DNA of 64,000 bases from Candidatus Nitrososphaera gargensis Ga9.2 (GTDB lineage Archaea; Thermoproteota; Nitrososphaeria; Nitrososphaerales; Nitrososphaeraceae), in NCBI RefSeq assembly GCF_000303155.1, contig NC_018719.1:62001-126000 (forward strand), written 5' to 3'. Both the position numbers and the translations under genes were made by a program. The notes under the pieces are model-generated. The model had not been told where the DNA came from. It was given only the letters and a program-made list of their open reading frames with translations, and searched no databases. Shown here piece by piece: positions 1 through 64,000 of this stretch (position 1 is the first letter of the stretch; the number at the start of each line of letters is the position of its first letter).

Positions 1-1
1 C

Positions 2-388
2 AAGCCCGGAGATGTCATTTCGATGCAACTTGCGTCGCTTCTGAGCAAACTCAACGTCAAGCCCATTGAAGCTGGCATAGCCGTCAACTTTGCAATCGCT
101 GAAGGCTTGATGTTCAAGGAGCAGGACCTGAGGATCGACCTAGAGGAATACAAGACCGAGCTTGTCAGGTCGTTCCAGCAGGCACTTGCGCTGGCCACAG
201 AAGCAGGCTACATGACTCCTGAAACGATCAAGCCCCTGTTGGTCAAGGCACAGCAACAGGCAAGGTCACTTGCGGCCGAAGCAGGATACGTCACTCCTGA
301 AACCGCAGACTTTGTGCTGCAAAGGGCCCAGGCAAAGGCGCAGGCAGTAGCAAATAAAGCAAAGGAAAAAGGCTATACTGCCCAATAA
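2..388 (+). CDS. rpl10: 50S ribosomal protein L10 (P0), C-terminal part
   Basis: The frame is already open at base 2 and reads KPGDVISMQLASLLSKLNVK before the first internal Met at 23. That is the conserved KPGDVIS...LSKLxIKPIE segment of archaeal L10/P0, so the gene is cut at its 5' end by the window. L10 anchors the L12 stalk on the large subunit and recruits translation factors. The C-terminal part carries two copies of an alanine-rich unit (EAGYMTPETI and EAGYVTPETA) ending in a charged helix, as expected for the stalk helices that bind L12. Family identity comes from recalled sequence similarity only. Confidence 0.85.
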   Translation, partial: KPGDVISMQLASLLSKLNVKPIEAGIAVNFAIAEGLMFKEQDLRIDLEEYKTELVRSFQQALALATEAGYMTPETIKPLLVKAQQQARSLAAEAGYVTPETADFVLQRAQAKAQAVANKAKEKGYTAQ

Positions 389-465
389 TAATTTCGTAGT
401 TGAGATATTATCAAGCCCAATCCTGATGCAGTCGTTCACCATATGTGCCTAAATGTATATCCATT

Positions 466-481
466 ATCAGTACCTGGCAAT
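466..481 (+). repeat. Left terminal inverted repeat of the ISH3-like element
   Basis: The 16 bases are identical to the reverse complement of 1823-1838. Pairing stops immediately on both sides. Confidence 0.8.
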
Positions 482-565
482 AACGGGTTTGTGAGTAGTT
501 TTTTAGTCGATTGTTGAAGGGCGTTCCTGGCAACAGCTATAGCTGCCACCAAGGACACATGGTTT

Positions 566-1823
566 GTGAGAACCCTGTCAGTCGAGTGCGGTACATTTAC
601 TCAAGAACCTGCCGATGAACGTTTCTTGACAGATGAGAGAGTACTTGGTAACGCAGTCAACGTGTTGCTGCCGCTTTTCAGGCCAGCCGGTTTCAAAAGA
701 AGGCGGTATTCCGTAGTCGATATAGCAAATTCTGTGGTCTATGCCTGTACCGGTGGGACGTCCATAACACAGACAACATGCTGTAGTATTCTGGTCAGCA
801 CCCCGTCCAGAAGGGATGTCCAGTACCACATATCCAAGATTGACATTTCGTGGATTCAGTCAGCTGTCAACAACAGGGTAGTACTGCAGGCAAGAGCCAA
901 GGACGTGCTGCAGCAGTGTGCAGTCAACATAGCCATCGATATGACAGACACGCCCCCACCTACTACGGGCAGCCGGAGAACGAAGGCGATGTCAGGCGCG
1001 GACCAGCCAAAAGCGGTATATACCACCCACTTCTTTTTCACACACGCCAGCGCATATGTGAGGCTCCATGGAAGGAGGTTTACCCTGGCCATGAAGTACG
1101 TCAGGGCCGACGAGTCTCTAGTAGACGTGGTCAGGTACCTGCTCGCAGAGGTACAGAAAACAGGCATCAGGATAAAGTGCCTGTTCCTTGACAAGGGGTT
1201 CTTTACCGCAGCAGCCGTCATGAGCTACCTCAATTCTGTGCGCATCCCGTACATCATAGCTGCCTTTCCGAGGGGAAGAAAGACCGGCGGCAGGCTATCG
1301 AAACTGACCCGGAAAAGAAGGGACAGCTTTGTAGTACCCGACTATGAAATCATTGATTCGAACACCGGGGAGAAATGCACTTTCAGGCTGTATGCGTGGC
1401 AAAGTACCGTAAGAAGCGGTACAGGAAGAAGAAGAATCACGGCGTCCAGTACATGTTCTATGCCACAGGCCGTGTAAATATCCCGGTAGAGCGGATGTTT
1501 GACGAGTACCGGAAGCGCTTTGGCATAGAATCGTCGTACAGGATGATGAAAAAGAGCAGGGCCAGGACGTCTTCCCGGAGCGCCGTCCTCCGCCTGCTCT
1601 ACGTACTGGTGTCGTTTGTTATACAGAACGAGTGGGTGTGTATAACAAATGGAGTTACCTCAGCAGGATAGCGCGTGGCAGGCATGGGCGGAAGTATGAC
1701 ACCGGGTTCACGTACTTTTTCATGCTGCAGTTCATCAGGCTGGCACTGGAGAAGATATACGGCGCAGTGAAGAACTCTGTCCAGATGAAAAATGGCAGGT
1801 CAGTGACCATACTTGGTGGCTAA
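566..1823 (+). pseudogene. DDE transposase, ISH3/IS4-like, two frameshifts
   Basis: Three successive frames make up one transposase. The first (GTG at 566 to about 1395) holds the first catalytic Asp in AIDMTDTP and the second in FLDKGFF. The second frame (to about 1640) continues with KKRYRKKKNHGVQYMFYATG and the third acidic box RFGIESSYRMM. The third frame ends at 1823 with the C-terminal helix. Acidic boxes of this type (LDRGF, RFGIESSYR) are typical of ISH3 and IS4-like elements. The shifts near 1395 and 1640 leave no intact protein, so the copy needs a helper enzyme or is dead. Confidence 0.8.
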
Positions 1824-1838
1824 TTGCCAGGTACTGAT
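1823..1838 (-). repeat. Right terminal inverted repeat of the ISH3-like element
   Basis: Reverse complement of 466-481 with no mismatch. It overlaps the final base of the transposase stop codon. Confidence 0.8.
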
Positions 1839-1869
1839 TATTCCAAACAGATCTGTCAACTACCCACTG

Positions 1870-1903
1870 GTGAACTACCCACGTCTAAAGAACGTGGGCT
1901 TCC
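1870..1903 (-). repeat. Solitary TnpB/IS605-type right-end hairpin
   Basis: Read on the minus strand, a stem CCCACGT/ACGTGGG is followed by TAGTTCAC. This is the same layout as the end of the intact TnpB element (hairpin, then TAGTTCAC). No tnpB gene is next to it. A partial second copy (CAACTACCCA, 1858-1867) lies just beyond it. It is probably a relic of an excised or deleted OrfB-type element. Confidence 0.55.
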
Positions 1904-1978
1904 TTGAGCTATTCGGTGATATAGGTTGTTTAACTGATTTTACGGCAGTCTCAAGCAAACAAGGTAGCACGAAATTCT

Positions 1979-2974
1979 CTATATATATAATACGAGAGCC
2001 ACCCAGAGGAGAGGGAGTATCTTAGCGACAACTGCTGACAAGATTTCATCGGCTTTGTAGAAATCAATCACGATGACGAGGAGATTCGTCACCCTATGCA
2101 TATTGTTGTAGGCGATGCATCTAAACGCTAGCTCCCTGTTCTGTGTCCTGACCAGCCTTGACCTAACGTGTTCACCAAACAGCCGCTTCATCACAGACAT
2201 GATAGTCTCGTCCTTGTTCCGTTGGTTGTACAGCGGTCTCAGATAGCCTCCTCTCTTCATCTGCTTCCTGTACCTGCCATGAGTTCGCCATACTGGTACA
2301 TCCTGGTACCTTGGCGGTATGATGCTGTACGCATGGTAGCGTTCCCTGACAAACACGTGGTTCTCCTCGCTGTCATACCCTTTGTCAGCCACCACTAGAG
2401 ACAGCGGCATGATGTCTGACGCCCTTTCCACCAGCGGTTTGAAATCGACGTTGTCGTCGTGCCTTGCAGGAGCTCGCCTGATTTTGATTGTACAGATTAC
2501 CTGCTTAAGGACGTCTGCTCCTAACGACAGTTTGACGTACTTCCTTCTCAATTCAGCCCTTTCAGTGAAAGGTAGTAGTAGTACTGCGACGCATGGGTCG
2601 GCTTGAAGCCGGACGAATCAGGACCAAGGAGTATATCTCTGCTTGATGCTTGTTAGAAGAAGGATGAAAAAGAGGCGATTATTCTTTCCAGCAATGTACC
2701 AGAGATTCTGGCAGCGAACTTCTGCATGGTTGTAAAATGTGGTATTTTCGACAGCTGCAGGAACATCCTGAGGTAATGAGCCTCGACCAGCCAATCAGCT
2801 AACATGCGGTAGCTCTTGGCCTCGTATTGTCTCTGATGGCTAGAAGGACGACGTGCTGCCAGACTGTGAATATATGGTTTTGCTCTTCCTGTTGTGGAGG
2901 AACAATGGCATCCTGGCGTGCTTCAGGACATGTAGCATTGTCCTAGCCATCTTTACATATCTGGATTCTTTCAT
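1979..2974 (-). pseudogene. IS5-like transposase, degenerate
   Basis: On the minus strand a possible start at 2974 (MKESRYVKMA) leads into QYEAKSYRMLADWLVEAH, then an in-frame stop. LLGPDSSGFKPTHASQYYYY, with the first DDE Asp, follows, then another frame carries KYVKLSLGADV, VVADKGYDSEENH (second Asp) and YNQRNKDETIMSVMKRLFGE (Glu box). This motif order is that of IS5-family transposases. At least two frameshifts and one stop separate the parts. The last 40 residues up to 1979 may be read-through into flanking DNA. No clear terminal repeats were found. Confidence 0.7.
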
Positions 2975-3080
2975 GAGAGAGGGGCATAATTGGAGGCTAC
3001 CAGAAAGCTTGTTCTATAGAATCTCATGGACTAGCTGGTAAAGAAGCGTTGGTTTCGACAGAGCCGATTTCATCAGTAAA

Positions 3081-3090
3081 TCTAATATAC
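3081..3090 (+). promoter_or_regulatory. TATA-like box for the 41-residue membrane protein
   Basis: TCTAATATAC lies about 25-30 bases before the ATG at 3116. This spacing predicts a leaderless or near-leaderless archaeal transcript. Confidence 0.45.
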
Positions 3091-3115
3091 TAAGACTAAC
3101 AAACCCTCCAGTAGT

Positions 3116-3241
3116 ATGTTCGAAAATCTGTTACGGCAATCAATAGACCCAGCCGCTTTCCCAGTATGGATACCTCTGGCTTTTGGACTGATCGTAGGAC
3201 TGGCCTACGTGATTGCTTCGGCAGCAAGGCGCAGACACTAG
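3116..3241 (+). CDS. Small single-span membrane protein, 41 aa
   Basis: The ORF has a good start context (TATA-like box about 27 bases upstream). The protein begins MFENLLRQSIDPAAFPVW, continues with one hydrophobic helix of roughly residues 17-36 (PVWIPLAFGLIVGLAYVIAS), and ends in a basic tail AARRRH. The pattern of amphipathic N-terminus, single helix and positive C-terminus is protein-like and is not explained by the neighbouring transposon relics. I do not recognise a family and assign no function. It sits between the IS5-like relic and the TnpB element. Confidence 0.5.
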   Translation: MFENLLRQSIDPAAFPVWIPLAFGLIVGLAYVIASAARRRH

Positions 3242-3279
3242 CAACTCTGACGCCTAACCTTCTCTTTTTCTGTGAACTA

Positions 3280-4434
3280 CTATCGGACAAGTCCGATAGC
3301 CTCTTCTTTTTCTTCCTGCTTCAGCGACCGCTGTTGTAGTACGATCTCCACAGGCGTAACTTCCCGGCGTTCCACCGGTAGTAGTAGTAGCACTAACGAC
3401 TCCAGTCCTCGCTTGAGGATATTGATGGCAGAATTATAGTCCCTGTCAAGTATTGCACCACACTTTGTACAAACATGAATACGTACTGCAAGTGACTTTG
3501 GTACTGGATGGCCGCACCTTGAGCAGTTAATCGATGTGTATGATGGCTCTACCTCTACAACGCGGTTGGCCTTGTACTGCAGCATATTTTTAAAAGCAGA
3601 CCAGCTTGCGTCCAGGATTTTGCGTGCAAGCCTGTGGTTCTTGGTCATGTTCATGACCCGCAATCTCTCAAGAAATATCAGGTCATAGCGGCTGGCATAG
3701 TACGCCGATTTTTTATGCAGGAAATCCTTACGCTTGTTGTTTATCCTTTCATATAGTCTGGCAAGCATGCGCTTTGCTTTCTTTCTATTATTGCTGCCTA
3801 TCTGCCTTCTTGACACTCTTCTATGAGCTCTTCTCAGTGGTCTGAGCATCTTTGTGAGAAACTGCGGGTTGTCTTCCACATGGTTGTCAGAGTGATGGCA
3901 GAACTTGGCAATGCCAACATCTATACCAACAGGCTTTGCGTACCTGATTATCGTTGAAAATGACCTGCGCAGTACATCGCAGGCTACAATAGCGTACCAC
4001 TTATTGCCAGTCTTTGTACGAGATATTGTCACCTGCTTGACGTTGACTGGTTGACGATGTAGTACAATCCTTATCCTGCCTATCTTGGAAAGTGACAGCC
4101 TGTTGTTATTCTCGAGCCGAAAGCCAGACTGGTTATATGTAAATGAGTTGAAATCGCTGTCCTTTCTGTATGAAAGCTTGCGGCCCTTTGCTACCTTTCT
4201 AGCTGCTGCAACCTGTTTTGCCACCATCTGCAACATTTTAGAGTGGTAGTATTTGCGAAGCCATGGGTGTTGCTCTTTTAATTCAGTCAAGGCATAGTTC
4301 ATGTCGTACTCTGACATTGGCGATGGTAGTGAGAGAAAGTAGTTGTACACCCATCTACAGCCATCCAGAGTTTGCTCTAACAGAAGCTCCTGCTCTTTCG
4401 TTGGATATAGGCGGAACTTGTAGTTGAGCGTCAT
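3280..4434 (-). CDS. tnpB: TnpB RNA-guided endonuclease (IS605 OrfB), apparently intact
   Basis: The 384-residue protein starts at MTLNYKFRLYPTKEQE. An upstream in-frame Met at 4476 exists, but the YKFRLYPT opening is where TnpB proteins start. The RuvC-like site is complete: Asp in GIDVG (about residue 172), Glu in FLERL (about 256) and the DRDYNSAIN box (about 330-338). A four-Cys zinc finger, CSRCG and CTKCG (about 304-325), lies between the last two. In characterised TnpB families these residues cut DNA guided by a reRNA made from the 3' end of the gene. Here the stop codon lies within the right-end hairpin, so the scaffold would overlap the coding 3' end and the guide would be read from bases below 3272. 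Confidence 0.88.
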   Translation of the reverse strand: MTLNYKFRLYPTKEQELLLEQTLDGCRWVYNYFLSLPSPMSEYDMNYALTELKEQHPWLRKYYHSKMLQMVAKQVAAARKVAKGRKLSYRKDSDFNSFTYNQSGFRLENNNRLSLSKIGRIRIVLHRQPVNVKQVTISRTKTGNKWYAIVACDVLRRSFSTIIRYAKPVGIDVGIAKFCHHSDNHVEDNPQFLTKMLRPLRRAHRRVSRRQIGSNNRKKAKRMLARLYERINNKRKDFLHKKSAYYASRYDLIFLERLRVMNMTKNHRLARKILDASWSAFKNMLQYKANRVVEVEPSYTSINCSRCGHPVPKSLAVRIHVCTKCGAILDRDYNSAINILKRGLESLVLLLLPVERREVTPVEIVLQQRSLKQEEKEEAIGLVR

Positions 4435-4509
4435 GATGATTGATTGATTATGATAGTACAGCAGCATATTTTTCACTGGTGCTACTTAAAAAATATGGTG
4501 GCGATTCAT

Positions 4510-4529
4510 CCACTGGACAAGTCCAGTGG
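4510..4529. repeat. Perfect hairpin near the TnpB left end
   Basis: CCACTGGAC, a two-base loop AA, and GTCCAGTGG form a nine-base-pair stem. The core GGACAAGTCC is shared with the right-end hairpin at 3281-3299. Both ends therefore carry related secondary structures, as expected for IS200/IS605 elements. Confidence 0.55.
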
Positions 4530-4604
4530 TCTTCTCGCCATATTTCTATAAGAAGAAAGCAACTTTATAGCCAGCATACAGCATATTATTATATTGATGC
4601 CGAC

Positions 4605-4826
4605 ATGGGCATAGGTCTTTTGCGCCGTGAGAAGAATGAGTGCGAGGACTGCCACGAGAGATTTTCAAGCTATGACGAGTTGATAGGCCATACAAGAGAT
4701 GTTCACAAGCGCCACATCATAAAGTGCAGGTTCTGCGGCAAACAGTTCATCCATGAGAAGGACAGGCTGCACCACGAGCGCGAGGAGAGGGAAAAGAAGG
4801 TGGACGCCCGCAGACACAAATTTTAA
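4605..4826 (+). CDS. C2H2-type zinc finger protein, 73 aa
   Basis: The start ATG at 4605 follows a TATA-like TTTATAG about 40 bases upstream. The ORF could be extended to 4440, but that part runs through the TnpB left end. The protein contains two C2H2-like units, C-x2-C...H-x4-H (CEDCHERFSSYDELIGHTRDVH) within residues 12-33 in two overlapping halves and CRFCGKQFIHEKDRLHH following it, then a basic and acidic tail. Small archaeal C2H2 proteins are thought to bind nucleic acid, but nothing here fixes the target. It runs in the same direction as the thioesterase gene 27 bases downstream. Confidence 0.7.
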   Translation: MGIGLLRREKNECEDCHERFSSYDELIGHTRDVHKRHIIKCRFCGKQFIHEKDRLHHEREEREKKVDARRHKF

Positions 4827-4853
4827 AGTGCCTCCACCCTGAACACTAGGCAT

Positions 4854-5267
4854 ATGGATTTTGCAATCAGGGCAGGCGCCACCAAAGAGCGCACCATAAC
4901 CGTGGACTCGAACCAGACGACAAGCTTTCTCTGGGAGGGCGAGAACGTCCTTTCCACCCCCTCCATGATAGCCGAGATGGAAGAGACTTGCAGGCTGCTC
5001 CTCAAAGAGCAGTTCCTGCCAGACCCGGAATGGGACTCGGTTGGGACAATAGTTGATATCAAGCATCTTGCCGCCACCCCTGTAGGGGCAAAAGTATCTC
5101 TGAGAGCCAGAGTAATCTCGGTCGAGGGCAGGAGGGTCATGTTCGAGGTCGAGGCGCGAGATAAGCTTGAAAAGGTAGGCGAGGGAAGGCACGAGAGGTT
5201 CATAATAAATGTCCCCCGCTTTCGGGCTAAATTCAACGAGAAGCAGAAGCAACTTGGGATGCAATGA
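4854..5267 (+). CDS. Hotdog-fold thioesterase, FlK-like
   Basis: The 137-residue protein resembles the fluoroacetyl-CoA thioesterase-like (FlK) hotdog group. It has the TPSMIAEMEETCRLLL helix near residues 35-50, a conserved VGTIVDIKHLAATPVGAKV strand-turn around 62-80 and VEARDKLEKVGEGRHERFII near the C-terminus. Members of this group hydrolyse small acyl-CoA thioesters or serve as housekeeping thioesterases; the substrate here is unknown. It follows the zinc-finger gene by 27 bases and may be cotranscribed. A decayed TnpB-type end begins 10 bases after its stop. Confidence 0.75.
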   Translation: MDFAIRAGATKERTITVDSNQTTSFLWEGENVLSTPSMIAEMEETCRLLLKEQFLPDPEWDSVGTIVDIKHLAATPVGAKVSLRARVISVEGRRVMFEVEARDKLEKVGEGRHERFIINVPRFRAKFNEKQKQLGMQ

Positions 5268-5367
5268 GTCAAAATCTGTGAACTACTATCAGAGTCCGAT
5301 AGTCTCGCCCCTTCACTGTTATCATGATCATGATGGAGGGTACGGGAACCAAAGAAAACCCCACTCT

Positions 5368-5388
5368 CTTTACAGTAGATCAAAATTT
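5368..5388. repeat. Inverted repeat, left arm (21 bp)
   Basis: CTTTACAGTAGATCAAAATT plus one T is the exact reverse complement of 5550-5570. Pairing continues outward imperfectly to CCCAC (5361-5364 region) opposite GTGGG (5574-5578). Confidence 0.7.
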
Positions 5389-5549
5389 GTAATTTTACAG
5401 GATGTCAAGGCACCGTCATCCCAGTTTCTGAATGTATGACTGTATGATTGTATGTATGTTAATTCTGGTGCCCAGCCAACAAATGCCTTGGGAATGTGTG
5501 TACATGCACGGACTTCAGAAAGCTGTGGAAGAACCTCCGTCCCTAGAAA

Positions 5550-5570
5550 AAATTTTGATCTACTGTAAAG
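5550..5570. repeat. Inverted repeat, right arm (21 bp)
   Basis: This arm pairs with 5368-5388 across a loop of about 160 bases. It is continuous with the TnpB-type end AACGTGGGTAGTTCAC. Confidence 0.7.
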
Positions 5571-5670
5571 AACGTGGGTAGTTCACGTCTGCTATTTAAC
5601 ATCTGAAATACCTGGTGGGCAAAGAGAGTTCAGATATTCAAATCTCATCCGACCCGGCCCACCGTCAAAA

Positions 5671-5679
5671 TCTATAAAA
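5671..5679 (+). promoter_or_regulatory. TATA box of the thermosome gene
   Basis: TCTATAAAA lies about 55 bases before the chosen ATG. A second TATA-like stretch (TTCTATATAC, 5703-5712) is too close to the start to act alone. The first box implies a short leader with a GGTGAT ribosome site at 5715-5720. Confidence 0.5.
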
Positions 5680-5730
5680 GACGCATAAGGAGTTGTGTAA
5701 CTATTCTATATACAGGTGATATATGAGAGA

Positions 5731-7398
5731 ATGGCATCAATTCAAACAACCGCTGGCGGAATGCCAGTTTTGATTTTAAAGGAAGGGACAAAAGAGACCA
5801 AAGGCAAGGAAGCACAGAAGAACAACATCACTGCAGCCAAGCTTATCGCGGAAATTGTAAAGACAAGCTTGGGTCCAAGGGGCATGGACAAGATGCTCGT
5901 GGACTCGCTTGGCGACGTTACAATAACAAACGACGGCGCTACAATCCTAAAAGAGATCGATGTGCAGCATCCTGCAGCCAAGATGATGGTAGAGGTGGCC
6001 AAGTCGGTCGACAACGAAGTAGGCGATGGGACTACCTCGTCAGTTGTTTTTGCCGGTGCATTGCTTGAAAGGGCGGAGGAGCTTATCAACAAGGACGTTC
6101 ACCCGTCAGTAATTGTCGACGGGTACAACGCAGCGGCGGATCAGGCACTGAAGCTTTTGGAAAAGATCGCAGTCAAGGTCGACATTGCAGACAAGGACAT
6201 GCTGCTAAAGATCACGAGGACCAGCATGGACTCCAAGCTGGTATCAGACGATAGCCCGGTTCTCGCCCAGATCGTAGTTGAAGCCACAAAGCAGGTTGCC
6301 GAAAAGACAGAGAGCGGCGGCCTGAAGGTGGATCTTGATGACATCAAAGTGGAAAAGAAGGCGGGCGGCTCTATGCGCGACACAAAGCTGATCAAGGGCA
6401 TCGTCCTTGACAAGGAAGTCGTGCATGCAGGCATGCCAAAGAAGGTTGAAAACGCCAAGATCGCCCTCATCAATTCCGCTCTTGAGATAGAAAAGACAGA
6501 AATGAGCGCAGAGATCAGGATATCGGACCCACATCAGATGCAGATGTTCTTGGAGGAGGAAAACCGTATGCTGAAATCTATGGTAGACAAGATCAAGTCA
6601 TCTGGCGCCAATGTCCTGCTGTGTCAGAAGGGAATCGATGACATTGCGCAACACTATCTGGCAAAGGCAGGAATACTGGCGGTAAGGCGCGTAAAAGAGT
6701 CTGACATGACCAAGATGTCCCGCGCAACTGGCGCGCGCATAGTCAACAACCTTGACGACCTCACGGCAAAGGATCTGGGCTCTGCCAACCTTGTTGAAGA
6801 GCGCAAGGTAGAGACCGACAAGTGGGTCTTTATCGAAGGCTGCAAGAACCCCAAGTCTGTAAGCATTTTGATTAGGGGTGGCTCTCAGAGGGTGGTTGAT
6901 GAGGCAGATAGGTCAATTCACGATGCACTCATGGTCATGAAGGACGTGCTGGAGCACCCGGCCATAGTTGCAGGCGGAGGGGCGCCCGAAGCCTACATTG
7001 CAAACGAGCTTAGGCAGTGGGCGAGTAGCCAAGAAGGGCGCGCCCAGCTGGCGGTGCAAAAGTTTGCCGATGCGCTGGACGCCATCCCGCTCAACCTTGC
7101 CGAGAACGCTGGCATGGACCCGATAGACACCATGACAGAGCTTCGCGCAAGCCAGAGCAAGGGAGCCAAGTGGACAGGCATAGACTGCAGGAACACCAAG
7201 GTTACAGACATGTACAAACAGAACGTGCTTGAGCCGCTGGTGATCAAGCAGCAGATAATCAAGTCTGCCACCGAGGTAGTGTCCATGATCTTGAGGATCG
7301 ACGACGTGATCGCCTCAGGCAAGTCAAAGATGCCAGCCGGCCCACCAGGCGGAGGAGGTATGGGTGGTGGCGGAATGGGCGGAATGGATATGGAGTAA
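5731..7398 (+). CDS. thsA: Thermosome subunit (group II chaperonin)
   Basis: The 555-residue ATP-dependent chaperonin subunit folds cytosolic proteins in a double-ring complex. The ATP-binding signatures are present: [19 protein letters not shown] (about 67-73) and GDGTTS (about 98-103), and the C-terminal tail is the usual Gly-Met-rich repeat ([16 protein letters not shown]). The start is set at ATG 5731 because GGTGAT at 5715-5720 is correctly spaced upstream; a GTG at 5716 would extend the frame by five residues. It is monocistronic, with a pyrimidine and T-rich tract after the stop (7405-7440) that probably terminates transcription. Other subunits, if any, are outside this window. Confidence 0.95.
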
Positions 7399-7545
7399 AA
7401 AAGCCTCCCACATCTTTTCCTCTTTTCCCCTTTTCTCACAAGACTGTTATTGGTTTAGTAGTTTTGTTGTTGTTGCTGCTGCATTTTGGTGGTTGCCCAC
7501 ACTGCAAAGTTTTCTTTTACATAAATCATATATAATCTCCCATAT

Positions 7546-7551
7546 AGGAGG
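7546..7551 (+). promoter_or_regulatory. Ribosome binding site deciding the start at 7561
   Basis: AGGAGG stands nine bases before ATG 7561. A competing out-of-frame ATG at 7556 is closer and poorly spaced. A TATA-like CATATATAA lies further upstream at about 7527-7535. Confidence 0.5.
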
Positions 7552-7560
7552 ATCAATGAT

Positions 7561-8475
7561 ATGGCTAAAACAGAACGGTATACAAACCTGGATGTTGATT
7601 TGGAAAGACTCGCTACAAGAATTGAAACGTATTTGCAAGAGAACAAGTTCGAAGTGGCATTTTCAAAAGACTCATCGGAGCCAGCATCGTGGTTTTTTAT
7701 TCAGGCAAGGAAGGCAGGTGCCCTTAGAACTGCTGCCGGTGCAAGAAGAAGCACAGACATTACAATTCGAGGAGAACCAAACAACTTTGAAGTTAGTGTT
7801 GGCACAGGAGAATGGGGCAAGAATATCATTACGTCCGCGCCCCTATTTATAGTTCCAATAGTTGGAATATCCGCTACGGTGGCAAAGCTATATGTTGCAA
7901 AGAAATTCGAGGATGGCTTGTGGAAGTATATTAGAGACCAAGCCAAGTTCCTTGAGGCAAGTGCATCATCTGCATCCAAGAGAGCAACGACAACAACAAC
8001 AGATGCGACGACCACCGTTGGAGTAGATAGCAGATCGTATGATTGTGATTATATAGAAGGCTATCCGGGATGGAATAAACAGATAGAAGGTGGCAAGCTG
8101 GTTCTTTTCAGGGAAAAAGGAGGCAAAAACAGGCTGGTATTCAAGTCCCAAGATGGCAGGCAGATCGTCATCCCCGCTCAGAATATAGCAGAAGCTACTA
8201 TAATTTCGAGAAAGAAGGGTCTGCACGAAAATGATCTGATGATCCAGCTTCATTGCAAAGACGAAAACGGCAAGAACATCAAGCCCGTACTCAACCTAAA
8301 TGACGACATAATCCGAGGAGTTCTGGCCGGCATCAACGAAATAGCCGGAGAGGATAAGGGCCTAAGAAACCTTGAGCAAGTTCATGTCAGCACTGATACA
8401 AAATATTGCATGAATTGCGGCAATCAAATTCAAAAGGAGGCAAAGTTCTGCCCCTCATGTGGACAAAAACAATAA
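7561..8475 (+). CDS. Uncharacterised protein with C-terminal zinc ribbon
   Basis: The 304-residue protein has no function I recognise. Residues 1-130 look like a compact alpha/beta domain with a hydrophobic stretch (ITSAPLFIVPIVGISATVA, about 91-109). A Ser/Thr linker of about residues 138-155 follows, with runs of Ser and Thr. The second domain of about 160-265 has a beta-rich, PH- or GRAM-like look (LVLFREKGGKNRLVFKSQDG). The C-terminus is a zinc ribbon, CMNCG...CPSCG. Such ribbons are common on archaeal membrane-peripheral or regulatory proteins. The start is supported by AGGAGG at 7546-7551. Confidence 0.7.
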   Translation: MAKTERYTNLDVDLERLATRIETYLQENKFEVAFSKDSSEPASWFFIQARKAGALRTAAGARRSTDITIRGEPNNFEVSVGTGEWGKNIITSAPLFIVPIVGISATVAKLYVAKKFEDGLWKYIRDQAKFLEASASSASKRATTTTTDATTTVGVDSRSYDCDYIEGYPGWNKQIEGGKLVLFREKGGKNRLVFKSQDGRQIVIPAQNIAEATIISRKKGLHENDLMIQLHCKDENGKNIKPVLNLNDDIIRGVLAGINEIAGEDKGLRNLEQVHVSTDTKYCMNCGNQIQKEAKFCPSCGQKQ

Positions 8476-8548
8476 AAAGAAGATAAAGTGCTAGCTATAG
8501 CTCGTAGTATTCAACTGCCCATCAAGGAAGATAGTAGAGTCGGTATGA

Positions 8549-8586
8549 CCGCGGCGTGTCCTGCCTATCTTATGACACGCACGCGG
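8549..8586 (+). terminator. Strong GC hairpin before a T-rich tract
   Basis: CCGCG-GCGTGTC pairs with GACACGC-(A)-CGCGG around a 13-base loop, giving 12 base pairs with one bulge. The following sequence TTCTTTATCCTATTTTT is T-rich. It lies about 75 bases after the zinc-ribbon gene and 110 before the secreted-protein gene. It fits a terminator but could be part of a small RNA. Confidence 0.45.
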
Positions 8587-8699
8587 TTCTTTATCCTATT
8601 TTTAAGGATTGTTGTTGTGTGTCGTAGTTCCCACAATAGTGTTCGGCTCTAGTTTGCGCCTACATAGGGCTTTTTAGTAAACTTGTATCGTCTGCCCTT

Positions 8700-9974
8700 A
8701 TGAGAAGCAAGAACGCATTTGCAATCTTGGCAGGCGCACTACTAGTAGCTGCCATGCTCATCATGTCAGCAACAGTACCTCCAAGCGCATATGCCGACAC
8801 GGATGATGATAATGGCAAAAATAAGAGCAAGGACAAAGATGACAAAAAGGAAAAACGCAATGAGAAGCTAGAGCGGGTTGCCAGTATCCTAAAGAAGCTC
8901 AATAATGATGCCAAGACCATTCTGCCGTCTTCAGGCACCTTGACCGTGAATGCCAGCGGTCTTGCAGTAGAAAGATCCAACAACGGCAGAACCGGGGTTG
9001 CTGATGCCAAGCTTGACATGTCCGGCTCCATCCTCAAGGTTGAAGGGAGCCATGTCAGGGTCATGTTCAATGGTACCCTAGACATTGACGGTCAAGAGTA
9101 TGAGATAGATGCAGAGGGCAAGGTCAAGCTCTCCAGATCCGGCCACGGCACGGGCTTGCTGGAGATCAAGGGCAGGACGGATGATGATGACGATAGAGAC
9201 AAATTCACACTCAAAGCGACGATATTGCCATCTTCCCAGAGTAGAGAATGGAAGATAGTCACCACCATGCCGACTGCCAAGCTCGGATCGCACATCAAGA
9301 TCTACTTGATTGGGGAGATGCATTTGAGCGGCAACACCGGAGGTGGCAGCGGCGGTAACACCCAGCTTTCCCACTTTGAGATAAGCCACATAGCAAACCA
9401 GACTGCCGGCAACCAGTTTACCTTTACGGTAAAGGCGATAGATACTAATGGGCACGTCAAGAAAGACTACAACGGAACGGTCACGATAAAGACCAACGAC
9501 GGCTCAAGCCCAATGGGTAATGCAAGCTCTTTTGCGCCAAACCCGTACACGTTCAATGCAACGGCTGATAATGGGCAACACACGTTTACTGCCAAGCTGT
9601 ACAATGCCAAGAGCAATGTTACAATAATAACCGTCTCTGACTCTGGTGGCAAGACAGGCACGAGCAACAAGTTCAACGTTGTCCCGGAGGCTGCTGCAAG
9701 CGTCAAAGTGATGCCTGTAAACGTGACCGTGCCATCAAACGCAACCCAGAACTTTAACGCGACAGCCTATGACGCTTATGGCAACTGGGTTGATGCAGAT
9801 TTCACATGGTCGTTGAACTCGACTGCCGTTGGAACTCTCACCCCGTCAGCAACCGACTCGTCCAAGGCCACTTTCAAGGCTGCAGTTGTAAGCTCCAACA
9901 TAAATGGCACGATAACTGCGACTGTGGCAGGAACCATGGTTCAGTCAACAGCCAAGGTCACGGTCACGCCATAA
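8700..9974 (+). CDS. Secreted protein with Ig-like domains
   Basis: The 424-residue protein begins with a clear signal peptide (MRSKNAFAILAGALLVAAML, cleavage likely after the SAYA near residue 32). A highly charged Asp/Lys linker follows (about 33-55). Residues 60-215 form a beta-rich domain rich in Gly, Asp and Lys. From about 230 there are two Ig-like beta-sandwich units, the second resembling bacterial Ig-like (Big) domains (TAYDAYGNWVDADFTWSLNS). Many N-x-S/T sites suggest glycosylation. There is no C-terminal anchor or PEFG motif, so it is probably released or bound to the S-layer. Confidence 0.7.
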   Translation: MRSKNAFAILAGALLVAAMLIMSATVPPSAYADTDDDNGKNKSKDKDDKKEKRNEKLERVASILKKLNNDAKTILPSSGTLTVNASGLAVERSNNGRTGVADAKLDMSGSILKVEGSHVRVMFNGTLDIDGQEYEIDAEGKVKLSRSGHGTGLLEIKGRTDDDDDRDKFTLKATILPSSQSREWKIVTTMPTAKLGSHIKIYLIGEMHLSGNTGGGSGGNTQLSHFEISHIANQTAGNQFTFTVKAIDTNGHVKKDYNGTVTIKTNDGSSPMGNASSFAPNPYTFNATADNGQHTFTAKLYNAKSNVTIITVSDSGGKTGTSNKFNVVPEAAASVKVMPVNVTVPSNATQNFNATAYDAYGNWVDADFTWSLNSTAVGTLTPSATDSSKATFKAAVVSSNINGTITATVAGTMVQSTAKVTVTP

Positions 9975-9977
9975 AAA

Positions 9978-10010
9978 GCCTCGCGTGAGGCTACGCCGCC
10001 ATTTTTTGTT
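9978..10010 (+). terminator. Hairpin and T-run after the secreted-protein gene
   Basis: GCCTC (9978-9982) pairs with GAGGC (9987-9991). ATTTTTTGTTTTG follows ten bases later. The position immediately after the stop codon fits a transcription terminator. Confidence 0.5.
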
Positions 10011-10138
10011 TTGTCATATTCAATGCAGGACCATCTGCAGCTCATTCATATGAGTATTATATAACTAGCATCAAAGACCATAACATTGTGATATTAATAC
10101 AGTATATCCCGAAGTGTCCTTAGAAACATTTCTATAAC

Positions 10139-10432
10139 TTGATTGTATTTTGTGGAGTGTTGCGCAAAGCTGCAATAGCATTGATTGTGCTTGTGGCAGG
10201 AATTATAGTCAATATTCTGGTTGTAACGGGCATATTTATGATACCATGTGTTCCAGCTACCGTTGATATGAAAGAAGAGGAAGAGAAGGAGGAGGAAGAA
10301 GAAGGGCCACAACCTGCATTTGGTAATCTGACAACCTGCAATGAAGTTAGGTCACCGGGTTTCATAATCCTTGGAGTAGCAGATGTATTTGCTGCAGTGC
10401 TGATAGTATCGGAATTGGCAAAACAGAGGTAA
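10139..10432 (+). CDS. Small two-helix membrane protein
   Basis: The 97-residue frame starts at TTG 10139; a more likely start is the TTG near 10160 (MRKAAIALIVLVAG) because the first helix begins there. Two hydrophobic helices (about residues 10-35 and 72-90) flank an acidic, Glu-rich loop (KEEEEKEEEEEG) and a short Cys-containing segment. A TATA-like GATATTAATAC lies at about 10090. Similar helix-acidic loop-helix proteins occur in thaumarchaea, but no function is known to me. It could also be a chance ORF, although hydrophobicity and codon pattern argue against this. Confidence 0.45.
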   Translation: MIVFCGVLRKAAIALIVLVAGIIVNILVVTGIFMIPCVPATVDMKEEEEKEEEEEGPQPAFGNLTTCNEVRSPGFIILGVADVFAAVLIVSELAKQR

Positions 10433-10508
10433 TTACAAATTCCACACAGAAACATAACATAATCAGTGAGTTCTAATGAAAAACTATGCAATCTAGCATA
10501 CAAGCAAC

Positions 10509-11672
10509 TTGCCAGATATAATATATATCATGTCTTACTACAAGTTGTGTGCAAAATCTCGCATGCCGCTGGCTGGCATTCTTGCCAACAGAAAGAAATC
10601 AATCATGCATGGCATGAATCTGAGACCGTATGCCAAAAAGCCATTGCTTGTGTTATGCTATGGCTTCAAGATTGCAGACGGCATATTGAGAGTGTCGCTT
10701 GATGAAAGACAGTATTTTGATATTCCGCTTAATGGCTACGTTAGAAGGACTCTGTCTAACCAGTCAATCAGAGAATTCCTCTTTTACAGAGCGCCAGTTC
10801 ATTGAGTATCTGATACTCTAAAGGTGTAGCGAAGATCGAATGTATCCGCATAGAAGGTGTTGATAGGAACCTGTGTAACCTTACAGTTGGCAACTATCAA
10901 CAGATGAAGCAGTACGATCTTTCAAAAGCCGTCGGGATTACAGAGAGAGAATACATGTTTTCTATCATAAAATCGTTCAAACGCAATGATGTGCGGATCA
11001 GGCGTAAAAGTTCTATGGCAAATACGGAAAGAGAAGACTAGAATAAGCCAGCTACTTCATCACATCTCTAAGGCGATTGTGGAATCTGCCAAAGAGAATA
11101 AAATTGCAATAGTGAAGACATTCGTCGTATCCGCAATCTATACCAGCGAGGCAATTACCAAGGCAGAGAGCATATCATATCGCAGTAGGTTAAATGGTTG
11201 GTCATTTGCTGAGATAAAGCGCCAAATTGAATACAAAGCAAGATGGAAAGGCGTGTACCAGCAATTCAATTATTATCAGTTAAAGAAACCAGAGGCACAT
11301 CTCAGCTCTGTCCACCATGCGGGAAGAAGATAGCCCAAGTGGATAGAAAGATGAGAGGCAGCTTTGGTGTGATCGATGCAAAAGGTGGATGGACAGAGGA
11401 GACGTGGTAGTAGTAGCAGCAGCGGCTTTGTTTAAAAAGTCATGGGTTCACGTTCGGATAGCTGTTTGAATGCATGATCATGGATTTGCGGATTACTACT
11501 TTTTACACAAAGCCAGTAGCAGCTATGAACATATATATATGTCCATAAAAGGGCTGGCACGGTTCGTCAGTTCAAAAGAAGGGCTTTTGCATGTGAAGAA
11601 GCAATGAAGGGGAACCTGTTTTTGCAAAAGAACCGGTAATCATCAGAGTATAGATGCAAGCAAGTTGAGTTT
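10509..11672 (+). pseudogene. TnpB of the GVDRNLRN lineage, heavily degraded
   Basis: Fragments in all three frames follow the order of a TnpB: MPLAGILANRKKSIMHGMNL and LDERQYFDIPLNGYVRR near the start, then EGVDRNLCNLTVGNYQQMKQ (first catalytic Asp, about 10850-10910). SFKRNDVRIRR, LYQRGNYQGR and RLNGWSFAEIKRQIEYKAR follow up to 11250, then KETRGTSQLCPPCGKK and VDRKMRG from the zinc-finger region (to about 11370). A last piece, ILRVDASKL-like (about 11640-11670), marks the C-terminus. Several frameshifts and stops make it non-coding. The catalytic motif differs from the GIDVG copies at 3.3, 22 and 29 kb, so it is a separate lineage. Confidence 0.7.
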
Positions 11673-11736
11673 TTGGAAGCAACCAAAGACCTGATCGAAC
11701 CCATTAAATTACCCTATAAAAGAATGAAGTAGCCAT

Positions 11737-12009
11737 ATGAAGATGCAGAAGGAGATGCGCAAGTTCTGCCCCAAGTGCAAGACGCACACGGTTCAGTCAG
11801 TCGCCCTGTACAAGAAGGGCAAGGACAGGATTGTGGCAGAGGGCGCTCGCAGGCACGCCGAGGACAAGAAGGGCTACGGCGGGCAGAAATTCCCTGAGCT
11901 CAAGAGGACTGCCAAGACCACCAAGAAAATGACTTTACGCTATACCTGTAAAACCTGCCAGTACAAGACTATGAAAGAGGGATTGAGGATCCGCAAACTG
12001 GAGATATGA
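11737..12009 (+). CDS. rpl44e: 50S ribosomal protein L44e
   Basis: The 90-residue basic protein has the L44e fold signature. A zinc site is formed by CPKCKTHT (residues 11-18) and CKTCQYKT (about 71-78), with the central Lys-rich segment ELKRTAKTTKKMTLRYTC. It is part of the large subunit near the tRNA E site. The L44e-S27e order is the conserved archaeal pair; S27e starts 20 bases downstream. A TATA-like CCTATAAAAG lies about 27 bases before the ATG, predicting a leaderless transcript. Confidence 0.95.
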   Translation: MKMQKEMRKFCPKCKTHTVQSVALYKKGKDRIVAEGARRHAEDKKGYGGQKFPELKRTAKTTKKMTLRYTCKTCQYKTMKEGLRIRKLEI

Positions 12010-12028
12010 GAAGAGGGGATAGCATGAC

Positions 12029-12229
12029 ATGAAGAAGGAAAACATCATGGTACCAAAGCCGAGGAGCGCGTTTCTGTCGGTCCAGTGTGAAAAGTGCGGC
12101 GAAAAAGCTATAGTGTTTTCGCACACCACGACCAACATCAACTGTAAATCCTGCGGCGAGCTGCTGGCTGAGCGGTCTGGCGGCTTGGCAAACATCTATG
12201 GCAAAGTCTTAGGCGCTCTGGACGAGTAG
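12029..12229 (+). CDS. rps27e: 30S ribosomal protein S27e
   Basis: The 66-residue zinc-ribbon protein carries CEKCGEKAIVFSHTTTNINC and then KSCGELL, the CxxC...CxxC pattern of S27e. It is cotranscribed with L44e. The frame begins at ATG 12029; an internal Met (MVPKPRSAFLSVQCEKCG) seven codons later is where shorter homologues begin. Its last 34 bases overlap the 3' end of the convergent cobY gene. Confidence 0.93.
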   Translation: MKKENIMVPKPRSAFLSVQCEKCGEKAIVFSHTTTNINCKSCGELLAERSGGLANIYGKVLGALDE

Positions 12230-12831
12230 AGTTTTTCTGCCAGTTCTAGCTCTTGTTTTGTATTCACGTTCAACGCGATCTCTTTTCTATTCATCACTAG
12301 GTAGCGCTCCTGCACCGTTTCACCTACAACCTTGGAGGTATCAAAAATAGTGATCCCGGAATGGCAGTACCGGCCAAACACGACGCTTGGTTTTGCACCA
12401 ATGTTTTCCACAAACTCTTTCTCAAGCACTATTGAAACTGCAGGTTCTTGCTTGTTACTGGCAGAGTCGACAATATCGCCGACAGCCTGTGCATCCAGCA
12501 GTGGGATGTCGGCTGGAACCACCATGACCCTTTCCGGTTTCAACTTGGAGAGCAACCATGAAAGATCCTGCGGGTAGCCCACTCCAGAAGTCTCGATAAT
12601 TTCTATGCCTTTTGATTTCAGGAACTCTTTTGTCTCTGGCGTATTGGGTGACACTGCCGCAATGATGCGGCCAAACCTGTTCGAGCCGGCAAGCGCGGAA
12701 ATCACGCACTCTACCATGGGAACGCCACCCACATTTAGCAGCGGCTTTTCTGATCCGCCCCTATCAGTCTGCTGCTGCATTCTTGTCGCTTTGCCTCCGC
12801 ACATTATAGCAGCTACTAATACTACTGTCAA
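12196..12831 (-). CDS. cobY: Adenosylcobinamide-phosphate guanylyltransferase (CobY)
   Basis: This archaeal non-orthologous replacement of CobU transfers GMP from GTP to adenosylcobinamide phosphate. The 211-residue protein starts at TTG 12831 with MTVVLVAAIMCGGKATRM, the nucleotidyltransferase GG-x-x-x-R loop. It continues with EKPLLNVGGVPMVECVISAL and VPADIPLLD (Mg-binding Asp region, about 104-111), as in MobA/CobY-like enzymes. It is the last gene of a five-gene cobalamin operon, ten bases after cobS. The 3' end overlaps S27e in convergent orientation. Confidence 0.88.
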   Translation of the reverse strand: MTVVLVAAIMCGGKATRMQQQTDRGGSEKPLLNVGGVPMVECVISALAGSNRFGRIIAAVSPNTPETKEFLKSKGIEIIETSGVGYPQDLSWLLSKLKPERVMVVPADIPLLDAQAVGDIVDSASNKQEPAVSIVLEKEFVENIGAKPSVVFGRYCHSGITIFDTSKVVGETVQERYLVMNRKEIALNVNTKQELELAEKLYSSRAPKTLP

Positions 12832-12841
12832 AATACCGTCA

Positions 12842-13642
12842 TCACCACCACCACAGTATCATCATCGTCGGAAGTGAAGGCGGTAGTAAGGACAGCACGA
12901 TAAGCGACGACAGACGGGTCATCTCGTTTGATGCCCCAAGCACGTCGCCGGATATGCCGCCAAAGCTCTTGCCAGAGACGTACTTCATGAGCCCGGCAAT
13001 GGCAAGCGAAACGCCAAGCGCAATAAGGCCGGCATAGCTGCTGGCAAGCCACACTATCCCAAGCATGATAGCAGTGGCTGCCGCCATCCTGCGCCTGTCT
13101 TTCATTGCAGCTGTAAAGGGCGAGCTAAAGCCCTCCCACGCAGATAATCCTCTGTTTGCAAGCAGCACCATGACATACTTGGCTATCACCTCAGCCGTTA
13201 TGATGCTGGTGAAAATGGCTAGGCTGGACGAAAAGCCAGCCTGGAACACGATTATCATGCCAGCAAAGTACATGACTAGTGCCGCGACCCCTGCAGAGCC
13301 GACTGCAGGATCAAGCATTGCCTTGCGCTTTACTTCCTTGCCGCCCTTTGCCATCAGCCCATCTGCAAAGTCGGCCAGTGCATCGGTGTGGTGGACGCCT
13401 GTAATGATCACAAGTGCCCCGGCTACTAAAAGTCCAATGAGCAATGGATGCAAGCCTGCAACCGAGATGCCAAGCGCCATCGCGCCAACAATGGTGCCTA
13501 TCACAAGGCCGGCAACCGGGAACAGATACATGTTCTTGGCGACATAGTGTATATCGTGGTTTTGCTTCTGCTGCTTGCCAGAAGAAGAGGGCAGTATGGT
13601 CAGGAACGCAAGCACCGACTGGACTGGCCTAAGGGATGCCAA
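12842..13642 (-). CDS. cobS: Adenosylcobinamide-GDP ribazoletransferase (cobalamin synthase)
   Basis: This integral membrane enzyme joins adenosylcobinamide-GDP to the lower-ligand nucleoside to form adenosylcobalamin (phosphate). It begins MASLRPVQSVLAFLTILP if the TTG at 13642 is used; the frame remains open to a TTG at 13666. HHTDALADFADGLMAKG (about 95-111) is the conserved Asp-rich active-site segment of CobS. Six or seven hydrophobic helices follow. It overlaps or abuts the end of cbiB, depending on the start, which implies coupled translation. Confidence 0.9.
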   Translation of the reverse strand: MASLRPVQSVLAFLTILPSSSGKQQKQNHDIHYVAKNMYLFPVAGLVIGTIVGAMALGISVAGLHPLLIGLLVAGALVIITGVHHTDALADFADGLMAKGGKEVKRKAMLDPAVGSAGVAALVMYFAGMIIVFQAGFSSSLAIFTSIITAEVIAKYVMVLLANRGLSAWEGFSSPFTAAMKDRRRMAAATAIMLGIVWLASSYAGLIALGVSLAIAGLMKYVSGKSFGGISGDVLGASNEMTRLSSLIVLSLLPPSLPTMMILWWW

Positions 13643-14591
13643 GCACAAGCCTCCACCAGCCGGCAAGATACAGAATTGAAATTATCGGGGCAGACACGCC
13701 AATACAGAACAATAGCGTCGTGAGCTTCATTATCGAGATCGCAGTCTTGCACTTTTCAAGCGAGGCCGGCTCCTGATCGTCGCCAAGGGCATAGTGGCCA
13801 ATCTTTTCAAGCCGGACGCGTAGCGCGCCTGCCATAGTGGCCATAGGGTAGCCGGCATTGGAGCTGAACGTTTTTGCGTGGTCGCGCTGAAGCACACTAA
13901 GCGAGTTCTTCCAATCCGCGCCCAGCATCTTTGCAGATACAATCATGAGGAGCGCGGTTATCCTTGCAGGCATATAGTTTGCTGCAGTGTCAAGCCTTGC
14001 AGACATCCAGCCAATGTCCTTAAAGTAATCATCCTTGTAGCCAACCATGGAATCGAGCGTATTTATCGCCCTATAGGCAAAAGCGCCGACAGGCCCAAAA
14101 AGCGAGTAGTAAAAGATTGGCCCGGTGATCCCATCAACGGTGCTTTCGCTCACGCACTCGATAGTCGCCGACAGGATGTGCTGCTCGTCAAGGTCGTTGG
14201 TTTTGCGCCTTACTATCATGGACAGGTTCTGCCGCGCACCTGCCAAGTCGCCAGTCTCCAGACAGGACATGATTGCCTTGGCATGCCTTTCCATGCCTCT
14301 CACTGCAATGGTAATTTTCAATATTATGGCAGACGCGATGGCCAGCGCGACAATGCCTGCAAGATACATGCTTGCAAACACCAGAAAATGAACCGCCAGA
14401 GCTACCGCGATGACAAGCAAAACGGCAAACGCGGCTCCCTTGGCTTTCTCTGCCCCTCCCTTGAGCCGGGGCACGCAATAACCTACAAGCCGGCCAAGCC
14501 ACGCCACCGGGTGGTACTTGTTGGGCGGGTCGCCAAACAGCCAATCAACGCCAACACCAGCAGCAAGCGCCGCAAGTAGACCTAGCAGCAT
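13629..14591 (-). CDS. cbiB: Adenosylcobinamide-phosphate synthase (CbiB/CobD)
   Basis: This membrane protein attaches aminopropanol phosphate to adenosylcobyric acid. The signature GDPPNKYHPVAWLGRLVGY lies near residues 19-37 of the 320-residue protein, followed by membrane helices. The segments SATIECVSESTVDGITGPIF and FRAINTLDSMVGYK-like (YRAINTLDSMVGYK) are conserved in CbiB. The start is set at ATG 14591, two bases after the stop of the upstream cobyric acid synthase gene; the frame is open to 14678 but that would overlap it. The downstream neighbour is cobS. Confidence 0.92.
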   Translation of the reverse strand: MLLGLLAALAAGVGVDWLFGDPPNKYHPVAWLGRLVGYCVPRLKGGAEKAKGAAFAVLLVIAVALAVHFLVFASMYLAGIVALAIASAIILKITIAVRGMERHAKAIMSCLETGDLAGARQNLSMIVRRKTNDLDEQHILSATIECVSESTVDGITGPIFYYSLFGPVGAFAYRAINTLDSMVGYKDDYFKDIGWMSARLDTAANYMPARITALLMIVSAKMLGADWKNSLSVLQRDHAKTFSSNAGYPMATMAGALRVRLEKIGHYALGDDQEPASLEKCKTAISIMKLTTLLFCIGVSAPIISILYLAGWWRLVLGIP

Positions 14592-14593
14592 CT

Positions 14594-15445
14594 CTACAGC
14601 CCAACGACCTCTGATATCCTTTCCATATCGACACTCTCTTTTATTGCCTTTGCAACAAGGTCTATTTGCCAGTTCCAAGCTTCGCGGGGAATCTCTGCCT
14701 TGCCGGCCATGCTGCCTACAAGCGAGTCCTCTTCAGGCAGATTGAACTCTATCTTTGGGATGACGCCCAGAATCCTCTTTTTCGTCATCTTTTGCACTTC
14801 CTTGATAGCAGGCGCAAGGAGTGTGATGTCGCCCCTGAACTGGTTTATCAGGAAACCCTTGACAAGACTTCTGTGGGCCGGCTTTAGCAGCTGCATCGTG
14901 CCAACAATGCTTGCAAAGCACCCGCCACGCTCAATATCTGCCACTATTATGACGGGCGCGCCGACCTTTTGCGCAAGCAGCATGTTGGCAATGTCGTATT
15001 TTGCAATATTGATCTCTGATGGCGACCCCGCGCCTTCCATGATAACGATGTCATTTTCACTCCTCAGGCTGTCAAGCGCCTTGAGCACGGTAGAAAAGCC
15101 CTGTTGCATGACAAACTTCTCATAGTATTCCTTTGCGTGCATCTCAGAGTAGAATCGGCCGTTCAGGAAGACAATGCTTCTGTATTCGCCAATCGGCTTG
15201 AGCAGGATCGGGTTCATCAGGGGGTCCGGCTCCTTCCTTGCTGCCACTGCCTGTATCGCCTGCACCAGTGCCATCTTGGCGCCCCCGGCCGTGGCAAAAA
15301 AGTTGGACGACATGTTCTGCGCCTTGAAGGGCGCCACCTTGTAGCCCTTGCCTGAAAACAGCCTACAAAGGCCGATCACAATCGTGCTCTTGCCGGCGCC
15401 AGACGAAGTGCCCTGCACCATCACGAGCCTAGCCTTTTTAGCCAT
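14594..15445 (-). CDS. cbiP: Cobyric acid synthase, N-terminal synthetase domain only
   Basis: The 283-residue protein matches the N-terminal BioD-like ATPase domain of CobQ/CbiP, which amidates side chains of adenosylcobyrinate diamide. Motifs: P-loop VQGTSSGAGKSTI (about 9-21), FKAQNMSSNF (about 40-49), EGAGSPSEIN (about 136-145) and IVADIERGGCFASIVGT (about 166-182). CobQ is normally about 480-500 residues with a C-terminal glutamine amidotransferase domain. Here the frame ends cleanly two bases before cbiB, so the GATase part is absent and not merely frameshifted. It must use free ammonia or a separately encoded glutaminase (inference). It overlaps cobD by eight bases. Confidence 0.87.
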   Translation of the reverse strand: MAKKARLVMVQGTSSGAGKSTIVIGLCRLFSGKGYKVAPFKAQNMSSNFFATAGGAKMALVQAIQAVAARKEPDPLMNPILLKPIGEYRSIVFLNGRFYSEMHAKEYYEKFVMQQGFSTVLKALDSLRSENDIVIMEGAGSPSEINIAKYDIANMLLAQKVGAPVIIVADIERGGCFASIVGTMQLLKPAHRSLVKGFLINQFRGDITLLAPAIKEVQKMTKKRILGVIPKIEFNLPEEDSLVGSMAGKAEIPREAWNWQIDLVAKAIKESVDMERISEVVGL

Positions 15446-16529
15446 CGAACTCCTCCAGAGCCTTTAGAAGGTGCAGGTTTTCCATGTGCGATTTGACCGC
15501 CACCCTGACATATTGAGAGCCCTCCATGCCTGTGAACGTGCTGCAGTCTCTGACAAGCACTCCTGTCTTTTTCAAAAGGGCATCCCTAAACTGTGTAGAA
15601 TTCTTGCCTTGCAGATGGATAAGGAAATAGTTGGCATCTGATCTTAGTGGCTTGAAGGACTTTAGCCTGCCAATGCTATCATGCAAAAACTTGCGCTCCT
15701 TTTTGATAATTGCCCTTGCCCTTGGCAGGTGCATTCTGTCTGCTGCAAGCGCGGCAACCCCTGCAGCCTGTGCAAGGCCGTTCACGTTCCATGGGATCCT
15801 GTTTGCGGACAACTTTTCTGCAAGCGCGGGATTGCATATGCTGTAGCCTACTCTTAGGCCGGCAAGCCCAAACGACTTTGTAAGCGACCTCAGTATCACA
15901 AGGTTGTCAAATTTTTCTATCATGCCGATCATGCTGTTGGTGTCAGGTTCGTCTACAAGCTCGATAAAGCATTCATCAAGCAGGATCTTTGTCGAGCTAT
16001 CAATGTTTTCGATTATCTTTCTTATCCCCTTAGTGGAGAGCATGCCGGTAGGGTTGTTTGGGTTGCAAAGGAACACCGCTCCAGCCCCTCTTGCCTTTTC
16101 AATTACTTCATCAGCGTCAAGCTCAAAGTTGTGCAAAGGAACAAAGGTCACTTCTGCGCCGGACTTGTGCGACGCAAGCTCGTACTCGCAAAACGTAGGC
16201 GCCGGGATCACCACCCTGCTGCCTTTTGCAAACGCCTGTGCGAACCAGTAAATGATTTCCATTGCGCCGTTGCCTACGCTTATCCATTCAGGGTCGCCGA
16301 TTCGCAAATAGCGCGATAGGCTTTTCTTCAGTTCCCTGCATTCCGGATCTGGGTACATCGGAGCAAGGGACTTTGCGCCCTTTTGGATTGCTGCTATTGC
16401 TTTTAGTGGGGTTCCAAGCGGGTTGATGCTGGAGCTGCAGTCAACCTTTACTAACCGGGGGTTGACTGAATAAACGCCGCCATGAGAGCAAGCGCTCATT
16501 CCCTTGCTGGCAACCACCTTTTGACCCAT
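15438..16529 (-). CDS. cobD: L-threonine-O-3-phosphate decarboxylase (CobD-like)
   Basis: This PLP enzyme of the HisC/CobD aminotransferase fold makes (R)-1-amino-2-propanol phosphate for the cobalamin side chain. Its features are the CSSSINPLGTP start region (about 31-41), the cofactor-binding FLCNPNNPTG (about 153-162), LLDECFIE (about 183-190), and the Lys loop SLTKSFGLAGLRVGY (about 214-228). HisC is a close relative, but the SHGG...INPLG opening and the operon with cbiP, cbiB, cobS and cobY favour CobD. It is the first gene of the operon; an AT-rich upstream region (16560-16610) carries imperfect palindromes. Confidence 0.88.
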   Translation of the reverse strand: MGQKVVASKGMSACSHGGVYSVNPRLVKVDCSSSINPLGTPLKAIAAIQKGAKSLAPMYPDPECRELKKSLSRYLRIGDPEWISVGNGAMEIIYWFAQAFAKGSRVVIPAPTFCEYELASHKSGAEVTFVPLHNFELDADEVIEKARGAGAVFLCNPNNPTGMLSTKGIRKIIENIDSSTKILLDECFIELVDEPDTNSMIGMIEKFDNLVILRSLTKSFGLAGLRVGYSICNPALAEKLSANRIPWNVNGLAQAAGVAALAADRMHLPRARAIIKKERKFLHDSIGRLKSFKPLRSDANYFLIHLQGKNSTQFRDALLKKTGVLVRDCSTFTGMEGSQYVRVAVKSHMENLHLLKALEEFDG

Positions 16530-16577
16530 CTCAAAGAAGCTTGTACGAGCTATATTTAGAATGTTTTTGTACAGGCT

Positions 16578-16604
16578 AACGATTATTAGATTAGTTAATC
16601 TATT
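16578..16604. repeat. AACGATTATTA copy 1 and AGATTA-GT-TAATCT palindrome
   Basis: AACGATTATTA (16578-16588) runs into AGATTAGTTAATCT (about 16587-16600), whose arms AGATTA/TAATCT pair around two bases. The same 11-mer recurs at 18463 and 22275. It lies upstream of cobD and downstream of the small membrane protein gene. Confidence 0.4.
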
Positions 16605-16618
16605 TTAACAATTGCGTT

Positions 16619-16930
16619 CTATTGAGCCAATCGCCTCAGAAATCCATCAAGTCCTGTTTTGATAGCTGAAGCAACCGCATGCCGATGCCTAATTGACAGT
16701 TCTACAAGCTGCTGACCAAGGTCATCATAGAGGAAATTTGCGATGTAAAATCCGATTATTATGAGCCCATAGACCTCGATAGGATCTCTGAAAAAGCTGA
16801 GCAAGTCCGTTCCTATGGCCAGAGCTTGTAGAGTCGCTAATGCGTAAAGTGTCCCTGTCGTTAGAAAGACTTTCTCTTTTCTTCCCTCCGCCCTGACGTC
16901 AATATCCTTTTCAATAGCCTCTGCCTGCAT
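16619..16930 (-). CDS. Small membrane protein, function unknown
   Basis: The 103-residue protein is counted from the Met at 16930 (MQAEAIEKDIDVRAEGRKEK); the frame is open to 17002. After a charged N-terminus there are two hydrophobic segments (about residues 25-45 and 52-67, EVYGLIIIGFYIANFLYDDL), then an amphipathic basic C-terminal part (ELSIRHRHAVASAIKTG). No family is recognised. It stands alone between the cobalamin operon and the Fic gene. Confidence 0.5.
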   Translation of the reverse strand: MQAEAIEKDIDVRAEGRKEKVFLTTGTLYALATLQALAIGTDLLSFFRDPIEVYGLIIIGFYIANFLYDDLGQQLVELSIRHRHAVASAIKTGLDGFLRRLAQ

Positions 16931-17013
16931 ACCACATCCGCTCCAATGACCGAAATAATAAACAGGGCGTTGAAGCCCTTGACAAAAGAGTATATGTATC
17001 ATGTTCTATCCAT

Positions 17014-17145
17014 ATGCGCCAAGACCTTGCAGAACGGTTACAGTTAGGAAAAGATGCCCACAGGTCTGGCATGATCTCCGAACAGCTGCTTTCCAATCTT
17101 GCGTATGGTGGGTTTTTCAGTAACAAGCCATATGATCAAGGTTAA
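17014..17145 (+). CDS. Possible 43-aa protein
   Basis: ATG 17014 opens a frame reading MRQDLAERLQLGKDAHRSGM and ending at TAA 17145. GTATATGTA at about 16990-16998 could serve as a TATA box. The predicted protein is hydrophilic with one helix. Support is weak: no homology is recognised and the ORF is short. Confidence 0.25.
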   Translation: MRQDLAERLQLGKDAHRSGMISEQLLSNLAYGGFFSNKPYDQG

Positions 17146-17279
17146 TTGTTGATTTTAGTTTGAGAAACCAACTTAAAAACATGCATCAGAAACGGTCGAG
17201 CATCAGATGTGGTGAGTCACTTTGCCGCATTGCTCATAGTTAACTAATAAAAATGAACAAGGGCATAGAAAGCTAACTA

Positions 17280-17325
17280 ATTAGGTAACCTAATATATCT
17301 GCTGACTGTAATATTAGTTAACAGT
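17280..17325 (+). promoter_or_regulatory. Fic promoter with palindromic AT-rich sites
   Basis: ATTAGGT-A-ACCTAAT (17280-17294) is a perfect interrupted palindrome that runs into the TATA-like CTAATATATC (about 17290-17299). ATTAGTTAAC (about 17313-17322) lies between that box and the ATG at 17326. Another GTTAACTAAT copy is at about 17239 and GCTAACTAATT at about 17272. The arrangement suggests a repressor operator overlapping a promoter for a leaderless mRNA. Confidence 0.5.
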
Positions 17326-18426
17326 ATGACAATGGTAACTAAGCGCATCAAAGGAATATCCTACTACTACTTTCAAGATGCTGTCAAAAGACCAAATGGA
17401 CAGCTCAAGATTGTTAATACAATAGTAGGTAGAGCAGATCTATCAGAGAAAGAGCTCATAAAGGCTCAAGCTGTAGCATTCCAGAAACATCTTATCAATA
17501 TGTTAAAGTTCAGCGCGATTATAAAGAAGCCTAGAGCTCACTTCGAAAATAAGCCTACGTCAGTAAGCGAGGATGAGCTAGAATACATAAAATGGCTTTA
17601 TCAGAACATAAGAAAGAATATTTCTGAATCAGACAGGGAAGAATATGAAAAGACATTCCTCATCAGATATGTGTATGGCACTACTGCAATTGAAGGGGTG
17701 ACGCTGAACGAAAATGAAACCGCCAAGGTGTTAATTGAAGGACTTACTCCGAATAACAAACCTCTAGAAGATGCAATAGCTGTATCAAACTACAAAGATG
17801 TCAAGGAGTTCCTAAAGGGATTTAGCGGCGATATTACAGAGCATGTCATAAAGCACATCCACAAACTACTAATGAAAGGCATAACTGGAGACGATAGAAA
17901 GCCTATTCCTATAGGCGAATACAGAATCAGAGGCGCATTAATCAGGGGCTTCGGATATACGCCGCCTCCGGCGGAAACTGTGCCTACTAGAATGCGATAT
18001 CTGTTAGACGAATACCGACGAAACATAAAGAAGGTTCATCCTGTAGAGACGGCTGCTCTATTTCATCAAAAGTTTGAAGAGATACATCCCTTCCAAGATG
18101 GTAATGGTAGAACTGGAAGGGAGATCCTAAATCTGATGCTGGAGAGAGAAGGATTTCCACCAATCTACATTACGCCAACCGAAAGGAGTCGTTATCTTGA
18201 CGCGCTGGAGGCAGGCAATGCCTTAAATCATGTGCCCCTAATTGACTTCATAATCGAAAGGATGAACGCGACAGTAATGTATCTATTCACAAAGACAAGT
18301 CTATACAAGCTATGGGAGTCTGAGGAAGTAGTAGTCATGGCAGCTCAAGAAGAAGGAATCCCGGAGCTTTTCAATATCATCAAACGAATGATGGATGTGT
18401 TACACAAATCCAAAGAGCTTCCTTAA
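17326..18426 (+). CDS. Fic family protein (predicted AMP-transferase)
   Basis: The 366-residue protein carries the Fic core motif HPFQDGNGRTGRE (about 254-266), which matches HxFxDGNGRxxR with all catalytic residues. TTAIEG (about 119-124) matches the [S/T]xxxE[G/N] inhibitory helix, here N-terminal to the core, so the protein should be self-inhibited. An N-terminal extension (residues 1-80) begins TKRIKGISYYYFQDAVKRPN, a beta-hairpin-like segment. A C-terminal helical part could be a winged-helix or dimer region. Fic enzymes usually AMPylate a target protein. The start is supported by a TATA-like box about 27 bases upstream. Confidence 0.88.
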   Translation: MTMVTKRIKGISYYYFQDAVKRPNGQLKIVNTIVGRADLSEKELIKAQAVAFQKHLINMLKFSAIIKKPRAHFENKPTSVSEDELEYIKWLYQNIRKNISESDREEYEKTFLIRYVYGTTAIEGVTLNENETAKVLIEGLTPNNKPLEDAIAVSNYKDVKEFLKGFSGDITEHVIKHIHKLLMKGITGDDRKPIPIGEYRIRGALIRGFGYTPPPAETVPTRMRYLLDEYRRNIKKVHPVETAALFHQKFEEIHPFQDGNGRTGREILNLMLEREGFPPIYITPTERSRYLDALEAGNALNHVPLIDFIIERMNATVMYLFTKTSLYKLWESEEVVVMAAQEEGIPELFNIIKRMMDVLHKSKELP

Positions 18427-18462
18427 CTTTCTAGCTTTTTTCTTTGAATATACATTTGTGCC

Positions 18463-18480
18463 AACGATTATTAGTTAATA
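18463..18480. repeat. AACGATTATTA copy 2 with GTTAATAA
   Basis: The 11-mer AACGATTATTA, followed by GTTAATA, lies 36 bases after the Fic stop. It is identical to the copies at 16578 and 22275 over 11 bases. Confidence 0.4.
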
Positions 18481-18599
18481 AATCTCTTAACTGACAGCAC
18501 ATTCTGCGGCTTTTTATATTTAATTTACGTAAAAACAGTCGCTATTGACTCTACTCTGTATGCGTCCTGATTCTAGGCAGCAAGACTTTTAATTCTTTT

Positions 18600-20231
18600 T
18601 TGATAAAAGAGCCAGTGCTCAAAGCGACGCTGAATTATGATAGAGGCACCATAGTCATTAGAGGCCTTGCCCATATTCCGTTTGCGACACCGGATCCTAG
18701 AAGTAATAATAATAACATATTGCGGGCACAGGCTCTTTACTATGTCAACATAGTGGAATATCTAAAGCAGAGTGGAATAGAATTTGCTGATTATGTTTTC
18801 TCGGATGTTATAGCATCTCCAGATTTGAATAGTAGTAATAATAATGATGATGATGGTGGTATTGTAGTAAAACAAAATAAAGCAACAGCAACAGCTGGAA
18901 TAGCTATTGCTTCCTCTTTAGTGTCATTAAGGGACTATCAGCAGAAAGCACTTGATAACTGGATTCGTGCGGGAATGAGAGGATCAGTTGTTCTGCCAAC
19001 AGGCTCTGGGAAGACCATTGTGGGCATCAAAGCGATAGAAACAGTAAATGCCTCTTCACTGATCATTGTTCCAACTCTTGACCTAATGGATCAATGGACA
19101 GCTGTCCTTTCGAAATATTTTCATCAGCCTACTAAAATAGGAAATCTTGGTGGTGGGATAGATGATGTTCAGCCAATTACCGTATCTACGTATGATTCCG
19201 CCTATTTGCGGGCTCCACTGCTTGGCAATAAATTTTCACTAATAATATTTGATGAAGTGCACCACTTGGCAGCCCTCGGATATAGAACTATTGCAGAACA
19301 GATGGCGGCTCCCTATAGGTTAGGACTTACCGCTACTATCGAAAGAGAAGATGAGCTTCATAGAGATCTGCCAAGGCTTGTAGGAGAGGTAGTATATCAA
19401 GCAAGCCCTGACACTCTTGCCAAGAAAAAGCATCTTGCTTCGTATGAGATTGAGAGAAGGAGAGTTGAGCTATTACCGGAGGAGCTTAAGGAATATCGTG
19501 AAAATATGTCTACATACAGGCAGTGTTTGAATAAGATTGGAAAAACAATGGGCGGCTACTACAATCTCTCGCTTGAAAAATTAATAATGATATCTGGAAA
19601 AAATCCAACTGCAAGACAGGCACTTCTTGCAAGAAACAAAGCTACAAATATTGCACTGAATAGCAAAGCAAAGATAGAAGAACTAAAGGAGATCTTGGCA
19701 GAAAATCAGGGCAAAAAGACTATAATATTTACCCAGCATAATAGCTTAGTTTATCAGATATCAGATAAATTCCTGATACCATTCATAACATACAAGACAA
19801 ACAAAGATGAAAGGCAGGATGTGCTAACGGGCTTCAAGGAAGGACGGTATATGGCCATTGTCACATCAAAAGTATTGGATGAGGGTATAGACGTGCCAGA
19901 TGCAGAACTTGGAATAATTGTTAGCGGGACTGGGAGTGCAAGGGAGTTCATTCAAAGGCTTGGCAGGCTACTCAGGCCAAAACCCAAAGCTGCCACCTCA
20001 GGTGCAGCAACCGATGATGAAAAAGAAGATAGCAGTAGAAGAAGTAAGAAGGCTAAGCTGATTGAGATTATTTCATCAGAGACGAGGGAAGAAACTATCA
20101 CTGGTGCAAAAAGGAAGAGAGCATTAAGATCGATTAGACAGGATGGTGAAGAGGAGGGTGATGAAGAAGATCATATCAATAAGCAGCTGCAAGAGGAGGC
20201 GGAATATACCACTAACAATAGGATATGTTAG
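18600..20231 (+). CDS. xpb: XPB-type DNA helicase
   Basis: The 543-residue SF2 helicase/translocase belongs to the archaeal XPB (Rad25) group used in DNA repair. Motifs: Walker A LPTGSGKT (about 132-139), DEVHH (about 218-222), LTATIERED with the XPB-specific RED motif (about 243-251), LDEGIDVPDAELGI (about 427-439) and QRLGRLLRP (about 452-460). The N-terminal damage-recognition-like domain (1-70) is present. It is linked to the helicase core by Asn/Asp-rich low-complexity sequence, and a second charged low-complexity tail covers about 465-535. The TTG start is 18600. Its last seven bases overlap the Bax1 gene, so the two are cotranslated. Confidence 0.9.
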   Translation: MIKEPVLKATLNYDRGTIVIRGLAHIPFATPDPRSNNNNILRAQALYYVNIVEYLKQSGIEFADYVFSDVIASPDLNSSNNNDDDGGIVVKQNKATATAGIAIASSLVSLRDYQQKALDNWIRAGMRGSVVLPTGSGKTIVGIKAIETVNASSLIIVPTLDLMDQWTAVLSKYFHQPTKIGNLGGGIDDVQPITVSTYDSAYLRAPLLGNKFSLIIFDEVHHLAALGYRTIAEQMAAPYRLGLTATIEREDELHRDLPRLVGEVVYQASPDTLAKKKHLASYEIERRRVELLPEELKEYRENMSTYRQCLNKIGKTMGGYYNLSLEKLIMISGKNPTARQALLARNKATNIALNSKAKIEELKEILAENQGKKTIIFTQHNSLVYQISDKFLIPFITYKTNKDERQDVLTGFKEGRYMAIVTSKVLDEGIDVPDAELGIIVSGTGSAREFIQRLGRLLRPKPKAATSGAATDDEKEDSSRRSKKAKLIEIISSETREETITGAKRKRALRSIRQDGEEEGDEEDHINKQLQEEAEYTTNNRIC

Positions 20232-22141
20232 CGTCTCCATTACTTAGGGTTGCAGTAAGAAAGGGCATGATTATGCCTTTGTTTTGTACTCGAAGCGACG
20301 AATTAGAATTAGCTCAGTCATTGGTTAAAGAATTCCAAGAATCATGTAGAGCACATGAAAGAAAATTCGAGCTCTATAACAGAATATCTGCCATAGAGTC
20401 AAGTCATAATGATTACAAACTCATAAGAGGATTTTGTGCCCTTCTTGAGAGAAGATGCGTCTTCAATAATGCCTATTGTTCTGCCCGTCATATCACCAAT
20501 AACACCACTAATAACGAGCCAGCACCCTCAGGTGATGGTGCCGGCACAACTACAATAGCTATAGATCCTATTGATGTCAGAAGAATGTTGTTTGAAGAAT
20601 CGTCGAAGAAAGGATTTGCATTAACAGATCTTGAAAGAAATAGCATAATCAATTCCATATCGGAAAAGCTGCATATCTCTCCAGATGATGTCATAAGGGT
20701 AATGTGGAGTGACTTGGATGATAACCTGATCTTTGAACATTTTGCTGATATTGACGCTAAAACTTTGGTTGGTTGGTACAACCTATCTCTTATGCAAACA
20801 CTGCTCTTTAATGCAACAAAAATGGAGTTTCAAATTTCAGGAGGAACGAACTGGAAACGCATATTGAGAAATGTAAAGAGGCTAGGGCTGATGTATTATC
20901 TAGAGAACCGCAGTCAACGGCATAATGAAGGTAACGAAAATGATATTGCTAGCACAAGCTCCTTGGTTTGCTCCCTTGAGGGCCCGCTCAGCCTCTTCAA
21001 GCTGACTGATAGGTACGGAACGTCACTTGCCAAGTTACTTCCCTCTATAGTACTTGCAAAAGGAGATGTCGATTGGCAAATAGATGCATGGATTTTGAGA
21101 AAAACAATGATGATGCAAGGAAAGAAACTGTATCAGTTCAAAATATCTAATTCAGAAACTCTTCCATTTTTATCGGATCCATTTTTTGCTACTAAATATG
21201 ATGACAATCAAAATGGACAGAAGAAGACTGGATCAGCAGCTTTCACATCATCTGAATGTTATTCTTTTGATAGCTTGGTAGAGGAAAAGTTTGCTAGAAA
21301 ATTCAATGAGGTAGTAGGAGAGACGAGCGGTTGGAAATTGGTAAGGGAGCCAGATCCTTTGATCGTTGCCAATGGCAAGGCGTTCATTCCTGATTTTATG
21401 TTTGAGAAGTATGGCAACAGAGTATACTTGGAAATTGTTGGATTTTGGACGCCAGATTATTTAGAGAGAAAACTTCAGAAGGTAAGGCAGATTATGAAAG
21501 CCAATAGTGATGATAGTAGTAACAATAATCATCACTACAATACAAGAAAAAATACAACAACAGTAGTTGACCTCTTTATAGCGATAAATGAGGAACTTGC
21601 TGGATCAAGAATATCTTCTTCTTCATCATCATTTGCAACTTTCTCTTCCACAGTTCCTATGGACAGGTTAATCTTTTACAAAAATGACTCTGTTCCTATA
21701 AGGCCAATTCTTGATTATCTAAAGGCAGTGGATAAGGAGATGATCGATAGAAAAACGAGAGACCCTAGCTTAAGAATAGAAGTTGATCGCTCAAAAGATA
21801 TTATTTCACTCAAAGATCTTGCACAGAAATATGATCTTCCAATTGAGGTAGTGTCTAAAATCGTATCAAGAGATTACAGTGATCAGTATATTAGCGTTGG
21901 TGGCGGAGGACAGCAGCAACAACATCACTACCTTATTTCAAAAGCTAAAGCTAAAAAACTGGAATTATTGCTAAAAGAAGTCAAAGCATTTACTGATGCA
22001 TGCCAGATTCTCTCAGAAAATGCTATTCCTGAAGCCTGTCACGCAGAGCTTGTCGACAAGCTGGGTTATGATGTAATTTGGCGAAATATGGATGTCAGCT
22101 CCGCAGTTATCGAAAAGAAGAAGAACGACATAACAGCATGA
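20225..22141 (+). CDS. bax1: Bax1-like nuclease, XPB partner (DUF790 family)
   Basis: The 638-residue protein follows XPB with a seven-base overlap, the arrangement known for archaeal XPB-Bax1, where Bax1 is a structure-specific nuclease. The N-terminal part (SPLLRVAVRKGMIMPLF) and DLEERNSIINSISEKLHIS-like region are typical of the DUF790 family. A PD-(D/E)xK-like site is visible: E354/E355, IPD (about 388-390) and YLEIVGFW (about 401-408), then DYLERKLQKV. The protein is longer than usual because of low-complexity inserts (TNNTTNN, poly-Ser, poly-Asn). Function as excision-repair nuclease follows from family and context. Confidence 0.85.
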   Translation: MLASPLLRVAVRKGMIMPLFCTRSDELELAQSLVKEFQESCRAHERKFELYNRISAIESSHNDYKLIRGFCALLERRCVFNNAYCSARHITNNTTNNEPAPSGDGAGTTTIAIDPIDVRRMLFEESSKKGFALTDLERNSIINSISEKLHISPDDVIRVMWSDLDDNLIFEHFADIDAKTLVGWYNLSLMQTLLFNATKMEFQISGGTNWKRILRNVKRLGLMYYLENRSQRHNEGNENDIASTSSLVCSLEGPLSLFKLTDRYGTSLAKLLPSIVLAKGDVDWQIDAWILRKTMMMQGKKLYQFKISNSETLPFLSDPFFATKYDDNQNGQKKTGSAAFTSSECYSFDSLVEEKFARKFNEVVGETSGWKLVREPDPLIVANGKAFIPDFMFEKYGNRVYLEIVGFWTPDYLERKLQKVRQIMKANSDDSSNNNHHYNTRKNTTTVVDLFIAINEELAGSRISSSSSSFATFSSTVPMDRLIFYKNDSVPIRPILDYLKAVDKEMIDRKTRDPSLRIEVDRSKDIISLKDLAQKYDLPIEVVSKIVSRDYSDQYISVGGGGQQQQHHYLISKAKAKKLELLLKEVKAFTDACQILSENAIPEACHAELVDKLGYDVIWRNMDVSSAVIEKKKNDITA

Positions 22142-22274
22142 GCATAACTTAATCTTCCACTGAACAGGGGGATTTATTATTTTGAAGGTTCTTAGAAAAG
22201 GAACGCAGGTTATTGTATTACACTGTACATATGTAGGACTTGCATTTAGTTTCCTAAAAGGAAATAACATCAAT

Positions 22275-22285
22275 AACGATTATTA
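22275..22285. repeat. AACGATTATTA copy 3
   Basis: The third copy of the 11-mer lies 134 bases after the Bax1 stop. Together the three copies bracket the Fic gene (16578/18463) and the XPB-Bax1 pair (18463/22275). Confidence 0.4.
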
Positions 22286-22299
22286 AATTACTGATGCAA

Positions 22300-23560
22300 C
22301 TCCTATTGATCTGTATCCATAAGTTTTGTTTGTACCCAAATAGATACCAGAAACAATACTAAACAGTACTACTGAAGCTTGTAGGGTCGTTTATAATGAC
22401 TTTATCAAGAGATTGAATTCAGGATCAAAACTCGACAGAAATGACATGAATTACATGCTTACAGAATTAAAGGAAGGGAGAAACCGTGACTCAATAATTA
22501 CCACTCTAAAATGTTGCAAATGGTATCAACTCAAGTTGCTGCGCTAATAGTTCACTTCAAGAACTGAAAAAGAAAAGGATACAAGAGTGGCAATGGCAAA
22601 CTAAATTTCATTAAAAAAGATGAATTTAGAATTTTTACTTATAATCAGTCAGCTTCAAAATAGAAAGATATGGCAATGCCAATTTACTATGGCCTTCAAA
22701 AATAGGCTGGATAGAGATTAGGTTCTCAAGAGTTATTTTCAATATCAGACAGGTTACGGTTACAAAAAGAGCTAATAACAAATGGTAAGTTTGTATTGCC
22801 TGTAAACAGCCAAGGGCAATAAGAACTCCTAGTATTGATTTGAAGAAACACGTTGGAATTGATGTTGACGTAACTAAATTTGCATATGACTCGGACAATC
22901 ATGAAGTAGATAATCCATTGCATCCCACAAAAATCCTCAAACCACTGCGTAGAGCTTCAAGAAGATTGTCCAGAAAGCAGAAAGGTTCAAAGAATAAGGA
23001 AAAGGCAAAGACAAGACTGGACTTCAGATACTACATGAAAGAATTAGAAACAAAAGGATGATTTTCTACATAAGCTATCAATCGGATGTGCTAGAAGATA
23101 TGATGCAGTTTTCCTTGCAAGATTACAAATCAACAACATGGTGAAAAACCATTTTCTTGCTAGAAGTATCTTGGACAGTGGTTTTGGCACATTCAAAAAA
23201 TATTTACACATTATAAAGCCAAATTGGTAATAGAAGTAAATCCGTATAATACACACCTGTCGAATGTTCAAGATGCCGCAAACTAGTGCCTAAAACCTTG
23301 GCCATGAGGACACATAGCTGCAACAATTGCGGCCTCAAGATTGCCAGAGATTATAATGCTGCCAAAAACATCCAGTTCAGAGGTCTAGAACAACTAGGGA
23401 GGCTAGACTTACTACTATCGCGGGGCCGCGGGAATTTACGCCTGTAGAGATTGGAGTCCCGTGCAGCAATGCATGCAGTCACAGTCTATGAATCAGGAAG
23501 AGGCGTTTGTAGAGATAAAGAGCCCTCCAGAAAGGGAGTCCGCTTCTTTGTAAAGCGGTA
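22300..23560 (+). pseudogene. TnpB of the GIDVG lineage, degraded
   Basis: Fragments follow the order of the intact copy at 3.3 kb: FCLYPNRYQ-like start (about 22325), NDFIKRLNSGSKLDRNDMNY, the region of GIDVDVTKFAYDSDNHEVDN (22855-22914, first catalytic Asp), LKPLRRASRRLSRKQKGSKN, and KNHFLARSILDSGFGTF. CNNCGLKIARDYNAAKNIQF (zinc finger and third acidic box) comes near 23320-23380. Frameshifts occur after most blocks. A hairpin CCGCTT/AAGCGG (23540-23558) followed by TAGATTCA resembles the right-end hairpin plus TAGTTCAC of the intact copy. Confidence 0.75.
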
Positions 23561-23566
23561 GATTCA
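23540..23566 (+). repeat. TnpB right-end hairpin (decayed)
   Basis: CCGCTT (23540-23545) pairs with AAGCGG (23553-23558), and TAGATTCA follows. The layout matches the intact element's CTATCGGAC hairpin plus TAGTTCAC, with one substitution in the terminal motif. Confidence 0.5.
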
Positions 23567-23597
23567 ATAATTCCATTCACAAATTCACCTCTAATAT

Positions 23598-24674
23598 ATG
23601 CTCAAGGTAGCAGTCATTGGAGCCACGGGTGCAGTGGGCCAAGAATTCGTCATAGCCCTCAACAGGCACAAGTGGTTTGAACTGACGCAGGTAGCCGCCT
23701 CTGAAAGGTCGGCTGGCAAGAAATACATAGACGCCATCCGCGACCCCAACTCTGGCATTTTGCGCTGGCACAATAGGGAAGAAGTACCCGAGTACGTCAA
23801 GAACATGGTCGTCAGCAAAGTAGACGACATCAAGCCGGAGAATTTCGATCTAATATTTACCGCGCTCGAATCAGATGATGCCAAGATAGTCGAGCCGAAA
23901 TTTGCCAAGACCACGCCGGTGATCAGCACCGCCGCCGCGTTCCGCTACGAGCAAGATGTCCCGATACTGATACCGGGAATTAACGACAACCACGCCGAAC
24001 TGCTGAACCTACAGAGAAAGAACCGCGGATGGAAAGGGTTCGTTGCGCCGCTGCCAAACTGCACTACTACCGGCATGGCCATCACGCTCAAGCCAATACT
24101 TGACAGGTTTGGCATTGAAAAGGTGTTCATGACTTCTATGCAGGCGCTCTCTGGCGCAGGAAGGTCGCCAGGTGTTATCGCTCTGGATATCATGGACAAT
24201 GTTATTCCATACATCCCAAAGGAAGAGGAAAAGGTGCAGGTTGAGACGAAAAAGATTCTGGGCGCAATGAACAACGGCTCTATCGCACCGGCGCCACTCA
24301 AAGTAAGCTGCACATGCACGAGGGTCCCCGTTCTGGACGGCCACACCGAGTCTGTATTTGTAGAAACAGAGCAGACAGCAGATGCAGAAGAGGTCAAGAA
24401 GGAGATGCTGAAATTTTCAAAGAATGTATCGATCAAGGACTTGCCGACCGCGCCAAAGGACTATATCGTGGTGCACGACGACCCAACGCGCCCGCAGCCA
24501 AGGATCGACAGGGAATTGAACGACGGCATGACCACGGTAGTGGGAAGGCTACGTAAGGACACGGCATTTGACAACGGTATAAAGTACGTCCTCCTGTCGC
24601 ACAATGAAAAGATGGGATCGGCAAAGGGTGCAGTCCTGCTTGCCGAGCTCTTGAAGGATCGCAACATCCTCTAA
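23598..24674 (+). CDS. asd: Aspartate-semialdehyde dehydrogenase (or malonyl-CoA reductase-like paralogue)
   Basis: The 358-residue protein has the NADP-binding GATGAVGQEF (about 8-17), the active-site Cys in PLPNCTTTG (Cys about 155), and the archaeal/fungal-type segment SGAGRSPG (about 186-193). The standard reaction reduces aspartyl phosphate to the semialdehyde for Lys, Thr and Met synthesis. In Sulfolobales the malonyl/succinyl-CoA reductase of the 3-hydroxypropionate/4-hydroxybutyrate cycle is a paralogue of this enzyme, so that role cannot be excluded from sequence alone. Transcription probably stops at the T-run 24675-24687. It is flanked on both sides by decayed TnpB genes. Confidence 0.87.
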   Translation: MLKVAVIGATGAVGQEFVIALNRHKWFELTQVAASERSAGKKYIDAIRDPNSGILRWHNREEVPEYVKNMVVSKVDDIKPENFDLIFTALESDDAKIVEPKFAKTTPVISTAAAFRYEQDVPILIPGINDNHAELLNLQRKNRGWKGFVAPLPNCTTTGMAITLKPILDRFGIEKVFMTSMQALSGAGRSPGVIALDIMDNVIPYIPKEEEKVQVETKKILGAMNNGSIAPAPLKVSCTCTRVPVLDGHTESVFVETEQTADAEEVKKEMLKFSKNVSIKDLPTAPKDYIVVHDDPTRPQPRIDRELNDGMTTVVGRLRKDTAFDNGIKYVLLSHNEKMGSAKGAVLLAELLKDRNIL

Positions 24675-24764
24675 ATTTCTTTTTTAGTGCAAAGTTCGTG
24701 AGGGTATATAAGGTACCTTTTTCTCAGAAATATAACTGGAAGCCCGGAAAGCGATAACTTGCCG

Positions 24765-25970
24765 CGTCTGTTTCGACTGACAAAGAGAAAACAGGCATTA
24801 CTTGATGAGGTTTTTATGCTGCATGGCAGGACATGATAAAGGTCAAGAAGCCTTCTTATATGCAGAAAACCGCAAGATGCATCCAGAGGTTTTTATTCGA
24901 TGTATATATATGCGGCAATGGTGTCAAGAGCTGAGCCAAACGACCCACTCTACCTAAATGAGCAGGTTTTTGGCATCGTTGAAACGAATAACAAAAATTT
25001 GCCAAGTACTTTCTGGATATCAGGATTGCAAAAGGAATTATTATAGGATATTTTTACTGCCTCTGCTGCTGCAAACCAAGCAGAGACCATTGAAGGCAAG
25101 ATAATAATAATAAATGATTCCAAACTCGTCAAGCGTGATGGGCATTACAAGCTCCACCTTTCCGTATCGAAAGAAGTGGAGATTTTAACACCCATCCATC
25201 TGTGCCATAATAGCTGTGGACATGGGCAAAAGAGGAAAAAACATTGGGACTGCTGTGCTGATCGCAAGTCTTAGTTCTTCCGAACTTACAAAAGTAGTAG
25301 GTAGGTAAGTAAGTAGGTAGGTAGACAGACCCCAATGTTCATCATGGGTAGAGGGAGAGAGGTAAGAAAGAGGATTGAGACATCACTATGCGTACCTTCG
25401 CAAAAAGTGCTCGGTGAAAAGAAAGAAACTCTGCTCCAGATGATAAGGAAGGTCGGCAATACTGAACAGCGCAAGGTGAATGACATACTACACAAGATCA
25501 GCAGAGCGAGAGAGAGAAAGAAAGAGAAAGAGAGAGAGCTGGTCAACATAGCAAAGCAGAACAACGCCTGTATATTCTGCTTGGTGACCTAACAGGTATT
25601 AGAGACAGGTCAAGAGGTAGAAGGATGAATCGTATTGTAGCATACATGCCATTCTTCAAACTGATGCAGTACGTCACGTACAAAGCATCATGGGAAAGCG
25701 TACCTGTTCTGACCACGAAAGAATGGTACAGCCCCAAATTTGCCACAGATGCTGCAGTGATAATACGTCAAGGCCACATCAGGGCTTGTTCGTGTGCCAT
25801 GCCTGTGGTTACTCTTGCAACGCCGATTACAATGGAGCAGTTAATCTTGGAAATAGGTTGTGGAACTATATGTTCCACGACAGCGCGATTGGGTTCTATG
25901 CGCCAAAGCGGGACGACTTTTTGGATTCCGCAAGTCAGGTCAATGATCAAAGACTTGACAGAACTTAATA
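24765..25970 (+). pseudogene. TnpB of a third lineage, heavily degraded
   Basis: Pieces in several frames: LTKRKQALLDE (about 24775-24810), EGKIIIINDSKLVKRDGHYK (about 25090-25150) with KLHLSVSKEVEI, and IIAVDMGKRGKNIGTAVLIA (about 25205-25270, first catalytic Asp). GRGREVRKRIE and LHKISRARERKKEKERELVN follow (to 25560), then FKLMQYVTYKASWESVPV. CHRCCSDNTSRPHQGLFVCH and ACGYSCNADYNGAVNLGNRL (zinc finger and third box) come last, near 25745-25850. The SGEF-free VDMGKR motif and NADYNGAVN box differ from the other copies. A tetranucleotide array interrupts it at about 25297-25325. Confidence 0.7.
25297..25325. repeat. GTAG/GTAA tetranucleotide array
   Basis: About seven near-perfect GTAG or GTAA units lie in a row inside the TnpB relic. 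It is a simple repeat, probably from slippage in non-coding DNA. Confidence 0.6.
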
Positions 25971-25987
25971 CAAAAGTTGCAATTAAT

Positions 25988-26001
25988 AGGTTTATTAACC
26001 T
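25988..26001 (+). promoter_or_regulatory. Inverted repeat before the Lrp gene
   Basis: AGGTT-TATT-AACCT lies 30 bases before the ATG at 26031, where a promoter of a leaderless archaeal gene would be. Lrp-type regulators often control their own gene through such sites, so autoregulation is a reasonable inference. Confidence 0.35.
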
Positions 26002-26030
26002 CCAAATTTATGATCTACCTGATTTCCTAA

Positions 26031-26495
26031 ATGGGAAGAATTGATGATTTAGACGTGAAAATTTTGAGTGAGCTTGCCCTGGACGCAAGCATTTCTGTCC
26101 CAAAACTTTCCAAGAAGATCAATGTCAATTCGTCAGTAGTTTACAGCAGGATAAAGCGCCTTGTCAAGCGCGGCCTTATCAAAAAGTTCACTATCGTGAT
26201 CAACGATGAAGCGCTCGGCTTTAACGTCAAGGCGCTCACCGGCATCAACATGGACTCAAAGCTCAGAGACAACGTTCTGAACGAGCTCTTCAAGATCCCT
26301 GAAGTGAGGGAGGTCGCAGAGGTCACGGGCAGGTTCGATGTCCTGGTGACGATGAACGCCCGCTCGCTTGACGAGATGCACCAGCTTATCTCTGAAAAGA
26401 TAGGCAGGATAGAAGGAGTGCAAAAGACAGAGACGTTCATTGAGATGCGCAAGACAAGCCGCGAGCTTGCCTACCCGACATCAATAGCCAAGTAA
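26031..26495 (+). CDS. Lrp/AsnC family transcriptional regulator
   Basis: The 154-residue protein has an N-terminal winged helix (IDDLDVKILSELALDASISV, then the recognition helix SSVVYSRIKRLVKRGLI, about 33-50). A C-terminal RAM/ligand domain (about 65-145) includes VREVAEVTGRFDVLVTMNAR. Lrp proteins form dimers and octamers and respond to amino acids or other small effectors. The ligand cannot be told from the sequence. It lies 41 bases before the haem O synthase gene in the same direction. Confidence 0.9.
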   Translation: MGRIDDLDVKILSELALDASISVPKLSKKINVNSSVVYSRIKRLVKRGLIKKFTIVINDEALGFNVKALTGINMDSKLRDNVLNELFKIPEVREVAEVTGRFDVLVTMNARSLDEMHQLISEKIGRIEGVQKTETFIEMRKTSRELAYPTSIAK

Positions 26496-26536
26496 TAATA
26501 TAAATAACAATCAGTTCAACTTACCCTCGCTGTCAA

Positions 26537-27430
26537 TTGACGACTCACCAGATAACTGTAGGCAGCCGGCTCAAGAACTATTACGAGCTCACAAAGCCCA
26601 AGATCTGGTACCTACTGGTTTTCACAGCTTTTGGAGCTGCCCTTACAGCATCGTTCCTCTTTGATAAGCCGATCGAGCCGCTTACTTGGCTACTGCTTAT
26701 AGGCGGAGTTGCTGCCGGCTCGGCAGCTGCTGACACGCTGACGGGGTACAACGATAGAGACATTGACGCAATAATGGACCGCACCAAGAACCGGCCCATA
26801 CCGTCGGGCAGGATATCGCCCAAGAACGCTCTTGCCTTTGGGCTTGTGCTTACAGCAATTTCGCTTGTATGCGCTTGGTTCATCAACATCTGGGCATTTG
26901 GCCTAATGGCCTTTGGGCTCTTTGACAACATCATCGTCTACAGCAAGTGGCTAAAGAGAAGAAGTCAATCAAACATCATCCTCGGCGGCTTTTCAGGTGG
27001 TGCACCAGCGCTAATTGGTTATGTAGCGGTAACTACTCAAAACATTGAGATAGGGCTAGTGATGGCAGGTCTGGTCTTCCTCTGGATACCAACCCACATC
27101 TGGAGCCTTGCGCTTCATGTGAAAAAAGACTACACAAAGGCCGGCGTGCCGATGCTGCCGGTGGTATCCAGCGAAAAGTCCTCAGTCAGGGTAATCGCCG
27201 GTACCACATTGATGATGGTAGTGTTCAGCATCCTGCCGTTCTTTTTCAACCAGATGTTTGGCATCATTTACCTTGCTACTGCGGCCGTCTTTGGAGCAGT
27301 CATGATAGCGCTTTCTGTGTGGCTTTTGGTAAAGCCCAGCGAAAAAGCATCGTGGACAGTGTTCAAGTTCTCAAGTCCCTACCTGACGGCGCTTTTCATC
27401 GCCTTCATGGTGGATGCCTTTTTCAAGTAG
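26537..27430 (+). CDS. ctaB: Protohaem IX farnesyltransferase (haem O synthase)
   Basis: The 297-residue membrane prenyltransferase (UbiA superfamily) converts haem B to haem O for terminal oxidases. The first Asp-rich motif is YNDRDIDAIMDRTKNRPIPS (about 70-89), with the CtaB pattern NDxxDxxxDR-xx-RPI. WIPTHIWSLALHVKKDYTKA (about 193-212) gives the second motif. Eight or nine hydrophobic helices span the rest. The start is TTG 26537. The last 60 bases overlap the convergent nep1 gene. Confidence 0.92.
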   Translation: MTTHQITVGSRLKNYYELTKPKIWYLLVFTAFGAALTASFLFDKPIEPLTWLLLIGGVAAGSAAADTLTGYNDRDIDAIMDRTKNRPIPSGRISPKNALAFGLVLTAISLVCAWFINIWAFGLMAFGLFDNIIVYSKWLKRRSQSNIILGGFSGGAPALIGYVAVTTQNIEIGLVMAGLVFLWIPTHIWSLALHVKKDYTKAGVPMLPVVSSEKSSVRVIAGTTLMMVVFSILPFFFNQMFGIIYLATAAVFGAVMIALSVWLLVKPSEKASWTVFKFSSPYLTALFIAFMVDAFFK

Positions 27431-28099
27431 AAACTTTTCGCATTCATACAGCACCCTTGCAATGACTACATGCGCTTCCAGACCGATGTCGCTTATCGAG
27501 TAGGTCAGGTTCAAAAGCCGGGTCGTGCTCTCGGAAAAGTGGCCCCTTGGGAACCCGCCTACCACGAACGCGCAGCAGCCATCATCAGCAAGGTTTTCAG
27601 CCACAGCCTTTTCCGCAGTGCCCTGGATGCCCGTTCTGGACAGGCCAATAACTCTGCTAGGCCTGATGGCATTCACCAAGTCTGCAAGCGTGCCGTCAGA
27701 AATTTCCATAAGGACCCTTCCTTCGTCACTTTTGATGACTTTGTCCCTGAACAGGCTCACCATCAGGCCCTCGAAGCGAAAGTACGACTTTGGGATCCGC
27801 AGGTTGTCGGCGATTGTGATCAGCCTGTCGTTTACCGTATGCACATAGACCTTCAGCATGCCTCTCAGAAAGAGTGGCGTTCCCAGAGCCTCCATCAGTG
27901 CAAAATGGACAATGTCCGGCCTGCCACGCCTGCCGTTGTCTTGCAATTTGCTCATGGCGGCATGATGGTAGCTCCTATCAAGCAGGGTTTCTGAAGGCTT
28001 TAATCCTAGCCTGCGAGCATGGTTTCGCACTGCGGGGTGGTTGATAATCTCGCAAGGCACGGTCTCTAGCGCGGCTTCTGCAATGATGAGCGTTGTCAT
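27371..28099 (-). CDS. nep1: rRNA pseudouridine N1-methyltransferase Nep1 (Emg1)
   Basis: The 242-residue SPOUT-class methyltransferase modifies a pseudouridine of 16S rRNA helix 35 and assists small-subunit assembly. Recognisable parts are LLDRSYHHAAMSKL (about 39-52), GRPDIVHFALMEALGTPL (about 59-76), the phosphate-loop KVYVHTVNDRLI, and the C-terminal knot FVVGGFPRGHFSE (about 186-198). The last residues extend past the usual end and are antisense to ctaB. The gene is transcribed divergently from nothing nearby; the next gene upstream on the same strand begins at 28557. Confidence 0.9.
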   Translation of the reverse strand: MTTLIIAEAALETVPCEIINHPAVRNHARRLGLKPSETLLDRSYHHAAMSKLQDNGRRGRPDIVHFALMEALGTPLFLRGMLKVYVHTVNDRLITIADNLRIPKSYFRFEGLMVSLFRDKVIKSDEGRVLMEISDGTLADLVNAIRPSRVIGLSRTGIQGTAEKAVAENLADDGCCAFVVGGFPRGHFSESTTRLLNLTYSISDIGLEAHVVIARVLYECEKFLLEKGIHHEGDEKRRQVGT

Positions 28100-28140
28100 C
28101 GTCGTTGTTATCGTATCTCTCGATACCGCCGGCCCGTATA

Positions 28141-28557
28141 TTAAGGAGTGTCGGCGGCGTATTTTGATAAAATTTCAGATTCTCTGGCGTGCACAAGCTC
28201 CTGCAGCTCCTTGATGCTCATATCAAGTGCTGCATCTGCCTCTTCCTTGCTCTGCCTGGCAACGATTATTTCGCCGGGCCCAAATTTCGCCTCCCTGATT
28301 TCAAGGGGCACCTTTGAATGCAGAAGCTCGCCAAGAAAGTCGTAGAGCGCTGGGAAGGTGGCGTTGTTTTCATAGACATAGGTCGTAGTCCCATTGCTGG
28401 ATAGAGTTTCCTCTTTTAGGGGAAATGAAAACGACGGAAGCGAGATCGAGTCGACTATGGTGCCGGCAATCTGCGCCAGCTCTGCGTTATTCTCGCCCCT
28501 TTTCAGCTCGGCATATTTTGCTGCAGCCCGCTCAAGCTCGTCAAGGTTGGTCAACAT
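28141..28557 (-). CDS. Conserved hypothetical protein, 138 aa
   Basis: The protein is acidic and mostly helical: a predicted helix at residues 1-35 (LTNLDELERAAAKYAELKRG), a central beta-like part (TTTYVYENNATFPALYDFLG), and a C-terminal helix (KEEADAALDMSIKELQELVH). There is no signal peptide or membrane segment. I do not recognise a family. Being 41 bases upstream of nep1 on the same strand, it may share its transcript and take part in ribosome assembly, but that is only context. Confidence 0.6.
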   Translation of the reverse strand: MLTNLDELERAAAKYAELKRGENNAELAQIAGTIVDSISLPSFSFPLKEETLSSNGTTTYVYENNATFPALYDFLGELLHSKVPLEIREAKFGPGEIIVARQSKEEADAALDMSIKELQELVHARESEILSKYAADTP

Positions 28558-28582
28558 CTGTAATGGTGTCCCAAATTAATTA

Positions 28583-28951
28583 ATGGTTGCAGCTATATGG
28601 TTTATCAGGCAGCATAGTGTTTTGCCTCCCATATTGGTCCGGCGGCAGACAAAAAAAGAGATTGCCAAAGAGCGCATCGACATACTTGTCAAAAGCGCTT
28701 TGAAGGAAAAGGACGAAGCGTTGGCTGCCCGGCAGGCGCAGCAGGCCAAAAAGATAGCGATGCGCTTCCGGGTCCGGCTCCCGTACGAGGCGCGGCAGCT
28801 CTATTGCAAAAAGTGCAAGGCGTTTATTGTGCCGGGCAGGGGCGCAAGGGTAAGGGTCGGCAGCAGGGCAAAAACGAGGGCTATCAGGATCACGTGCCTG
28901 CGGTGCGGTCACACCTACCGCAAGATCTTGGGGTGGAATAAGGATCTGTGA
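28583..28951 (+). CDS. rnp4: Ribonuclease P protein component 4 (Rpp21/Rpr2)
   Basis: The 122-residue protein has the Rpp21 pattern: an N-terminal helix KKEIAKERIDILVKSALKE, then the zinc ribbon CKKCKAFIVPG (about 74-84) and CLRCGHTYRK (about 107-116). It binds the specificity region of RNase P RNA with Rpp29. The true start may be an internal TTG/GTG near 28634-28640, since most homologues begin at the KKxIAKERI helix. The stop TGA (28949-28951) is part of the right end of the TnpB relic that follows, so the insertion abuts the last codon. Confidence 0.88.
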   Translation: MVAAIWFIRQHSVLPPILVRRQTKKEIAKERIDILVKSALKEKDEALAARQAQQAKKIAMRFRVRLPYEARQLYCKKCKAFIVPGRGARVRVGSRAKTRAIRITCLRCGHTYRKILGWNKDL

Positions 28952-28974
28952 ACCACCATGCCTTCAGGCATGGG
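28948..28974 (-). repeat. TnpB right-end hairpin overlapping the rnp4 stop
   Basis: Forward GTGAACCACCATGCCTTCAG continues to GGCATG, with stem CATGCC/GGCATG around TTCA. On the minus strand this is hairpin plus GTGGTTCAC, matching the ends at 1.9, 3.3 and 5.6 kb. The GTGA of this end contributes the rnp4 stop codon. Confidence 0.7.
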
Positions 28975-30114
28975 CTCTTCCTGCTTCATAGACTCCCATG
29001 CAATCTCTACAGGCGTAACTTCCCGCAGTCCCTGCGTTAGCAACAATTGCAAGTCTTTCTGTTTTTGATATTTCGACTTGCATTATAGTCCCGATCGATA
29101 GCAATGTGACACCTGTCACATCTGTGCGTCTTAACTGCGAGGGTTTTAGGTACTTTATTGCCGCACTTTGAACAGTCAATAGATGTATTCTTTGGGTTAA
29201 CCTCTAGTACCATCTTGGCCTTGTACTTCAGGGACTGTTTAAAAGTACGCCAACCTGAATCCAATATGTGCTTTGCAACCCTATGGTTCCTGACTAGATT
29301 TGGTGTACACAATCTCTCAAGAAATAATACTATTATATCATACCTGTCAGCATAATAACGCGATATCTTATGCAAAAAGTCTTGCACTTTCTAGCTATCA
29401 CTTCATGAAGCATTGCGACCCAGTTTTTGGTTTTTTCATAGTTCTTTGAACCTTTTTGCCTTCTGCATAACTTTCTTTGTGCCCTACATAATGGTTTTGA
29501 CATCCTTGTCCGAAAGAGAGGATTGTCTGCGAAATGATTATCTGAATCGTATACAAATTTTGTAATGCCGACATCTATTCTGACTGATCTGTTTGAGTGC
29601 ACAAATCTGAATATGGGCTTAGTATCGCAAGCTATGACCGCGTACCACCGGGCATTTTGTCTACAAATGGTTACTTGTTTGATGTTCGTCGGTTGCCTGT
29701 GCAATCGTATCTTAATGAAGCCAAGCTTGGACAGCCATAACAAAATCTGTCTGACCATGCTTTTCTAATCTAAAGCTAAACTGGTTATATACATGAACGA
29801 ATTGTACTTGTCATGAGTAAGATAATGGAGCCTGCCAACATTGTGACCGTTCTTTCTTAATACTGATATTGCTTTGATACTGGCCGCAACCTGCTTTGAC
29901 ACCATTTGCAACAGTTTGCTATAGTAGTTTCACAGCCATGGCTTCTGCTCCTTCAGCTCTGTGAGAGTATAGTATAGTTCATGTCATATTCAGAAGAAAA
30001 ACCATTGCTGACAAAATAGTTGTACACCCCCATGCAGCCATCAAGCGTCTCTTCAAGCTTTGTTTCTTGCTCGCGTGTTGGATAGAGACGATACTTGTAG
30101 TTGCACAAATGCAT
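28948..30114 (-). pseudogene. TnpB of the GIDVG lineage, frameshifted
   Basis: From ATG 30114 the minus strand reads MHLCNYKYRLYPTREQETKL, then ETLDGCMGVYNYFVSNGFSS, with frameshifts around 29800-29990. A second block (29333-29758) holds KIRLHRQPTNIKQVTICR and the catalytic RIDVGITKFVYDSDNH. The third block (29037-29387) has FLERL (Glu), CSKCGNKV and CDRCHIAIDRDYNASRNI (zinc finger and third box). The end MKQEEPMPEGMVVH runs into the right-end hairpin. It is a close relative of the copy at 3.3 kb but has at least two frameshifts. Confidence 0.85.
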
Positions 30115-30273
30115 TAAGGCATACTACCAGCCCACTATTTAACGACAATGTCACTCGAAGGAGAGGGAGGGTATTAGAGAGAGATATGGTGATAAAGAAA
30201 TTCGCCTCCAGGATACGAAGCTTATTTTCCCATGATAAGGATTTATAAGGGCTAGAGCGAACTTGCAAAATAC

Positions 30274-30729
30274 ATGGCCAAGGTTTACGATGTTCCGGCT
30301 GACGAGCTGATCGCCAAGCTAGCCGAACAGTTGAAGGACGACAAAAAGATAGTGCCCCCAGCTTGGTCCGCGTTTGTCAAGACAGGCTCGCACGCCACCC
30401 GAATTCCCCAGAACAAAGACTGGTGGTACGAACGGTGCGCTTCGCTCTTGAGAAAGATTTATCTTCATGGTCCTCTTGGAGTTGCCGACCTGAAAGTAGC
30501 TTATGGCGGCAGGAAGAAGGTTGGATACAACCTTGCCCACCACAGGGACGCAGGTGGCGCGATCATCCGCAAGGCGCTCCAGCAGCTGGAGGCGTCCGGC
30601 TACATTGTCAAGGTGCAGGGCAAGGGCAGGCTCATTTCAAGCGAAGGCATGAAAAAGATGGACAGGCTTGCTACCGAGATCCACAGAGAGCTGATAAAGG
30701 CCGCACCCCAGCTCCAGCGCTACGCGTAA
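30274..30729 (+). CDS. rps19e: 30S ribosomal protein S19e
   Basis: The 151-residue basic protein has the S19e signature: VYDVPADELIAKLAEQLK at the start, PPAWSAFVKTGSHATRIPQN (about 29-48), WWYERCASLLRKIYLHGPLG (about 50-69) and GKGRLISSEGMKKMDRLA (about 114-131). It binds the head of the small subunit and is needed for its maturation. A TATA-like TTTATAAGG lies about 33 bases upstream. The PDCD5-like gene follows by 16 bases, a conserved archaeal arrangement. Confidence 0.95.
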   Translation: MAKVYDVPADELIAKLAEQLKDDKKIVPPAWSAFVKTGSHATRIPQNKDWWYERCASLLRKIYLHGPLGVADLKVAYGGRKKVGYNLAHHRDAGGAIIRKALQQLEASGYIVKVQGKGRLISSEGMKKMDRLATEIHRELIKAAPQLQRYA

Positions 30730-30745
30730 TAATAAATAATGAACC

Positions 30746-31033
30746 ATGTCAGTTCCACAGCCACACCAGCCAAATGACGAGGAAGCGAGAAGGCGCGAAG
30801 CCGAGGCTGCGATGCGCCAGCGGGTTTTGCAGGTTGTCCTCGATTCGCAGGCGCGCCAGCGGCTTATGAACATCCGGCTCGTTAAGCCAGAGCTTGCCAC
30901 AGCCGTTGAAAACTACCTTATCAGCGCAGCGTCCTCTGGCAGGATAAACCGCCCACTGACTGACGAGGAATTGAAGCAGCTCCTCCTCCGCATCCAGCAG
31001 CCTAAAAAAGATTTCAAGATTGAAAGACGCTGA
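30746..31033 (+). CDS. DNA-binding protein of the PDCD5 (TFAR19) family
   Basis: The 95-residue helical protein starts with a charged flexible helix (DEEARRREAEAAMRQRVLQV) and continues with SQARQRLMNIRLVKPELATA and VENYLISAASSGRINRPLTD, the core three-helix bundle of PDCD5. It ends with the KQLLLRIQQPKKDFKIERR tail. Archaeal members bind double-stranded DNA, and the gene commonly sits beside S19e and other ribosomal genes. Its cell role in archaea is unsettled. Confidence 0.88.
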   Translation: MSVPQPHQPNDEEARRREAEAAMRQRVLQVVLDSQARQRLMNIRLVKPELATAVENYLISAASSGRINRPLTDEELKQLLLRIQQPKKDFKIERR

Positions 31034-31102
31034 TCTGAATGTTGTATTATGCCGGTTGGACATGAGTTAACTATTTAAGATCATGGAGGTGCTTGTGGCT
31101 CT

Positions 31103-32161
31103 ATGAAGGCAGCAGTATATCGAGAATACAGCAAGGATCCAACAAAGGTCGTCAAGATTGAAGATATTGACATTCCCAAGATTAAGCCAAATGAAGTTTT
31201 GATCAAAGTCGAAGCGGCAGCTTACAACTATAATGACCTTTGGGGTATCTGGGGCGAGCCAATCAAGATCCCATTACCACACATTTCTGGAAGCGATGTG
31301 GCCGGCACTATAGTTGAAGTAGGCTCAGACGTTCAGAAACTGAAGGTAGGCGATAGGGTCGTTTCTCATTCCAACTTGAGTTGTAGAGTATGCTATGAAT
31401 GCACTTCTGGAAGAGAATTTGATTGCAGTGACAGACTTGTCTGGGGCTTCCAGACAGGCCCACTCTGGGGCGGATTTGCCCAGTATACACACCTGCCCGA
31501 AGTTAATGTCGTAAAGATCGCGGATAATGTTTCGTTCAACGATGCAGCAGCTGTTTCCATGGTGGGCATGACCTCGTGGCACATGCTTGTTGGAAGGGCC
31601 AAGATAAAGCCAGGTCAGCTTGTCCTAGTCATGGGCGGAGGCTCTGGCGTTGGAATGGTAGGTATCCAGATCGCTAAACTCTACAACTGCACAGTCATTG
31701 CTACAGCAGGCAACAAGGACAAGATGGACAAGTGCCTAGAGATAGGTGCTGATTATGTTGTCAACCATAGAGAAGCCGACTGGTACAAGAAGGTGCGTGA
31801 AATCAACAAAAAGCTTGGGCAACCGGGAGTTGACGTCGTCTTTGAGCACATCGGCAAGTCTGTCTTCCCGCAGGAAGTTGCGCTGCTCAAGATGGGAGGC
31901 ACGCTTGTTGCGACTGGCGCAACTACTGGCTACGACTCGACGATCGACCTGCGCTACCTGTTCTTCAGGGGCACGAACCTGCTTGGCTCCACGCAGGGCA
32001 CCAAGGCAGAGCTTGAAGATGTGATGTACTGGGTCAGCAAGGGCAAGATAAAGCCGGTCATCGACACGATCTTGCCGTTCTCTGACATGGTCCAAGGCCA
32101 CGTCATGATGGCTGGGGCCCAGCAGTTCGGCAAGATATTGACCACTCCGCAAAAGCTCTAA
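31103..32161 (+). CDS. Medium-chain zinc-type dehydrogenase/reductase, Ccr-like
   Basis: The 352-residue MDR protein begins with a GroES-like domain with HISGSDVAGTIVEVGSDVQK (about 53-72) and four structural-zinc-like Cys positions partly kept (SCRVCYECTSGREFDCSD, about 92-109). A Rossmann domain carries VLVMGGGSGVGMVGIQIAKL (about 174-193). WGFQTGPLWGGFAQYTHL resembles crotonyl-CoA and acryloyl-CoA reductases of this superfamily. An acryloyl-CoA reductase of the 3HP/4HB cycle is therefore possible, but a quinone or alcohol dehydrogenase cannot be excluded. The CitE-like gene follows by 27 bases, suggesting an operon. Confidence 0.8.
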   Translation: MKAAVYREYSKDPTKVVKIEDIDIPKIKPNEVLIKVEAAAYNYNDLWGIWGEPIKIPLPHISGSDVAGTIVEVGSDVQKLKVGDRVVSHSNLSCRVCYECTSGREFDCSDRLVWGFQTGPLWGGFAQYTHLPEVNVVKIADNVSFNDAAAVSMVGMTSWHMLVGRAKIKPGQLVLVMGGGSGVGMVGIQIAKLYNCTVIATAGNKDKMDKCLEIGADYVVNHREADWYKKVREINKKLGQPGVDVVFEHIGKSVFPQEVALLKMGGTLVATGATTGYDSTIDLRYLFFRGTNLLGSTQGTKAELEDVMYWVSKGKIKPVIDTILPFSDMVQGHVMMAGAQQFGKILTTPQKL

Positions 32162-32188
32162 AAACCCTCCCTTTCTTCACTCTTTTGT

Positions 32189-33058
32189 ATGATGTTCCGA
32201 AGCCTGATCTTTGTCCCCGGCAACAGCACCCGCTTTGTTGAAAAGGCCAAGATGCTACAGGCAGACATCATCTGCTTTGACCTTGAAGACTCAGTGCCAG
32301 CCAACGAAAAAGACGCCGCTCGCAAGATAATAGCCGACGCGATTTCGCGCAGGCAGGAATACGGCAGGCCGGTGTACATAAGGACAAACTCGCCCGAGTC
32401 GGGGCTGGTAGCTCTGGACCTCAAGGCGGCCGTGCGCAAGGGCGTCGATGGCATAGTGATACCCAAAGTCAACGACGCACAGGAGGTCTCCAAGATAAAG
32501 AAGCAGGTGGCGGCGCTGGAAAAGGAGAGAAAGACAGGAGGCAAGGTAGCACTGATGCCTTCAATTGAAACTGCAAGGGGCGTGGTGAACGCTTACCAGA
32601 TTGCAGGCGCAGACGAGCGGGTAAACGCGCTCGTGTTTGGCGTGTTTGACTTTCTGCACGATATGCGGCTTGATTACGACGAAAGCGACCCGGCAGGCTA
32701 TGCATACGCCCGGGCCAAAGTGCCGGTTGACGCAAGGGCGGCAGGCGTGCACGCGATAGATGCGATATGGCAGAAAGTCGACGACGCTGACGGCCTTGTC
32801 AAGGACGCCACGGTTGCAAAGCGCCTCGGGTACTCTGGCAAGAGCATAATCCATCCAAGCCAGATAGAGCCTGTGCACAAGGTCTTCCTGCCAAGCAAGA
32901 ACGAGATCGAGTGGGCAAAGAAGGTGGTGCAGGCGCTTGGTGACGCGATGGAGAAGGGAAGCGGCAGGGGCGCGGTAAGGCTCGAAGGCAGGATGATAGA
33001 CGCGGTGCACTACAAGCAGGCAAAGGCCATTCTGGATGCGGCGGCAGGCGGCAGCTGA
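32189..33058 (+). CDS. HpcH/HpaI aldolase-citrate lyase family protein (CitE-like)
   Basis: The 289-residue TIM-barrel lyase starts RSLIFVPGNSTRFVEKAKML and has DIICFDLEDSVPANEKDAAR (about 25-44) with conserved acidic residues. IPKVNDAQEV (about 90-99), MPSIETARGVVNAYQIA (about 118-134) and SGKSIIHPSQIEPVH (about 216-230) complete the family pattern. Members cleave malyl-CoA, citramalyl-CoA or citryl-CoA using Mg2+. The acyl group here is unknown. Pairing with a reductase of CoA thioesters suggests acyl-CoA metabolism. Confidence 0.85.
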   Translation: MMFRSLIFVPGNSTRFVEKAKMLQADIICFDLEDSVPANEKDAARKIIADAISRRQEYGRPVYIRTNSPESGLVALDLKAAVRKGVDGIVIPKVNDAQEVSKIKKQVAALEKERKTGGKVALMPSIETARGVVNAYQIAGADERVNALVFGVFDFLHDMRLDYDESDPAGYAYARAKVPVDARAAGVHAIDAIWQKVDDADGLVKDATVAKRLGYSGKSIIHPSQIEPVHKVFLPSKNEIEWAKKVVQALGDAMEKGSGRGAVRLEGRMIDAVHYKQAKAILDAAAGGS

Positions 33059-33120
33059 TAAGGAAGGGCGCGTGCACGCGTTTCCAGTGAAGAAGCATGT
33101 GTAGAAAAAATAGTGCTTTG

Positions 33121-33149
33121 TGCACCATTTCACGCACGAAAATGGTGCA
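33121..33149 (+). other. Perfect 10-bp stem hairpin downstream of the CitE-like gene
   Basis: TGCACCATTT (33121-33130) and AAATGGTGCA (33140-33149) pair around a nine-base loop. No T-run follows directly. It could be a processing or termination structure. The rest of 33059-33565 shows no gene that I can support. Confidence 0.45.
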
Positions 33150-33565
33150 GTTTACATGCGCGCTTTCAGTCCCGACTTGCTTAAAGGAACTTTATTTTCG
33201 GCTCTGTGAAATTGTCGGTAGTATTGCGTTTCTAAAAGTGATGTCAAAAATTGGCTGCCGCATATGGTTATCGACAACAGACACATGTCTTTATTAAGAC
33301 AAATTCACAATTATTTAGATGCAAACGTATGGCATTCGAGTTTTGAGCAGATATAGCAAACTTTCTATTGGCATTAGAGAACTGGAAAGAGAAGAAGAAA
33401 AAGAAACAAGAGGAATCCAAAACAAATACTGACTAATTGGCAAGTTTGCTAGCGTTCTGTATCAGCGTTAATCTGCCTATTATTCTTGGTTTTGTCGCAT
33501 GGCAGCACAACAGGAAAAATCTATTTTCGCAAATATTCATATAAAGTAGGACAAGTCAGAAAAGC

Positions 33566-34795
33566 GTGGTTGAAGTTTTTGAGCTTGTTATCCGCGATTT
33601 TGCAGTTATCATGATCGTCGCATCTGCCATGGCTCTGCTTTCCTACAAGCTCAAGCAGCCTATGGTCATTGCATACATTGCAGCAGGCATGATAATAGGC
33701 CCGCACACGCCGCCATTCAGCCTGATCACTCAGATTGAAGTTCTGGAACTGTTTGCAGAGATCGGGGTCGTGCTCTTGCTCTTTGTAGTAGGCATGGAGT
33801 TCCCGATTGAAAAGCTGCGAAAAGTGGGGAGAAAGGCTTCAGTCATCGCAGCGGCAGAAGCATCAGGGACCTTTATGGCCGGCTATGCCGTCGGGCAGAC
33901 AATGGGATTTTCATTCTATGACAGCCTGTTTGTTGCGCTTGCGATCTCTGTTACAAGCACAGTCATTGTCATGCGGGTGCTAGAAGAGCTAAAAATGATA
34001 AAGGCAGAGGCATCTTCGCTCATCCTCGGCGTGGCAATAATTGAAGACATTATAATCATCTCGATGCTGGCCATACTGCAGTCGATAGCCTCCACGGGAG
34101 ACCTCTCATTTGTAGAAATCGGGGCCTCTGTAGGAATAGTTCTTGCGTTTATTGCAGGCGCGCTGCTGCTAGGCTCAAAGACGGTTCCAAAGTTCATCGA
34201 CCTCATTGGCAGGACAAACCAGCAAGACGTGCTCGTTGTGGCCATGCTGGGCGTAGCGTTTGGGATGGCGTTTATCGCATTTGAGCTTGGCATATCTGTG
34301 GCAGCTGGCGCGTTCTTTGCAGGCGTCCTGATAGCCGAGTCCAAGATGCACTCTGTCTCTGCCATATTGGCGACTCCGATCAGGGACATGTTTGCCGCGC
34401 TGTTCTTCATATCGATAGGCGCGCTGATGGATATCTCACTGCTTCCTCTCTTCATAATTCCGGCGCTTATTCTGGTAGCCGTCTCGTTTGCAGCAAAATT
34501 CATTACGGTCTGGAGCGCTGCAAGGGCTCAGGGGTTCAACAAGCTAACATCGATGAGGGCAGGCTTTGGCCTGTCAGCTTCGGGAGGCGAGCTGGCGCTT
34601 GTGACGGCCAAGGGAGGAGCAGACGTGGGGGCAACAAGCGCGTTTTTGCTTCCAATGATTGGAGCGATGACGATAATTACGACGTTCATTTCTCCATATG
34701 CGATAAAGTTTGGATGGAAGTTTGCGGAGAAATGGAAGCCGCAAGGAGAGGAGGAAGGCACGGCAGCCCAGGCGCAAGATAAGGAAACAAAATGA
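33566..34795 (+). CDS. Cation/proton antiporter, CPA2 (KefB/NapA-like) family
   Basis: The 409-residue protein has about 12 hydrophobic helices. Typical CPA2 landmarks are QPMVIAYIAAGMIIGPHTPP (about 30-49), ELFAEIGVVLLLFVVGMEF (about 60-78), and LGVAIIEDIIIISMLAIL (about 154-171) with the ion-binding acidic pair, here IED where many members have DD or ND. AFELGISVAAGAFFAGVLIAES (about 232-253) also fits. It lacks the C-terminal TrkA domains of KefB; a charged tail ends the protein. The start is GTG 33566. It exchanges Na+ or K+ for protons. Confidence 0.85.
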   Translation: MVEVFELVIRDFAVIMIVASAMALLSYKLKQPMVIAYIAAGMIIGPHTPPFSLITQIEVLELFAEIGVVLLLFVVGMEFPIEKLRKVGRKASVIAAAEASGTFMAGYAVGQTMGFSFYDSLFVALAISVTSTVIVMRVLEELKMIKAEASSLILGVAIIEDIIIISMLAILQSIASTGDLSFVEIGASVGIVLAFIAGALLLGSKTVPKFIDLIGRTNQQDVLVVAMLGVAFGMAFIAFELGISVAAGAFFAGVLIAESKMHSVSAILATPIRDMFAALFFISIGALMDISLLPLFIIPALILVAVSFAAKFITVWSAARAQGFNKLTSMRAGFGLSASGGELALVTAKGGADVGATSAFLLPMIGAMTIITTFISPYAIKFGWKFAEKWKPQGEEEGTAAQAQDKETK

Positions 34796-34853
34796 TCTAC
34801 TCCTCTTCCCCATCATCATAAAGAAAAGAAGGGCGTTAATGATTTGCTGTCAG

Positions 34854-34985
34854 TCAGGGTAATTCCTTGAAATATCCGCACTCGCAAATCAGCACGGAGC
34901 GGTTGTTGTCAACCCCGTGTTCTGCTACGCAGTTGGCCGCCGTCAGCGATCTTCTGCATTTTGGACAATCCCTGAAGGTTTTCCT
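34854..34985 (-). pseudogene. Zinc-ribbon fragment without start codon
   Basis: On the minus strand an open stretch reads RKTFRDCPKCRRSLTAANCV and then AEHGVDNNRSVLICECGYFK, ending ELP. The CPKC...CECG spacing looks like a genuine zinc ribbon. A stop codon stands directly upstream in frame, and no ATG, GTG or TTG start precedes the first Cys pair. It is either a truncated gene or one with an upstream frameshift. Apart from this fragment, 34796-35120 holds nothing I can support. Confidence 0.35.
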
Positions 34986-35120
34986 TCAAAATGGTAATAG
35001 CAGGCTAACTCGCATCGCTTTTAACATTTGTGAACATGACTTCTATAGCAATTGTGTAAGTCATTTTTGACACTATTAAGGAACGCTCGACGATGGCAGT
35101 ATTTTATTATGATAATTTCT

Positions 35121-35309
35121 TTATCTCATGTCAAGCCCAAGCACGCCAGCGTTGCCCCAGTTCTCCTTTGACACCTCATATATGAGGACGCGGATGCTCT
35201 CTTCCTTTGTGTTGAGGATCCTTGCGGTCTCTTTTGTAAGCACCTTGACAAGCTCCCTCTTTTGCTCCACTGTCCTCCCTTGGCTCATCGTTATCTGGAT
35301 TACTGGCAT
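35121..35309 (-). CDS. 4-oxalocrotonate tautomerase family protein
   Basis: The 62-residue protein starts MPVIQITMSQGRTVEQKREL; Pro after the initiator Met is the catalytic base of this family, which fixes the start at 35309 (the frame extends upstream to 35471). The helix KRELVKVLTKETARILNTKE and strand IRVLIYEVSKENWG complete the beta-alpha-beta unit. Members work as hexamers or other oligomers on unsaturated keto acids. The physiological substrate is unknown. A TATA-like GATATATGC stands about 27 bases upstream of the start. Confidence 0.9.
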   Translation of the reverse strand: MPVIQITMSQGRTVEQKRELVKVLTKETARILNTKEESIRVLIYEVSKENWGNAGVLGLDMR

Positions 35310-35352
35310 ATGTCTGATGATGATAAGGGATGCCAAAAAGATATATGCATAG

Positions 35353-36246
35353 CTATTGTCCGGGCATGAACCTCTTGATCGCCACGATGCCGACATAGTA
35401 GGGGATATTGTACAGCGCAGCAAGTGCCGCAACCTGTGAGCCAAAGAACTGGAACGCAAACACGGCCACAAGCACGTTGTTGACGTAGCTCATCGCTATC
35501 AAGCCGGCGCTCCTTTCCTGCTGGCCGCCAGGCGCGCTCGCATATCCTACAAGGCTATAGGCCGCGTAGCAAATGAACGCGGTTGCTATTGTCTGCAGCA
35601 AAAACACCTGCTCTTCGTAAAAATAGCTGGAGAACTTGGCGAACATGCCAAAGTTGATCAGGACGATAAAGACGAGCGATAGCGGGAATGACTTTTCATC
35701 GACAAACCTTGAAGCTACCGGGAAGCGCTTTTTGGTGAACCAGCCTGCTGCAAGCGGCGTAAACAGCGCGGCAGACAGCAAGAACACCATGTCGATCACC
35801 GGTATGTCAAACTGCGACCCCACCAGCGCATAGACTATTGATGGGAGCACAAAGGGGACGGCAAGCGAGGTGGCTATTATCATGCCTACTATGAGGGGGA
35901 GCCGGCCGCCAATAAGGTTGACCACGAATGGCGCACCAAGGCCGGTCGAGATGCCAGAGAGCAGCAGGACAGGGAGCGCAAACGGCTGGTACACAAAATA
36001 CACAAGAGCATACATGCCAACTGGCAGCGCCGCCAGCTTGACTGCAGATAGCACGGCAAGCTGCCTTGGTTTTGTAAATGTCGCTAGAAGGTCAGAAGTT
36101 TTGAGCCTTATCAGGTTCAGAAATAGCAGCGCGCCAAGCCACACAAGGATGTAGGGCTCGACCAGTAGGCCAGCTGATGGTAGGAGCACGCCGGCAGACA
36201 TCGAGCCGGCTATGCATGCTGCAAGGACTACATCGTTATGGCGCAA
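35353..36246 (-). CDS. BASS (bile acid:Na+ symporter)-like membrane transporter
   Basis: The 297-residue protein contains about nine or ten hydrophobic segments. The order LGALLFLNLIRLKTSDLLAT, VLLLSGISTGLGAPFVVNLI (about 93-112) and GMIIATSLAVPFVLPSIVYA (about 120-139) matches the two inverted halves of SBF-like BASS carriers. Substrate is unknown; organic acids are common. It overlaps the 3' end of the oligoendopeptidase gene by 11 bases, so both belong to one minus-strand transcript. The role next to a peptidase is unexplained. Confidence 0.75.
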   Translation of the reverse strand: MRHNDVVLAACIAGSMSAGVLLPSAGLLVEPYILVWLGALLFLNLIRLKTSDLLATFTKPRQLAVLSAVKLAALPVGMYALVYFVYQPFALPVLLLSGISTGLGAPFVVNLIGGRLPLIVGMIIATSLAVPFVLPSIVYALVGSQFDIPVIDMVFLLSAALFTPLAAGWFTKKRFPVASRFVDEKSFPLSLVFIVLINFGMFAKFSSYFYEEQVFLLQTIATAFICYAAYSLVGYASAPGGQQERSAGLIAMSYVNNVLVAVFAFQFFGSQVAALAALYNIPYYVGIVAIKRFMPGQ

Positions 36247-38068
36247 GTGATTTCAGCTGCTGTATCATTTCCCGCACATAGTCAAAGCCTTGCTGCCAGA
36301 ACTCCTCTCTAGAAATGTCTATTCCTGCCTCCATCAAGAGCTCTTCTGGCTTTCTCGATCCGCCTGCAGCAAGTATCTTGAAGTATTTGGGGACAAACGA
36401 CGACTTGCCTTCAAGCTTGTACTGGCGGTAGAGCGACAGGACGAGCAGGTTGCCAAACGAGTATGCGTAGGTGTAGAACGGCGTGTGGTAAAAGTGCGGT
36501 ATGTACACCCACTCCCACTGAAAATCAGGCGTTATTGCTATTGAAGAACCAAACTGCTCGTTGAGGTTTTCAAAATATATCTTGGCTACCGCGTCGATTG
36601 TGGCGTTGCTCTCGGCTATGACCCTGTGCGCCTCAATCTCAAAGAGCGTAAAGTATGCCTGCCGCATTATGGTCGCGTACATGTCGTCGATATGCTCTGC
36701 AAGCAAGAGCCTGCGCTCTCTGGCAGACATTTTTTCGGCCAGCTTTTCGTTGAGCAGCATCTCTGCAAACACTGACGCAGTCTCGGCAAGCGGCAGCGGC
36801 GCGTGCGACACCATTATCGGCAGGTCCGACGCAAGCATGCTGTGGATTGCATGGCCAAACTCGTGCGCAAGGGTCGACACGTCCCTTGTCAGGCCGTCAA
36901 AGTTCAAGAGCACATAGGGGGTCATCTTGGGCGTGACGGTGTAGCAGAAAGCGCCTCCGCGTTTTGCCTTCCTGATCTCCGAATCGACGTGGCGCTCTGA
37001 AAAGACGCGCTCGGCAAGCGTGCGGAACTGTGGGTCAAAGTCACCAAAGGTGTCAAGCACGCTCTGGACAGCTTTTCCATAAGTGAACTTTTTCGTGTCA
37101 GATGCCTTGGTCGTAATGGGGGCGTAGAGGTCATACCTGCGCAACTTCTTCATGCCAAGCATCTTGGCCTTTTCCCTGAAATATTCCTGAAATACCGCCG
37201 AGTTTTTCCGGCATGAAGCAAGCAGCGCCTCGACCGTGACATCGTCCAGATTGTTGGCGATGTTGCGCACAGAGATTGGGGACTTGTAGCCGCGCATTGA
37301 AATTGCCTCGTCGCGCCATTGCACAGCGACGTTCTGGTAGATCTCGCCCAGTACGCCGCTGTTCTTCCTGTAGACCTCAAGCAGCGACTTGTATGCAGCT
37401 TCTCTGGTGTTGGCATCGGGGCTCCTGACAAGCGACACTAGCTTTTCCTTGTTGTCAAACTTTTTCTCTACTATTTTCCTGCCGCGCCTGAGCTTTACCG
37501 TGAATTCAAAACCGCTTGTCATCTTGTCGTAGATCTTGACAAGCGCACCTATGCCCGTCACTTCAAGCGTGTTGATTATCTTTTCTTCCGGCTCGCTTAG
37601 CGAATATTTTGCGACCAGCCGCTTGTGCCGGAGGTATTCCCTGTAGACCTGCGGGACGGCATTTATCAGCCTGTTTGCGTTTTCGTCATCAAGCTGCCTT
37701 TTGAACCAGAGGTCGAAGAACAGCGTCCTGTTGCCAATGTCCGACGCCATCTTTTCCATCCTGATAACAAGCGCCGAGGCCTCGTTTGATGACGTGTCGG
37801 CGTAGTAGCGCAGGTGCGCGTAGCCGCTTGCTATAGAGATCTTTTCAGAGATACTTTCAAGCAAGTGCAAGAGCCCTTCAAATTCCACTGGGGAAATGTC
37901 CTGTCGCAGGATCTGCCTGCTTCTTTCAAACTGCGCCAGCTGCTCTTCGATCGAGCGCAAAAAGCTGCCAAACTGGTCACTTGAAGGATCCTCCACAAGG
38001 TCGGCAAGGTTCCACCGTCCCACCTTCATAGTTGTATAGGCAGTAGTAGTCATATGTTTGAGCGACAA
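36236..38068 (-). CDS. pepF: Oligoendopeptidase F (M3 family zinc peptidase)
   Basis: The 610-residue cytosolic enzyme cleaves short peptides. The zinc site HEFGHAIH is at about 402-409, with the third ligand Glu in ETASVFAEM at about 429. N-terminal helical M3 segments (VKLRRGRKIVEKKF, YKSPISVRNIANNLDDVTVE) and the C-terminal WEWVYIPHFYHTPFYTYAYS, which shapes the substrate channel, are all kept. Length agrees with the family. A Met at residue 6 is an alternative start. It shares an 11-base overlap with the transporter downstream. Confidence 0.93.
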   Translation of the reverse strand: MSLKHMTTTAYTTMKVGRWNLADLVEDPSSDQFGSFLRSIEEQLAQFERSRQILRQDISPVEFEGLLHLLESISEKISIASGYAHLRYYADTSSNEASALVIRMEKMASDIGNRTLFFDLWFKRQLDDENANRLINAVPQVYREYLRHKRLVAKYSLSEPEEKIINTLEVTGIGALVKIYDKMTSGFEFTVKLRRGRKIVEKKFDNKEKLVSLVRSPDANTREAAYKSLLEVYRKNSGVLGEIYQNVAVQWRDEAISMRGYKSPISVRNIANNLDDVTVEALLASCRKNSAVFQEYFREKAKMLGMKKLRRYDLYAPITTKASDTKKFTYGKAVQSVLDTFGDFDPQFRTLAERVFSERHVDSEIRKAKRGGAFCYTVTPKMTPYVLLNFDGLTRDVSTLAHEFGHAIHSMLASDLPIMVSHAPLPLAETASVFAEMLLNEKLAEKMSARERRLLLAEHIDDMYATIMRQAYFTLFEIEAHRVIAESNATIDAVAKIYFENLNEQFGSSIAITPDFQWEWVYIPHFYHTPFYTYAYSFGNLLVLSLYRQYKLEGKSSFVPKYFKILAAGGSRKPEELLMEAGIDISREEFWQQGFDYVREMIQQLKSLAP

Positions 38069-38149
38069 GCACGTACGCCTTCGCTGTCACATATACGTGT
38101 ATCTTGTTGATGAGCCGGGAGGTAAACAATCGCGGCCAAAAACAGCTAT

Positions 38150-38596
38150 ATGGGATTGCTGCGCCGGCTGCCGCTACCTTTGTTGCACTCTTGGAGCAAG
38201 TTTGGCAGGGAGGCGGAATATGTCGTCGCGCTCTACCTAAAGTCGATGGGCTGGGACATCGCGCTGTCGCCGGCGAGCAGGGGGCCGGCAGATATTGTCG
38301 CCACCTGCTGCTGCAGCGGTAATTCAAGGTCAACCTGGTTCATTCAGGTAAAAGCAAGCGCTGGCATCCCGCGCCTTCGGGGCTACGAGGTCAGGAGGCT
38401 GAAAGAGCTTGCGGCAAGCAAGAACGGGCTGCCCATGGTCTCGACATTCCAGCCTTCTTTTCCCGGCGGCTTTTCCACTGGCAACTACTCGATAACGTTC
38501 TACCTGCTTGACAGCTGGCAGGAGCTGGATCCTATGGAATTTCTGGAGCGCGGAGGAGGTTGCACCTCCTTGCGATCCTCAGCTCGCTCCCAATGA
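38150..38596 (+). CDS. PD-(D/E)xK nuclease-like protein
   Basis: The 148-residue protein contains a restriction-endonuclease-like core. GREAEYVVALYLKSMGWDIA (about 19-38) gives helix 1 with a conserved Glu, SRGPADIVA (about 43-51) gives the first Asp, and WFIQVKASAG (about 63-72) gives the (Q)xK part. The layout resembles archaeal Hjc resolvases and related small nucleases; the usual ExK is QVK here, so activity is uncertain. A better start may be TTG 38183 (MHSWSKFGREAEYVV). The 3' end overlaps a convergent gene by 65 bases. Confidence 0.65.
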   Translation: MGLLRRLPLPLLHSWSKFGREAEYVVALYLKSMGWDIALSPASRGPADIVATCCCSGNSRSTWFIQVKASAGIPRLRGYEVRRLKELAASKNGLPMVSTFQPSFPGGFSTGNYSITFYLLDSWQELDPMEFLERGGGCTSLRSSARSQ

Positions 38597-38837
38597 TGAG
38601 GTACTTGAACTCGTCGTCGTGCCTGCTGCATAGATACAGGATTATTTTGAACCCATCAAACTCAAGGCTCTTTTCTACCTTCTCGTAGTTGCCGTTATCG
38701 TCCCTGTTCACTTCATAATAGTCCGCTTCTTCGGTCTCTTTGAGAACAACATAGAAATCGGCGTGCTCAAAGCAGCCAGTCACTTGGCAGAACGGTCTCG
38801 TTCTTTTTTCACTTCGATTCTCATTGGATCTTATCAT
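38532..38837 (-). CDS. Uncharacterised Cys/His protein, 101 aa
   Basis: The protein has CQVTGCFEHADFYVV (about 17-31) and ILYLCSRHDDEFKYL (about 65-79), two CxxxxC- or CxxH-like sites that could bind zinc together. Between them lies an acidic region (EEADYYEVNRDDNGNYEKVE). The start is ATG 38837, 28 bases downstream of a TATA-like TTTATACTA on the minus strand, fitting a leaderless mRNA. No family recognised. The 3' end overlaps the nuclease-like gene in convergent orientation. Confidence 0.6.
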   Translation of the reverse strand: MIRSNENRSEKRTRPFCQVTGCFEHADFYVVLKETEEADYYEVNRDDNGNYEKVEKSLEFDGFKIILYLCSRHDDEFKYLIIGSELRIARRCNLLRAPEIP

Positions 38838-39092
38838 ATGAGAATGTTCTACTATGGATTTCTTAGTATAAATGAGTTAACATGTTTGCTAGAAAATAGT
38901 GTCAGCTGACTTAAATAGATGAATCAACATATGATGATCACTCGCATTTGCGAGTTTCAGCATGGGTTAACGGCGTAGGCGAGCAATATGCGCGCACCGC
39001 GGCGCAGTTTGACCAAAGGTGGCGTTGCATGATAATGCCTGCCTATCCGTGCTGTCCATCTAACCTTTCTAACCTTTTGTATAGCGATAGTT

Positions 39093-39566
39093 CTACTCGG
39101 TGCCTGTCATCTTGACAACGATCGTGTTGGCTGCCCTTGCAAATATTCGCTGCCTCTTGTCGTTTGTGAATATCCATCCAAGGATCACATCTATTGGAAG
39201 GAGGAACGCTTTTCCAAAGCTCTGTATTGCCGCATTGCGAGGGTCAACCTTGTTTCCTGCCAGATCGGTGGTCTTGATGTGCATGACCATCTTGCCAAGC
39301 GACTGGCCGGTGGTAGTTTCAAAGTATGTCCAGTATGCAAAGAACACCAAGCTTGTCACTGCCCACTCTATGGGGCCTTCTGCCCTGCCAAACCACCTGT
39401 CAGGCATCCCGGTGAGCCAGAATGGGATGGCAGCTGCCGCAAATATTGCCCACAACACAACATTTACTATGATAAAGTCGATCAGCCATGCAAGGAACCT
39501 TGTACCCCAGCTGGCAAGGACTATTTCCGTAGGCTGCTGCGAACTGCCGCTTGAAGCTTCGCTCAT
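39093..39566 (-). CDS. RDD family membrane protein
   Basis: The 157-residue protein begins MSEASSGSSQQPTEIVLASW (the frame runs on to 39593). It has the RDD core: ASWGTRFLAWLIDFIIVNVV with the family's Arg and Asp-Asp-type residues, here R and D in helix 1. A second helix pair SLVFFAYWTYFETTTGQSLG with GKMVMHIKTTD follows, and a third hydrophobic segment, FLLPIDVILGWIF. RDD proteins often sit in transport contexts and their role is mostly unknown. The amino acid permease gene lies immediately upstream on the same strand. Confidence 0.82.
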   Translation of the reverse strand: MSEASSGSSQQPTEIVLASWGTRFLAWLIDFIIVNVVLWAIFAAAAIPFWLTGMPDRWFGRAEGPIEWAVTSLVFFAYWTYFETTTGQSLGKMVMHIKTTDLAGNKVDPRNAAIQSFGKAFLLPIDVILGWIFTNDKRQRIFARAANTIVVKMTGTE

Positions 39567-39619
39567 TATGATATGTGTGTGTTTCGATTGCACTTCCTCA
39601 AATATAATAGATCCGACTA

Positions 39620-41002
39620 TTATCTAGACTCATGCTTGCTTTGCGCCTGGAACTGCCGCTTGCCGTACTTCTTTAACGCTGCATAGCTTGCCAGCCCTGC
39701 TGCTACTGCCACAATACCTGCCAGCATAGTCGTACTATCAAATTGCGTTAGCATGGACAGCGACGTCACGAATCCGAGTCCAGCCAGCACAGGGAACCAT
39801 CCGATTTTTACTGGCGACCTAAACGGCCTTTTAAGCTCTGGCTGTTTATATCTTAGCCAGATTAGCGCCAGATTGACAAGTGCATACACTATGAATATTG
39901 CAAAGACAGAAATGTTGGCTATAACAGAAATGCTCCCTTGGGAAAGCACAACGACGGCTATAGCCAGCAGCATCGTCAGGACGACTGCAATCCATGGGGT
40001 CCTCGTCGTAGGGTGTATCCTGCCAAGGGTGGATGGCAGAGCATGCTCTCTTGCCATTCCAAACATTATTCTAGATCCGGCAATCAGCATCATTAAGACC
40101 GTGTTTGCCGTGGCGAACAAGGCTATTGTGGAAAGCGTTACTACTCCGGCCCTTCCAAAGGTCTGCTCTGCTGCAAGGGCAAGCGGCGCATCTGAGGAAG
40201 AAAGCCTTTCCCACCCCAAGAGCGTGATCGCGGACGCGGCGACTATGATGTAGACGCCGGTGGTGACAGCAACCGAGATTACTAGAGCCCTTGGGATGGT
40301 TCTGGAAGCGTTCTCTGCCTCCTCTGCAATGTTGGCAAGGTTCTCAAACCCAAAGTAGGCAAAGAACGCTAGGCCAGCTGCGCTCAGTATGGCACCTGCT
40401 GACAGTGAAAAAGACGACGATGGTGATGATGTGGCTGGAGGCGTCGCATAATAGTCAACCCCTGAAAACGAGCCCAGCAATACCGCTGCCGTGACTATGA
40501 GGGCCAAGCCAGCCAGCTCTATTAGCGTGAACATAGTGTTCATCCACACAGACTCTCTGATGCCTATGAAATTTACAAGGGACAGCACCAAGACCAGCGC
40601 GACGGCCGATAGCACAGGATCAAGCTGCTGAAAAAAGCTCGATAGGTACCATGAAAAGCCTACGGCCACCGCTGCCGCCGACACTATTGCTACAAACGTT
40701 ATCAGCCATCCTGCAATAAACGCACCAAGATTGTTCCTAAAGGCTTTCTTGACAAACACGTATTCTGCCGCGCTCTTTGGGAACATCGAGGAAAGCTCGG
40801 CGTAGCTGAGGCCGGTAAAGGCAGCAATGACAGCCGCAACTATGAAGGACATCCACATCGCATTGCCGGCAATCCCTGCTACGTCGCCTATCAGAACATA
40901 AATGCCCGCTCCAAGTATCAATCCGACTCCATACATTACTGCCTGAAAAAGGTTGACGTTTCGCTTCAGGCCCGGTTCCTTGTCCGCCCCTGCTTTTAAC
41001 AT
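39620..41002 (-). CDS. Amino acid permease, APC superfamily
   Basis: The 460-residue protein has about 12 membrane helices. The N-terminal NLFQAVMYGVGLILGAGIYV (about 17-36) contains the GxGxGIY-type substrate loop of APC carriers. FAYFGFENLANIAEEAENAS (about 218-237), followed by RTIPRAL, is the conserved loop after helix 6. The start is set at Met 41002 (MLKAGADKEPGLKR), eight codons into the longest frame. It probably imports or exchanges an amino acid or amine. The RDD gene follows 53 bases downstream and may be cotranscribed. Confidence 0.88.
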   Translation of the reverse strand: MLKAGADKEPGLKRNVNLFQAVMYGVGLILGAGIYVLIGDVAGIAGNAMWMSFIVAAVIAAFTGLSYAELSSMFPKSAAEYVFVKKAFRNNLGAFIAGWLITFVAIVSAAAVAVGFSWYLSSFFQQLDPVLSAVALVLVLSLVNFIGIRESVWMNTMFTLIELAGLALIVTAAVLLGSFSGVDYYATPPATSSPSSSFSLSAGAILSAAGLAFFAYFGFENLANIAEEAENASRTIPRALVISVAVTTGVYIIVAASAITLLGWERLSSSDAPLALAAEQTFGRAGVVTLSTIALFATANTVLMMLIAGSRIMFGMAREHALPSTLGRIHPTTRTPWIAVVLTMLLAIAVVVLSQGSISVIANISVFAIFIVYALVNLALIWLRYKQPELKRPFRSPVKIGWFPVLAGLGFVTSLSMLTQFDSTTMLAGIVAVAAGLASYAALKKYGKRQFQAQSKHESR

Positions 41003-41082
41003 AAACAAAATTCTCTCCGGCAGCATAGCTATTATGAGCTATAGACCCAAAGTCGCCAAGTGTTTTGAATTTTAAACATCAG

Positions 41083-41529
41083 TCAGAGATCAAGTATGGC
41101 CTTCAAGTGGCCGTACCTGTTATAGTCGTCTGCAAGTATCTTTGCCAGCTTTCTTGCAATATCGGTGACTGACAGCACGCCTGCCAGCGAGTCGTCCTGC
41201 TCTACCACCACAAGTCTCTTGATCTTATTCTTTGTCATTACAGCTGCGGCGGTTTCAATGGAGTCAAAGGCTTTGACTGTAATTACAGGCGACGACATGA
41301 TGTCTTTGGCAGCTATGCTTTTTGCCGGCTTGTTTGACGCGGCAACTTTTCTGAGAATGTCTCGTTCGGTAATTATGCCGACTGGCCTTTCGTCGCCGTC
41401 CATCAGCACTACCGAGCCGACCTTGTTCTTTATCATCAACTTGGCCATGTCAAGGGCCGACAGGCCGGGCTTGATACTTGCCGCGACTATCTTTTTTGGC
41501 GACGACATGATTTCACTGACTGCGCTCAT
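41083..41529 (-). CDS. CBS-domain pair protein
   Basis: The 148-residue protein is two CBS units in tandem: residues about 8-65 (PKKIVAASIKPGLSALDMAK ... GIITERDIL) and 75-135 (SPVITVKAFDSIETAAAVMT ... GVLSVTDIARK). Both keep the GxxTxxDI consensus that binds adenosine nucleotides. No fused effector domain is present, so it may regulate a partner by nucleotide sensing. Such stand-alone proteins are numerous in thaumarchaea. Confidence 0.9.
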   Translation of the reverse strand: MSAVSEIMSSPKKIVAASIKPGLSALDMAKLMIKNKVGSVVLMDGDERPVGIITERDILRKVAASNKPAKSIAAKDIMSSPVITVKAFDSIETAAAVMTKNKIKRLVVVEQDDSLAGVLSVTDIARKLAKILADDYNRYGHLKAILDL

Positions 41530-41589
41530 CTCTCTTTCTCTCCCTGACTGGCTAGGGCTCTCTGTTTCTTAAATTGCTAACTATTGTTA

Positions 41590-42690
41590 TCATTCAGAGT
41601 CCACAAAGATTGAATATGATGTGGCTTTGAACCTCTCCTCGCCGTCCTCAACCACCGCAAAGAGCGTGTAGACGCCGTCCTTCCGCACCGCGGACGCCAG
41701 ATTAAACATGACATCGACAGAAGAAGGGCTGTCGTCGCCCTGCCCCCACCTGTTGGCTTCAATCAGAATGAGGCCCTCTGGCTTTTCGTAGTAAAAGCCC
41801 AGCGGCAGCGGCTCGACCACGGCCGCTACGAGCTCGCCAGCAGAGTACGAGAGCATGTGCTTGTTCTGCTCATAAATCTCCCGCGTTGGGATCTCGTCGT
41901 AGTATATGTCTATCTGCTGAAGCTCCTGCCCCTCCAAAAGCTGGCCTGAGATCGTGACCTGACCGTTATTGACGCTTATGTCCAGCCCGTAGTTGTTCTC
42001 AAAATTCTCCACAAACGCAAGGTAGTACCTGTCATAGACGATGCCGATGCTCACATGCGTATGGCGCGGGTCAAGTATATTGTACCTGTGCCCGTTGTCG
42101 CAGCATTCCTTGTCCTTGTACATCATCTCATACTGCAGCTCGGCTATAGTGGACAGCGGCTCTATCCTTTCGCAGTCAAGAAGTATGTTGGTGCGGCACT
42201 GCTCGTACTGCTCTGGGCTAAAGCCGGCAATCGCGACGTTCTGCTGCACGCTGCCCTCCCCTCCGTATCTAGTGTAGGTCATGTAGGGCTTTTCCCCGTT
42301 TGTCATCCAGTGGGATATCCTTTTTGTCCTGAAAACGTCCTCTGCATGCACCTGCGCGGCCTGGTTGCTGCTCAGCTGCACCGGCGGCAGGCCAAAGTCA
42401 GCTCTGTCCTTGTTTATCAGGTCGAGCGCATGCTGCACCAGCTCCTCGCGCGGTACGGTCACCGGCTCTTGACCCTGCGGCTGCAGGATGCTGAACGCAG
42501 GGTTGCTGTCCTGCTGCTGGGTAATGACGCCAAGTATGGCGGGAGCGAATATGAATAGCGCGACTGCGACTACTGTCACCAAGACGCAGGCGGCTACTAT
42601 CTTGCCGGCGCTGCCGCTGCTATTCTTCTTCTTTGCTGCTGCTGTTGTTGCTGGATCACCGGCAACAAAATAATTTTGAGCGCCGCACAC
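41590..42690 (-). CDS. CAP/SCP-domain protein with membrane anchor and zinc ribbon
   Basis: From GTG 42690 the protein is 366 residues: a Ser/Lys linker, one membrane helix (about 30-55, IVAACVLVTVVAVALFIFAP), then a CAP domain (about 80-235) with LINKDRADFGLPPVQLSSNQ, HAEDVFRTKRISHWM, and CCDNGHRYNILDPRHTHVSIG. The last 130 residues are a beta-rich domain. In frame upstream of the GTG are CHTCG (about 42738) and CPVCG, an obvious zinc ribbon. That frame runs from 42780 with no usable start codon, so the true 5' end may be disturbed. The CAP part would lie outside the cell. Confidence 0.75.
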   Translation of the reverse strand: MCGAQNYFVAGDPATTAAAKKKNSSGSAGKIVAACVLVTVVAVALFIFAPAILGVITQQQDSNPAFSILQPQGQEPVTVPREELVQHALDLINKDRADFGLPPVQLSSNQAAQVHAEDVFRTKRISHWMTNGEKPYMTYTRYGGEGSVQQNVAIAGFSPEQYEQCRTNILLDCERIEPLSTIAELQYEMMYKDKECCDNGHRYNILDPRHTHVSIGIVYDRYYLAFVENFENNYGLDISVNNGQVTISGQLLEGQELQQIDIYYDEIPTREIYEQNKHMLSYSAGELVAAVVEPLPLGFYYEKPEGLILIEANRWGQGDDSPSSVDVMFNLASAVRKDGVYTLFAVVEDGEERFKATSYSIFVDSE

Positions 42691-42875
42691 CGGGCAGGCG
42701 GACAGGAATGACCCGTACCGGTTGCCGCATGTGTGGCAGTCTACCCATGACGAGTCCGTCGTCTGGCAACTACCTCCAAACTACTACTAGCACCCAATGC
42801 AAAATACAATACCTTTTGCACTTTTATGTAGATACATACAGCAATTCAAATAGGTTCTGCATCCGCCCTCTACTA

Positions 42876-44300
42876 CTACTGCTGCAGGAGGTCGTACGCC
42901 TTGCCTTCCTCTATCACGGTCATGTTCCGGGTAGCCCTCACGTACATCTCAGGGTGCTCGGTGTGTATGGGGAAGAGCATCTTGGCGCTGATCTCTTTTA
43001 CGATCTGGAACAGGTCGGTCCCCTTTGCATGCCCTGAGCAGTATATCTGGTGCCGCTCCATGCCGAACTTGTCGAGCCAGTTGTTCACCCGCTCTTGGCT
43101 CAAGACCATCTCTTCGTTGTACGGCTCGCTTGCAGAGTGGATGTAGAGCGCGCCGGGAGGCGGCTTCATATCGATAAGCGATGCAAAGCTAAAGTAGCCA
43201 AGGGCGCACAGGTAGCGGCTCAGGTTCTGGCTGATCTCCGCAGCCGTCTTTGCGTTGGGCAGGCTTGCAAATGTCGCGTCCTCGCCGTAATAGTCGCCGT
43301 CTGAATATGTGCCGGACACCTGCTTTGGCTTGTAAATGACGATATCCTTGTAGTCATAGTTTGGGATGCCGAGGTTGGGGTCTTGCGACAGGTACTTTAG
43401 GTAGTAGCAATCCTTCAGCTTGACTACTAGCTTGCGTCCGTTCTCCTTTGCTATCCTGTAAAATGTCCTGACCTTGTCCATGTCCTTGAAGTTAAAGTCG
43501 GCAAACACCGGCGCGTTTGGGTGCCCTGCCACGAGGTCGTTTGCCTCCCTGAACACACGCTGCTCGCTCTCTTCCATCGGTATGTCAATTATCCTTGTCC
43601 CTTCGCAAATGAGGGCTACTGGTTTTGCAGCCTTTGCCTCTGATACGAACTCTTGCGTCATCTCGGGCCTAGCGCCGTGCAGCCTGATGTCGCCGGTGTA
43701 GACAACCGGCCCGGCGCTCGTATAGATGATAAACCCGTACGCGCCGGGTATCGAGTGGTCGACATGGATCGGATGCACTTCAAGCGATCCTATCTTGAAC
43801 CTGCAGCCCGACCTGAACTCGTTTATCTTTCTTGCGACTGGCTTGGCCCCTCTCTTTGACGGCTTTGGCAGAAAATCAAGCACTTCGCGCTCAAAGTCGC
43901 GGGGCGCCCTCGCCTGTATTGCCTTGAGTATGGTGTGGCACGTGCTCCCATGTAGAGGGGTATGTCGTGGTGGAGAAACGAAATATAGTCGACGTGGTCG
44001 GCGTGGGCGTGTGAAACCAGCACAGCGTCGACGGTCGGCGATCCGGCCTTCCTGCCGGCCATCTCCAGCAGGTCTTCTCTGTAGATGCCCTCGACATCGG
44101 GGATGAGGCCCATCTCGATAAAGTCGACAAGGCCGTTTGCCGACCTTGGCTTTAAGTACTCTTCAAAGAACCTTGCGCGCCGGAAAAACCCTTTGCCAAA
44201 GTCGAGCAGTATCCTGGTACCACCGTCGTCATCTAGGAGGATCTTGTTGCCGCCTACCTCATTTACCCCCGCCGTAGAACGTTATCCTGCAGCCGGACAA
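42876..44300 (-). pseudogene. RNase J-like metallo-beta-lactamase protein, two compensating frameshifts
   Basis: With TTG 44300 as start the minus strand reads MSGCRITFYGG, then continues one frame over as VNEVGGNKILLDDDGGTRIL. That second frame holds the metal motif SHAHADHVDYISFLHH. Near 43950 it returns to the first frame with TCHTILKAIQARAPRDFERE, HVDHSIPGAYGF and YTGDIRLHG, to GHAKGTDLF and the stop at 42876. Both shifts lie in G runs (GGGGG near 44267; GGG near 43951) and cancel out. Either the gene is broken or, more likely, the assembly has two homopolymer errors and it encodes an intact 474-residue protein. The HxHxDH core and C-terminal beta-CASP-like half fit archaeal RNase J or a close relative. 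Confidence 0.7.
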
Positions 44301-44336
44301 TTGTTGTTGCTGTTGCTGTGATAGAAAGAGGTTGCT

Positions 44337-44352
44337 TATTAGCCTGATGACA
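44337..44352 (+). repeat. 16-bp direct repeat, copy 1
   Basis: TATTAGCCTGATGACA is repeated exactly at 45302-45317. Between the copies lies the membrane-anchored protein gene at 44573-45061. The stretch 44301-44572 otherwise shows no supported gene. Confidence 0.5.
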
Positions 44353-44572
44353 CTACAAAATAGGTTGTTGGTTGCTTACTGGAATACATATGCAAAAACG
44401 GGCCAATATCTTGCTCATAAAGACGTATTTCTGAGAAGTGCTCTTACGAGTCAGGGAATGGCGGAACAGCTATGCAATGATCCGCAACGCCAACGTAACC
44501 GGAAGGGGAACCTCATCCTGTCCATGACATGACAACAGACCAAATACAAGAAAGGATTGAAAGAGGCATTGG

Positions 44573-45061
44573 CTACTGTTGTGTTGTTACTTCCAGCCTT
44601 AAACTTGCGCCGTCTTTTAGAACATAGCCTTCCATATCAGTGATGCGCTCGCCATTGGCGAGGAGGGCAGCTTGCTTGTCTGTCAGATCAAGACCCCAAA
44701 GCTCGAGAAACTCTCCAAACGTGAAAGGCTTCTCTTCATCTTTACTTTCCATGTGGATAAGACCATCAGTTTCATGTGTATGAATTGGCGCAATACCTGC
44801 AACTCCATAACGGCCCAGAGGATGATTCTGATCAATTGGAACTCCAATGTTGGCAGGCACTACTTGTTTTTGGCCATCAAGATAGTATTCGAAGCGAACA
44901 TGATGGTGATAGGCAACCTGTTCCCCATGTGCCATGATCTCAGGCTTTGGTACCTCCCTCGACCCAATTAATGCTATGGCCACAGCTAAAACAGCTACAG
45001 CACCGGCTATGTAATAGATATCCCGTCTCTGAATCTTACCCGGTTTCTTCTTAGCTTTCAA
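44573..45061 (-). CDS. Membrane-anchored protein with HTHETDGLIH motif
   Basis: The 162-residue protein has a basic N-terminus and one membrane helix (about 16-34, YIAGAVAVLAVAIALIGS), so most of it faces outside. The outer domain contains YHHHVRFEYYLDGQKQVV (about 51-68), IGVPIDQNHPLGRYGVAGIA and PIHTHETDGLIHMESKDEEK (about 92-111). Clustered His residues suggest metal binding, possibly copper, but this is inference. The end is a small beta-like part. A TATA-like TATATAAAAT on the minus strand stands about 25 bases before the start. Confidence 0.65.
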   Translation of the reverse strand: MKAKKKPGKIQRRDIYYIAGAVAVLAVAIALIGSREVPKPEIMAHGEQVAYHHHVRFEYYLDGQKQVVPANIGVPIDQNHPLGRYGVAGIAPIHTHETDGLIHMESKDEEKPFTFGEFLELWGLDLTDKQAALLANGERITDMEGYVLKDGASLRLEVTTQQ

Positions 45062-45247
45062 TTTTTCAGCAATCGGTGATATTTTATATACTTAAATCTG
45101 CTTCACAACAAAACTGTTTTTCGAATTAGAAAATCTTTTGCCACAAATGATAAATCGCGCGGTGCGAGCTACGTGTGAGCCTGGAAATTGCCCGCGCCGC
45201 CAGATAACTAAACCCCACTTGGCTGAGGACCACGAGGGAAGAGCTAT

Positions 45248-45261
45248 CTAGCTTAAGCTAG
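45248..45261. other. 14-bp perfect palindrome
   Basis: CTAGCTTAAGCTAG reads the same on both strands. It lies in the 330-base gene-poor stretch between 45062 and 45392, where no other gene is supported. Confidence 0.4.
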
Positions 45262-45301
45262 TATGAAGCTGTGTCCTATAATAACATGCCATCAATGACG
45301 C

Positions 45302-45317
45302 TATTAGCCTGATGACA
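45302..45317 (+). repeat. 16-bp direct repeat, copy 2
   Basis: Exact copy of TATTAGCCTGATGACA found at 44337-44352. The two are 965 bases apart. Confidence 0.5.
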
Positions 45318-45392
45318 GTTTGTTGCAATGCAGCACATAACTAGTGCACTGTACATATGGCAGTTAAGTAACATTTGAACCAGCTTTTAGTC

Positions 45393-45536
45393 ATGTTCCG
45401 GTGCCCAGACTGCGGCGATAGCATGAAGGAGCGCATAGTGATCACCCGGCTTGGAGACATTGATGGGTGGAACTGCGTTTCGTGCGACTCGTTCTACAGC
45501 AAAAAAGATATGAAAAAGGCAATCCTTACACCCTAG
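45393..45536 (+). CDS. Tiny zinc-ribbon protein, 47 aa
   Basis: ATG 45393 opens MFRCPDCGDSMKERIVITRL, then GDIDGWNCVSCDSFYSKKDM and a short tail. The CPDCG...CVSCD pair is a complete single zinc ribbon. No family is recognised, and proteins of this size in archaea often bind nucleic acid or serve as adaptors. Its 3' end overlaps folE by 11 bases in convergent orientation. Confidence 0.65.
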   Translation: MFRCPDCGDSMKERIVITRLGDIDGWNCVSCDSFYSKKDMKKAILTP

Positions 45537-46116
45537 TCATTTCAGACTTGGGGTTGTAGATGAGGGCAAGCACGTGCTCGCGCACCTCCTTCTGCTCCAT
45601 TATGCCCCGGTGCGCTATCGTGGTGATCGAGCTGTCGTTTCGCACGCCGCGCATCTTCATGCAAAGGTGCTCGCCTTCTGCTATCACAAGCGCGCCCTTT
45701 ACGCCCATTCTGACAAGCTCGTCGGCTATCTGCTTTGTAAGCCTCTCCTGTATCTGCAGCCGGCGGGAGTATTTCTCGACCAGCCTCACCAGCTTTGAAA
45801 CGCCAAACACCTTGCCAGATGGCACGTATGCGACATGGATCTTACCAAAGAACGGTAGCATGTGGTGCTCGCACATGCTGTAGAACTGGATGTCCTTTGC
45901 TACCACGGCGTCGGTCTCTTCAGAAAAGCTGACGTCAAGCTCTGCGTCCATCCTGTACCCGCTGAAAATTTCTTCGTACATGTCGGCTATTCTGCTTGGC
46001 GTGCCTGTAAGCCCTTCTCTATCGGGGTTCTCGCCCAGCTCGATCAAAAGCTCCCTTACAAGTTTGGCAATTTTTCTCTTGTTGATCGCTGCTGTCTTTT
46101 CTGCTGTTGTTGTCAT
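45526..46116 (-). CDS. folE: GTP cyclohydrolase I (FolE)
   Basis: The 196-residue enzyme turns GTP into dihydroneopterin triphosphate. Zinc and catalytic motifs: SMCEHHMLPFFGKIHVAYVP (about 80-99; Cys and His ligands) and EGEHLCMKMRGVRN (about 147-160; His and Cys). The central LTGTPSRIADMYEEIFSGY and LQIQERLTKQIADEL are typical. Many archaea use the unrelated MptA instead. Here it leads a minus-strand group after queC and queE, so its product most likely feeds 7-deazaguanine synthesis. Confidence 0.93.
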   Translation of the reverse strand: MTTTAEKTAAINKRKIAKLVRELLIELGENPDREGLTGTPSRIADMYEEIFSGYRMDAELDVSFSEETDAVVAKDIQFYSMCEHHMLPFFGKIHVAYVPSGKVFGVSKLVRLVEKYSRRLQIQERLTKQIADELVRMGVKGALVIAEGEHLCMKMRGVRNDSSITTIAHRGIMEQKEVREHVLALIYNPKSEMTRV

Positions 46117-46126
46117 TTTCTAATTT

Positions 46127-46867
46127 TTACCTGACTCCTATAATCTTGTGCAGCTGCGGCACGACCCTGACCTGATCATACAGGGGGTAGACAGCGTCGT
46201 AAAAGCCAAAAAGCACATCCAATGTTGGCTCGTCGATTTTATAGCTTGGCTGTATTATAAATCCTGCTATCTCGGTTGGTCTGGCTACGCTGAACACCTC
46301 GCGTACAAGTTCCTTGAATTCTTTAAGGCTTGACGAATTTGTTACTACTACTTTGATATAGGTGGTCTTGCCGCCGCTGCCGACTGCAAGCTTGAGGCAG
46401 TCAAGCTCGCTCATCAGCAGGCTGCCGTAGTGCTTTTCATCAACCACCTTCGAGTCCTTCAGCTTGAACTCTACCTTGACAAGGTCGATGTAGGGCAGGA
46501 CCTTGGCAAACCTTGCGGCGTCATAGCAGGCCGATTCCAGAAAAGTCCTGAGGCCCTTTTGCCTGACGAACTTGGCAAGCTCAATCACCGCCTCATGCTG
46601 CACCAGCGGCTCGCCTCCAGTAAAGTTGACCTTGTAGGTGTTGGGGTGTAGGTTCTTTAAGATGAGCTCCTTTGCCTCGTCTATAGAGTAATCAGAGCCG
46701 CTGTCCAGAGGCAGCGCGTAGGGCGTGTCGCACCAATGGCATTTCAGCGGGCACCCAGACAGCCTGACAAACATGGTCTTTGTGCCAAACAGTATGCCCT
46801 CTCCCTCGATGCTAGTGAATATCTCGCTTAGCTTTACCCTTGCGCTTGCTGCGACTTTCTGTTGCAT
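46127..46867 (-). CDS. queE: 7-carboxy-7-deazaguanine synthase (QueE)
   Basis: The 246-residue radical SAM enzyme contracts the pterin ring to carboxy-deazaguanine. CPLKCHWCDT (Cys 39, 43, 46) binds the 4Fe-4S cluster. SEIFTSIEGEGILFGTKTMF (about 14-33) precedes it and NFTGGEPLVQ (about 81-90) gives the SAM-binding GGE. The start codon lies 56 bases inside the queC gene, so the two overlap and are translationally coupled. The folE gene follows 10 bases downstream. Confidence 0.93.
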   Translation of the reverse strand: MQQKVAASARVKLSEIFTSIEGEGILFGTKTMFVRLSGCPLKCHWCDTPYALPLDSGSDYSIDEAKELILKNLHPNTYKVNFTGGEPLVQHEAVIELAKFVRQKGLRTFLESACYDAARFAKVLPYIDLVKVEFKLKDSKVVDEKHYGSLLMSELDCLKLAVGSGGKTTYIKVVVTNSSSLKEFKELVREVFSVARPTEIAGFIIQPSYKIDEPTLDVLFGFYDAVYPLYDQVRVVPQLHKIIGVR

Positions 46868-47564
46868 AATCTGTTTTGTCCTCTATCCGTGCAGTGGTGA
46901 ATGCGTCTTTCCTATTTATACACGATTCGCAACTCCCGCAGTGAAGGTATTTTTTGCCGGCCCTGACGCCATCAGAGTAACAACTCCATGTCTGGAATAT
47001 CTTGTCGCCAAGTACCTTGTAGCCGGCCTTGAGCAGCGCCGGCTTGTCAAGACCCATCACGGCCGGCGACAATACTGTTATCTCTTGCCGCTTGCCGGCA
47101 ATGATGCTATCAGATTCGGCAATGTTGAGCGCCTCGTTTATCGCGTTGACAAACGCCGGCCGGCAATCAGGGTAGTGTGGGATATCGCCGGTATGCGCCC
47201 CGTAGGCGACAACCTTGGCATTGATGCTCATCGCCCACGCGGTAGCTATAGTCAGGAACACTGCGTTGCGTACGGGAACTACTAGGCTCTGCGAAAAGTC
47301 ACGCGACAGCTCTTGCCTGTTATCGGTCAGGGCATTGCTCCTGCCGTAGAGCGATTTCATGAAGCTGATGTCGACCACCTTGTGATCCCTTGCCTTCAGC
47401 ACCTTGGCAAAAAAGCGTGCACGCTCGATTTCACGCTTGGCGCGCTGGCCATAAACAAACGTCAGCAAATAAAGGTCATAGCCGTCGTTGGCTGCAAGCG
47501 ACGCGGCATAGCAGACAGAGTCAAGCCCCCCGCTTACTATGCATACTGCCGCCGGCCTAGTCAA
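46812..47564 (-). CDS. queC: 7-cyano-7-deazaguanine synthase (QueC)
   Basis: The 250-residue ATP-dependent enzyme makes preQ0, the precursor of archaeosine in tRNA. The P-loop is VSGGLDSVC (about 10-18). A zinc site is formed by HCGSCESCINRKDAF (about 212-226), preceded by WSCYSDG. VPVRNAVFLTIATAWAMSIN (about 95-114) and VAYGAHTGD are characteristic. The 3' end overlaps queE by 56 bases. It is the first gene of the queC-queE-folE group. Confidence 0.94.
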   Translation of the reverse strand: MTRPAAVCIVSGGLDSVCYAASLAANDGYDLYLLTFVYGQRAKREIERARFFAKVLKARDHKVVDISFMKSLYGRSNALTDNRQELSRDFSQSLVVPVRNAVFLTIATAWAMSINAKVVAYGAHTGDIPHYPDCRPAFVNAINEALNIAESDSIIAGKRQEITVLSPAVMGLDKPALLKAGYKVLGDKIFQTWSCYSDGVRAGKKYLHCGSCESCINRKDAFTTARIEDKTDYATESRSKRKGKAKRDIH

Positions 47565-47587
47565 TGGCAGAGGTTTGAAAGCGGCGC

Positions 47588-48082
47588 CTATTTTGTGTAT
47601 CTCTCAATGATTTTCCTGTGCTGCGGGTACATTCTAATAAGTTCGTCCCTTTTGCCAAGCTCCCAGTCGCGATAGTCAAAGCCCGGCGATACGGTGCAAC
47701 CAAGCAGGCAGTACGATTTTCTGTTATCAAGCGCTGCAGCGAACCACGTGCCAGCCTTTATGACCACTTGGGGAATGCCACCCTTGCCGCCGATCTTCAC
47801 TTTGGACAGCCTGCCACCGTCCTTGTCGTCTATGGTATAGAGCGTGATCGAGCCGCCAGCGTAGTGGTGCCAGATCTCGTCTGACCTGATCCTATGAAAT
47901 GCAGAAAACTGGTCGCCGGCCAGCATGTAATAGATCGCGGTTGCAATGCTACGCGGTCCGTCAAACCCTTCAACGTTTACCATTGTGTCCGACCTGTATG
48001 TCTGCTTAAAGTAGCCGCCCTCTGAGTGCTTCTCAAGTGCTAGCTTTTTGACCAGCCGTCGTGCCACTTGACTGTTCATCAT
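47588..48082 (-). CDS. Cupin family protein, DUF985-like
   Basis: The 164-residue protein belongs to the cupin_5/DUF985 group: LALEKHSEGGYFKQTYRSDT (about 13-32), TAIYYMLAGDQFSAFHRIRS (about 47-66), DEIWHHYAGGSITLYTID (about 67-84), and LLGCTVSPGFDYRDWELGKR near the end. It is a small beta-barrel; activity is unknown, and a role with sugar nucleotides or metabolite epimerisation is sometimes proposed. The start is MMNSQVARRL at 48082, because the long upstream extension is only the antisense of the GTPase gene. It is divergent from that gene. Confidence 0.85.
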   Translation of the reverse strand: MMNSQVARRLVKKLALEKHSEGGYFKQTYRSDTMVNVEGFDGPRSIATAIYYMLAGDQFSAFHRIRSDEIWHHYAGGSITLYTIDDKDGGRLSKVKIGGKGGIPQVVIKAGTWFAAALDNRKSYCLLGCTVSPGFDYRDWELGKRDELIRMYPQHRKIIERYTK

Positions 48083-48160
48083 CAATAACGCACCAGTATC
48101 GTGCCTGCGTTTTATTAAATCTTGAAAGAAGACATTAATTCGGGCTGGGATAGAACAAGC

Positions 48161-49369
48161 GTGTACTTGATCATAGGCTTGATTGGCAAAGCCAACGTCG
48201 GCAAGTCCACGTTTTTTAACGCGGCTACAGAGCTTGCCGTGCCAGCAGCCAACTATCCCTTTACAACCATCGAACCCAACGTTGGAGTCGCATATGCGAG
48301 GGTCAAGTGCGTCTGCCGCGAATTTGGCGTTCAGGACAATCCTGTGCACTCGATGTGCATCGACGGAAACAGGTTCATCCCAATCAAGCTGGTGGACGTG
48401 GCTGGCTTGGTGCCGGGTGCCCACGCCGGCAAGGGACTTGGCAACAAGTTCCTCGACGATGCAAGGCAAGCAGACGCTCTCATACACGTCGTCGATGCCT
48501 CGGGCACGACGGACAGCAACGGGAGGTCGGTGCCAGCAGGAGCAGGCGACCCGATGTTTGACATCACGTTTGTAGAAGAAGAGTTCGACCTCTGGCTTGC
48601 CGCTCTGATAGGCCGTGACTGGGGCAAGAACACCAGAGAGGCAGAAGGTCTGGGCCAAAAGCTTGAGCAGATGCTTGCAAAGCGGTTGTCCGGCCTTGCG
48701 ATAGGCGAGCCGGTGATAGCAGCCGCAATCCACGCGTCCGGCCTTGCAATGAAAAAGCCGGTGAGCTGGACAGAAGAAGACATACTTGCTTTCTGCAAGA
48801 TACTGCGCGCAAAAGCCAAGCCTTTTGTAATAGCGGCCAACAAGGCCGACCTGCCCTCGGCCGAGGTCAACATCGAGAAGATGAAGTCGGCCGGCCTCGA
48901 AGTGGTCCCGTGCGCGTCAGAAGCCGAGGCGCTCCTGAGAAAGGCGTCAAAAAAGGGCGTGCTCCATTACCTGCCCGGCGACAGCTCGTTTGACGTCAAG
49001 CCCAATGTTGCGCTAAACATACAGCAGCAAAAAGCACTTGACATTGTAAGGACGCTCATGCAAAAGTACGGCTCGACCGGGGTGCAGGAGGCGATCAATA
49101 TCGCCTGCTTCAAGCTCTTACGCATGGTCGCCGTCTACCCTGTGGAAGACGAGTTCAAGCTGGCAGACAAAAAGGGGAACGTCCTACCAGACGTTAGGCT
49201 GTTGCCCGAAGGATCAACTGCAAAAGACCTTGCAGGGACGGTGCACGCCGACCTTGCAAAGGGCTTTTTGTATGCGATCGACGCTAGGACAAAGCAGAGG
49301 ATAGGCGCCGACCACAAGCTGAAAAGCGGCGACGTGATTAAAATAGTGTCTGCAACAAGCAGGGGATAG
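48161..49369 (+). CDS. YchF/OBG-type GTPase (archaeal)
   Basis: The 402-residue TRAFAC GTPase has G1 GKANVGKST (about 9-17), G2/G3 with NYPFTTIEPNVG (about 30-41) and VDVAGLVPGAHAGKGLGNKF, and G4 ANKADLP near residue 227. A C-terminal TGS-like part (about 320-400) ends DVIKIVSATSRG. Its substrates are unknown; YchF relatives bind ATP or ribosomes. The start is set at GTG 48161 (MYLIIGLIGKANVG); the frame is open to 48122. The kae1 gene follows after nine bases in the same direction. Confidence 0.9.
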   Translation: MYLIIGLIGKANVGKSTFFNAATELAVPAANYPFTTIEPNVGVAYARVKCVCREFGVQDNPVHSMCIDGNRFIPIKLVDVAGLVPGAHAGKGLGNKFLDDARQADALIHVVDASGTTDSNGRSVPAGAGDPMFDITFVEEEFDLWLAALIGRDWGKNTREAEGLGQKLEQMLAKRLSGLAIGEPVIAAAIHASGLAMKKPVSWTEEDILAFCKILRAKAKPFVIAANKADLPSAEVNIEKMKSAGLEVVPCASEAEALLRKASKKGVLHYLPGDSSFDVKPNVALNIQQQKALDIVRTLMQKYGSTGVQEAINIACFKLLRMVAVYPVEDEFKLADKKGNVLPDVRLLPEGSTAKDLAGTVHADLAKGFLYAIDARTKQRIGADHKLKSGDVIKIVSATSRG

Positions 49370-49378
49370 GAAAAAAAT

Positions 49379-50380
49379 ATGTTATGCCTTGGGATTGAAA
49401 GCACCGCGCACACATTTGGATGCTCGATAGTCGATTCAAAGGGCAAGGTGCTGTCCGACGAGCGCGACGTCTACAAGGCGCCGGAGGGCAGCGGCATACA
49501 CCCGCGTGAAGCATCGCGCCACCACATGGAAGCCAGTGCTGATGTCTTGCGACAGTCCCTTAAAACTGCCGGTGTTTCAATGAAGGACATCGGCATTGTG
49601 GGCTATTCTGCCGGGCCGGGTCTCGGGCCGTGCCTCCGTGTCGGCGCCGTCGTTGCAAGGACCGTGGCCGGCTTTTACAAAAAGCCGCTGGTGCCGGTCA
49701 ACCATGCCCTAGGGCATCTAGAGCTTGGGGCTATGCTCACCGGTGCTTCAGACCCGCTTGTCCTGCTGGTATCGGGCGGCCACACCATGATACTTGCGTT
49801 CTCTCACGGCCGGTGGCGCGTCTTTGGCGAGACGCTTGATATCACCATCGGCCAGCTGCTTGACCAATTTGGCAGGGCGCTTGGCTTTGCTTCACCATGC
49901 GGCGGCAGGATAGAGCAGCTTGCGGTCCAGTCTGCCGGCAGGTACATGCAGCTGCCTTACATCGTCAAGGGCAACGACGTTTCGTTCTCCGGTCTGCTGA
50001 CGGCCGCGATAAAGCTTGCATCAGACAGGGCAGAGGAGGTGGCGGTGACTGATGCGTGCTACTCGCTCCAAGAGACGGCGTTTGCAATGCTAGCAGAGGC
50101 TGTAGAGCGCGCCCTTTCGTTCACTGGCAAGAAAGAGATGATGATAGTGGGCGGAGTAGCCGCAAACAAGAGGCTTGCAGAGATGCTTGAAGCGGCGTGC
50201 AGCCGCCAGGGAGCCAAGCTGTTTGTTTGCCCGTTGAAATTTGCAGGCGACAATGGCGCCCAGATCGCGTGGACCGCCATCCTGGAATATCAGGTCACGA
50301 AAAGGCATGTCAAGGTGGAAGAGTCATTTGTGCAGCAATCATGGCGGCTTGATACAGTGGACATCAGCTGGCGCCGGTGA
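49379..50380 (+). CDS. kae1: KEOPS subunit Kae1, tRNA t6A synthesis
   Basis: The 333-residue ASKHA-fold protein transfers threonylcarbamoyl to A37 of ANN-decoding tRNAs. Signatures: LGIESTAHTFGCSIVDSKGK (about 4-23), the iron-binding HxxxH-like HPREASRHHMEAS (about 41-53), VGYSAGPGLGPCLRVG (about 72-87), and the nucleotide-binding VSGGHTMIL and KFAGDNGAQI (about 288-297). The Bud32 kinase is encoded separately 337 bases downstream rather than fused as in some archaea. The 3' end overlaps the PH-like gene by 17 bases. Confidence 0.95.
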   Translation: MLCLGIESTAHTFGCSIVDSKGKVLSDERDVYKAPEGSGIHPREASRHHMEASADVLRQSLKTAGVSMKDIGIVGYSAGPGLGPCLRVGAVVARTVAGFYKKPLVPVNHALGHLELGAMLTGASDPLVLLVSGGHTMILAFSHGRWRVFGETLDITIGQLLDQFGRALGFASPCGGRIEQLAVQSAGRYMQLPYIVKGNDVSFSGLLTAAIKLASDRAEEVAVTDACYSLQETAFAMLAEAVERALSFTGKKEMMIVGGVAANKRLAEMLEAACSRQGAKLFVCPLKFAGDNGAQIAWTAILEYQVTKRHVKVEESFVQQSWRLDTVDISWRR

Positions 50381-50684
50381 GCTGCTTTATCTGGCGCTCC
50401 CACTTGCCGTTGTTAAATACGCCGAATTTGTAGGTCTTGTCGCCTGACACGACAACCAACTTTTTCACAAGGAACCCTTCGGCCCTGACAGACGATATCT
50501 TGTTTAGCGGGATATCGACGACAACCTCGCCTTCCTTTTTCGACAGTGTAGCCATCCTGCCCTGCGTCTTTTGGAACACCAGCCTGCGGTCCGTAAGAAA
50601 AAGAAAGCCACTTCTCAGCTTGTCCTCGGCGCAGTCCTCATCAAGGATCACCTTTTCGCCGGGAGCCGGCTCGAAACTCACCAC
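50364..50684 (-). CDS. PH/GRAM-like small protein
   Basis: The 106-residue protein reads EKVILDEDCAEDKLRSGFLF, then LTDRRLVFQKTQGRMATLSK and VVDIPLNKISSVRAEGFLVK. This run of beta strands with LTDRRLVF matches the bacterial-type PH or GRAM fold. No catalytic site or membrane segment is visible. It is antisense between kae1 and bud32 and shares a 33-base divergent gap with bud32. A link to KEOPS is suggested only by position. Confidence 0.65.
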   Translation of the reverse strand: MVSFEPAPGEKVILDEDCAEDKLRSGFLFLTDRRLVFQKTQGRMATLSKKEGEVVVDIPLNKISSVRAEGFLVKKLVVVSGDKTYKFGVFNNGKWERQIKQLTGAS

Positions 50685-50685
50685 A

Positions 50686-50693
50686 TTTTTATC
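50686..50693 (+). promoter_or_regulatory. TATA-like box for bud32
   Basis: TTTTTATC ends about 25 bases before the TTG start at 50718, fitting a leaderless transcript. It falls in the 33-base gap between the divergent PH-like and bud32 genes. Confidence 0.4.
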
Positions 50694-50717
50694 TCCAATC
50701 CACAGGCTATATTACTA

Positions 50718-51338
50718 TTGCAGCAGCCGAGGCTGGTTAAAAAGGGCGCAGAGGCAGATATCTACCTCGTAGAATGGGGCGGGAAAAAGGCAGTCTCGAA
50801 GGTACGGACCCCCAAGCCGTACAGGCATCGAGAGCTGGACGCGGCCATAAGGAAGCACAGGACTATACATGAAGCCAATTTCATGTCCGCAGCCAAGGCT
50901 GCCGGGGTCATGACGCCGTTTGTGCATTTCGTCGACCCTGTAAACGCCGAAATAATAATGCAGTTTGTGGAAGGCGAAAATGTCAGGGACTCGATAACGC
51001 CTAGCCTCTGCTACGAAATGGGTCGCTATGCCGCCATGCTGCACGCAAGCAACATCATCCACGGCGACCTGACCACTTCAAACTTTATCACAAGCAAAAA
51101 GCAGCAGCTTGTCCTGCTTGACTTTGGCCTGTCATATTATTCAGAGCGCAAGGAAGACATAGCCACCGACATCCGACTGATAAAGGAGGTCTTTACCAGC
51201 GCGCACATTGCTGTCAAAAAGGCGTTCCCAAGCTTTGTCGGGGGATATGCAAGCGTCGCCGGAAAGAATCGGACAGACAAGATCTTGGAAAACGTAAAGG
51301 AAATAGAGCAGCGCGGCAGGTATGCGCGGGTGGTCTGA
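50718..51338 (+). CDS. bud32: KEOPS kinase Bud32
   Basis: The 206-residue atypical RIO/piD261 kinase starts at TTG 50718 with MQQPRLVKKGAEADIYLVEW, the glycine-poor nucleotide loop of Bud32. Conserved parts are RHRELDAAIRKHRTIHEANF (about 35-54), the catalytic HGDLTTSNFI (about 118-127), and LLDFGLSY (about 137-144, DFG). The frame is open further upstream, but that region is antisense to the PH-like gene. It is part of the KEOPS complex with Kae1. The HAM1 gene begins 10 bases downstream, so they share a transcript. Confidence 0.93.
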   Translation: MQQPRLVKKGAEADIYLVEWGGKKAVSKVRTPKPYRHRELDAAIRKHRTIHEANFMSAAKAAGVMTPFVHFVDPVNAEIIMQFVEGENVRDSITPSLCYEMGRYAAMLHASNIIHGDLTTSNFITSKKQQLVLLDFGLSYYSERKEDIATDIRLIKEVFTSAHIAVKKAFPSFVGGYASVAGKNRTDKILENVKEIEQRGRYARVV

Positions 51339-51348
51339 TTAGATTATC

Positions 51349-51903
51349 ATGCGAGCCGTGACCTTTGCAAGCACCAACCAGAACAAGTACCGAGAAGTCC
51401 AGTCGATCCTCTCGGCTTATGGAATTTCTGTAGACTTTGCGCAGGTAAACCCGGTCGAGATCCAATCAGACTCGCTTGAAGAGATTGCACGTGAAAAGGC
51501 AAAGAGCGCGTTTTCACAGGTCGGCAGGGCGGTAATAGTCGAAGACGATGGCCTGTTTATCGACATGTTGAAAGGCTTTCCGGGCCAGTACTCGTCGCAC
51601 GCGTTCAAGACCCTTGGAAACGCCGGCATCATGAAGCTGCTTGAAGGGTCGGCCGACAGGTCAGCGTCATTCCGGTCCCTGATAGCGTTCTATGATGGCA
51701 AGAGCCTATCAATATCGGAAGGGAGGGTTGACGGCAGGATATCGGACAGGATAGCAGAGGGCGGCTGGGGCTACGACCCGATATTCGTCCCTGATGGCAC
51801 TGATCTGACGTTTGCAGAGCTGAAAGAAAAAAAGAATGAGTACTCTCACCGCAAGAAAGCGCTTGACAACTTTGCACAGTGGTACAAGCATACGGTGCCC
51901 TAG
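51349..51903 (+). CDS. XTP/dITP diphosphatase (HAM1/RdgB family)
   Basis: The 184-residue house-cleaning enzyme hydrolyses non-canonical purine triphosphates. The start MRAVTFASTNQNKYREVQSI contains the family's SxNxxK motif. VIVEDDGLFIDMLKGFPGQY (about 63-82) and GGWGYDPIFVPDG (about 142-154), with DLTFAELKEKKNEYSHRKKA, complete the active site. It follows bud32 by 10 bases. Convergent to the Taw1 gene, with 11 bases between the stops. Confidence 0.93.
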   Translation: MRAVTFASTNQNKYREVQSILSAYGISVDFAQVNPVEIQSDSLEEIAREKAKSAFSQVGRAVIVEDDGLFIDMLKGFPGQYSSHAFKTLGNAGIMKLLEGSADRSASFRSLIAFYDGKSLSISEGRVDGRISDRIAEGGWGYDPIFVPDGTDLTFAELKEKKNEYSHRKKALDNFAQWYKHTVP

Positions 51904-51914
51904 CATCCAAAGAG

Positions 51915-52952
51915 CTAATGAGTCGGCGTTAGGTATTCCCTGATCCACCTATCAGTGTAGCGCACTTGGTTCTGCAGCACCACTATCCTTGAAATCTCGC
52001 TCTCATCCATCACCTTGAACGAGGGCATCTTTTCGCACAACCTACCTGCAAAGTCCCTCACCTCGTGCATCTCCAGCATGTGATCCTGCTCCAGCCGCTG
52101 GTTTGACATGCCAATGTGCATGTAAGACTTTAGCTCGATAAAGTGTGGGTCGCCCTGAGCCATCATTTCTGCAAACTCACCCACAAAACTGTCGCTGTCG
52201 TTGTATCCTCTTATCAGGGTCATGCGGAGCACCGTCCTCGTGTTGACAGTGGCAAGGAAGCGCAGGCTTTCCCACCACCGCTCCCACGCATCCTTGTGGA
52301 GCGGCCTATTGACTTGGTGGAACATCTTTTTGTTGGACGCATTGGTCGACAGATAGATCTGCGTCGGCAGGGCATCTTCGGCCGCCAGCCTCTTTAGCAT
52401 GTCCGGCTCCTGCCCGTTTGTCACAAGGAATATCGACTTGGTGGCCTTGAGCGACTTCAAGTATTTTATCAGCTGTGGGAGCTTGGGATACATGGTAGGC
52501 TCGCCTGAAAGCGAAATTGCATAATGGGCCGGGAGCAATGACTCGTCGAGCTTTTTCTTGTCGTTCTTGGCGTTGCCGTAGTAGCCGTTTATCAGCTTTT
52601 TCCGCTCGACCATCAGCTGTTGGACTATCACGTCCGGCTCGTCTACTAGCTCTTCGGGCATTTCAAGCGTGTCATAAAATTCTGTCGGGCGCCAGCAGTA
52701 GATGCACCTGTTCTCGCAGTTCATCGCAGTCGGCGTCATCTCCATGCACTGGTGAGTCGAGATGCCGTAGAATTTGTGCTTGTAGCAGGTGCCCTCGTTT
52801 GCAAACGACTTTTTCGTCCAGTGGCACAGCTCCACCGCAGAGTGGTTGTAGACGCCGTATTTTGCCTTCTGCAGTCTAGCCTTGAGTTGGGGGGTTATCT
52901 GGATAAGGTTGTTGTCAGTCGAATGCGAAACGTGCTCGTCGGAGCAGCTCAT
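51915..52952 (-). CDS. taw1: tRNA 4-demethylwyosine synthase (Taw1/TYW1)
   Basis: The 345-residue radical SAM enzyme makes the tricyclic wyosine core at G37 of tRNA-Phe. CENRCIYCWRPTEFYD (about 79-94) holds the CX3CX2C cluster ligands. Three further Cys at about 43, 56 and 69 fit the second 4Fe-4S cluster of archaeal Taw1. LSGEPTMYPKLPQLIKYLKS (about 148-167) carries the GEP SAM motif. FVGEFAEMMAQGDPHFIELK and VRDFAGRLCEKMP are further family segments. It is convergent with HAM1. Confidence 0.94.
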   Translation of the reverse strand: MSCSDEHVSHSTDNNLIQITPQLKARLQKAKYGVYNHSAVELCHWTKKSFANEGTCYKHKFYGISTHQCMEMTPTAMNCENRCIYCWRPTEFYDTLEMPEELVDEPDVIVQQLMVERKKLINGYYGNAKNDKKKLDESLLPAHYAISLSGEPTMYPKLPQLIKYLKSLKATKSIFLVTNGQEPDMLKRLAAEDALPTQIYLSTNASNKKMFHQVNRPLHKDAWERWWESLRFLATVNTRTVLRMTLIRGYNDSDSFVGEFAEMMAQGDPHFIELKSYMHIGMSNQRLEQDHMLEMHEVRDFAGRLCEKMPSFKVMDESEISRIVVLQNQVRYTDRWIREYLTPTH

Positions 52953-53020
52953 CTATCTGTGTCTCTGAGCAAGATGGCGGCGGATCAGATTTAAATTTTG
53001 CACTGTGCAGACTGGTAGCC

Positions 53021-53839
53021 ATGGCCGTCGACACTGAAAAGATAATGCAAGTTGGGCTTGATCTTGCCGGCTGGAAAAAGATGCCGGCGGACAGCGCCGT
53101 GCACGTGAAGGGCAGGAACATCAACAAGGTCCTGATAGCAATCGATGTCGGGGCGGCAGAGCTGATGCTTGCGAGGCAGCTTGGGTGCGACGCTGTCATT
53201 GCTCATCACCCAATAGGGGTAGCCTCTGTCAACTTTTACAAGGTATTTGACAGGCACGTCGACTTTATGATGGAGCACGGCGTTCCCACTAAGACCGCAA
53301 AAGAGGCGGTCGCAAAGCTCAAGGAGCGGGTCGAGACGCGTAACCACGCCGACATTTACAGCGAAGTCGTAGGAGCGGCAAAGGCGCTTGGAATGCCGCT
53401 TGTCAACATTCACCAGCCGTGCGACGAATACATGCGGCAGGTCATACTGAAAGCGATCAAGTCCGGCAGGACAGAATACGTGTCAGATATTGTCCGGTCT
53501 ATAGGCAAGATACCTGAATTCAGCAATGCGGCGACCAAGGTGCAGGTAAGGCTTGGCAGCGAAAAGAACAGGGCCGGCCACTGGGCGCTGGTAGTGGCTG
53601 CAGGCACCAACGGCGGCTACCACATCGCCAAGGCGTACATGCAACACGGCGTTTCTACTGTCATTTACCTGCACGTCGACTATGGCGACCTGATGAAGAT
53701 GAGGGAGGACAAGCTTGACGGCAACCTGGTCGTCATGGGGCACCTTGCGGGCGACTCGATAGGGCTCAACGGCCTTGCAGACCAGCTCGAAGGCTTGGGC
53801 GTCGAAACCGTCCGAGTAGGCATCCTTCCGGGTAGATGA
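53021..53839 (+). CDS. NIF3-family (DUF34) metal-binding protein
   Basis: The 272-residue protein has LIAIDVGAAELMLARQLGCD (about 37-56), VIAHHPIGVASVNFYKV (about 58-74) with the metal-binding HH, and VNIHQPCDEYMRQV (about 128-141). A C-terminal VMGHLAGDSIGLNGLADQLE (about 238-257) supplies more ligands. NIF3/YbgI proteins form metal-containing hexamers or toroids; their reaction is not settled. Start ATG 53021 follows a TATA-like TTTAAATTT about 30 bases upstream. It is divergent from taw1. Confidence 0.9.
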   Translation: MAVDTEKIMQVGLDLAGWKKMPADSAVHVKGRNINKVLIAIDVGAAELMLARQLGCDAVIAHHPIGVASVNFYKVFDRHVDFMMEHGVPTKTAKEAVAKLKERVETRNHADIYSEVVGAAKALGMPLVNIHQPCDEYMRQVILKAIKSGRTEYVSDIVRSIGKIPEFSNAATKVQVRLGSEKNRAGHWALVVAAGTNGGYHIAKAYMQHGVSTVIYLHVDYGDLMKMREDKLDGNLVVMGHLAGDSIGLNGLADQLEGLGVETVRVGILPGR

Positions 53840-53900
53840 TCCGGTTTATCAAATCTTTTATAAGCCCTCGATGAGCAGCTTATAGGGAGAGAAAAGGAGA

Positions 53901-55484
53901 TTGCAGGAGCTGAATAATAATAACAACAGCAGTAGCGCTGACAGGTCTTTGCTTGAGGATTTTGAGCGTGAGATCTGGAGCAAGGTTCCCCATTTGGAGG
54001 ACAAGTCTGGCAAGGTCGTCAATGCAACGCCTTTGAAAGATATTACCGCGGACCTTAAAGAATGTGCAAAAAGCGTCTTTGGCATAGATCTGGCAGACAA
54101 GAACCTGCGAGTCTTTGGCAAGTTTGATTCAAAGCTTCTTGCAGGCTCGATCAAGTCTAGGCCGGCGGTAAACATATTGCGTGACGCTATTGCCACAGGC
54201 AAGATCAAGCGAGGGCAAACGATATTTGAGGCGACTTCGGGCAACTTTGGGATCGCGCTGGGACTGATCGGCAAAAGGATTGGGCTGAACGTTGTTACCC
54301 TTGTGTCTAGAAAGCTTCAGGAAGGGGTATTCGAGGAGTTGAGAAATGAGGATATTCGCATCGTCAACCTTGACATGGATATCTGCCCTGCTCCCGGAAT
54401 GAAGGGGGATGCCAATCTCATGGCTGCAAAAGCAACTGCTTGGAATGTTCGCGCCCAGCTCTCTGAACTGGGGTTCGATCCTGCTATTTTCGACAGGTCA
54501 CGCTCGGAGATAGAAGCAGTTCTGGCAAAGCAGGACATCATAAACCTGGCAAAGCTTTTGGCAAAAGTGTATGACGGCTGCTTTTGCCCAGAGCAATACG
54601 ATAATGAGCTGAACATAGAGGTGCACAGGACAGTTACTGGCCCAGAGATTGAGCAGCAACTACACGAGCAGGGTCATTCGCTAGCAGATTTTAGGATCGT
54701 CTGCACCTTTGGCACCGGCGGCACATCGGGCGGCCTGAGCAGGTACATGATGGAGAAGCACGGCAAGAAGGCGGTGCACGTGATATTCCCGCCAGCCGAT
54801 CAGGATGTCGCAGGGATAAGGACAAAAGCAAAGGCGTCGGGCTTGAAATTCTATGAGCCTGACCAGTACGCCGGGCAGCACGAAGTAGACTTTGGGGGAC
54901 AGGCAAAACGCTTGCTCAAGTTCTTTGTGGACAAGGGGTACGACATGGGTGAAAGCAGCGCCCTTGCGCTCTATGCAGCAATGCAGATGGCGAACTTTGG
55001 CGGCGAAGGCAGGTTTGTCGTGATAATTGCAGACGGAATCCAAAAGTATAGGAAGAACCTTGAAGCCATGCAACAGCAGCAGAAACAAAAGCGCCTAGAG
55101 GTCCCCTTGCAGGAAGCCGTTTCAAACATTGGGAATTACGACAGAGTTGTCTGGATACACACGATGTATACGCCGCGCAAAGAAGGGATAGAGCTGATCG
55201 CAAAGACGCTGGGCATCGACGAAAGCAAGATCTATGTCCCAAAGGCCAGTGAGGTAGAGCAACTCTTGATGACACAACAGATTCCAAAGGAGATGGAGAA
55301 ATCACTGGGAGGCCCAGACTCAAAGCCGTTGCTTGTCTGCATGATGGGAAATACTTCGCTCAGGGTTGCTCAGGTGCTTGGTCAGAAAGGCATTGGTGCT
55401 GAAAGTCTGACTGGGGGCATAAATACACTCTCCCAAGGAAAGGGCAAACACATCTCTGAACTTGTGCGAATGGCTACCGAATAA
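53901..55484 (+). CDS. PLP-dependent cysteine synthase-like enzyme fused to a rhodanese-like domain
   Basis: The 527-residue protein begins with an Asn/Ser-rich leader (MQELNNNNNSSSADRS) and a fold-type II PLP domain of about 45-390. LLAGSIKSRPAV (about 79-90) holds the likely PLP lysine, ATSGNFGIALGLIG (about 110-123) the substrate loop, and FGTGGTSGGLSRYM (about 235-250) the phosphate-binding loop. An insert including CFCPEQYDNELN (about 226-232) is unusual. From about 410 to the end is a rhodanese-like domain with VCMMGNTSLRVAQVL (CxxGxxS loop) and SLTGGINTL. The likely activity is cysteine or related sulfur amino acid synthesis with a tied sulfur-carrier domain. Confidence 0.78.
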   Translation: MQELNNNNNSSSADRSLLEDFEREIWSKVPHLEDKSGKVVNATPLKDITADLKECAKSVFGIDLADKNLRVFGKFDSKLLAGSIKSRPAVNILRDAIATGKIKRGQTIFEATSGNFGIALGLIGKRIGLNVVTLVSRKLQEGVFEELRNEDIRIVNLDMDICPAPGMKGDANLMAAKATAWNVRAQLSELGFDPAIFDRSRSEIEAVLAKQDIINLAKLLAKVYDGCFCPEQYDNELNIEVHRTVTGPEIEQQLHEQGHSLADFRIVCTFGTGGTSGGLSRYMMEKHGKKAVHVIFPPADQDVAGIRTKAKASGLKFYEPDQYAGQHEVDFGGQAKRLLKFFVDKGYDMGESSALALYAAMQMANFGGEGRFVVIIADGIQKYRKNLEAMQQQQKQKRLEVPLQEAVSNIGNYDRVVWIHTMYTPRKEGIELIAKTLGIDESKIYVPKASEVEQLLMTQQIPKEMEKSLGGPDSKPLLVCMMGNTSLRVAQVLGQKGIGAESLTGGINTLSQGKGKHISELVRMATE

Positions 55485-55510
55485 TAACAATAGAGCGCAG
55501 CAATCGAACG

Positions 55511-55520
55511 ATTATATACT
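55511..55520 (+). promoter_or_regulatory. TATA box of the tRNA-His gene
   Basis: ATTATATACT stands about 27 bases before the tRNA 5' end. The distance is the usual archaeal spacing. Confidence 0.5.
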
Positions 55521-55543
55521 GTAGAGTCAGCAAATTTTCTGGC

Positions 55544-55650
55544 GGCCTTCGTAGTATAGCCTGGTCAGTATAGGCGGCTGTGGCCGGTTTCTCAAGAAAC
55601 TTTTCGGCAGAAACCGCTTGAGGAGGGTTCAAATCCCTCCGAAGGCCCCA
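55544..55650 (+). tRNA. tRNA-His (GTG) with intron, encoded G-1 and CCA
   Basis: The acceptor stem is GCCTTCG/CGAAGGC (55545-55551 and 55640-55646), preceded by an encoded G at 55544 and followed by discriminator C (55647) and CCA. That G-1:C73 pair is specific to tRNA-His. The T-arm is GAGGG-TTCAAAT-CCCTC. The anticodon stem GGCGG (55573-55577) is completed only by CCGCT at 55614-55618, so an intron of about 29 bases (about 55584-55612) follows the anticodon GTG (55580-55582). The intron and 3' exon hold CGGTTTCT/AGAAACCG arms, suitable for a splice-site helix. Exact splice sites are inferred. Confidence 0.88.
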
Positions 55651-55656
55651 TTTTTC
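55651..55656 (+). terminator. T-run after the tRNA
   Basis: TTTTT follows the CCA directly, as expected for an archaeal oligo-T terminator. Confidence 0.5.
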
Positions 55657-55732
55657 AATATAATATAATAAAATGATATGCCCGTCGGTAGTAGGTCTTG
55701 GTCAAATAATAAAAAGGAAGAAAAAAGGCTGT

Positions 55733-56560
55733 TTACAGCCTTGGAGCGAAGTTGAACTTGCCGTACCTTGCAGTTGCTACAATGATTCCAACGATTGCTA
55801 CCGCCAGTACAATTGCAGCTATTGCACCAAACTCTGGAACTGCCCATGTGCCTACGATTTCGATTGTTTCAGTGCCGTTTGCAAAGTCGATCGACAGTGT
55901 CCTTCTGTCAACTGTTGCCTCTGTTTGCTCAGGCGTAACATTCTCGTCATCAATGAACACTGCAAAGTCCAAGTCAGATCCTGATCTGCCGTCAGCTCCA
56001 TCCCTGGAGTCAATCACGTTCCTTGGAAGTCTGATCTGCAGGTTTCCGTCGGATGTTGAGCTGATTGTAACTGTCAGTGTCGCAGTTGCTTCGTCTGGTA
56101 CCATGTTCTGAACCGATCCGCCTGTAATTCTGTACTGTACTGGGAATGTCTGGCCGCCAACTCTGATATTGAATGTCCTCCAGGTTTCTTCAGTAGCTTG
56201 GAATTCGAATGTTGTTTCCTGGTTTACAGTGCCTGCATAGGTAGCCTGTACTCTGTAGGTTCCACTCTTTGCCATCAGCGGACCTCCTGACGTAAATGTA
56301 TAGCTGTATGATCCGTCTGCTGCAGCATCGAGTATCTCACTTCTTACAAAGTTACCATCCGGATCGAACACTCGTATCAGGATTGGCTGGTTTATCGTCG
56401 GCGCGGTCAGCTGGCCACTAATCGTGATCTCATCACCAGAGGCGTAGCTGTCCTTGTCTGTCTCTATTGTCAGCGTTTGTGCATACGCGGCACCTACCAC
56501 TCCGACAGATGCAACGGATGCCATTAATATAGCCACTAGTGCATATGCTTTATAGTCCAT
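55733..56560 (-). CDS. Secreted protein with PEFG C-terminal sorting signal
   Basis: The 275-residue protein has an N-terminal signal peptide (DYKAYALVAILMASVASVGV, cleavage near the AYAQ). The first domain (about 30-120) is Ig-like (IETDKDSYASGDEITISGQL). A second beta domain of about 125-235 follows. The C-terminus is VPEFG (about 243-247), one hydrophobic helix, and a short basic tail. That layout is the PEFG-CTERM signal, expected to be processed by an archaeosortase in thaumarchaea. It probably ends up on the cell surface. A TATA-like box on the minus strand lies near 56585-56592. Confidence 0.85.
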   Translation of the reverse strand: MDYKAYALVAILMASVASVGVVGAAYAQTLTIETDKDSYASGDEITISGQLTAPTINQPILIRVFDPDGNFVRSEILDAAADGSYSYTFTSGGPLMAKSGTYRVQATYAGTVNQETTFEFQATEETWRTFNIRVGGQTFPVQYRITGGSVQNMVPDEATATLTVTISSTSDGNLQIRLPRNVIDSRDGADGRSGSDLDFAVFIDDENVTPEQTEATVDRRTLSIDFANGTETIEIVGTWAVPEFGAIAAIVLAVAIVGIIVATARYGKFNFAPRL

Positions 56561-56716
56561 TATCCCTCATGCACACCTAACACGCTATAATTGCATTACT
56601 ATTTATCCTTTTTGTGTATAAACTCTAACGCTTTAGATCATTTTAAGTAACCTCAATAAATACCATGTCTCAATTTTCAAAAGAAATAGCAAATTCCCGG
56701 ACAATAAATTGCGAAT

Positions 56717-56727
56717 ACTTATATATG
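56717..56727 (+). promoter_or_regulatory. TATA box of the rpoH-rpoB-rpoA operon
   Basis: CTTATATATGC lies about 80 bases before the rpoH start. It is the only good TATA sequence in the gap and implies a leader of about 50 bases. Confidence 0.5.
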
Positions 56728-56789
56728 CTCACCCGATATTCATTAAATTTGACTTTGATGTTTTCTCAGCAGAAGCTATTTTCCTGTTT

Positions 56790-56796
56790 GGAGGTG
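56790..56796 (+). promoter_or_regulatory. Ribosome binding site deciding the TTG start of rpoH
   Basis: GGAGGTG lies seven bases before TTG 56804. This supports the unusual start codon. Confidence 0.55.
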
Positions 56797-56803
56797 CACT
56801 CCA

Positions 56804-57052
56804 TTGTCTGAAAAGAAGGTCGTCAAGATAACGAACCACGCTTACCAACCAAAGCATGAAATTCTGCCGAAAAAGGAAGCAGAGGAAATTCTGAAAAAGT
56901 ACAACGCCAAACCAAGCCAGCTGCCGTACATCATGATAAGCGACAAGGCCCTTGAAGATCTTGACGTCCGGCCCGGCGACATTATCAAGATCACGAGAAA
57001 GAGCCCGACTGCGGGTGAAAGTGTATATTACCGATACGTCGTAGAGGGTTGA
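56804..57052 (+). CDS. rpoH: DNA-directed RNA polymerase subunit H (Rpo5)
   Basis: The 82-residue subunit corresponds to the C-terminal domain of eukaryotic Rpb5. NHAYQPKHEILPKKEAEEIL (about 11-30) and SDKALEDLDVRPGDIIKITR (about 46-65) are conserved, with RYVVEG at the end. It starts at TTG 56804, supported by GGAGGTG. It leads the operon with rpoB seven bases downstream, the usual archaeal order. Confidence 0.95.
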   Translation: MSEKKVVKITNHAYQPKHEILPKKEAEEILKKYNAKPSQLPYIMISDKALEDLDVRPGDIIKITRKSPTAGESVYYRYVVEG

Positions 57053-57059
57053 GTACGCC

Positions 57060-60000
57060 ATGATAGAGAATTCTATTGAGATGTGGCCTATTATCAACGA
57101 CATTTTGCGAAGGGAAGGCGTTGCAAGGCAGCACCTGAATTCTTATAACGAATTCATGGAGCGCGGACTCCAGAGCATCATCGACGAAGTTGGCGAGATC
57201 GAAATCGAGACCGCAGAATACCCGTACAAGATCAAGCTGGGCAAGATAAAGCTCCAACAGCCAAGGATCATGGAGCTTGACGGCTCTATCACACATGTTG
57301 CCCCGATGGAGGCACGCCTTCGCAACCTAACCTATGCGTCGCCGGTCATGCTTGAATGCAGCGTGGTCGAGGACGGCAAGATACTGGAATCGCGCTTTAT
57401 CCACATCGGCGACATGCCTGTAATGGTCAAGTCCAACACGTGCATCCTGCACAACCTGCCTGAGAGCAAGCTGATCGAGTTTGGCGAAGACCCACGCGAC
57501 CCCGGCGGATATTTCATTATCAACGGTTCTGAGCGCGTCATCGTAGGCTTGGAAGATCTTTCGTACAACAAGATAATCGTTGACGCCGAAGAGGCAACCG
57601 GCACCCTGCTATACAAGGCCAAGGTGTACTCTTCAATAGTCGGCTACAGGGCGAAACTTGAACTAGTGATGCGCCCAGACGGCTCCATAGTGACCAAGAT
57701 CCCCGGCTCGCCTGTAGACATACCTCTTATCACGCTAATCCGGGCGCTTGGCCTAGAGTCGGACAAGGACATCGCAGACTCGGTCTCGCTAAACGAGACC
57801 ATCCAAGACGAGCTAGAGCCCTCATTTGAAAAGGCCGGCGACGTGAACACGAGCAGGGACGCCATCGTGTATATCAGCAAGAGAATTGCGCCCGGCATGT
57901 TGGAGGAGTTCCAGATAAAGAGGGCCGAAACGCTGCTTGACTGGGGCCTCCTGCCGCACATTGGCAAGAACCCAGACAACAGGCATGAAAAGGCGCTGTT
58001 CTTAGGCGAAGCGGCAAGCAAGCTCATTGAGCTCAAGCTGGGCTGGATAGACGCTGACGATAAGGACCACTATGGCAACAAGGTGATCAAGTTCGCCGGC
58101 CAGATGCTTGCAGACCTGTTCAGGACAGCTTTTCGCAATTTGATACGTGACATGAAGTACCAGCTAGAGCGCTCGGGCCAAAAGCGCGGCATCAACGCAG
58201 TCGCAGCCGCAGTCAGGCCCGGCATCGTCTCTGACAAGCTGAACAACGCCATTGCAACGGGCAACTGGGGCAGGGGCAGGGTCGGAGTCACGCAATTGCT
58301 TGACAGGACCAACTACATGTCCACCATTTCGCACCTGCGCAGGATCCAGTCGCCGCTCAGCAGAAGCCAGCCCAACTTTGAGGCAAGGGATCTGCACGCT
58401 ACACACTTTGGCAGGATCTGCCCCGCAGAGACCCCTGAAGGCTCTAACTGTGGACTCGTCAAGAACCTTGCGCTATCTGCAATAATCTCGGTAAACGTCC
58501 AGAGCGCCGAGGTAACAGAAAAGCTGTACGAGCTTGGCGTCCAGAACGTCGAGGATGCCCGCGAGGACCTGAGGGAGTCAGGCACAAGGGTGTTTGTTGA
58601 CGGCAGGCTGATAGGCTACGTCGAAAAGGGAGAGCACCTCTCTGACACGCTGAGATCGATGAGAAGGTCAGGCAAGATCCACCCGCACGTCGGGATTTAC
58701 CTTTACAGCTCGCAGAACGAGAACGCTACAAAGCGCCTCTACATCAGCTGCAACGCCGGCAGGGTGCTGCGGCCACTCGTTGTGCTCAGGGATGGCAAGC
58801 CTCTTGTAACTAATGAAGTCATTGAAAAAGTGTCGAAAAAGTTCCTTTCATGGAACGACCTGCTCTACATGGGAGTAATCGAGCTGGTAGATGCTAACGA
58901 GGAGGAGAACTGCTATGTAGCCATTGATCCGAAAAAGCTGGAGCCAAAGCATACACACTTGGAGATATTCCCATCTGCGATTCTGGGTGTGGGCGCTTCA
59001 ATAATCCCGTACCCCGAGCACAACCAGTCGCCAAGAAACACCTATGAAAGTGCAATGGCAAAGCAGAGCCTCGGCTTCTCGACTCCGCTCATGAACGCAA
59101 GCACCTATGTCAGGCAGCACTTTATGCTGTACCCGCAGACGCCAGTGGTCAGCACAAAGGCGATAAACCTGCTTGGGCTTGAAGACCGCCCGACGGGCCA
59201 GAACGCGGTCGTTGCGGTGCTCCCATTTGAAGGCTACAACATTGAGGACGCAGTAGTGTTCAATAAGTCGTCAGTCGACAGGGGGCTTGGCAGGACGTTC
59301 TTTTACAGGATCTATGAAGCTGAAGCCAAGCAGTACCCCGGCGGCATGAAGGACAACTTTGAGCTGCCGCAGCCAGATGCCAACATCCGCGGCTACAGGG
59401 GAGAAAAAGCATACCGCCTGCTAGAGCAGGACGGCGCGATAATGCACGAAGCCGTGGTCAACGGAGGCGACATTTTGATCGGCAGGACGTCGCCGCCAAG
59501 GTTCATGGAAGAGTACAAAGAGTTCGAGGTCAAGGGCCCGTACAGGCGCGACACTTCAGTCGGCGTCAGGCCATCAGAAAACGGCGTCGTTGATACGGTG
59601 ATAGTCACGCAGTCGGTCGAAGGCGGCAAGATGTACAAGATCCGCGTCAGGGACATGAGGATCCCGGAGATAGGCGACAAGTTTGCCTCAAGACACGGCC
59701 AGAAAGGCGTTGTCGGCATGCTGGTCAACCAGGAAGACGTGCCGTACACCGAGGATGGCGTAGTGCCTGATATTATGATCAACCCACATGCGTTCCCATC
59801 AAGGATGACCGTCGGCCAGTTCATGGAGTCGCTTGGCGGCAAGGCCGCTTCGCTCCGGGGCAGGATCGTCGACGGCTCGGCGTTCCTTGGGGAAAAGGGC
59901 GACGACATCAAGACCGCCATGGAGCAGTACGGATTCAAGTACACCGGCAAGGAAACGATGTACGACGGCAGGACGGGCAGAAAGTTCCCAGCAGACGTCT

Positions 60001-60410
60001 ACATCGGCGTGGTATACTATCAAAAGCTGCACCACATGGTTGCCGACAAGATCCACAGCCGCGCAAGGGGCCAGGTCCAGATGCTCACAAAGCAGCCCAC
60101 AGAGGGCAGGGCGCGTGGCGGAGGTCTGAGGTTTGGAGAGATGGAGCGCGACTGCCTTATCGCCTACGGCGCATCAATGATGCTAAAGGACAGGCTCTTG
60201 GAGGAGTCCGACAAGGCTGAAGTGAACGTCTGCGAGCGCTGCGGCCTGCTTGCATACTATGACGTCAAGCAGCGCCGTTACATCTGCCGCGTCTGCGGAG
60301 AAAAGGCCAAGATATCGTCAGTTGTGATCGCATACGCGTTCAAGCTCCTGCTGCAGGAGATGATGAGCCTGAACGTCGCTCCGAGGCTCCTTGTGAAGGA
60401 GAAAGTCTAA
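57060..60410 (+). CDS. rpoB: DNA-directed RNA polymerase subunit B (Rpo2), unsplit
   Basis: The 1116-residue second largest subunit is a single chain; in many euryarchaea it is split into B'' and B'. Conserved parts include the ERVIVGLEDLSYNK region (about 158-171), the LARRIQSPLSRSQPNFEARD-like fork region (HLRRIQSPLSRSQPNFEARD), and LVKNLALSA. FEGYNIEDAVVFNKSSVDRG (about 722-741) and GDKFASRHGQKGVVGMLV (about 873-890) hold the hybrid-binding and lysine residues. The C-terminal zinc finger is CERCGLLAYYD with ICRVCGEK. rpoA follows after 13 bases. Confidence 0.97.
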   Translation: MIENSIEMWPIINDILRREGVARQHLNSYNEFMERGLQSIIDEVGEIEIETAEYPYKIKLGKIKLQQPRIMELDGSITHVAPMEARLRNLTYASPVMLECSVVEDGKILESRFIHIGDMPVMVKSNTCILHNLPESKLIEFGEDPRDPGGYFIINGSERVIVGLEDLSYNKIIVDAEEATGTLLYKAKVYSSIVGYRAKLELVMRPDGSIVTKIPGSPVDIPLITLIRALGLESDKDIADSVSLNETIQDELEPSFEKAGDVNTSRDAIVYISKRIAPGMLEEFQIKRAETLLDWGLLPHIGKNPDNRHEKALFLGEAASKLIELKLGWIDADDKDHYGNKVIKFAGQMLADLFRTAFRNLIRDMKYQLERSGQKRGINAVAAAVRPGIVSDKLNNAIATGNWGRGRVGVTQLLDRTNYMSTISHLRRIQSPLSRSQPNFEARDLHATHFGRICPAETPEGSNCGLVKNLALSAIISVNVQSAEVTEKLYELGVQNVEDAREDLRESGTRVFVDGRLIGYVEKGEHLSDTLRSMRRSGKIHPHVGIYLYSSQNENATKRLYISCNAGRVLRPLVVLRDGKPLVTNEVIEKVSKKFLSWNDLLYMGVIELVDANEEENCYVAIDPKKLEPKHTHLEIFPSAILGVGASIIPYPEHNQSPRNTYESAMAKQSLGFSTPLMNASTYVRQHFMLYPQTPVVSTKAINLLGLEDRPTGQNAVVAVLPFEGYNIEDAVVFNKSSVDRGLGRTFFYRIYEAEAKQYPGGMKDNFELPQPDANIRGYRGEKAYRLLEQDGAIMHEAVVNGGDILIGRTSPPRFMEEYKEFEVKGPYRRDTSVGVRPSENGVVDTVIVTQSVEGGKMYKIRVRDMRIPEIGDKFASRHGQKGVVGMLVNQEDVPYTEDGVVPDIMINPHAFPSRMTVGQFMESLGGKAASLRGRIVDGSAFLGEKGDDIKTAMEQYGFKYTGKETMYDGRTGRKFPADVYIGVVYYQKLHHMVADKIHSRARGQVQMLTKQPTEGRARGGGLRFGEMERDCLIAYGASMMLKDRLLEESDKAEVNVCERCGLLAYYDVKQRRYICRVCGEKAKISSVVIAYAFKLLLQEMMSLNVAPRLLVKEKV

Positions 60411-60423
60411 GGGGTAGATTGAG

Positions 60424-63400
60424 ATGATGGAAGAATCTGCAAAAATTTTGGGCGGAATAAAGTTCAGCGTATGGTCGCCTACTGAAGTGAGAAAGTTCTC
60501 TGTCGCCGAGATAACGGCCCCAGAGACGTACGATGAAGATGGTATGCCGGTGCAGGGAGGCCTTATGGACAACAGGCTAGGAACTCTGGAGCCGGGTCAA
60601 AAGTGCGCCACCTGTGGCAACACTTCTGCAAAATGCCCTGGCCACTTTGGACACATCGAGCTTGCCGAGCCGGTGCTCCACATCGCATTTGTAGACGACA
60701 TCCACAAGCTTCTGCTGATATCGTGCAGGTCGTGCAACAGGATCAAGCTCGAGCCGGAAGAGCTCACCCACTACAAGTCGATCCGTGACACAAAGGCAGC
60801 CTACGCGGTCATTACGCTTGAAAACATCAAGGATGAGATAATCGAGCGGGCCAAGAAGGTCAAGGTCTGCCCGCACTGCGGCAAGGAGCAGTACGACCTG
60901 ATATTCACAAAGCCAACTATATTTGTAGAAAAGACGGACGCCGGCGAAAACAGGCTGCTGCCAATCACGATACGCGAAAGACTGAGCCACATCCCAGACG
61001 ATGACCTGACTCTGCTAGGCTACGACCCCCGGACTGCAAGGCCAGAATGGTTCGTGCTCCAAGTGCTGCCAGTGCCGCCGGTGACGGTCAGGCCGTCAAT
61101 CATACTTGAAACAGGCATCAGGTCGGAGGACGACCTTACCCACAAACTCGTTGACATCATCAGGGTGAATCAGCGCCTCAAGGAGAGCAAGGAGGCAGGA
61201 ACCCCTCCGCTCATCGTGCAGGACCTCGTCGATCTGCTGCAGTACCATGTCACGACGTACTTTGACAACGAAGTGTCTGGCATCCCGCAGGCCCACCACA
61301 GGTCGGGCAGGCCGCTCAAGACCCTGACCCAGAGGCTCAAGGGCAAGGAGGGAAGGTTCAGAGGCTCGCTTTCAGGCAAGCGCGTCGACTTTTCAAGCAG
61401 GACGGTGATCTCGCCGGATCCCAACCTTACGATCGCGGACGTTGGCGTGCCGACCGATGTTGCCAAAAAGCTCACGATACCCGAGACCGTTTCGCAGTGG
61501 AACGTAGAAAGACTCAAGGAGCTGGTGATGAATGGCCCCAACACATACCCGGGCGCAAATTACATCATAAGGCCAGACGGGGTCAAGATAAGGCTGGATT
61601 ATGTTACCGATAGAAAGGCAATAGCCGACTCGCTTGCTCCGGGATACATCGTAGAGCGCCACCTTGCAGACGGCGACATTGTGATCTTTAACAGGCAGCC
61701 GTCGCTCCACAGGATGTCCATAATGGCGCACAGCGTCAAGGTGCTCCCCTACAGGACGTTCCGCCTGCACCCTGCAGTCTGCCCGCCCTACAACGCCGAC
61801 TTTGACGGGGACGAAATGAACCTGCACGTACCGCAGAGCGAAGAGGCGAGGGCCGAAGCCACCCTTCTCATGAGGGTGCAGGACCAGCTGATATCGCCAA
61901 GGTATGGCGGACCCATCATTGGAGGCATCAGGGACTTTATTACCGGTGCATTCATGCTGACCCGCGACGGAACCACGCTGACAAAGGACGAGTTTGCAAA
62001 CCTTGCGATGATAGGCGGCTACGAAGGGCCGCTGCCAGAGCCTGCAATAACAAAGGACGGCCAAAGGCTCTACTCGGGCAGGCAGCTCTTCTCGCTGTTC
62101 CTGCCAAAGGACTTTAACTTTATCATCACATCAAAATGGAACAAGGCCGCAAAGGGCGAGGGCAAGGATGTCGTCATAAAGAACGGCGAGCTCATAAGCG
62201 GCGTGATCGACAAGGCGTCGATCGGCGCAGAAGAGCCGGACAGCGTGCTCCACAGGATCGCCAAGGACTATGGCACAAACGCTGCAAGAAAGTTCCTCGA
62301 TTCGATCCTTACCATGCTCAAGACGTACATTACCCACAGGGGATTCACATATGGCTACTCTGACCTGTGGCTCTCGCCAGAAACAAGACAGGAGATAAAT
62401 GACATTATCCAAAAGACCTACGAAAAGGTCTATGAGCTGATACAGCAGTATAACGACGGAACGCTGCCGCTCACAAGGGGTCTTGCTGCTGAAGAGGCAC
62501 TTGAACTGTATGTGGTAAACGAGCTGTCACGCGCACGCGACCGCGCGGGCAGGACGGCCGACAGGGCGTTCCCCGACGAGAACTCGGGCGTCATAATGGC
62601 GTCAACAGGCGCAAGGGGCTCGACCCTCAACATAGGCCAAATGACTGCGGCCCTCGGCCAGCAGTCGATCAGGGGCAAGAGGATCCAAAAGGGCTACCAC
62701 AACAGGGCACTGTCGCACTTCAAGCCCAACGACGCCAACCCAGACGCAAAGGGCTTTGTCAAGTCAAACTACCGCGACGGCCTGTCGCCGCTTGAATTCT
62801 TTTTCCACGCAATGGGCGGAAGAGAAGGCTTGGTTGACACTGCAGTCAGGACGCAGCAATCTGGCTACATGCAGAGAAGGCTCATCAACGCGCTGGAGCA
62901 CTTGAAGATTGAGTACGACCAGACTGTGCGCGATCCGCACGGCAACATCGTCCAGTACCTGTATGGCGAGGACGGAATTGACCCTGCCAAGAGCGACCAC
63001 GGCGAAGCCGTCAACATTTCAAGGCTCATTGAAGCTGAATCAATAGTAGACGAGGGAAGGAAGGCGACCGAGGATGTCATCAAGAGCATCATTGCCAAGT
63101 ATGCCGAGAACCTCAACCCGAGGATGAAGGCTAACTTGGAAAAGGCGCTCCTTGAAAACAGGCTGAGCAAGGAAGGAGTTGAAAAAGTCATGAAGAAGGT
63201 GCTCGACCTGATCGACAGGGCGCTTGCCGAGCCGGGAGAGGCAGTCGGAGTCGTCACCGCGCAGTCGATAGGCGAGCCGGGAACCCAGATGACCCTCAGG
63301 ACATTCCACTTTGCTGGCGTCAAGGAGAGAAACGTGACGCTTGGCCTTCCGAGGCTCATCGAGCTCGTGGACGCGCGCAAAAAGCCGGTGACGCCCACGA

Positions 63401-64000
63401 TGGACATTTACCTCGACGAGGAGCACAGGGTGTCCAGAGAAAAGGCGCTTGAAGTCGCAAGAGAGATACTGTTCACCCGGATAGGGGACCTTATCGAGAG
63501 GTCGGAGACTGATTATAGCGGCGTGCTGACGTTCCATCTGTCAGAGGCGAAACTGGCAGAGCGGGGATGCACCTTTGCCGATGTGCAGGAAGTCCTTGAA
63601 GGATCAAAGAAGAAATACACAGTCAAGCCAAACGAGAACAAGCTCTCGATCAAGATAACGGTTCCTGACGAGCCGGATGCGCAGACTCTGCTGACGCTCA
63701 AGAGCAAGCTGCTCAACACTAGAGTAAAGGGCGTGCCGGACATTGAGCGCGTTACAATCGTAAAGCAGGACGAAGAGTGGGTGATCCAGACTGCAGGCTC
63801 TAACCTTGCAAAGGTGGTGGCAGTCGACGGCGTCGACCTCACAAGGGTCACCACGAACAATGTGTATGAGATATGGCAGACGCTTGGCATCGAAGCCGCA
63901 AGAACAGCGCTAATCAAAGAGATCACAAACACACTTGAAGAACAGGGTCTTGAAGTGGACACGCGCCACATCATGCTGGTCGCCGACCTGATGACGTCCA
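60424..64000 (+). CDS. rpoA: DNA-directed RNA polymerase subunit A (A' and A'' fused), 3' end outside window
   Basis: The frame is open from ATG 60424 to the window end (at least 1192 residues). The N-terminal zinc site is CATCGNTSAKCPGHFGHIEL (about 60-79), then CPHCGKEQYDL. The catalytic loop NADFDGDEMNLHVPQSEEAR carries the Mg-binding Asp triad (about 458-477). The bridge helix region TAVRTQQSGYMQRRL lies near 815-830. Unlike most archaeal A', the reading frame continues through the A'' part: EAVGVVTAQSIGEPGTQMTL (about 940-959) and TLGLPRLIELVDARKKPVTP. An unsplit A subunit is a known thaumarchaeal trait. Confidence 0.96.
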   Translation, partial: MMEESAKILGGIKFSVWSPTEVRKFSVAEITAPETYDEDGMPVQGGLMDNRLGTLEPGQKCATCGNTSAKCPGHFGHIELAEPVLHIAFVDDIHKLLLISCRSCNRIKLEPEELTHYKSIRDTKAAYAVITLENIKDEIIERAKKVKVCPHCGKEQYDLIFTKPTIFVEKTDAGENRLLPITIRERLSHIPDDDLTLLGYDPRTARPEWFVLQVLPVPPVTVRPSIILETGIRSEDDLTHKLVDIIRVNQRLKESKEAGTPPLIVQDLVDLLQYHVTTYFDNEVSGIPQAHHRSGRPLKTLTQRLKGKEGRFRGSLSGKRVDFSSRTVISPDPNLTIADVGVPTDVAKKLTIPETVSQWNVERLKELVMNGPNTYPGANYIIRPDGVKIRLDYVTDRKAIADSLAPGYIVERHLADGDIVIFNRQPSLHRMSIMAHSVKVLPYRTFRLHPAVCPPYNADFDGDEMNLHVPQSEEARAEATLLMRVQDQLISPRYGGPIIGGIRDFITGAFMLTRDGTTLTKDEFANLAMIGGYEGPLPEPAITKDGQRLYSGRQLFSLFLPKDFNFIITSKWNKAAKGEGKDVVIKNGELISGVIDKASIGAEEPDSVLHRIAKDYGTNAARKFLDSILTMLKTYITHRGFTYGYSDLWLSPETRQEINDIIQKTYEKVYELIQQYNDGTLPLTRGLAAEEALELYVVNELSRARDRAGRTADRAFPDENSGVIMASTGARGSTLNIGQMTAALGQQSIRGKRIQKGYHNRALSHFKPNDANPDAKGFVKSNYRDGLSPLEFFFHAMGGREGLVDTAVRTQQSGYMQRRLINALEHLKIEYDQTVRDPHGNIVQYLYGEDGIDPAKSDHGEAVNISRLIEAESIVDEGRKATEDVIKSIIAKYAENLNPRMKANLEKALLENRLSKEGVEKVMKKVLDLIDRALAEPGEAVGVVTAQSIGEPGTQMTLRTFHFAGVKERNVTLGLPRLIELVDARKKPVTPTMDIYLDEEHRVSREKALEVAREILFTRIGDLIERSETDYSGVLTFHLSEAKLAERGCTFADVQEVLEGSKKKYTVKPNENKLSIKITVPDEPDAQTLLTLKSKLLNTRVKGVPDIERVTIVKQDEEWVIQTAGSNLAKVVAVDGVDLTRVTTNNVYEIWQTLGIEAARTALIKEITNTLEEQGLEVDTRHIMLVADLMTS

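Follow-up and report, generated by a model that had tools for sequence, protein, structure and literature searches.

Cobyric acid synthase (CobQ/CbiP) catalyzes the step that adds four of the amides of vitamin B12. The window, a 64,000-nucleotide stretch of the Candidatus Nitrososphaera gargensis Ga9.2 genome, encodes a 283-aa CbiP in which Pfam and curated profile searches detected no GATase_3 domain. This locus raises the question of where the nitrogen for the amidations comes from. A prior interpretation, the sequence-only reading, had proposed that the protein holds only the synthetase domain and that it either uses free NH3 directly or relies on a glutaminase partner encoded elsewhere. 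The relevant features of the window are as follows.

14594..15445, minus strand: cbiP/cobQ, short cobyric acid synthase without a glutaminase domain, 283 aa (NF001989, 322.9 bits; no GATase_3)
14726..15445, minus strand: residues 1-240, synthetase domain with a P-loop (GTSSGAGKS) around residue 12 (supported by the profile match and by a structure prediction, pLDDT mostly >90)
14687..14725, minus strand: residues 241-253, site of the glutaminase in full-length CobQ, with 241-248 predicted to be disordered (alignments and model)
14597..14686, minus strand: residues 254-283, retained C-terminal helical tail of full-length CobQ (tail profile, 19.3 bits; predicted helices)
13629..14591, minus strand: cbiB, adenosylcobinamide-phosphate synthase, next in the cluster (PF03186, 1.8e-88; TIGR00380; start read from the sequence)
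12842..13666, minus strand: cobS, adenosylcobinamide-GDP ribazoletransferase (PF02654 and TIGR00317, above cut-off)
12196..12831, minus strand: cobY-like guanylyltransferase (NF045495, AdoCbiP guanylyltransferase, 8.5e-27, below cut-off; TIGR00454, 7.7e-36)
15438..16529, minus strand: CobD/CobC-like PLP enzyme (threonine-phosphate decarboxylase-like), upstream of cbiP (TIGR01140, 4.4e-76, below cut-off)

The cbiP open reading frame starts with ATG, ends with TAG, and shares its strand with the CobD/CobC-like gene, cbiB, cobS, and the cobY-like gene. Only the dinucleotide AG separates its stop codon from the cbiB ATG, which makes the two-base junction described in the sequence-only reading exact. 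In profile searches, the product matched positions 2-241 of 480 of NF001989 (cobyric acid synthase) against a cut-off of 273 bits, and positions 1-235 of 477 of TIGR00313, where its score fell just under the full-length cut-off, as a match over half the profile would be expected to. The CbiA/AAA_26 nucleotide-binding domain was the only Pfam domain found, and residues invariant across CobQ are retained in the synthetase. Judged by these matches, the 283-aa protein is, as had been claimed, the synthetase half of a cobyric acid synthase and, besides a retained tail, nothing else.

Full-length CobQ is ordered as synthetase, glutaminase, and a short helical tail. When the short proteins were aligned with archaeal and bacterial full-length CobQ, their ends corresponded to this post-glutaminase tail. 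A profile of the full-length tail scored at least 5 bits in 24 of 25 short CobQs (median, 20.1; N. gargensis CbiP, 19.3), while this score was reached by 0 of 25 of the remaining portions of the same short proteins, 0 of 36 linkers following the synthetase, and 4 of 500 shuffled sequences. The predicted structure of the short CbiP (mean pLDDT, 92; pTM, 0.91) contains a single low-confidence stretch, residues 241-248, at the site of the missing glutaminase, followed by confidently predicted helices at 254-271 and 274-281. Since residues ~254-283 are homologous to the post-glutaminase tail, these comparisons indicate that the glutaminase was cut from the interior of CbiP and not lost by simple C-terminal truncation. 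The sequence-only reading was thus right that the domain is missing but not that a C-terminal domain was lost, having overlooked both the retained tail and the parallel cases in bacteria described below.

The source genome carries AmoA, and the comparison of CbiP lengths among related Nitrososphaeria that had been suggested earlier was extended to 250 genomes of the class. The CobQ model was matched in 212 of these, about 15 of them by weak matches to other proteins, which leaves ~197 (counted from the table). Short CobQ was present in ~180 of the 250 genomes and full-length frames in fifteen; among the remaining CobQ frames, the listed ones span about 280-350 aa, and the unlisted ones have scores too low for a full-length protein. 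A relative with 88% identity falls in the same length class as the 283-aa CbiP. The 174 AmoA-positive genomes belong exclusively to families f1, f2, f3, and f5. The 13 CobQs that are full length and have the Cys/His dyad intact all come from AmoA-negative genomes; none of the 174 AmoA-positive genomes has one. A naive Fisher test gives 3e-20 for this pattern, which in archaea amounts to essentially one evolutionary association and not 187 independent ones. Short CobQ is the rule in ammonia-oxidizing archaea (AOA), where it occurs throughout, together with apparent dead-glutaminase intermediates. Family f4 (e.g., G096, G145, and G162) is AmoA negative, belongs to the same order, and mostly lacks any CobQ; of these genomes, G096 consists of one contig and has a listed completeness of 100%.

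Three CobQs of ammonia-oxidizer families keep the glutaminase domain with a broken Cys/His dyad (dead INTERMEDIATES). In the AmoA-positive genome G111, and likewise in G251 of the same family, the domain is complete and Cys is retained, but Tyr stands in place of the catalytic His; in the AmoA-positive G136, the domain has shrunk, Cys is replaced by Asp, and the His motif is gone. Both dyad residues are present in 116 of 121 full-length CobQs, the five exceptions being these three and two from bacteria. In the homologous GatD, mutation of either dyad residue to Ala abolishes glutamine hydrolysis (PMC5871853). From their residues, the broken-dyad CobQs of AOA families are apparent dead intermediates. 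The short and decayed CobQs of AOA together form one clade (SH-aLRT, 99) adjoining other archaeal full-length forms. Within the gene tree, the decayed CobQs fall among the short ones, and a single AOA short clade was not rejected (p 0.39). G136 and the short-form genus g19 share one family, however, and should this be a natural grouping, AOA probably underwent excision more than once.

Short CobQs also occur in bacteria. A Candidatus Fermentithermobacillaceae metagenome-assembled genome (MAG) encodes one from which the same domain has been excised and in which the tail remains, and the class of that MAG contains five further short CobQs versus nearly 60 full-length ones. A tree test rejected grouping all short CobQs as one clade (p about 1e-15). 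No GATase_3 match at all was found in three short-CobQ Bacillota genomes (G252, G361, and G353). In three others (G275, G308, and G307), the sole strong GATase_3 gene adjoins a Mur ligase resembling MurT, and the G307 copy, the one tested, is a GatD match; the G275 genome is one contig of 3,566,135 bases. In the Tissierellia MAG S30M_St_17 (L179, 742-3559; also L063), adjacent full-length CbiA and CobQ both lack the glutaminase catalytic Cys, suggesting that all six amidations draw on ammonia. By these sequence comparisons, Bacillota excised or broke the CobQ glutaminase independently of AOA. Given the short or broken CobQs of Bacillota and Tissierellia, loss of this glutaminase is not limited to ammonia oxidizers. 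Several of these bacteria may come from ammonium-rich settings. Of the short CobQs with this excision at Bacillota loci L108 and L211-L215, some lie in corrinoid salvage-like clusters with transporter genes. A full-length Bacillota CobQ in G313 (locus L216), which lacks both catalytic residues, is another decaying case.

The N. gargensis genome, a single contig of 2,833,868 bases, was searched as a whole by family profiles only. GATase_3 (PF07685) gave four matches, namely the fused domain of the 461-aa CbiA, PdxT, HisH, and PurQ. GATase (PF00117) added TrpG, proteins of GuaA, CarA, and PyrG lengths, a ~183-aa GuaA-like orphan, and a 254-aa general glutamine amidotransferase-like protein. Neither a stand-alone CobQ-type glutaminase nor a second CobQ was found by these profile searches of the single-contig genome. 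A separate CobQ-type glutaminase, a full-length CobQ elsewhere, and a sequencing error that restores the domain had been named beforehand as evidence that would speak against the sequence-only reading; all were looked for, and none was found. Elsewhere in the class, extra GATase_3 matches in the family of G067 were considered as a new partner and rejected, as they comprise fused CbiA and short, weak-scoring proteins; the latter, judged by length and score alone, resemble PdxT, HisH, PurQ, and GuaA-like GATases. No CobQ-type glutaminase is thus left in the N. gargensis genome, and the orphan class-I GATase of another family is still present.

Genome positions 1255809-1256342 (G000:C1, locus L164): orphan class-I GATase, ~183 aa, GuaA N-terminal-like (weak GuaA match)

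The main alternative explanation, which we consider unlikely, is that CobQ is served in trans by a glutaminase from another family, and this orphan is the strongest candidate for that role. It was present in 13 of 13 AOA genomes looked at, although a full-length GuaA-sized protein is also there; it has no assigned partner, and its GuaA match is weak (93.8 bits versus a cut-off of 172). Its neighbors in AOA are a membrane protein of ~950 aa, which we take to be UPF0182-like, and usually a ~320-aa TPR-like protein and a primase-like gene. The membrane protein gene adjoined it in 10 of 10 AOA loci read, and the orphan was never among cob genes. At first the orphan seemed to be near CbiA (at distances of 6-18 kb in several genomes), a view that was dropped once its immediate neighbors were read. 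Because this neighborhood is unrelated to cob genes, we retain the orphan only as a weak candidate partner of CobQ. As for partners of the GATase_3 family, the Bacillota that have short CobQ but no GATase_3 indicate that a short CobQ needs none.

It is far less probable that the glutaminase domain of CbiA (a,c-diamide synthase) gives NH3 to CobQ in trans. The AOA CbiA carries the only GATase_3 left on a cobalamin enzyme, with its Cys and, where checked, its His motif retained; however, ammonia channels normally run within one protein or a tight complex, cbiA and cbiP are far apart in the N. gargensis genome, and the three short-CobQ Bacillota without GATase_3 have no CbiA-type domain to serve as a donor. 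We give marginally less credence still to the short protein being a relic or having another role, with cobyric acid no longer made. Some Bacillota short CobQs do occur in genomes without GATase_3 and hence without intact CbiA, where a salvage role is possible, but the synthetase residues are long conserved, the gene holds a cob cluster position coupled to cbiB, no other CobQ was found in the genome, and AOA produce cobalamin, which has been detected in Nitrosopumilus maritimus cultures (PMC8281238). Removal of the domain by a sequencing error, frameshift, or pseudogene formation can be dismissed, given the in-frame tail, the coupling of the stop to cbiB, and the absence of the domain from ~180 genomes of the same length class; the sequence-only reading had likewise argued against a recent frameshift.

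Taken together, the sequence data favor the reading, to which we assign a probability of roughly 0.75, that cbiP encodes a working single-domain cobyric acid synthase fed by free NH3. Of the two possibilities raised at the outset, free NH3 or a partner elsewhere, the short form across AOA and the dead-glutaminase intermediates favor direct use of NH3. From the cob cluster and cobalamin production by AOA, we infer that the short CbiP makes adenosylcobyric acid by four amidations. On the substrate, adenosylcobyrinic acid a,c-diamide, ATP would activate each carboxylate to be amidated (b, d, e, and g), and free NH3 from solvent, rather than NH3 delivered via a glutaminase channel, would attack the activated carboxylate to form the amide. 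Early in AOA, CobQ may have come to be fed by free ammonia, whereupon the glutaminase would have decayed and the dead domain been deleted; the tail would have been retained because it is packed as part of the synthetase core. In its broader form, we consider it probable, if somewhat less so, that CobQ replaced glutamine with free ammonia as its nitrogen donor on two or more occasions, in AOA and in Bacillota, with the glutaminase inactivated and then excised from between synthetase and tail. Against the free-NH3 reading, ammonia surplus alone fails to predict a loss confined to CobQ, since AOA keep the intact CbiA glutaminase as well as PdxT, HisH, and PurQ, and marine AOA inhabit waters very poor in ammonium. 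How much ammonium AOA cells contain is not yet known (PMC10432482).

AOA have been put forward as a major source of aquatic vitamin B12 (PMC4303638). If the free-NH3 reading is true, the amide nitrogen of AOA B12 at four positions comes straight from the pool that feeds energy metabolism, and evolution has made a glutamine amidotransferase ammonia dependent, a change that was repeated independently in bacteria and whose dead intermediates survive in extant relatives. Compact glutaminase-free cobyric acid synthases might also find use where glutamine costs more than ammonium. The CobQ family itself is already known, and the domain loss is a variant of it. Doxey et al. (2015; PMC4303638) established the presence of cobalamin synthesis genes in these archaea using the TIGR00313 CobQ model as a marker, and the word "amidotransferase" is absent from the main text of that article. 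No report of a glutaminase-less CobQ was found in the literature searched, which covered sources other than subscription journals.

Compared with full-length CobQ/CbiP (NF001989, TIGR00313), the short CbiP shares the synthetase domain, the C-terminal tail, and the cob context but lacks the Cys/His-dyad glutaminase carried between synthetase and tail, which was apparently excised and of which none is left in the genome. No solved CobQ structure was found by sequence search, and the nearest solved fold is that of dethiobiotin synthetase BioD, likewise an ATP-dependent synthetase without a glutaminase domain; BioD, however, uses CO2 instead of ammonia, acts on a different substrate, and is 15-19% identical to the short CbiP. 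In MurT/GatD, a CobQ-type glutaminase is similarly not fused to its synthetase, but GatD sits beside MurT and the pair uses glutamine, whereas the short CbiP is without such a partner. Single-domain NadE (NH3-dependent NAD synthetase) is, like the short CbiP, a synthetase without a glutaminase, although its fold and substrate are unrelated and its ammonia use is measured where ours is inferred. For most single-domain NadE members, the choice between free ammonia and an unknown glutaminase subunit was settled in favor of free ammonia (PMC3376133).
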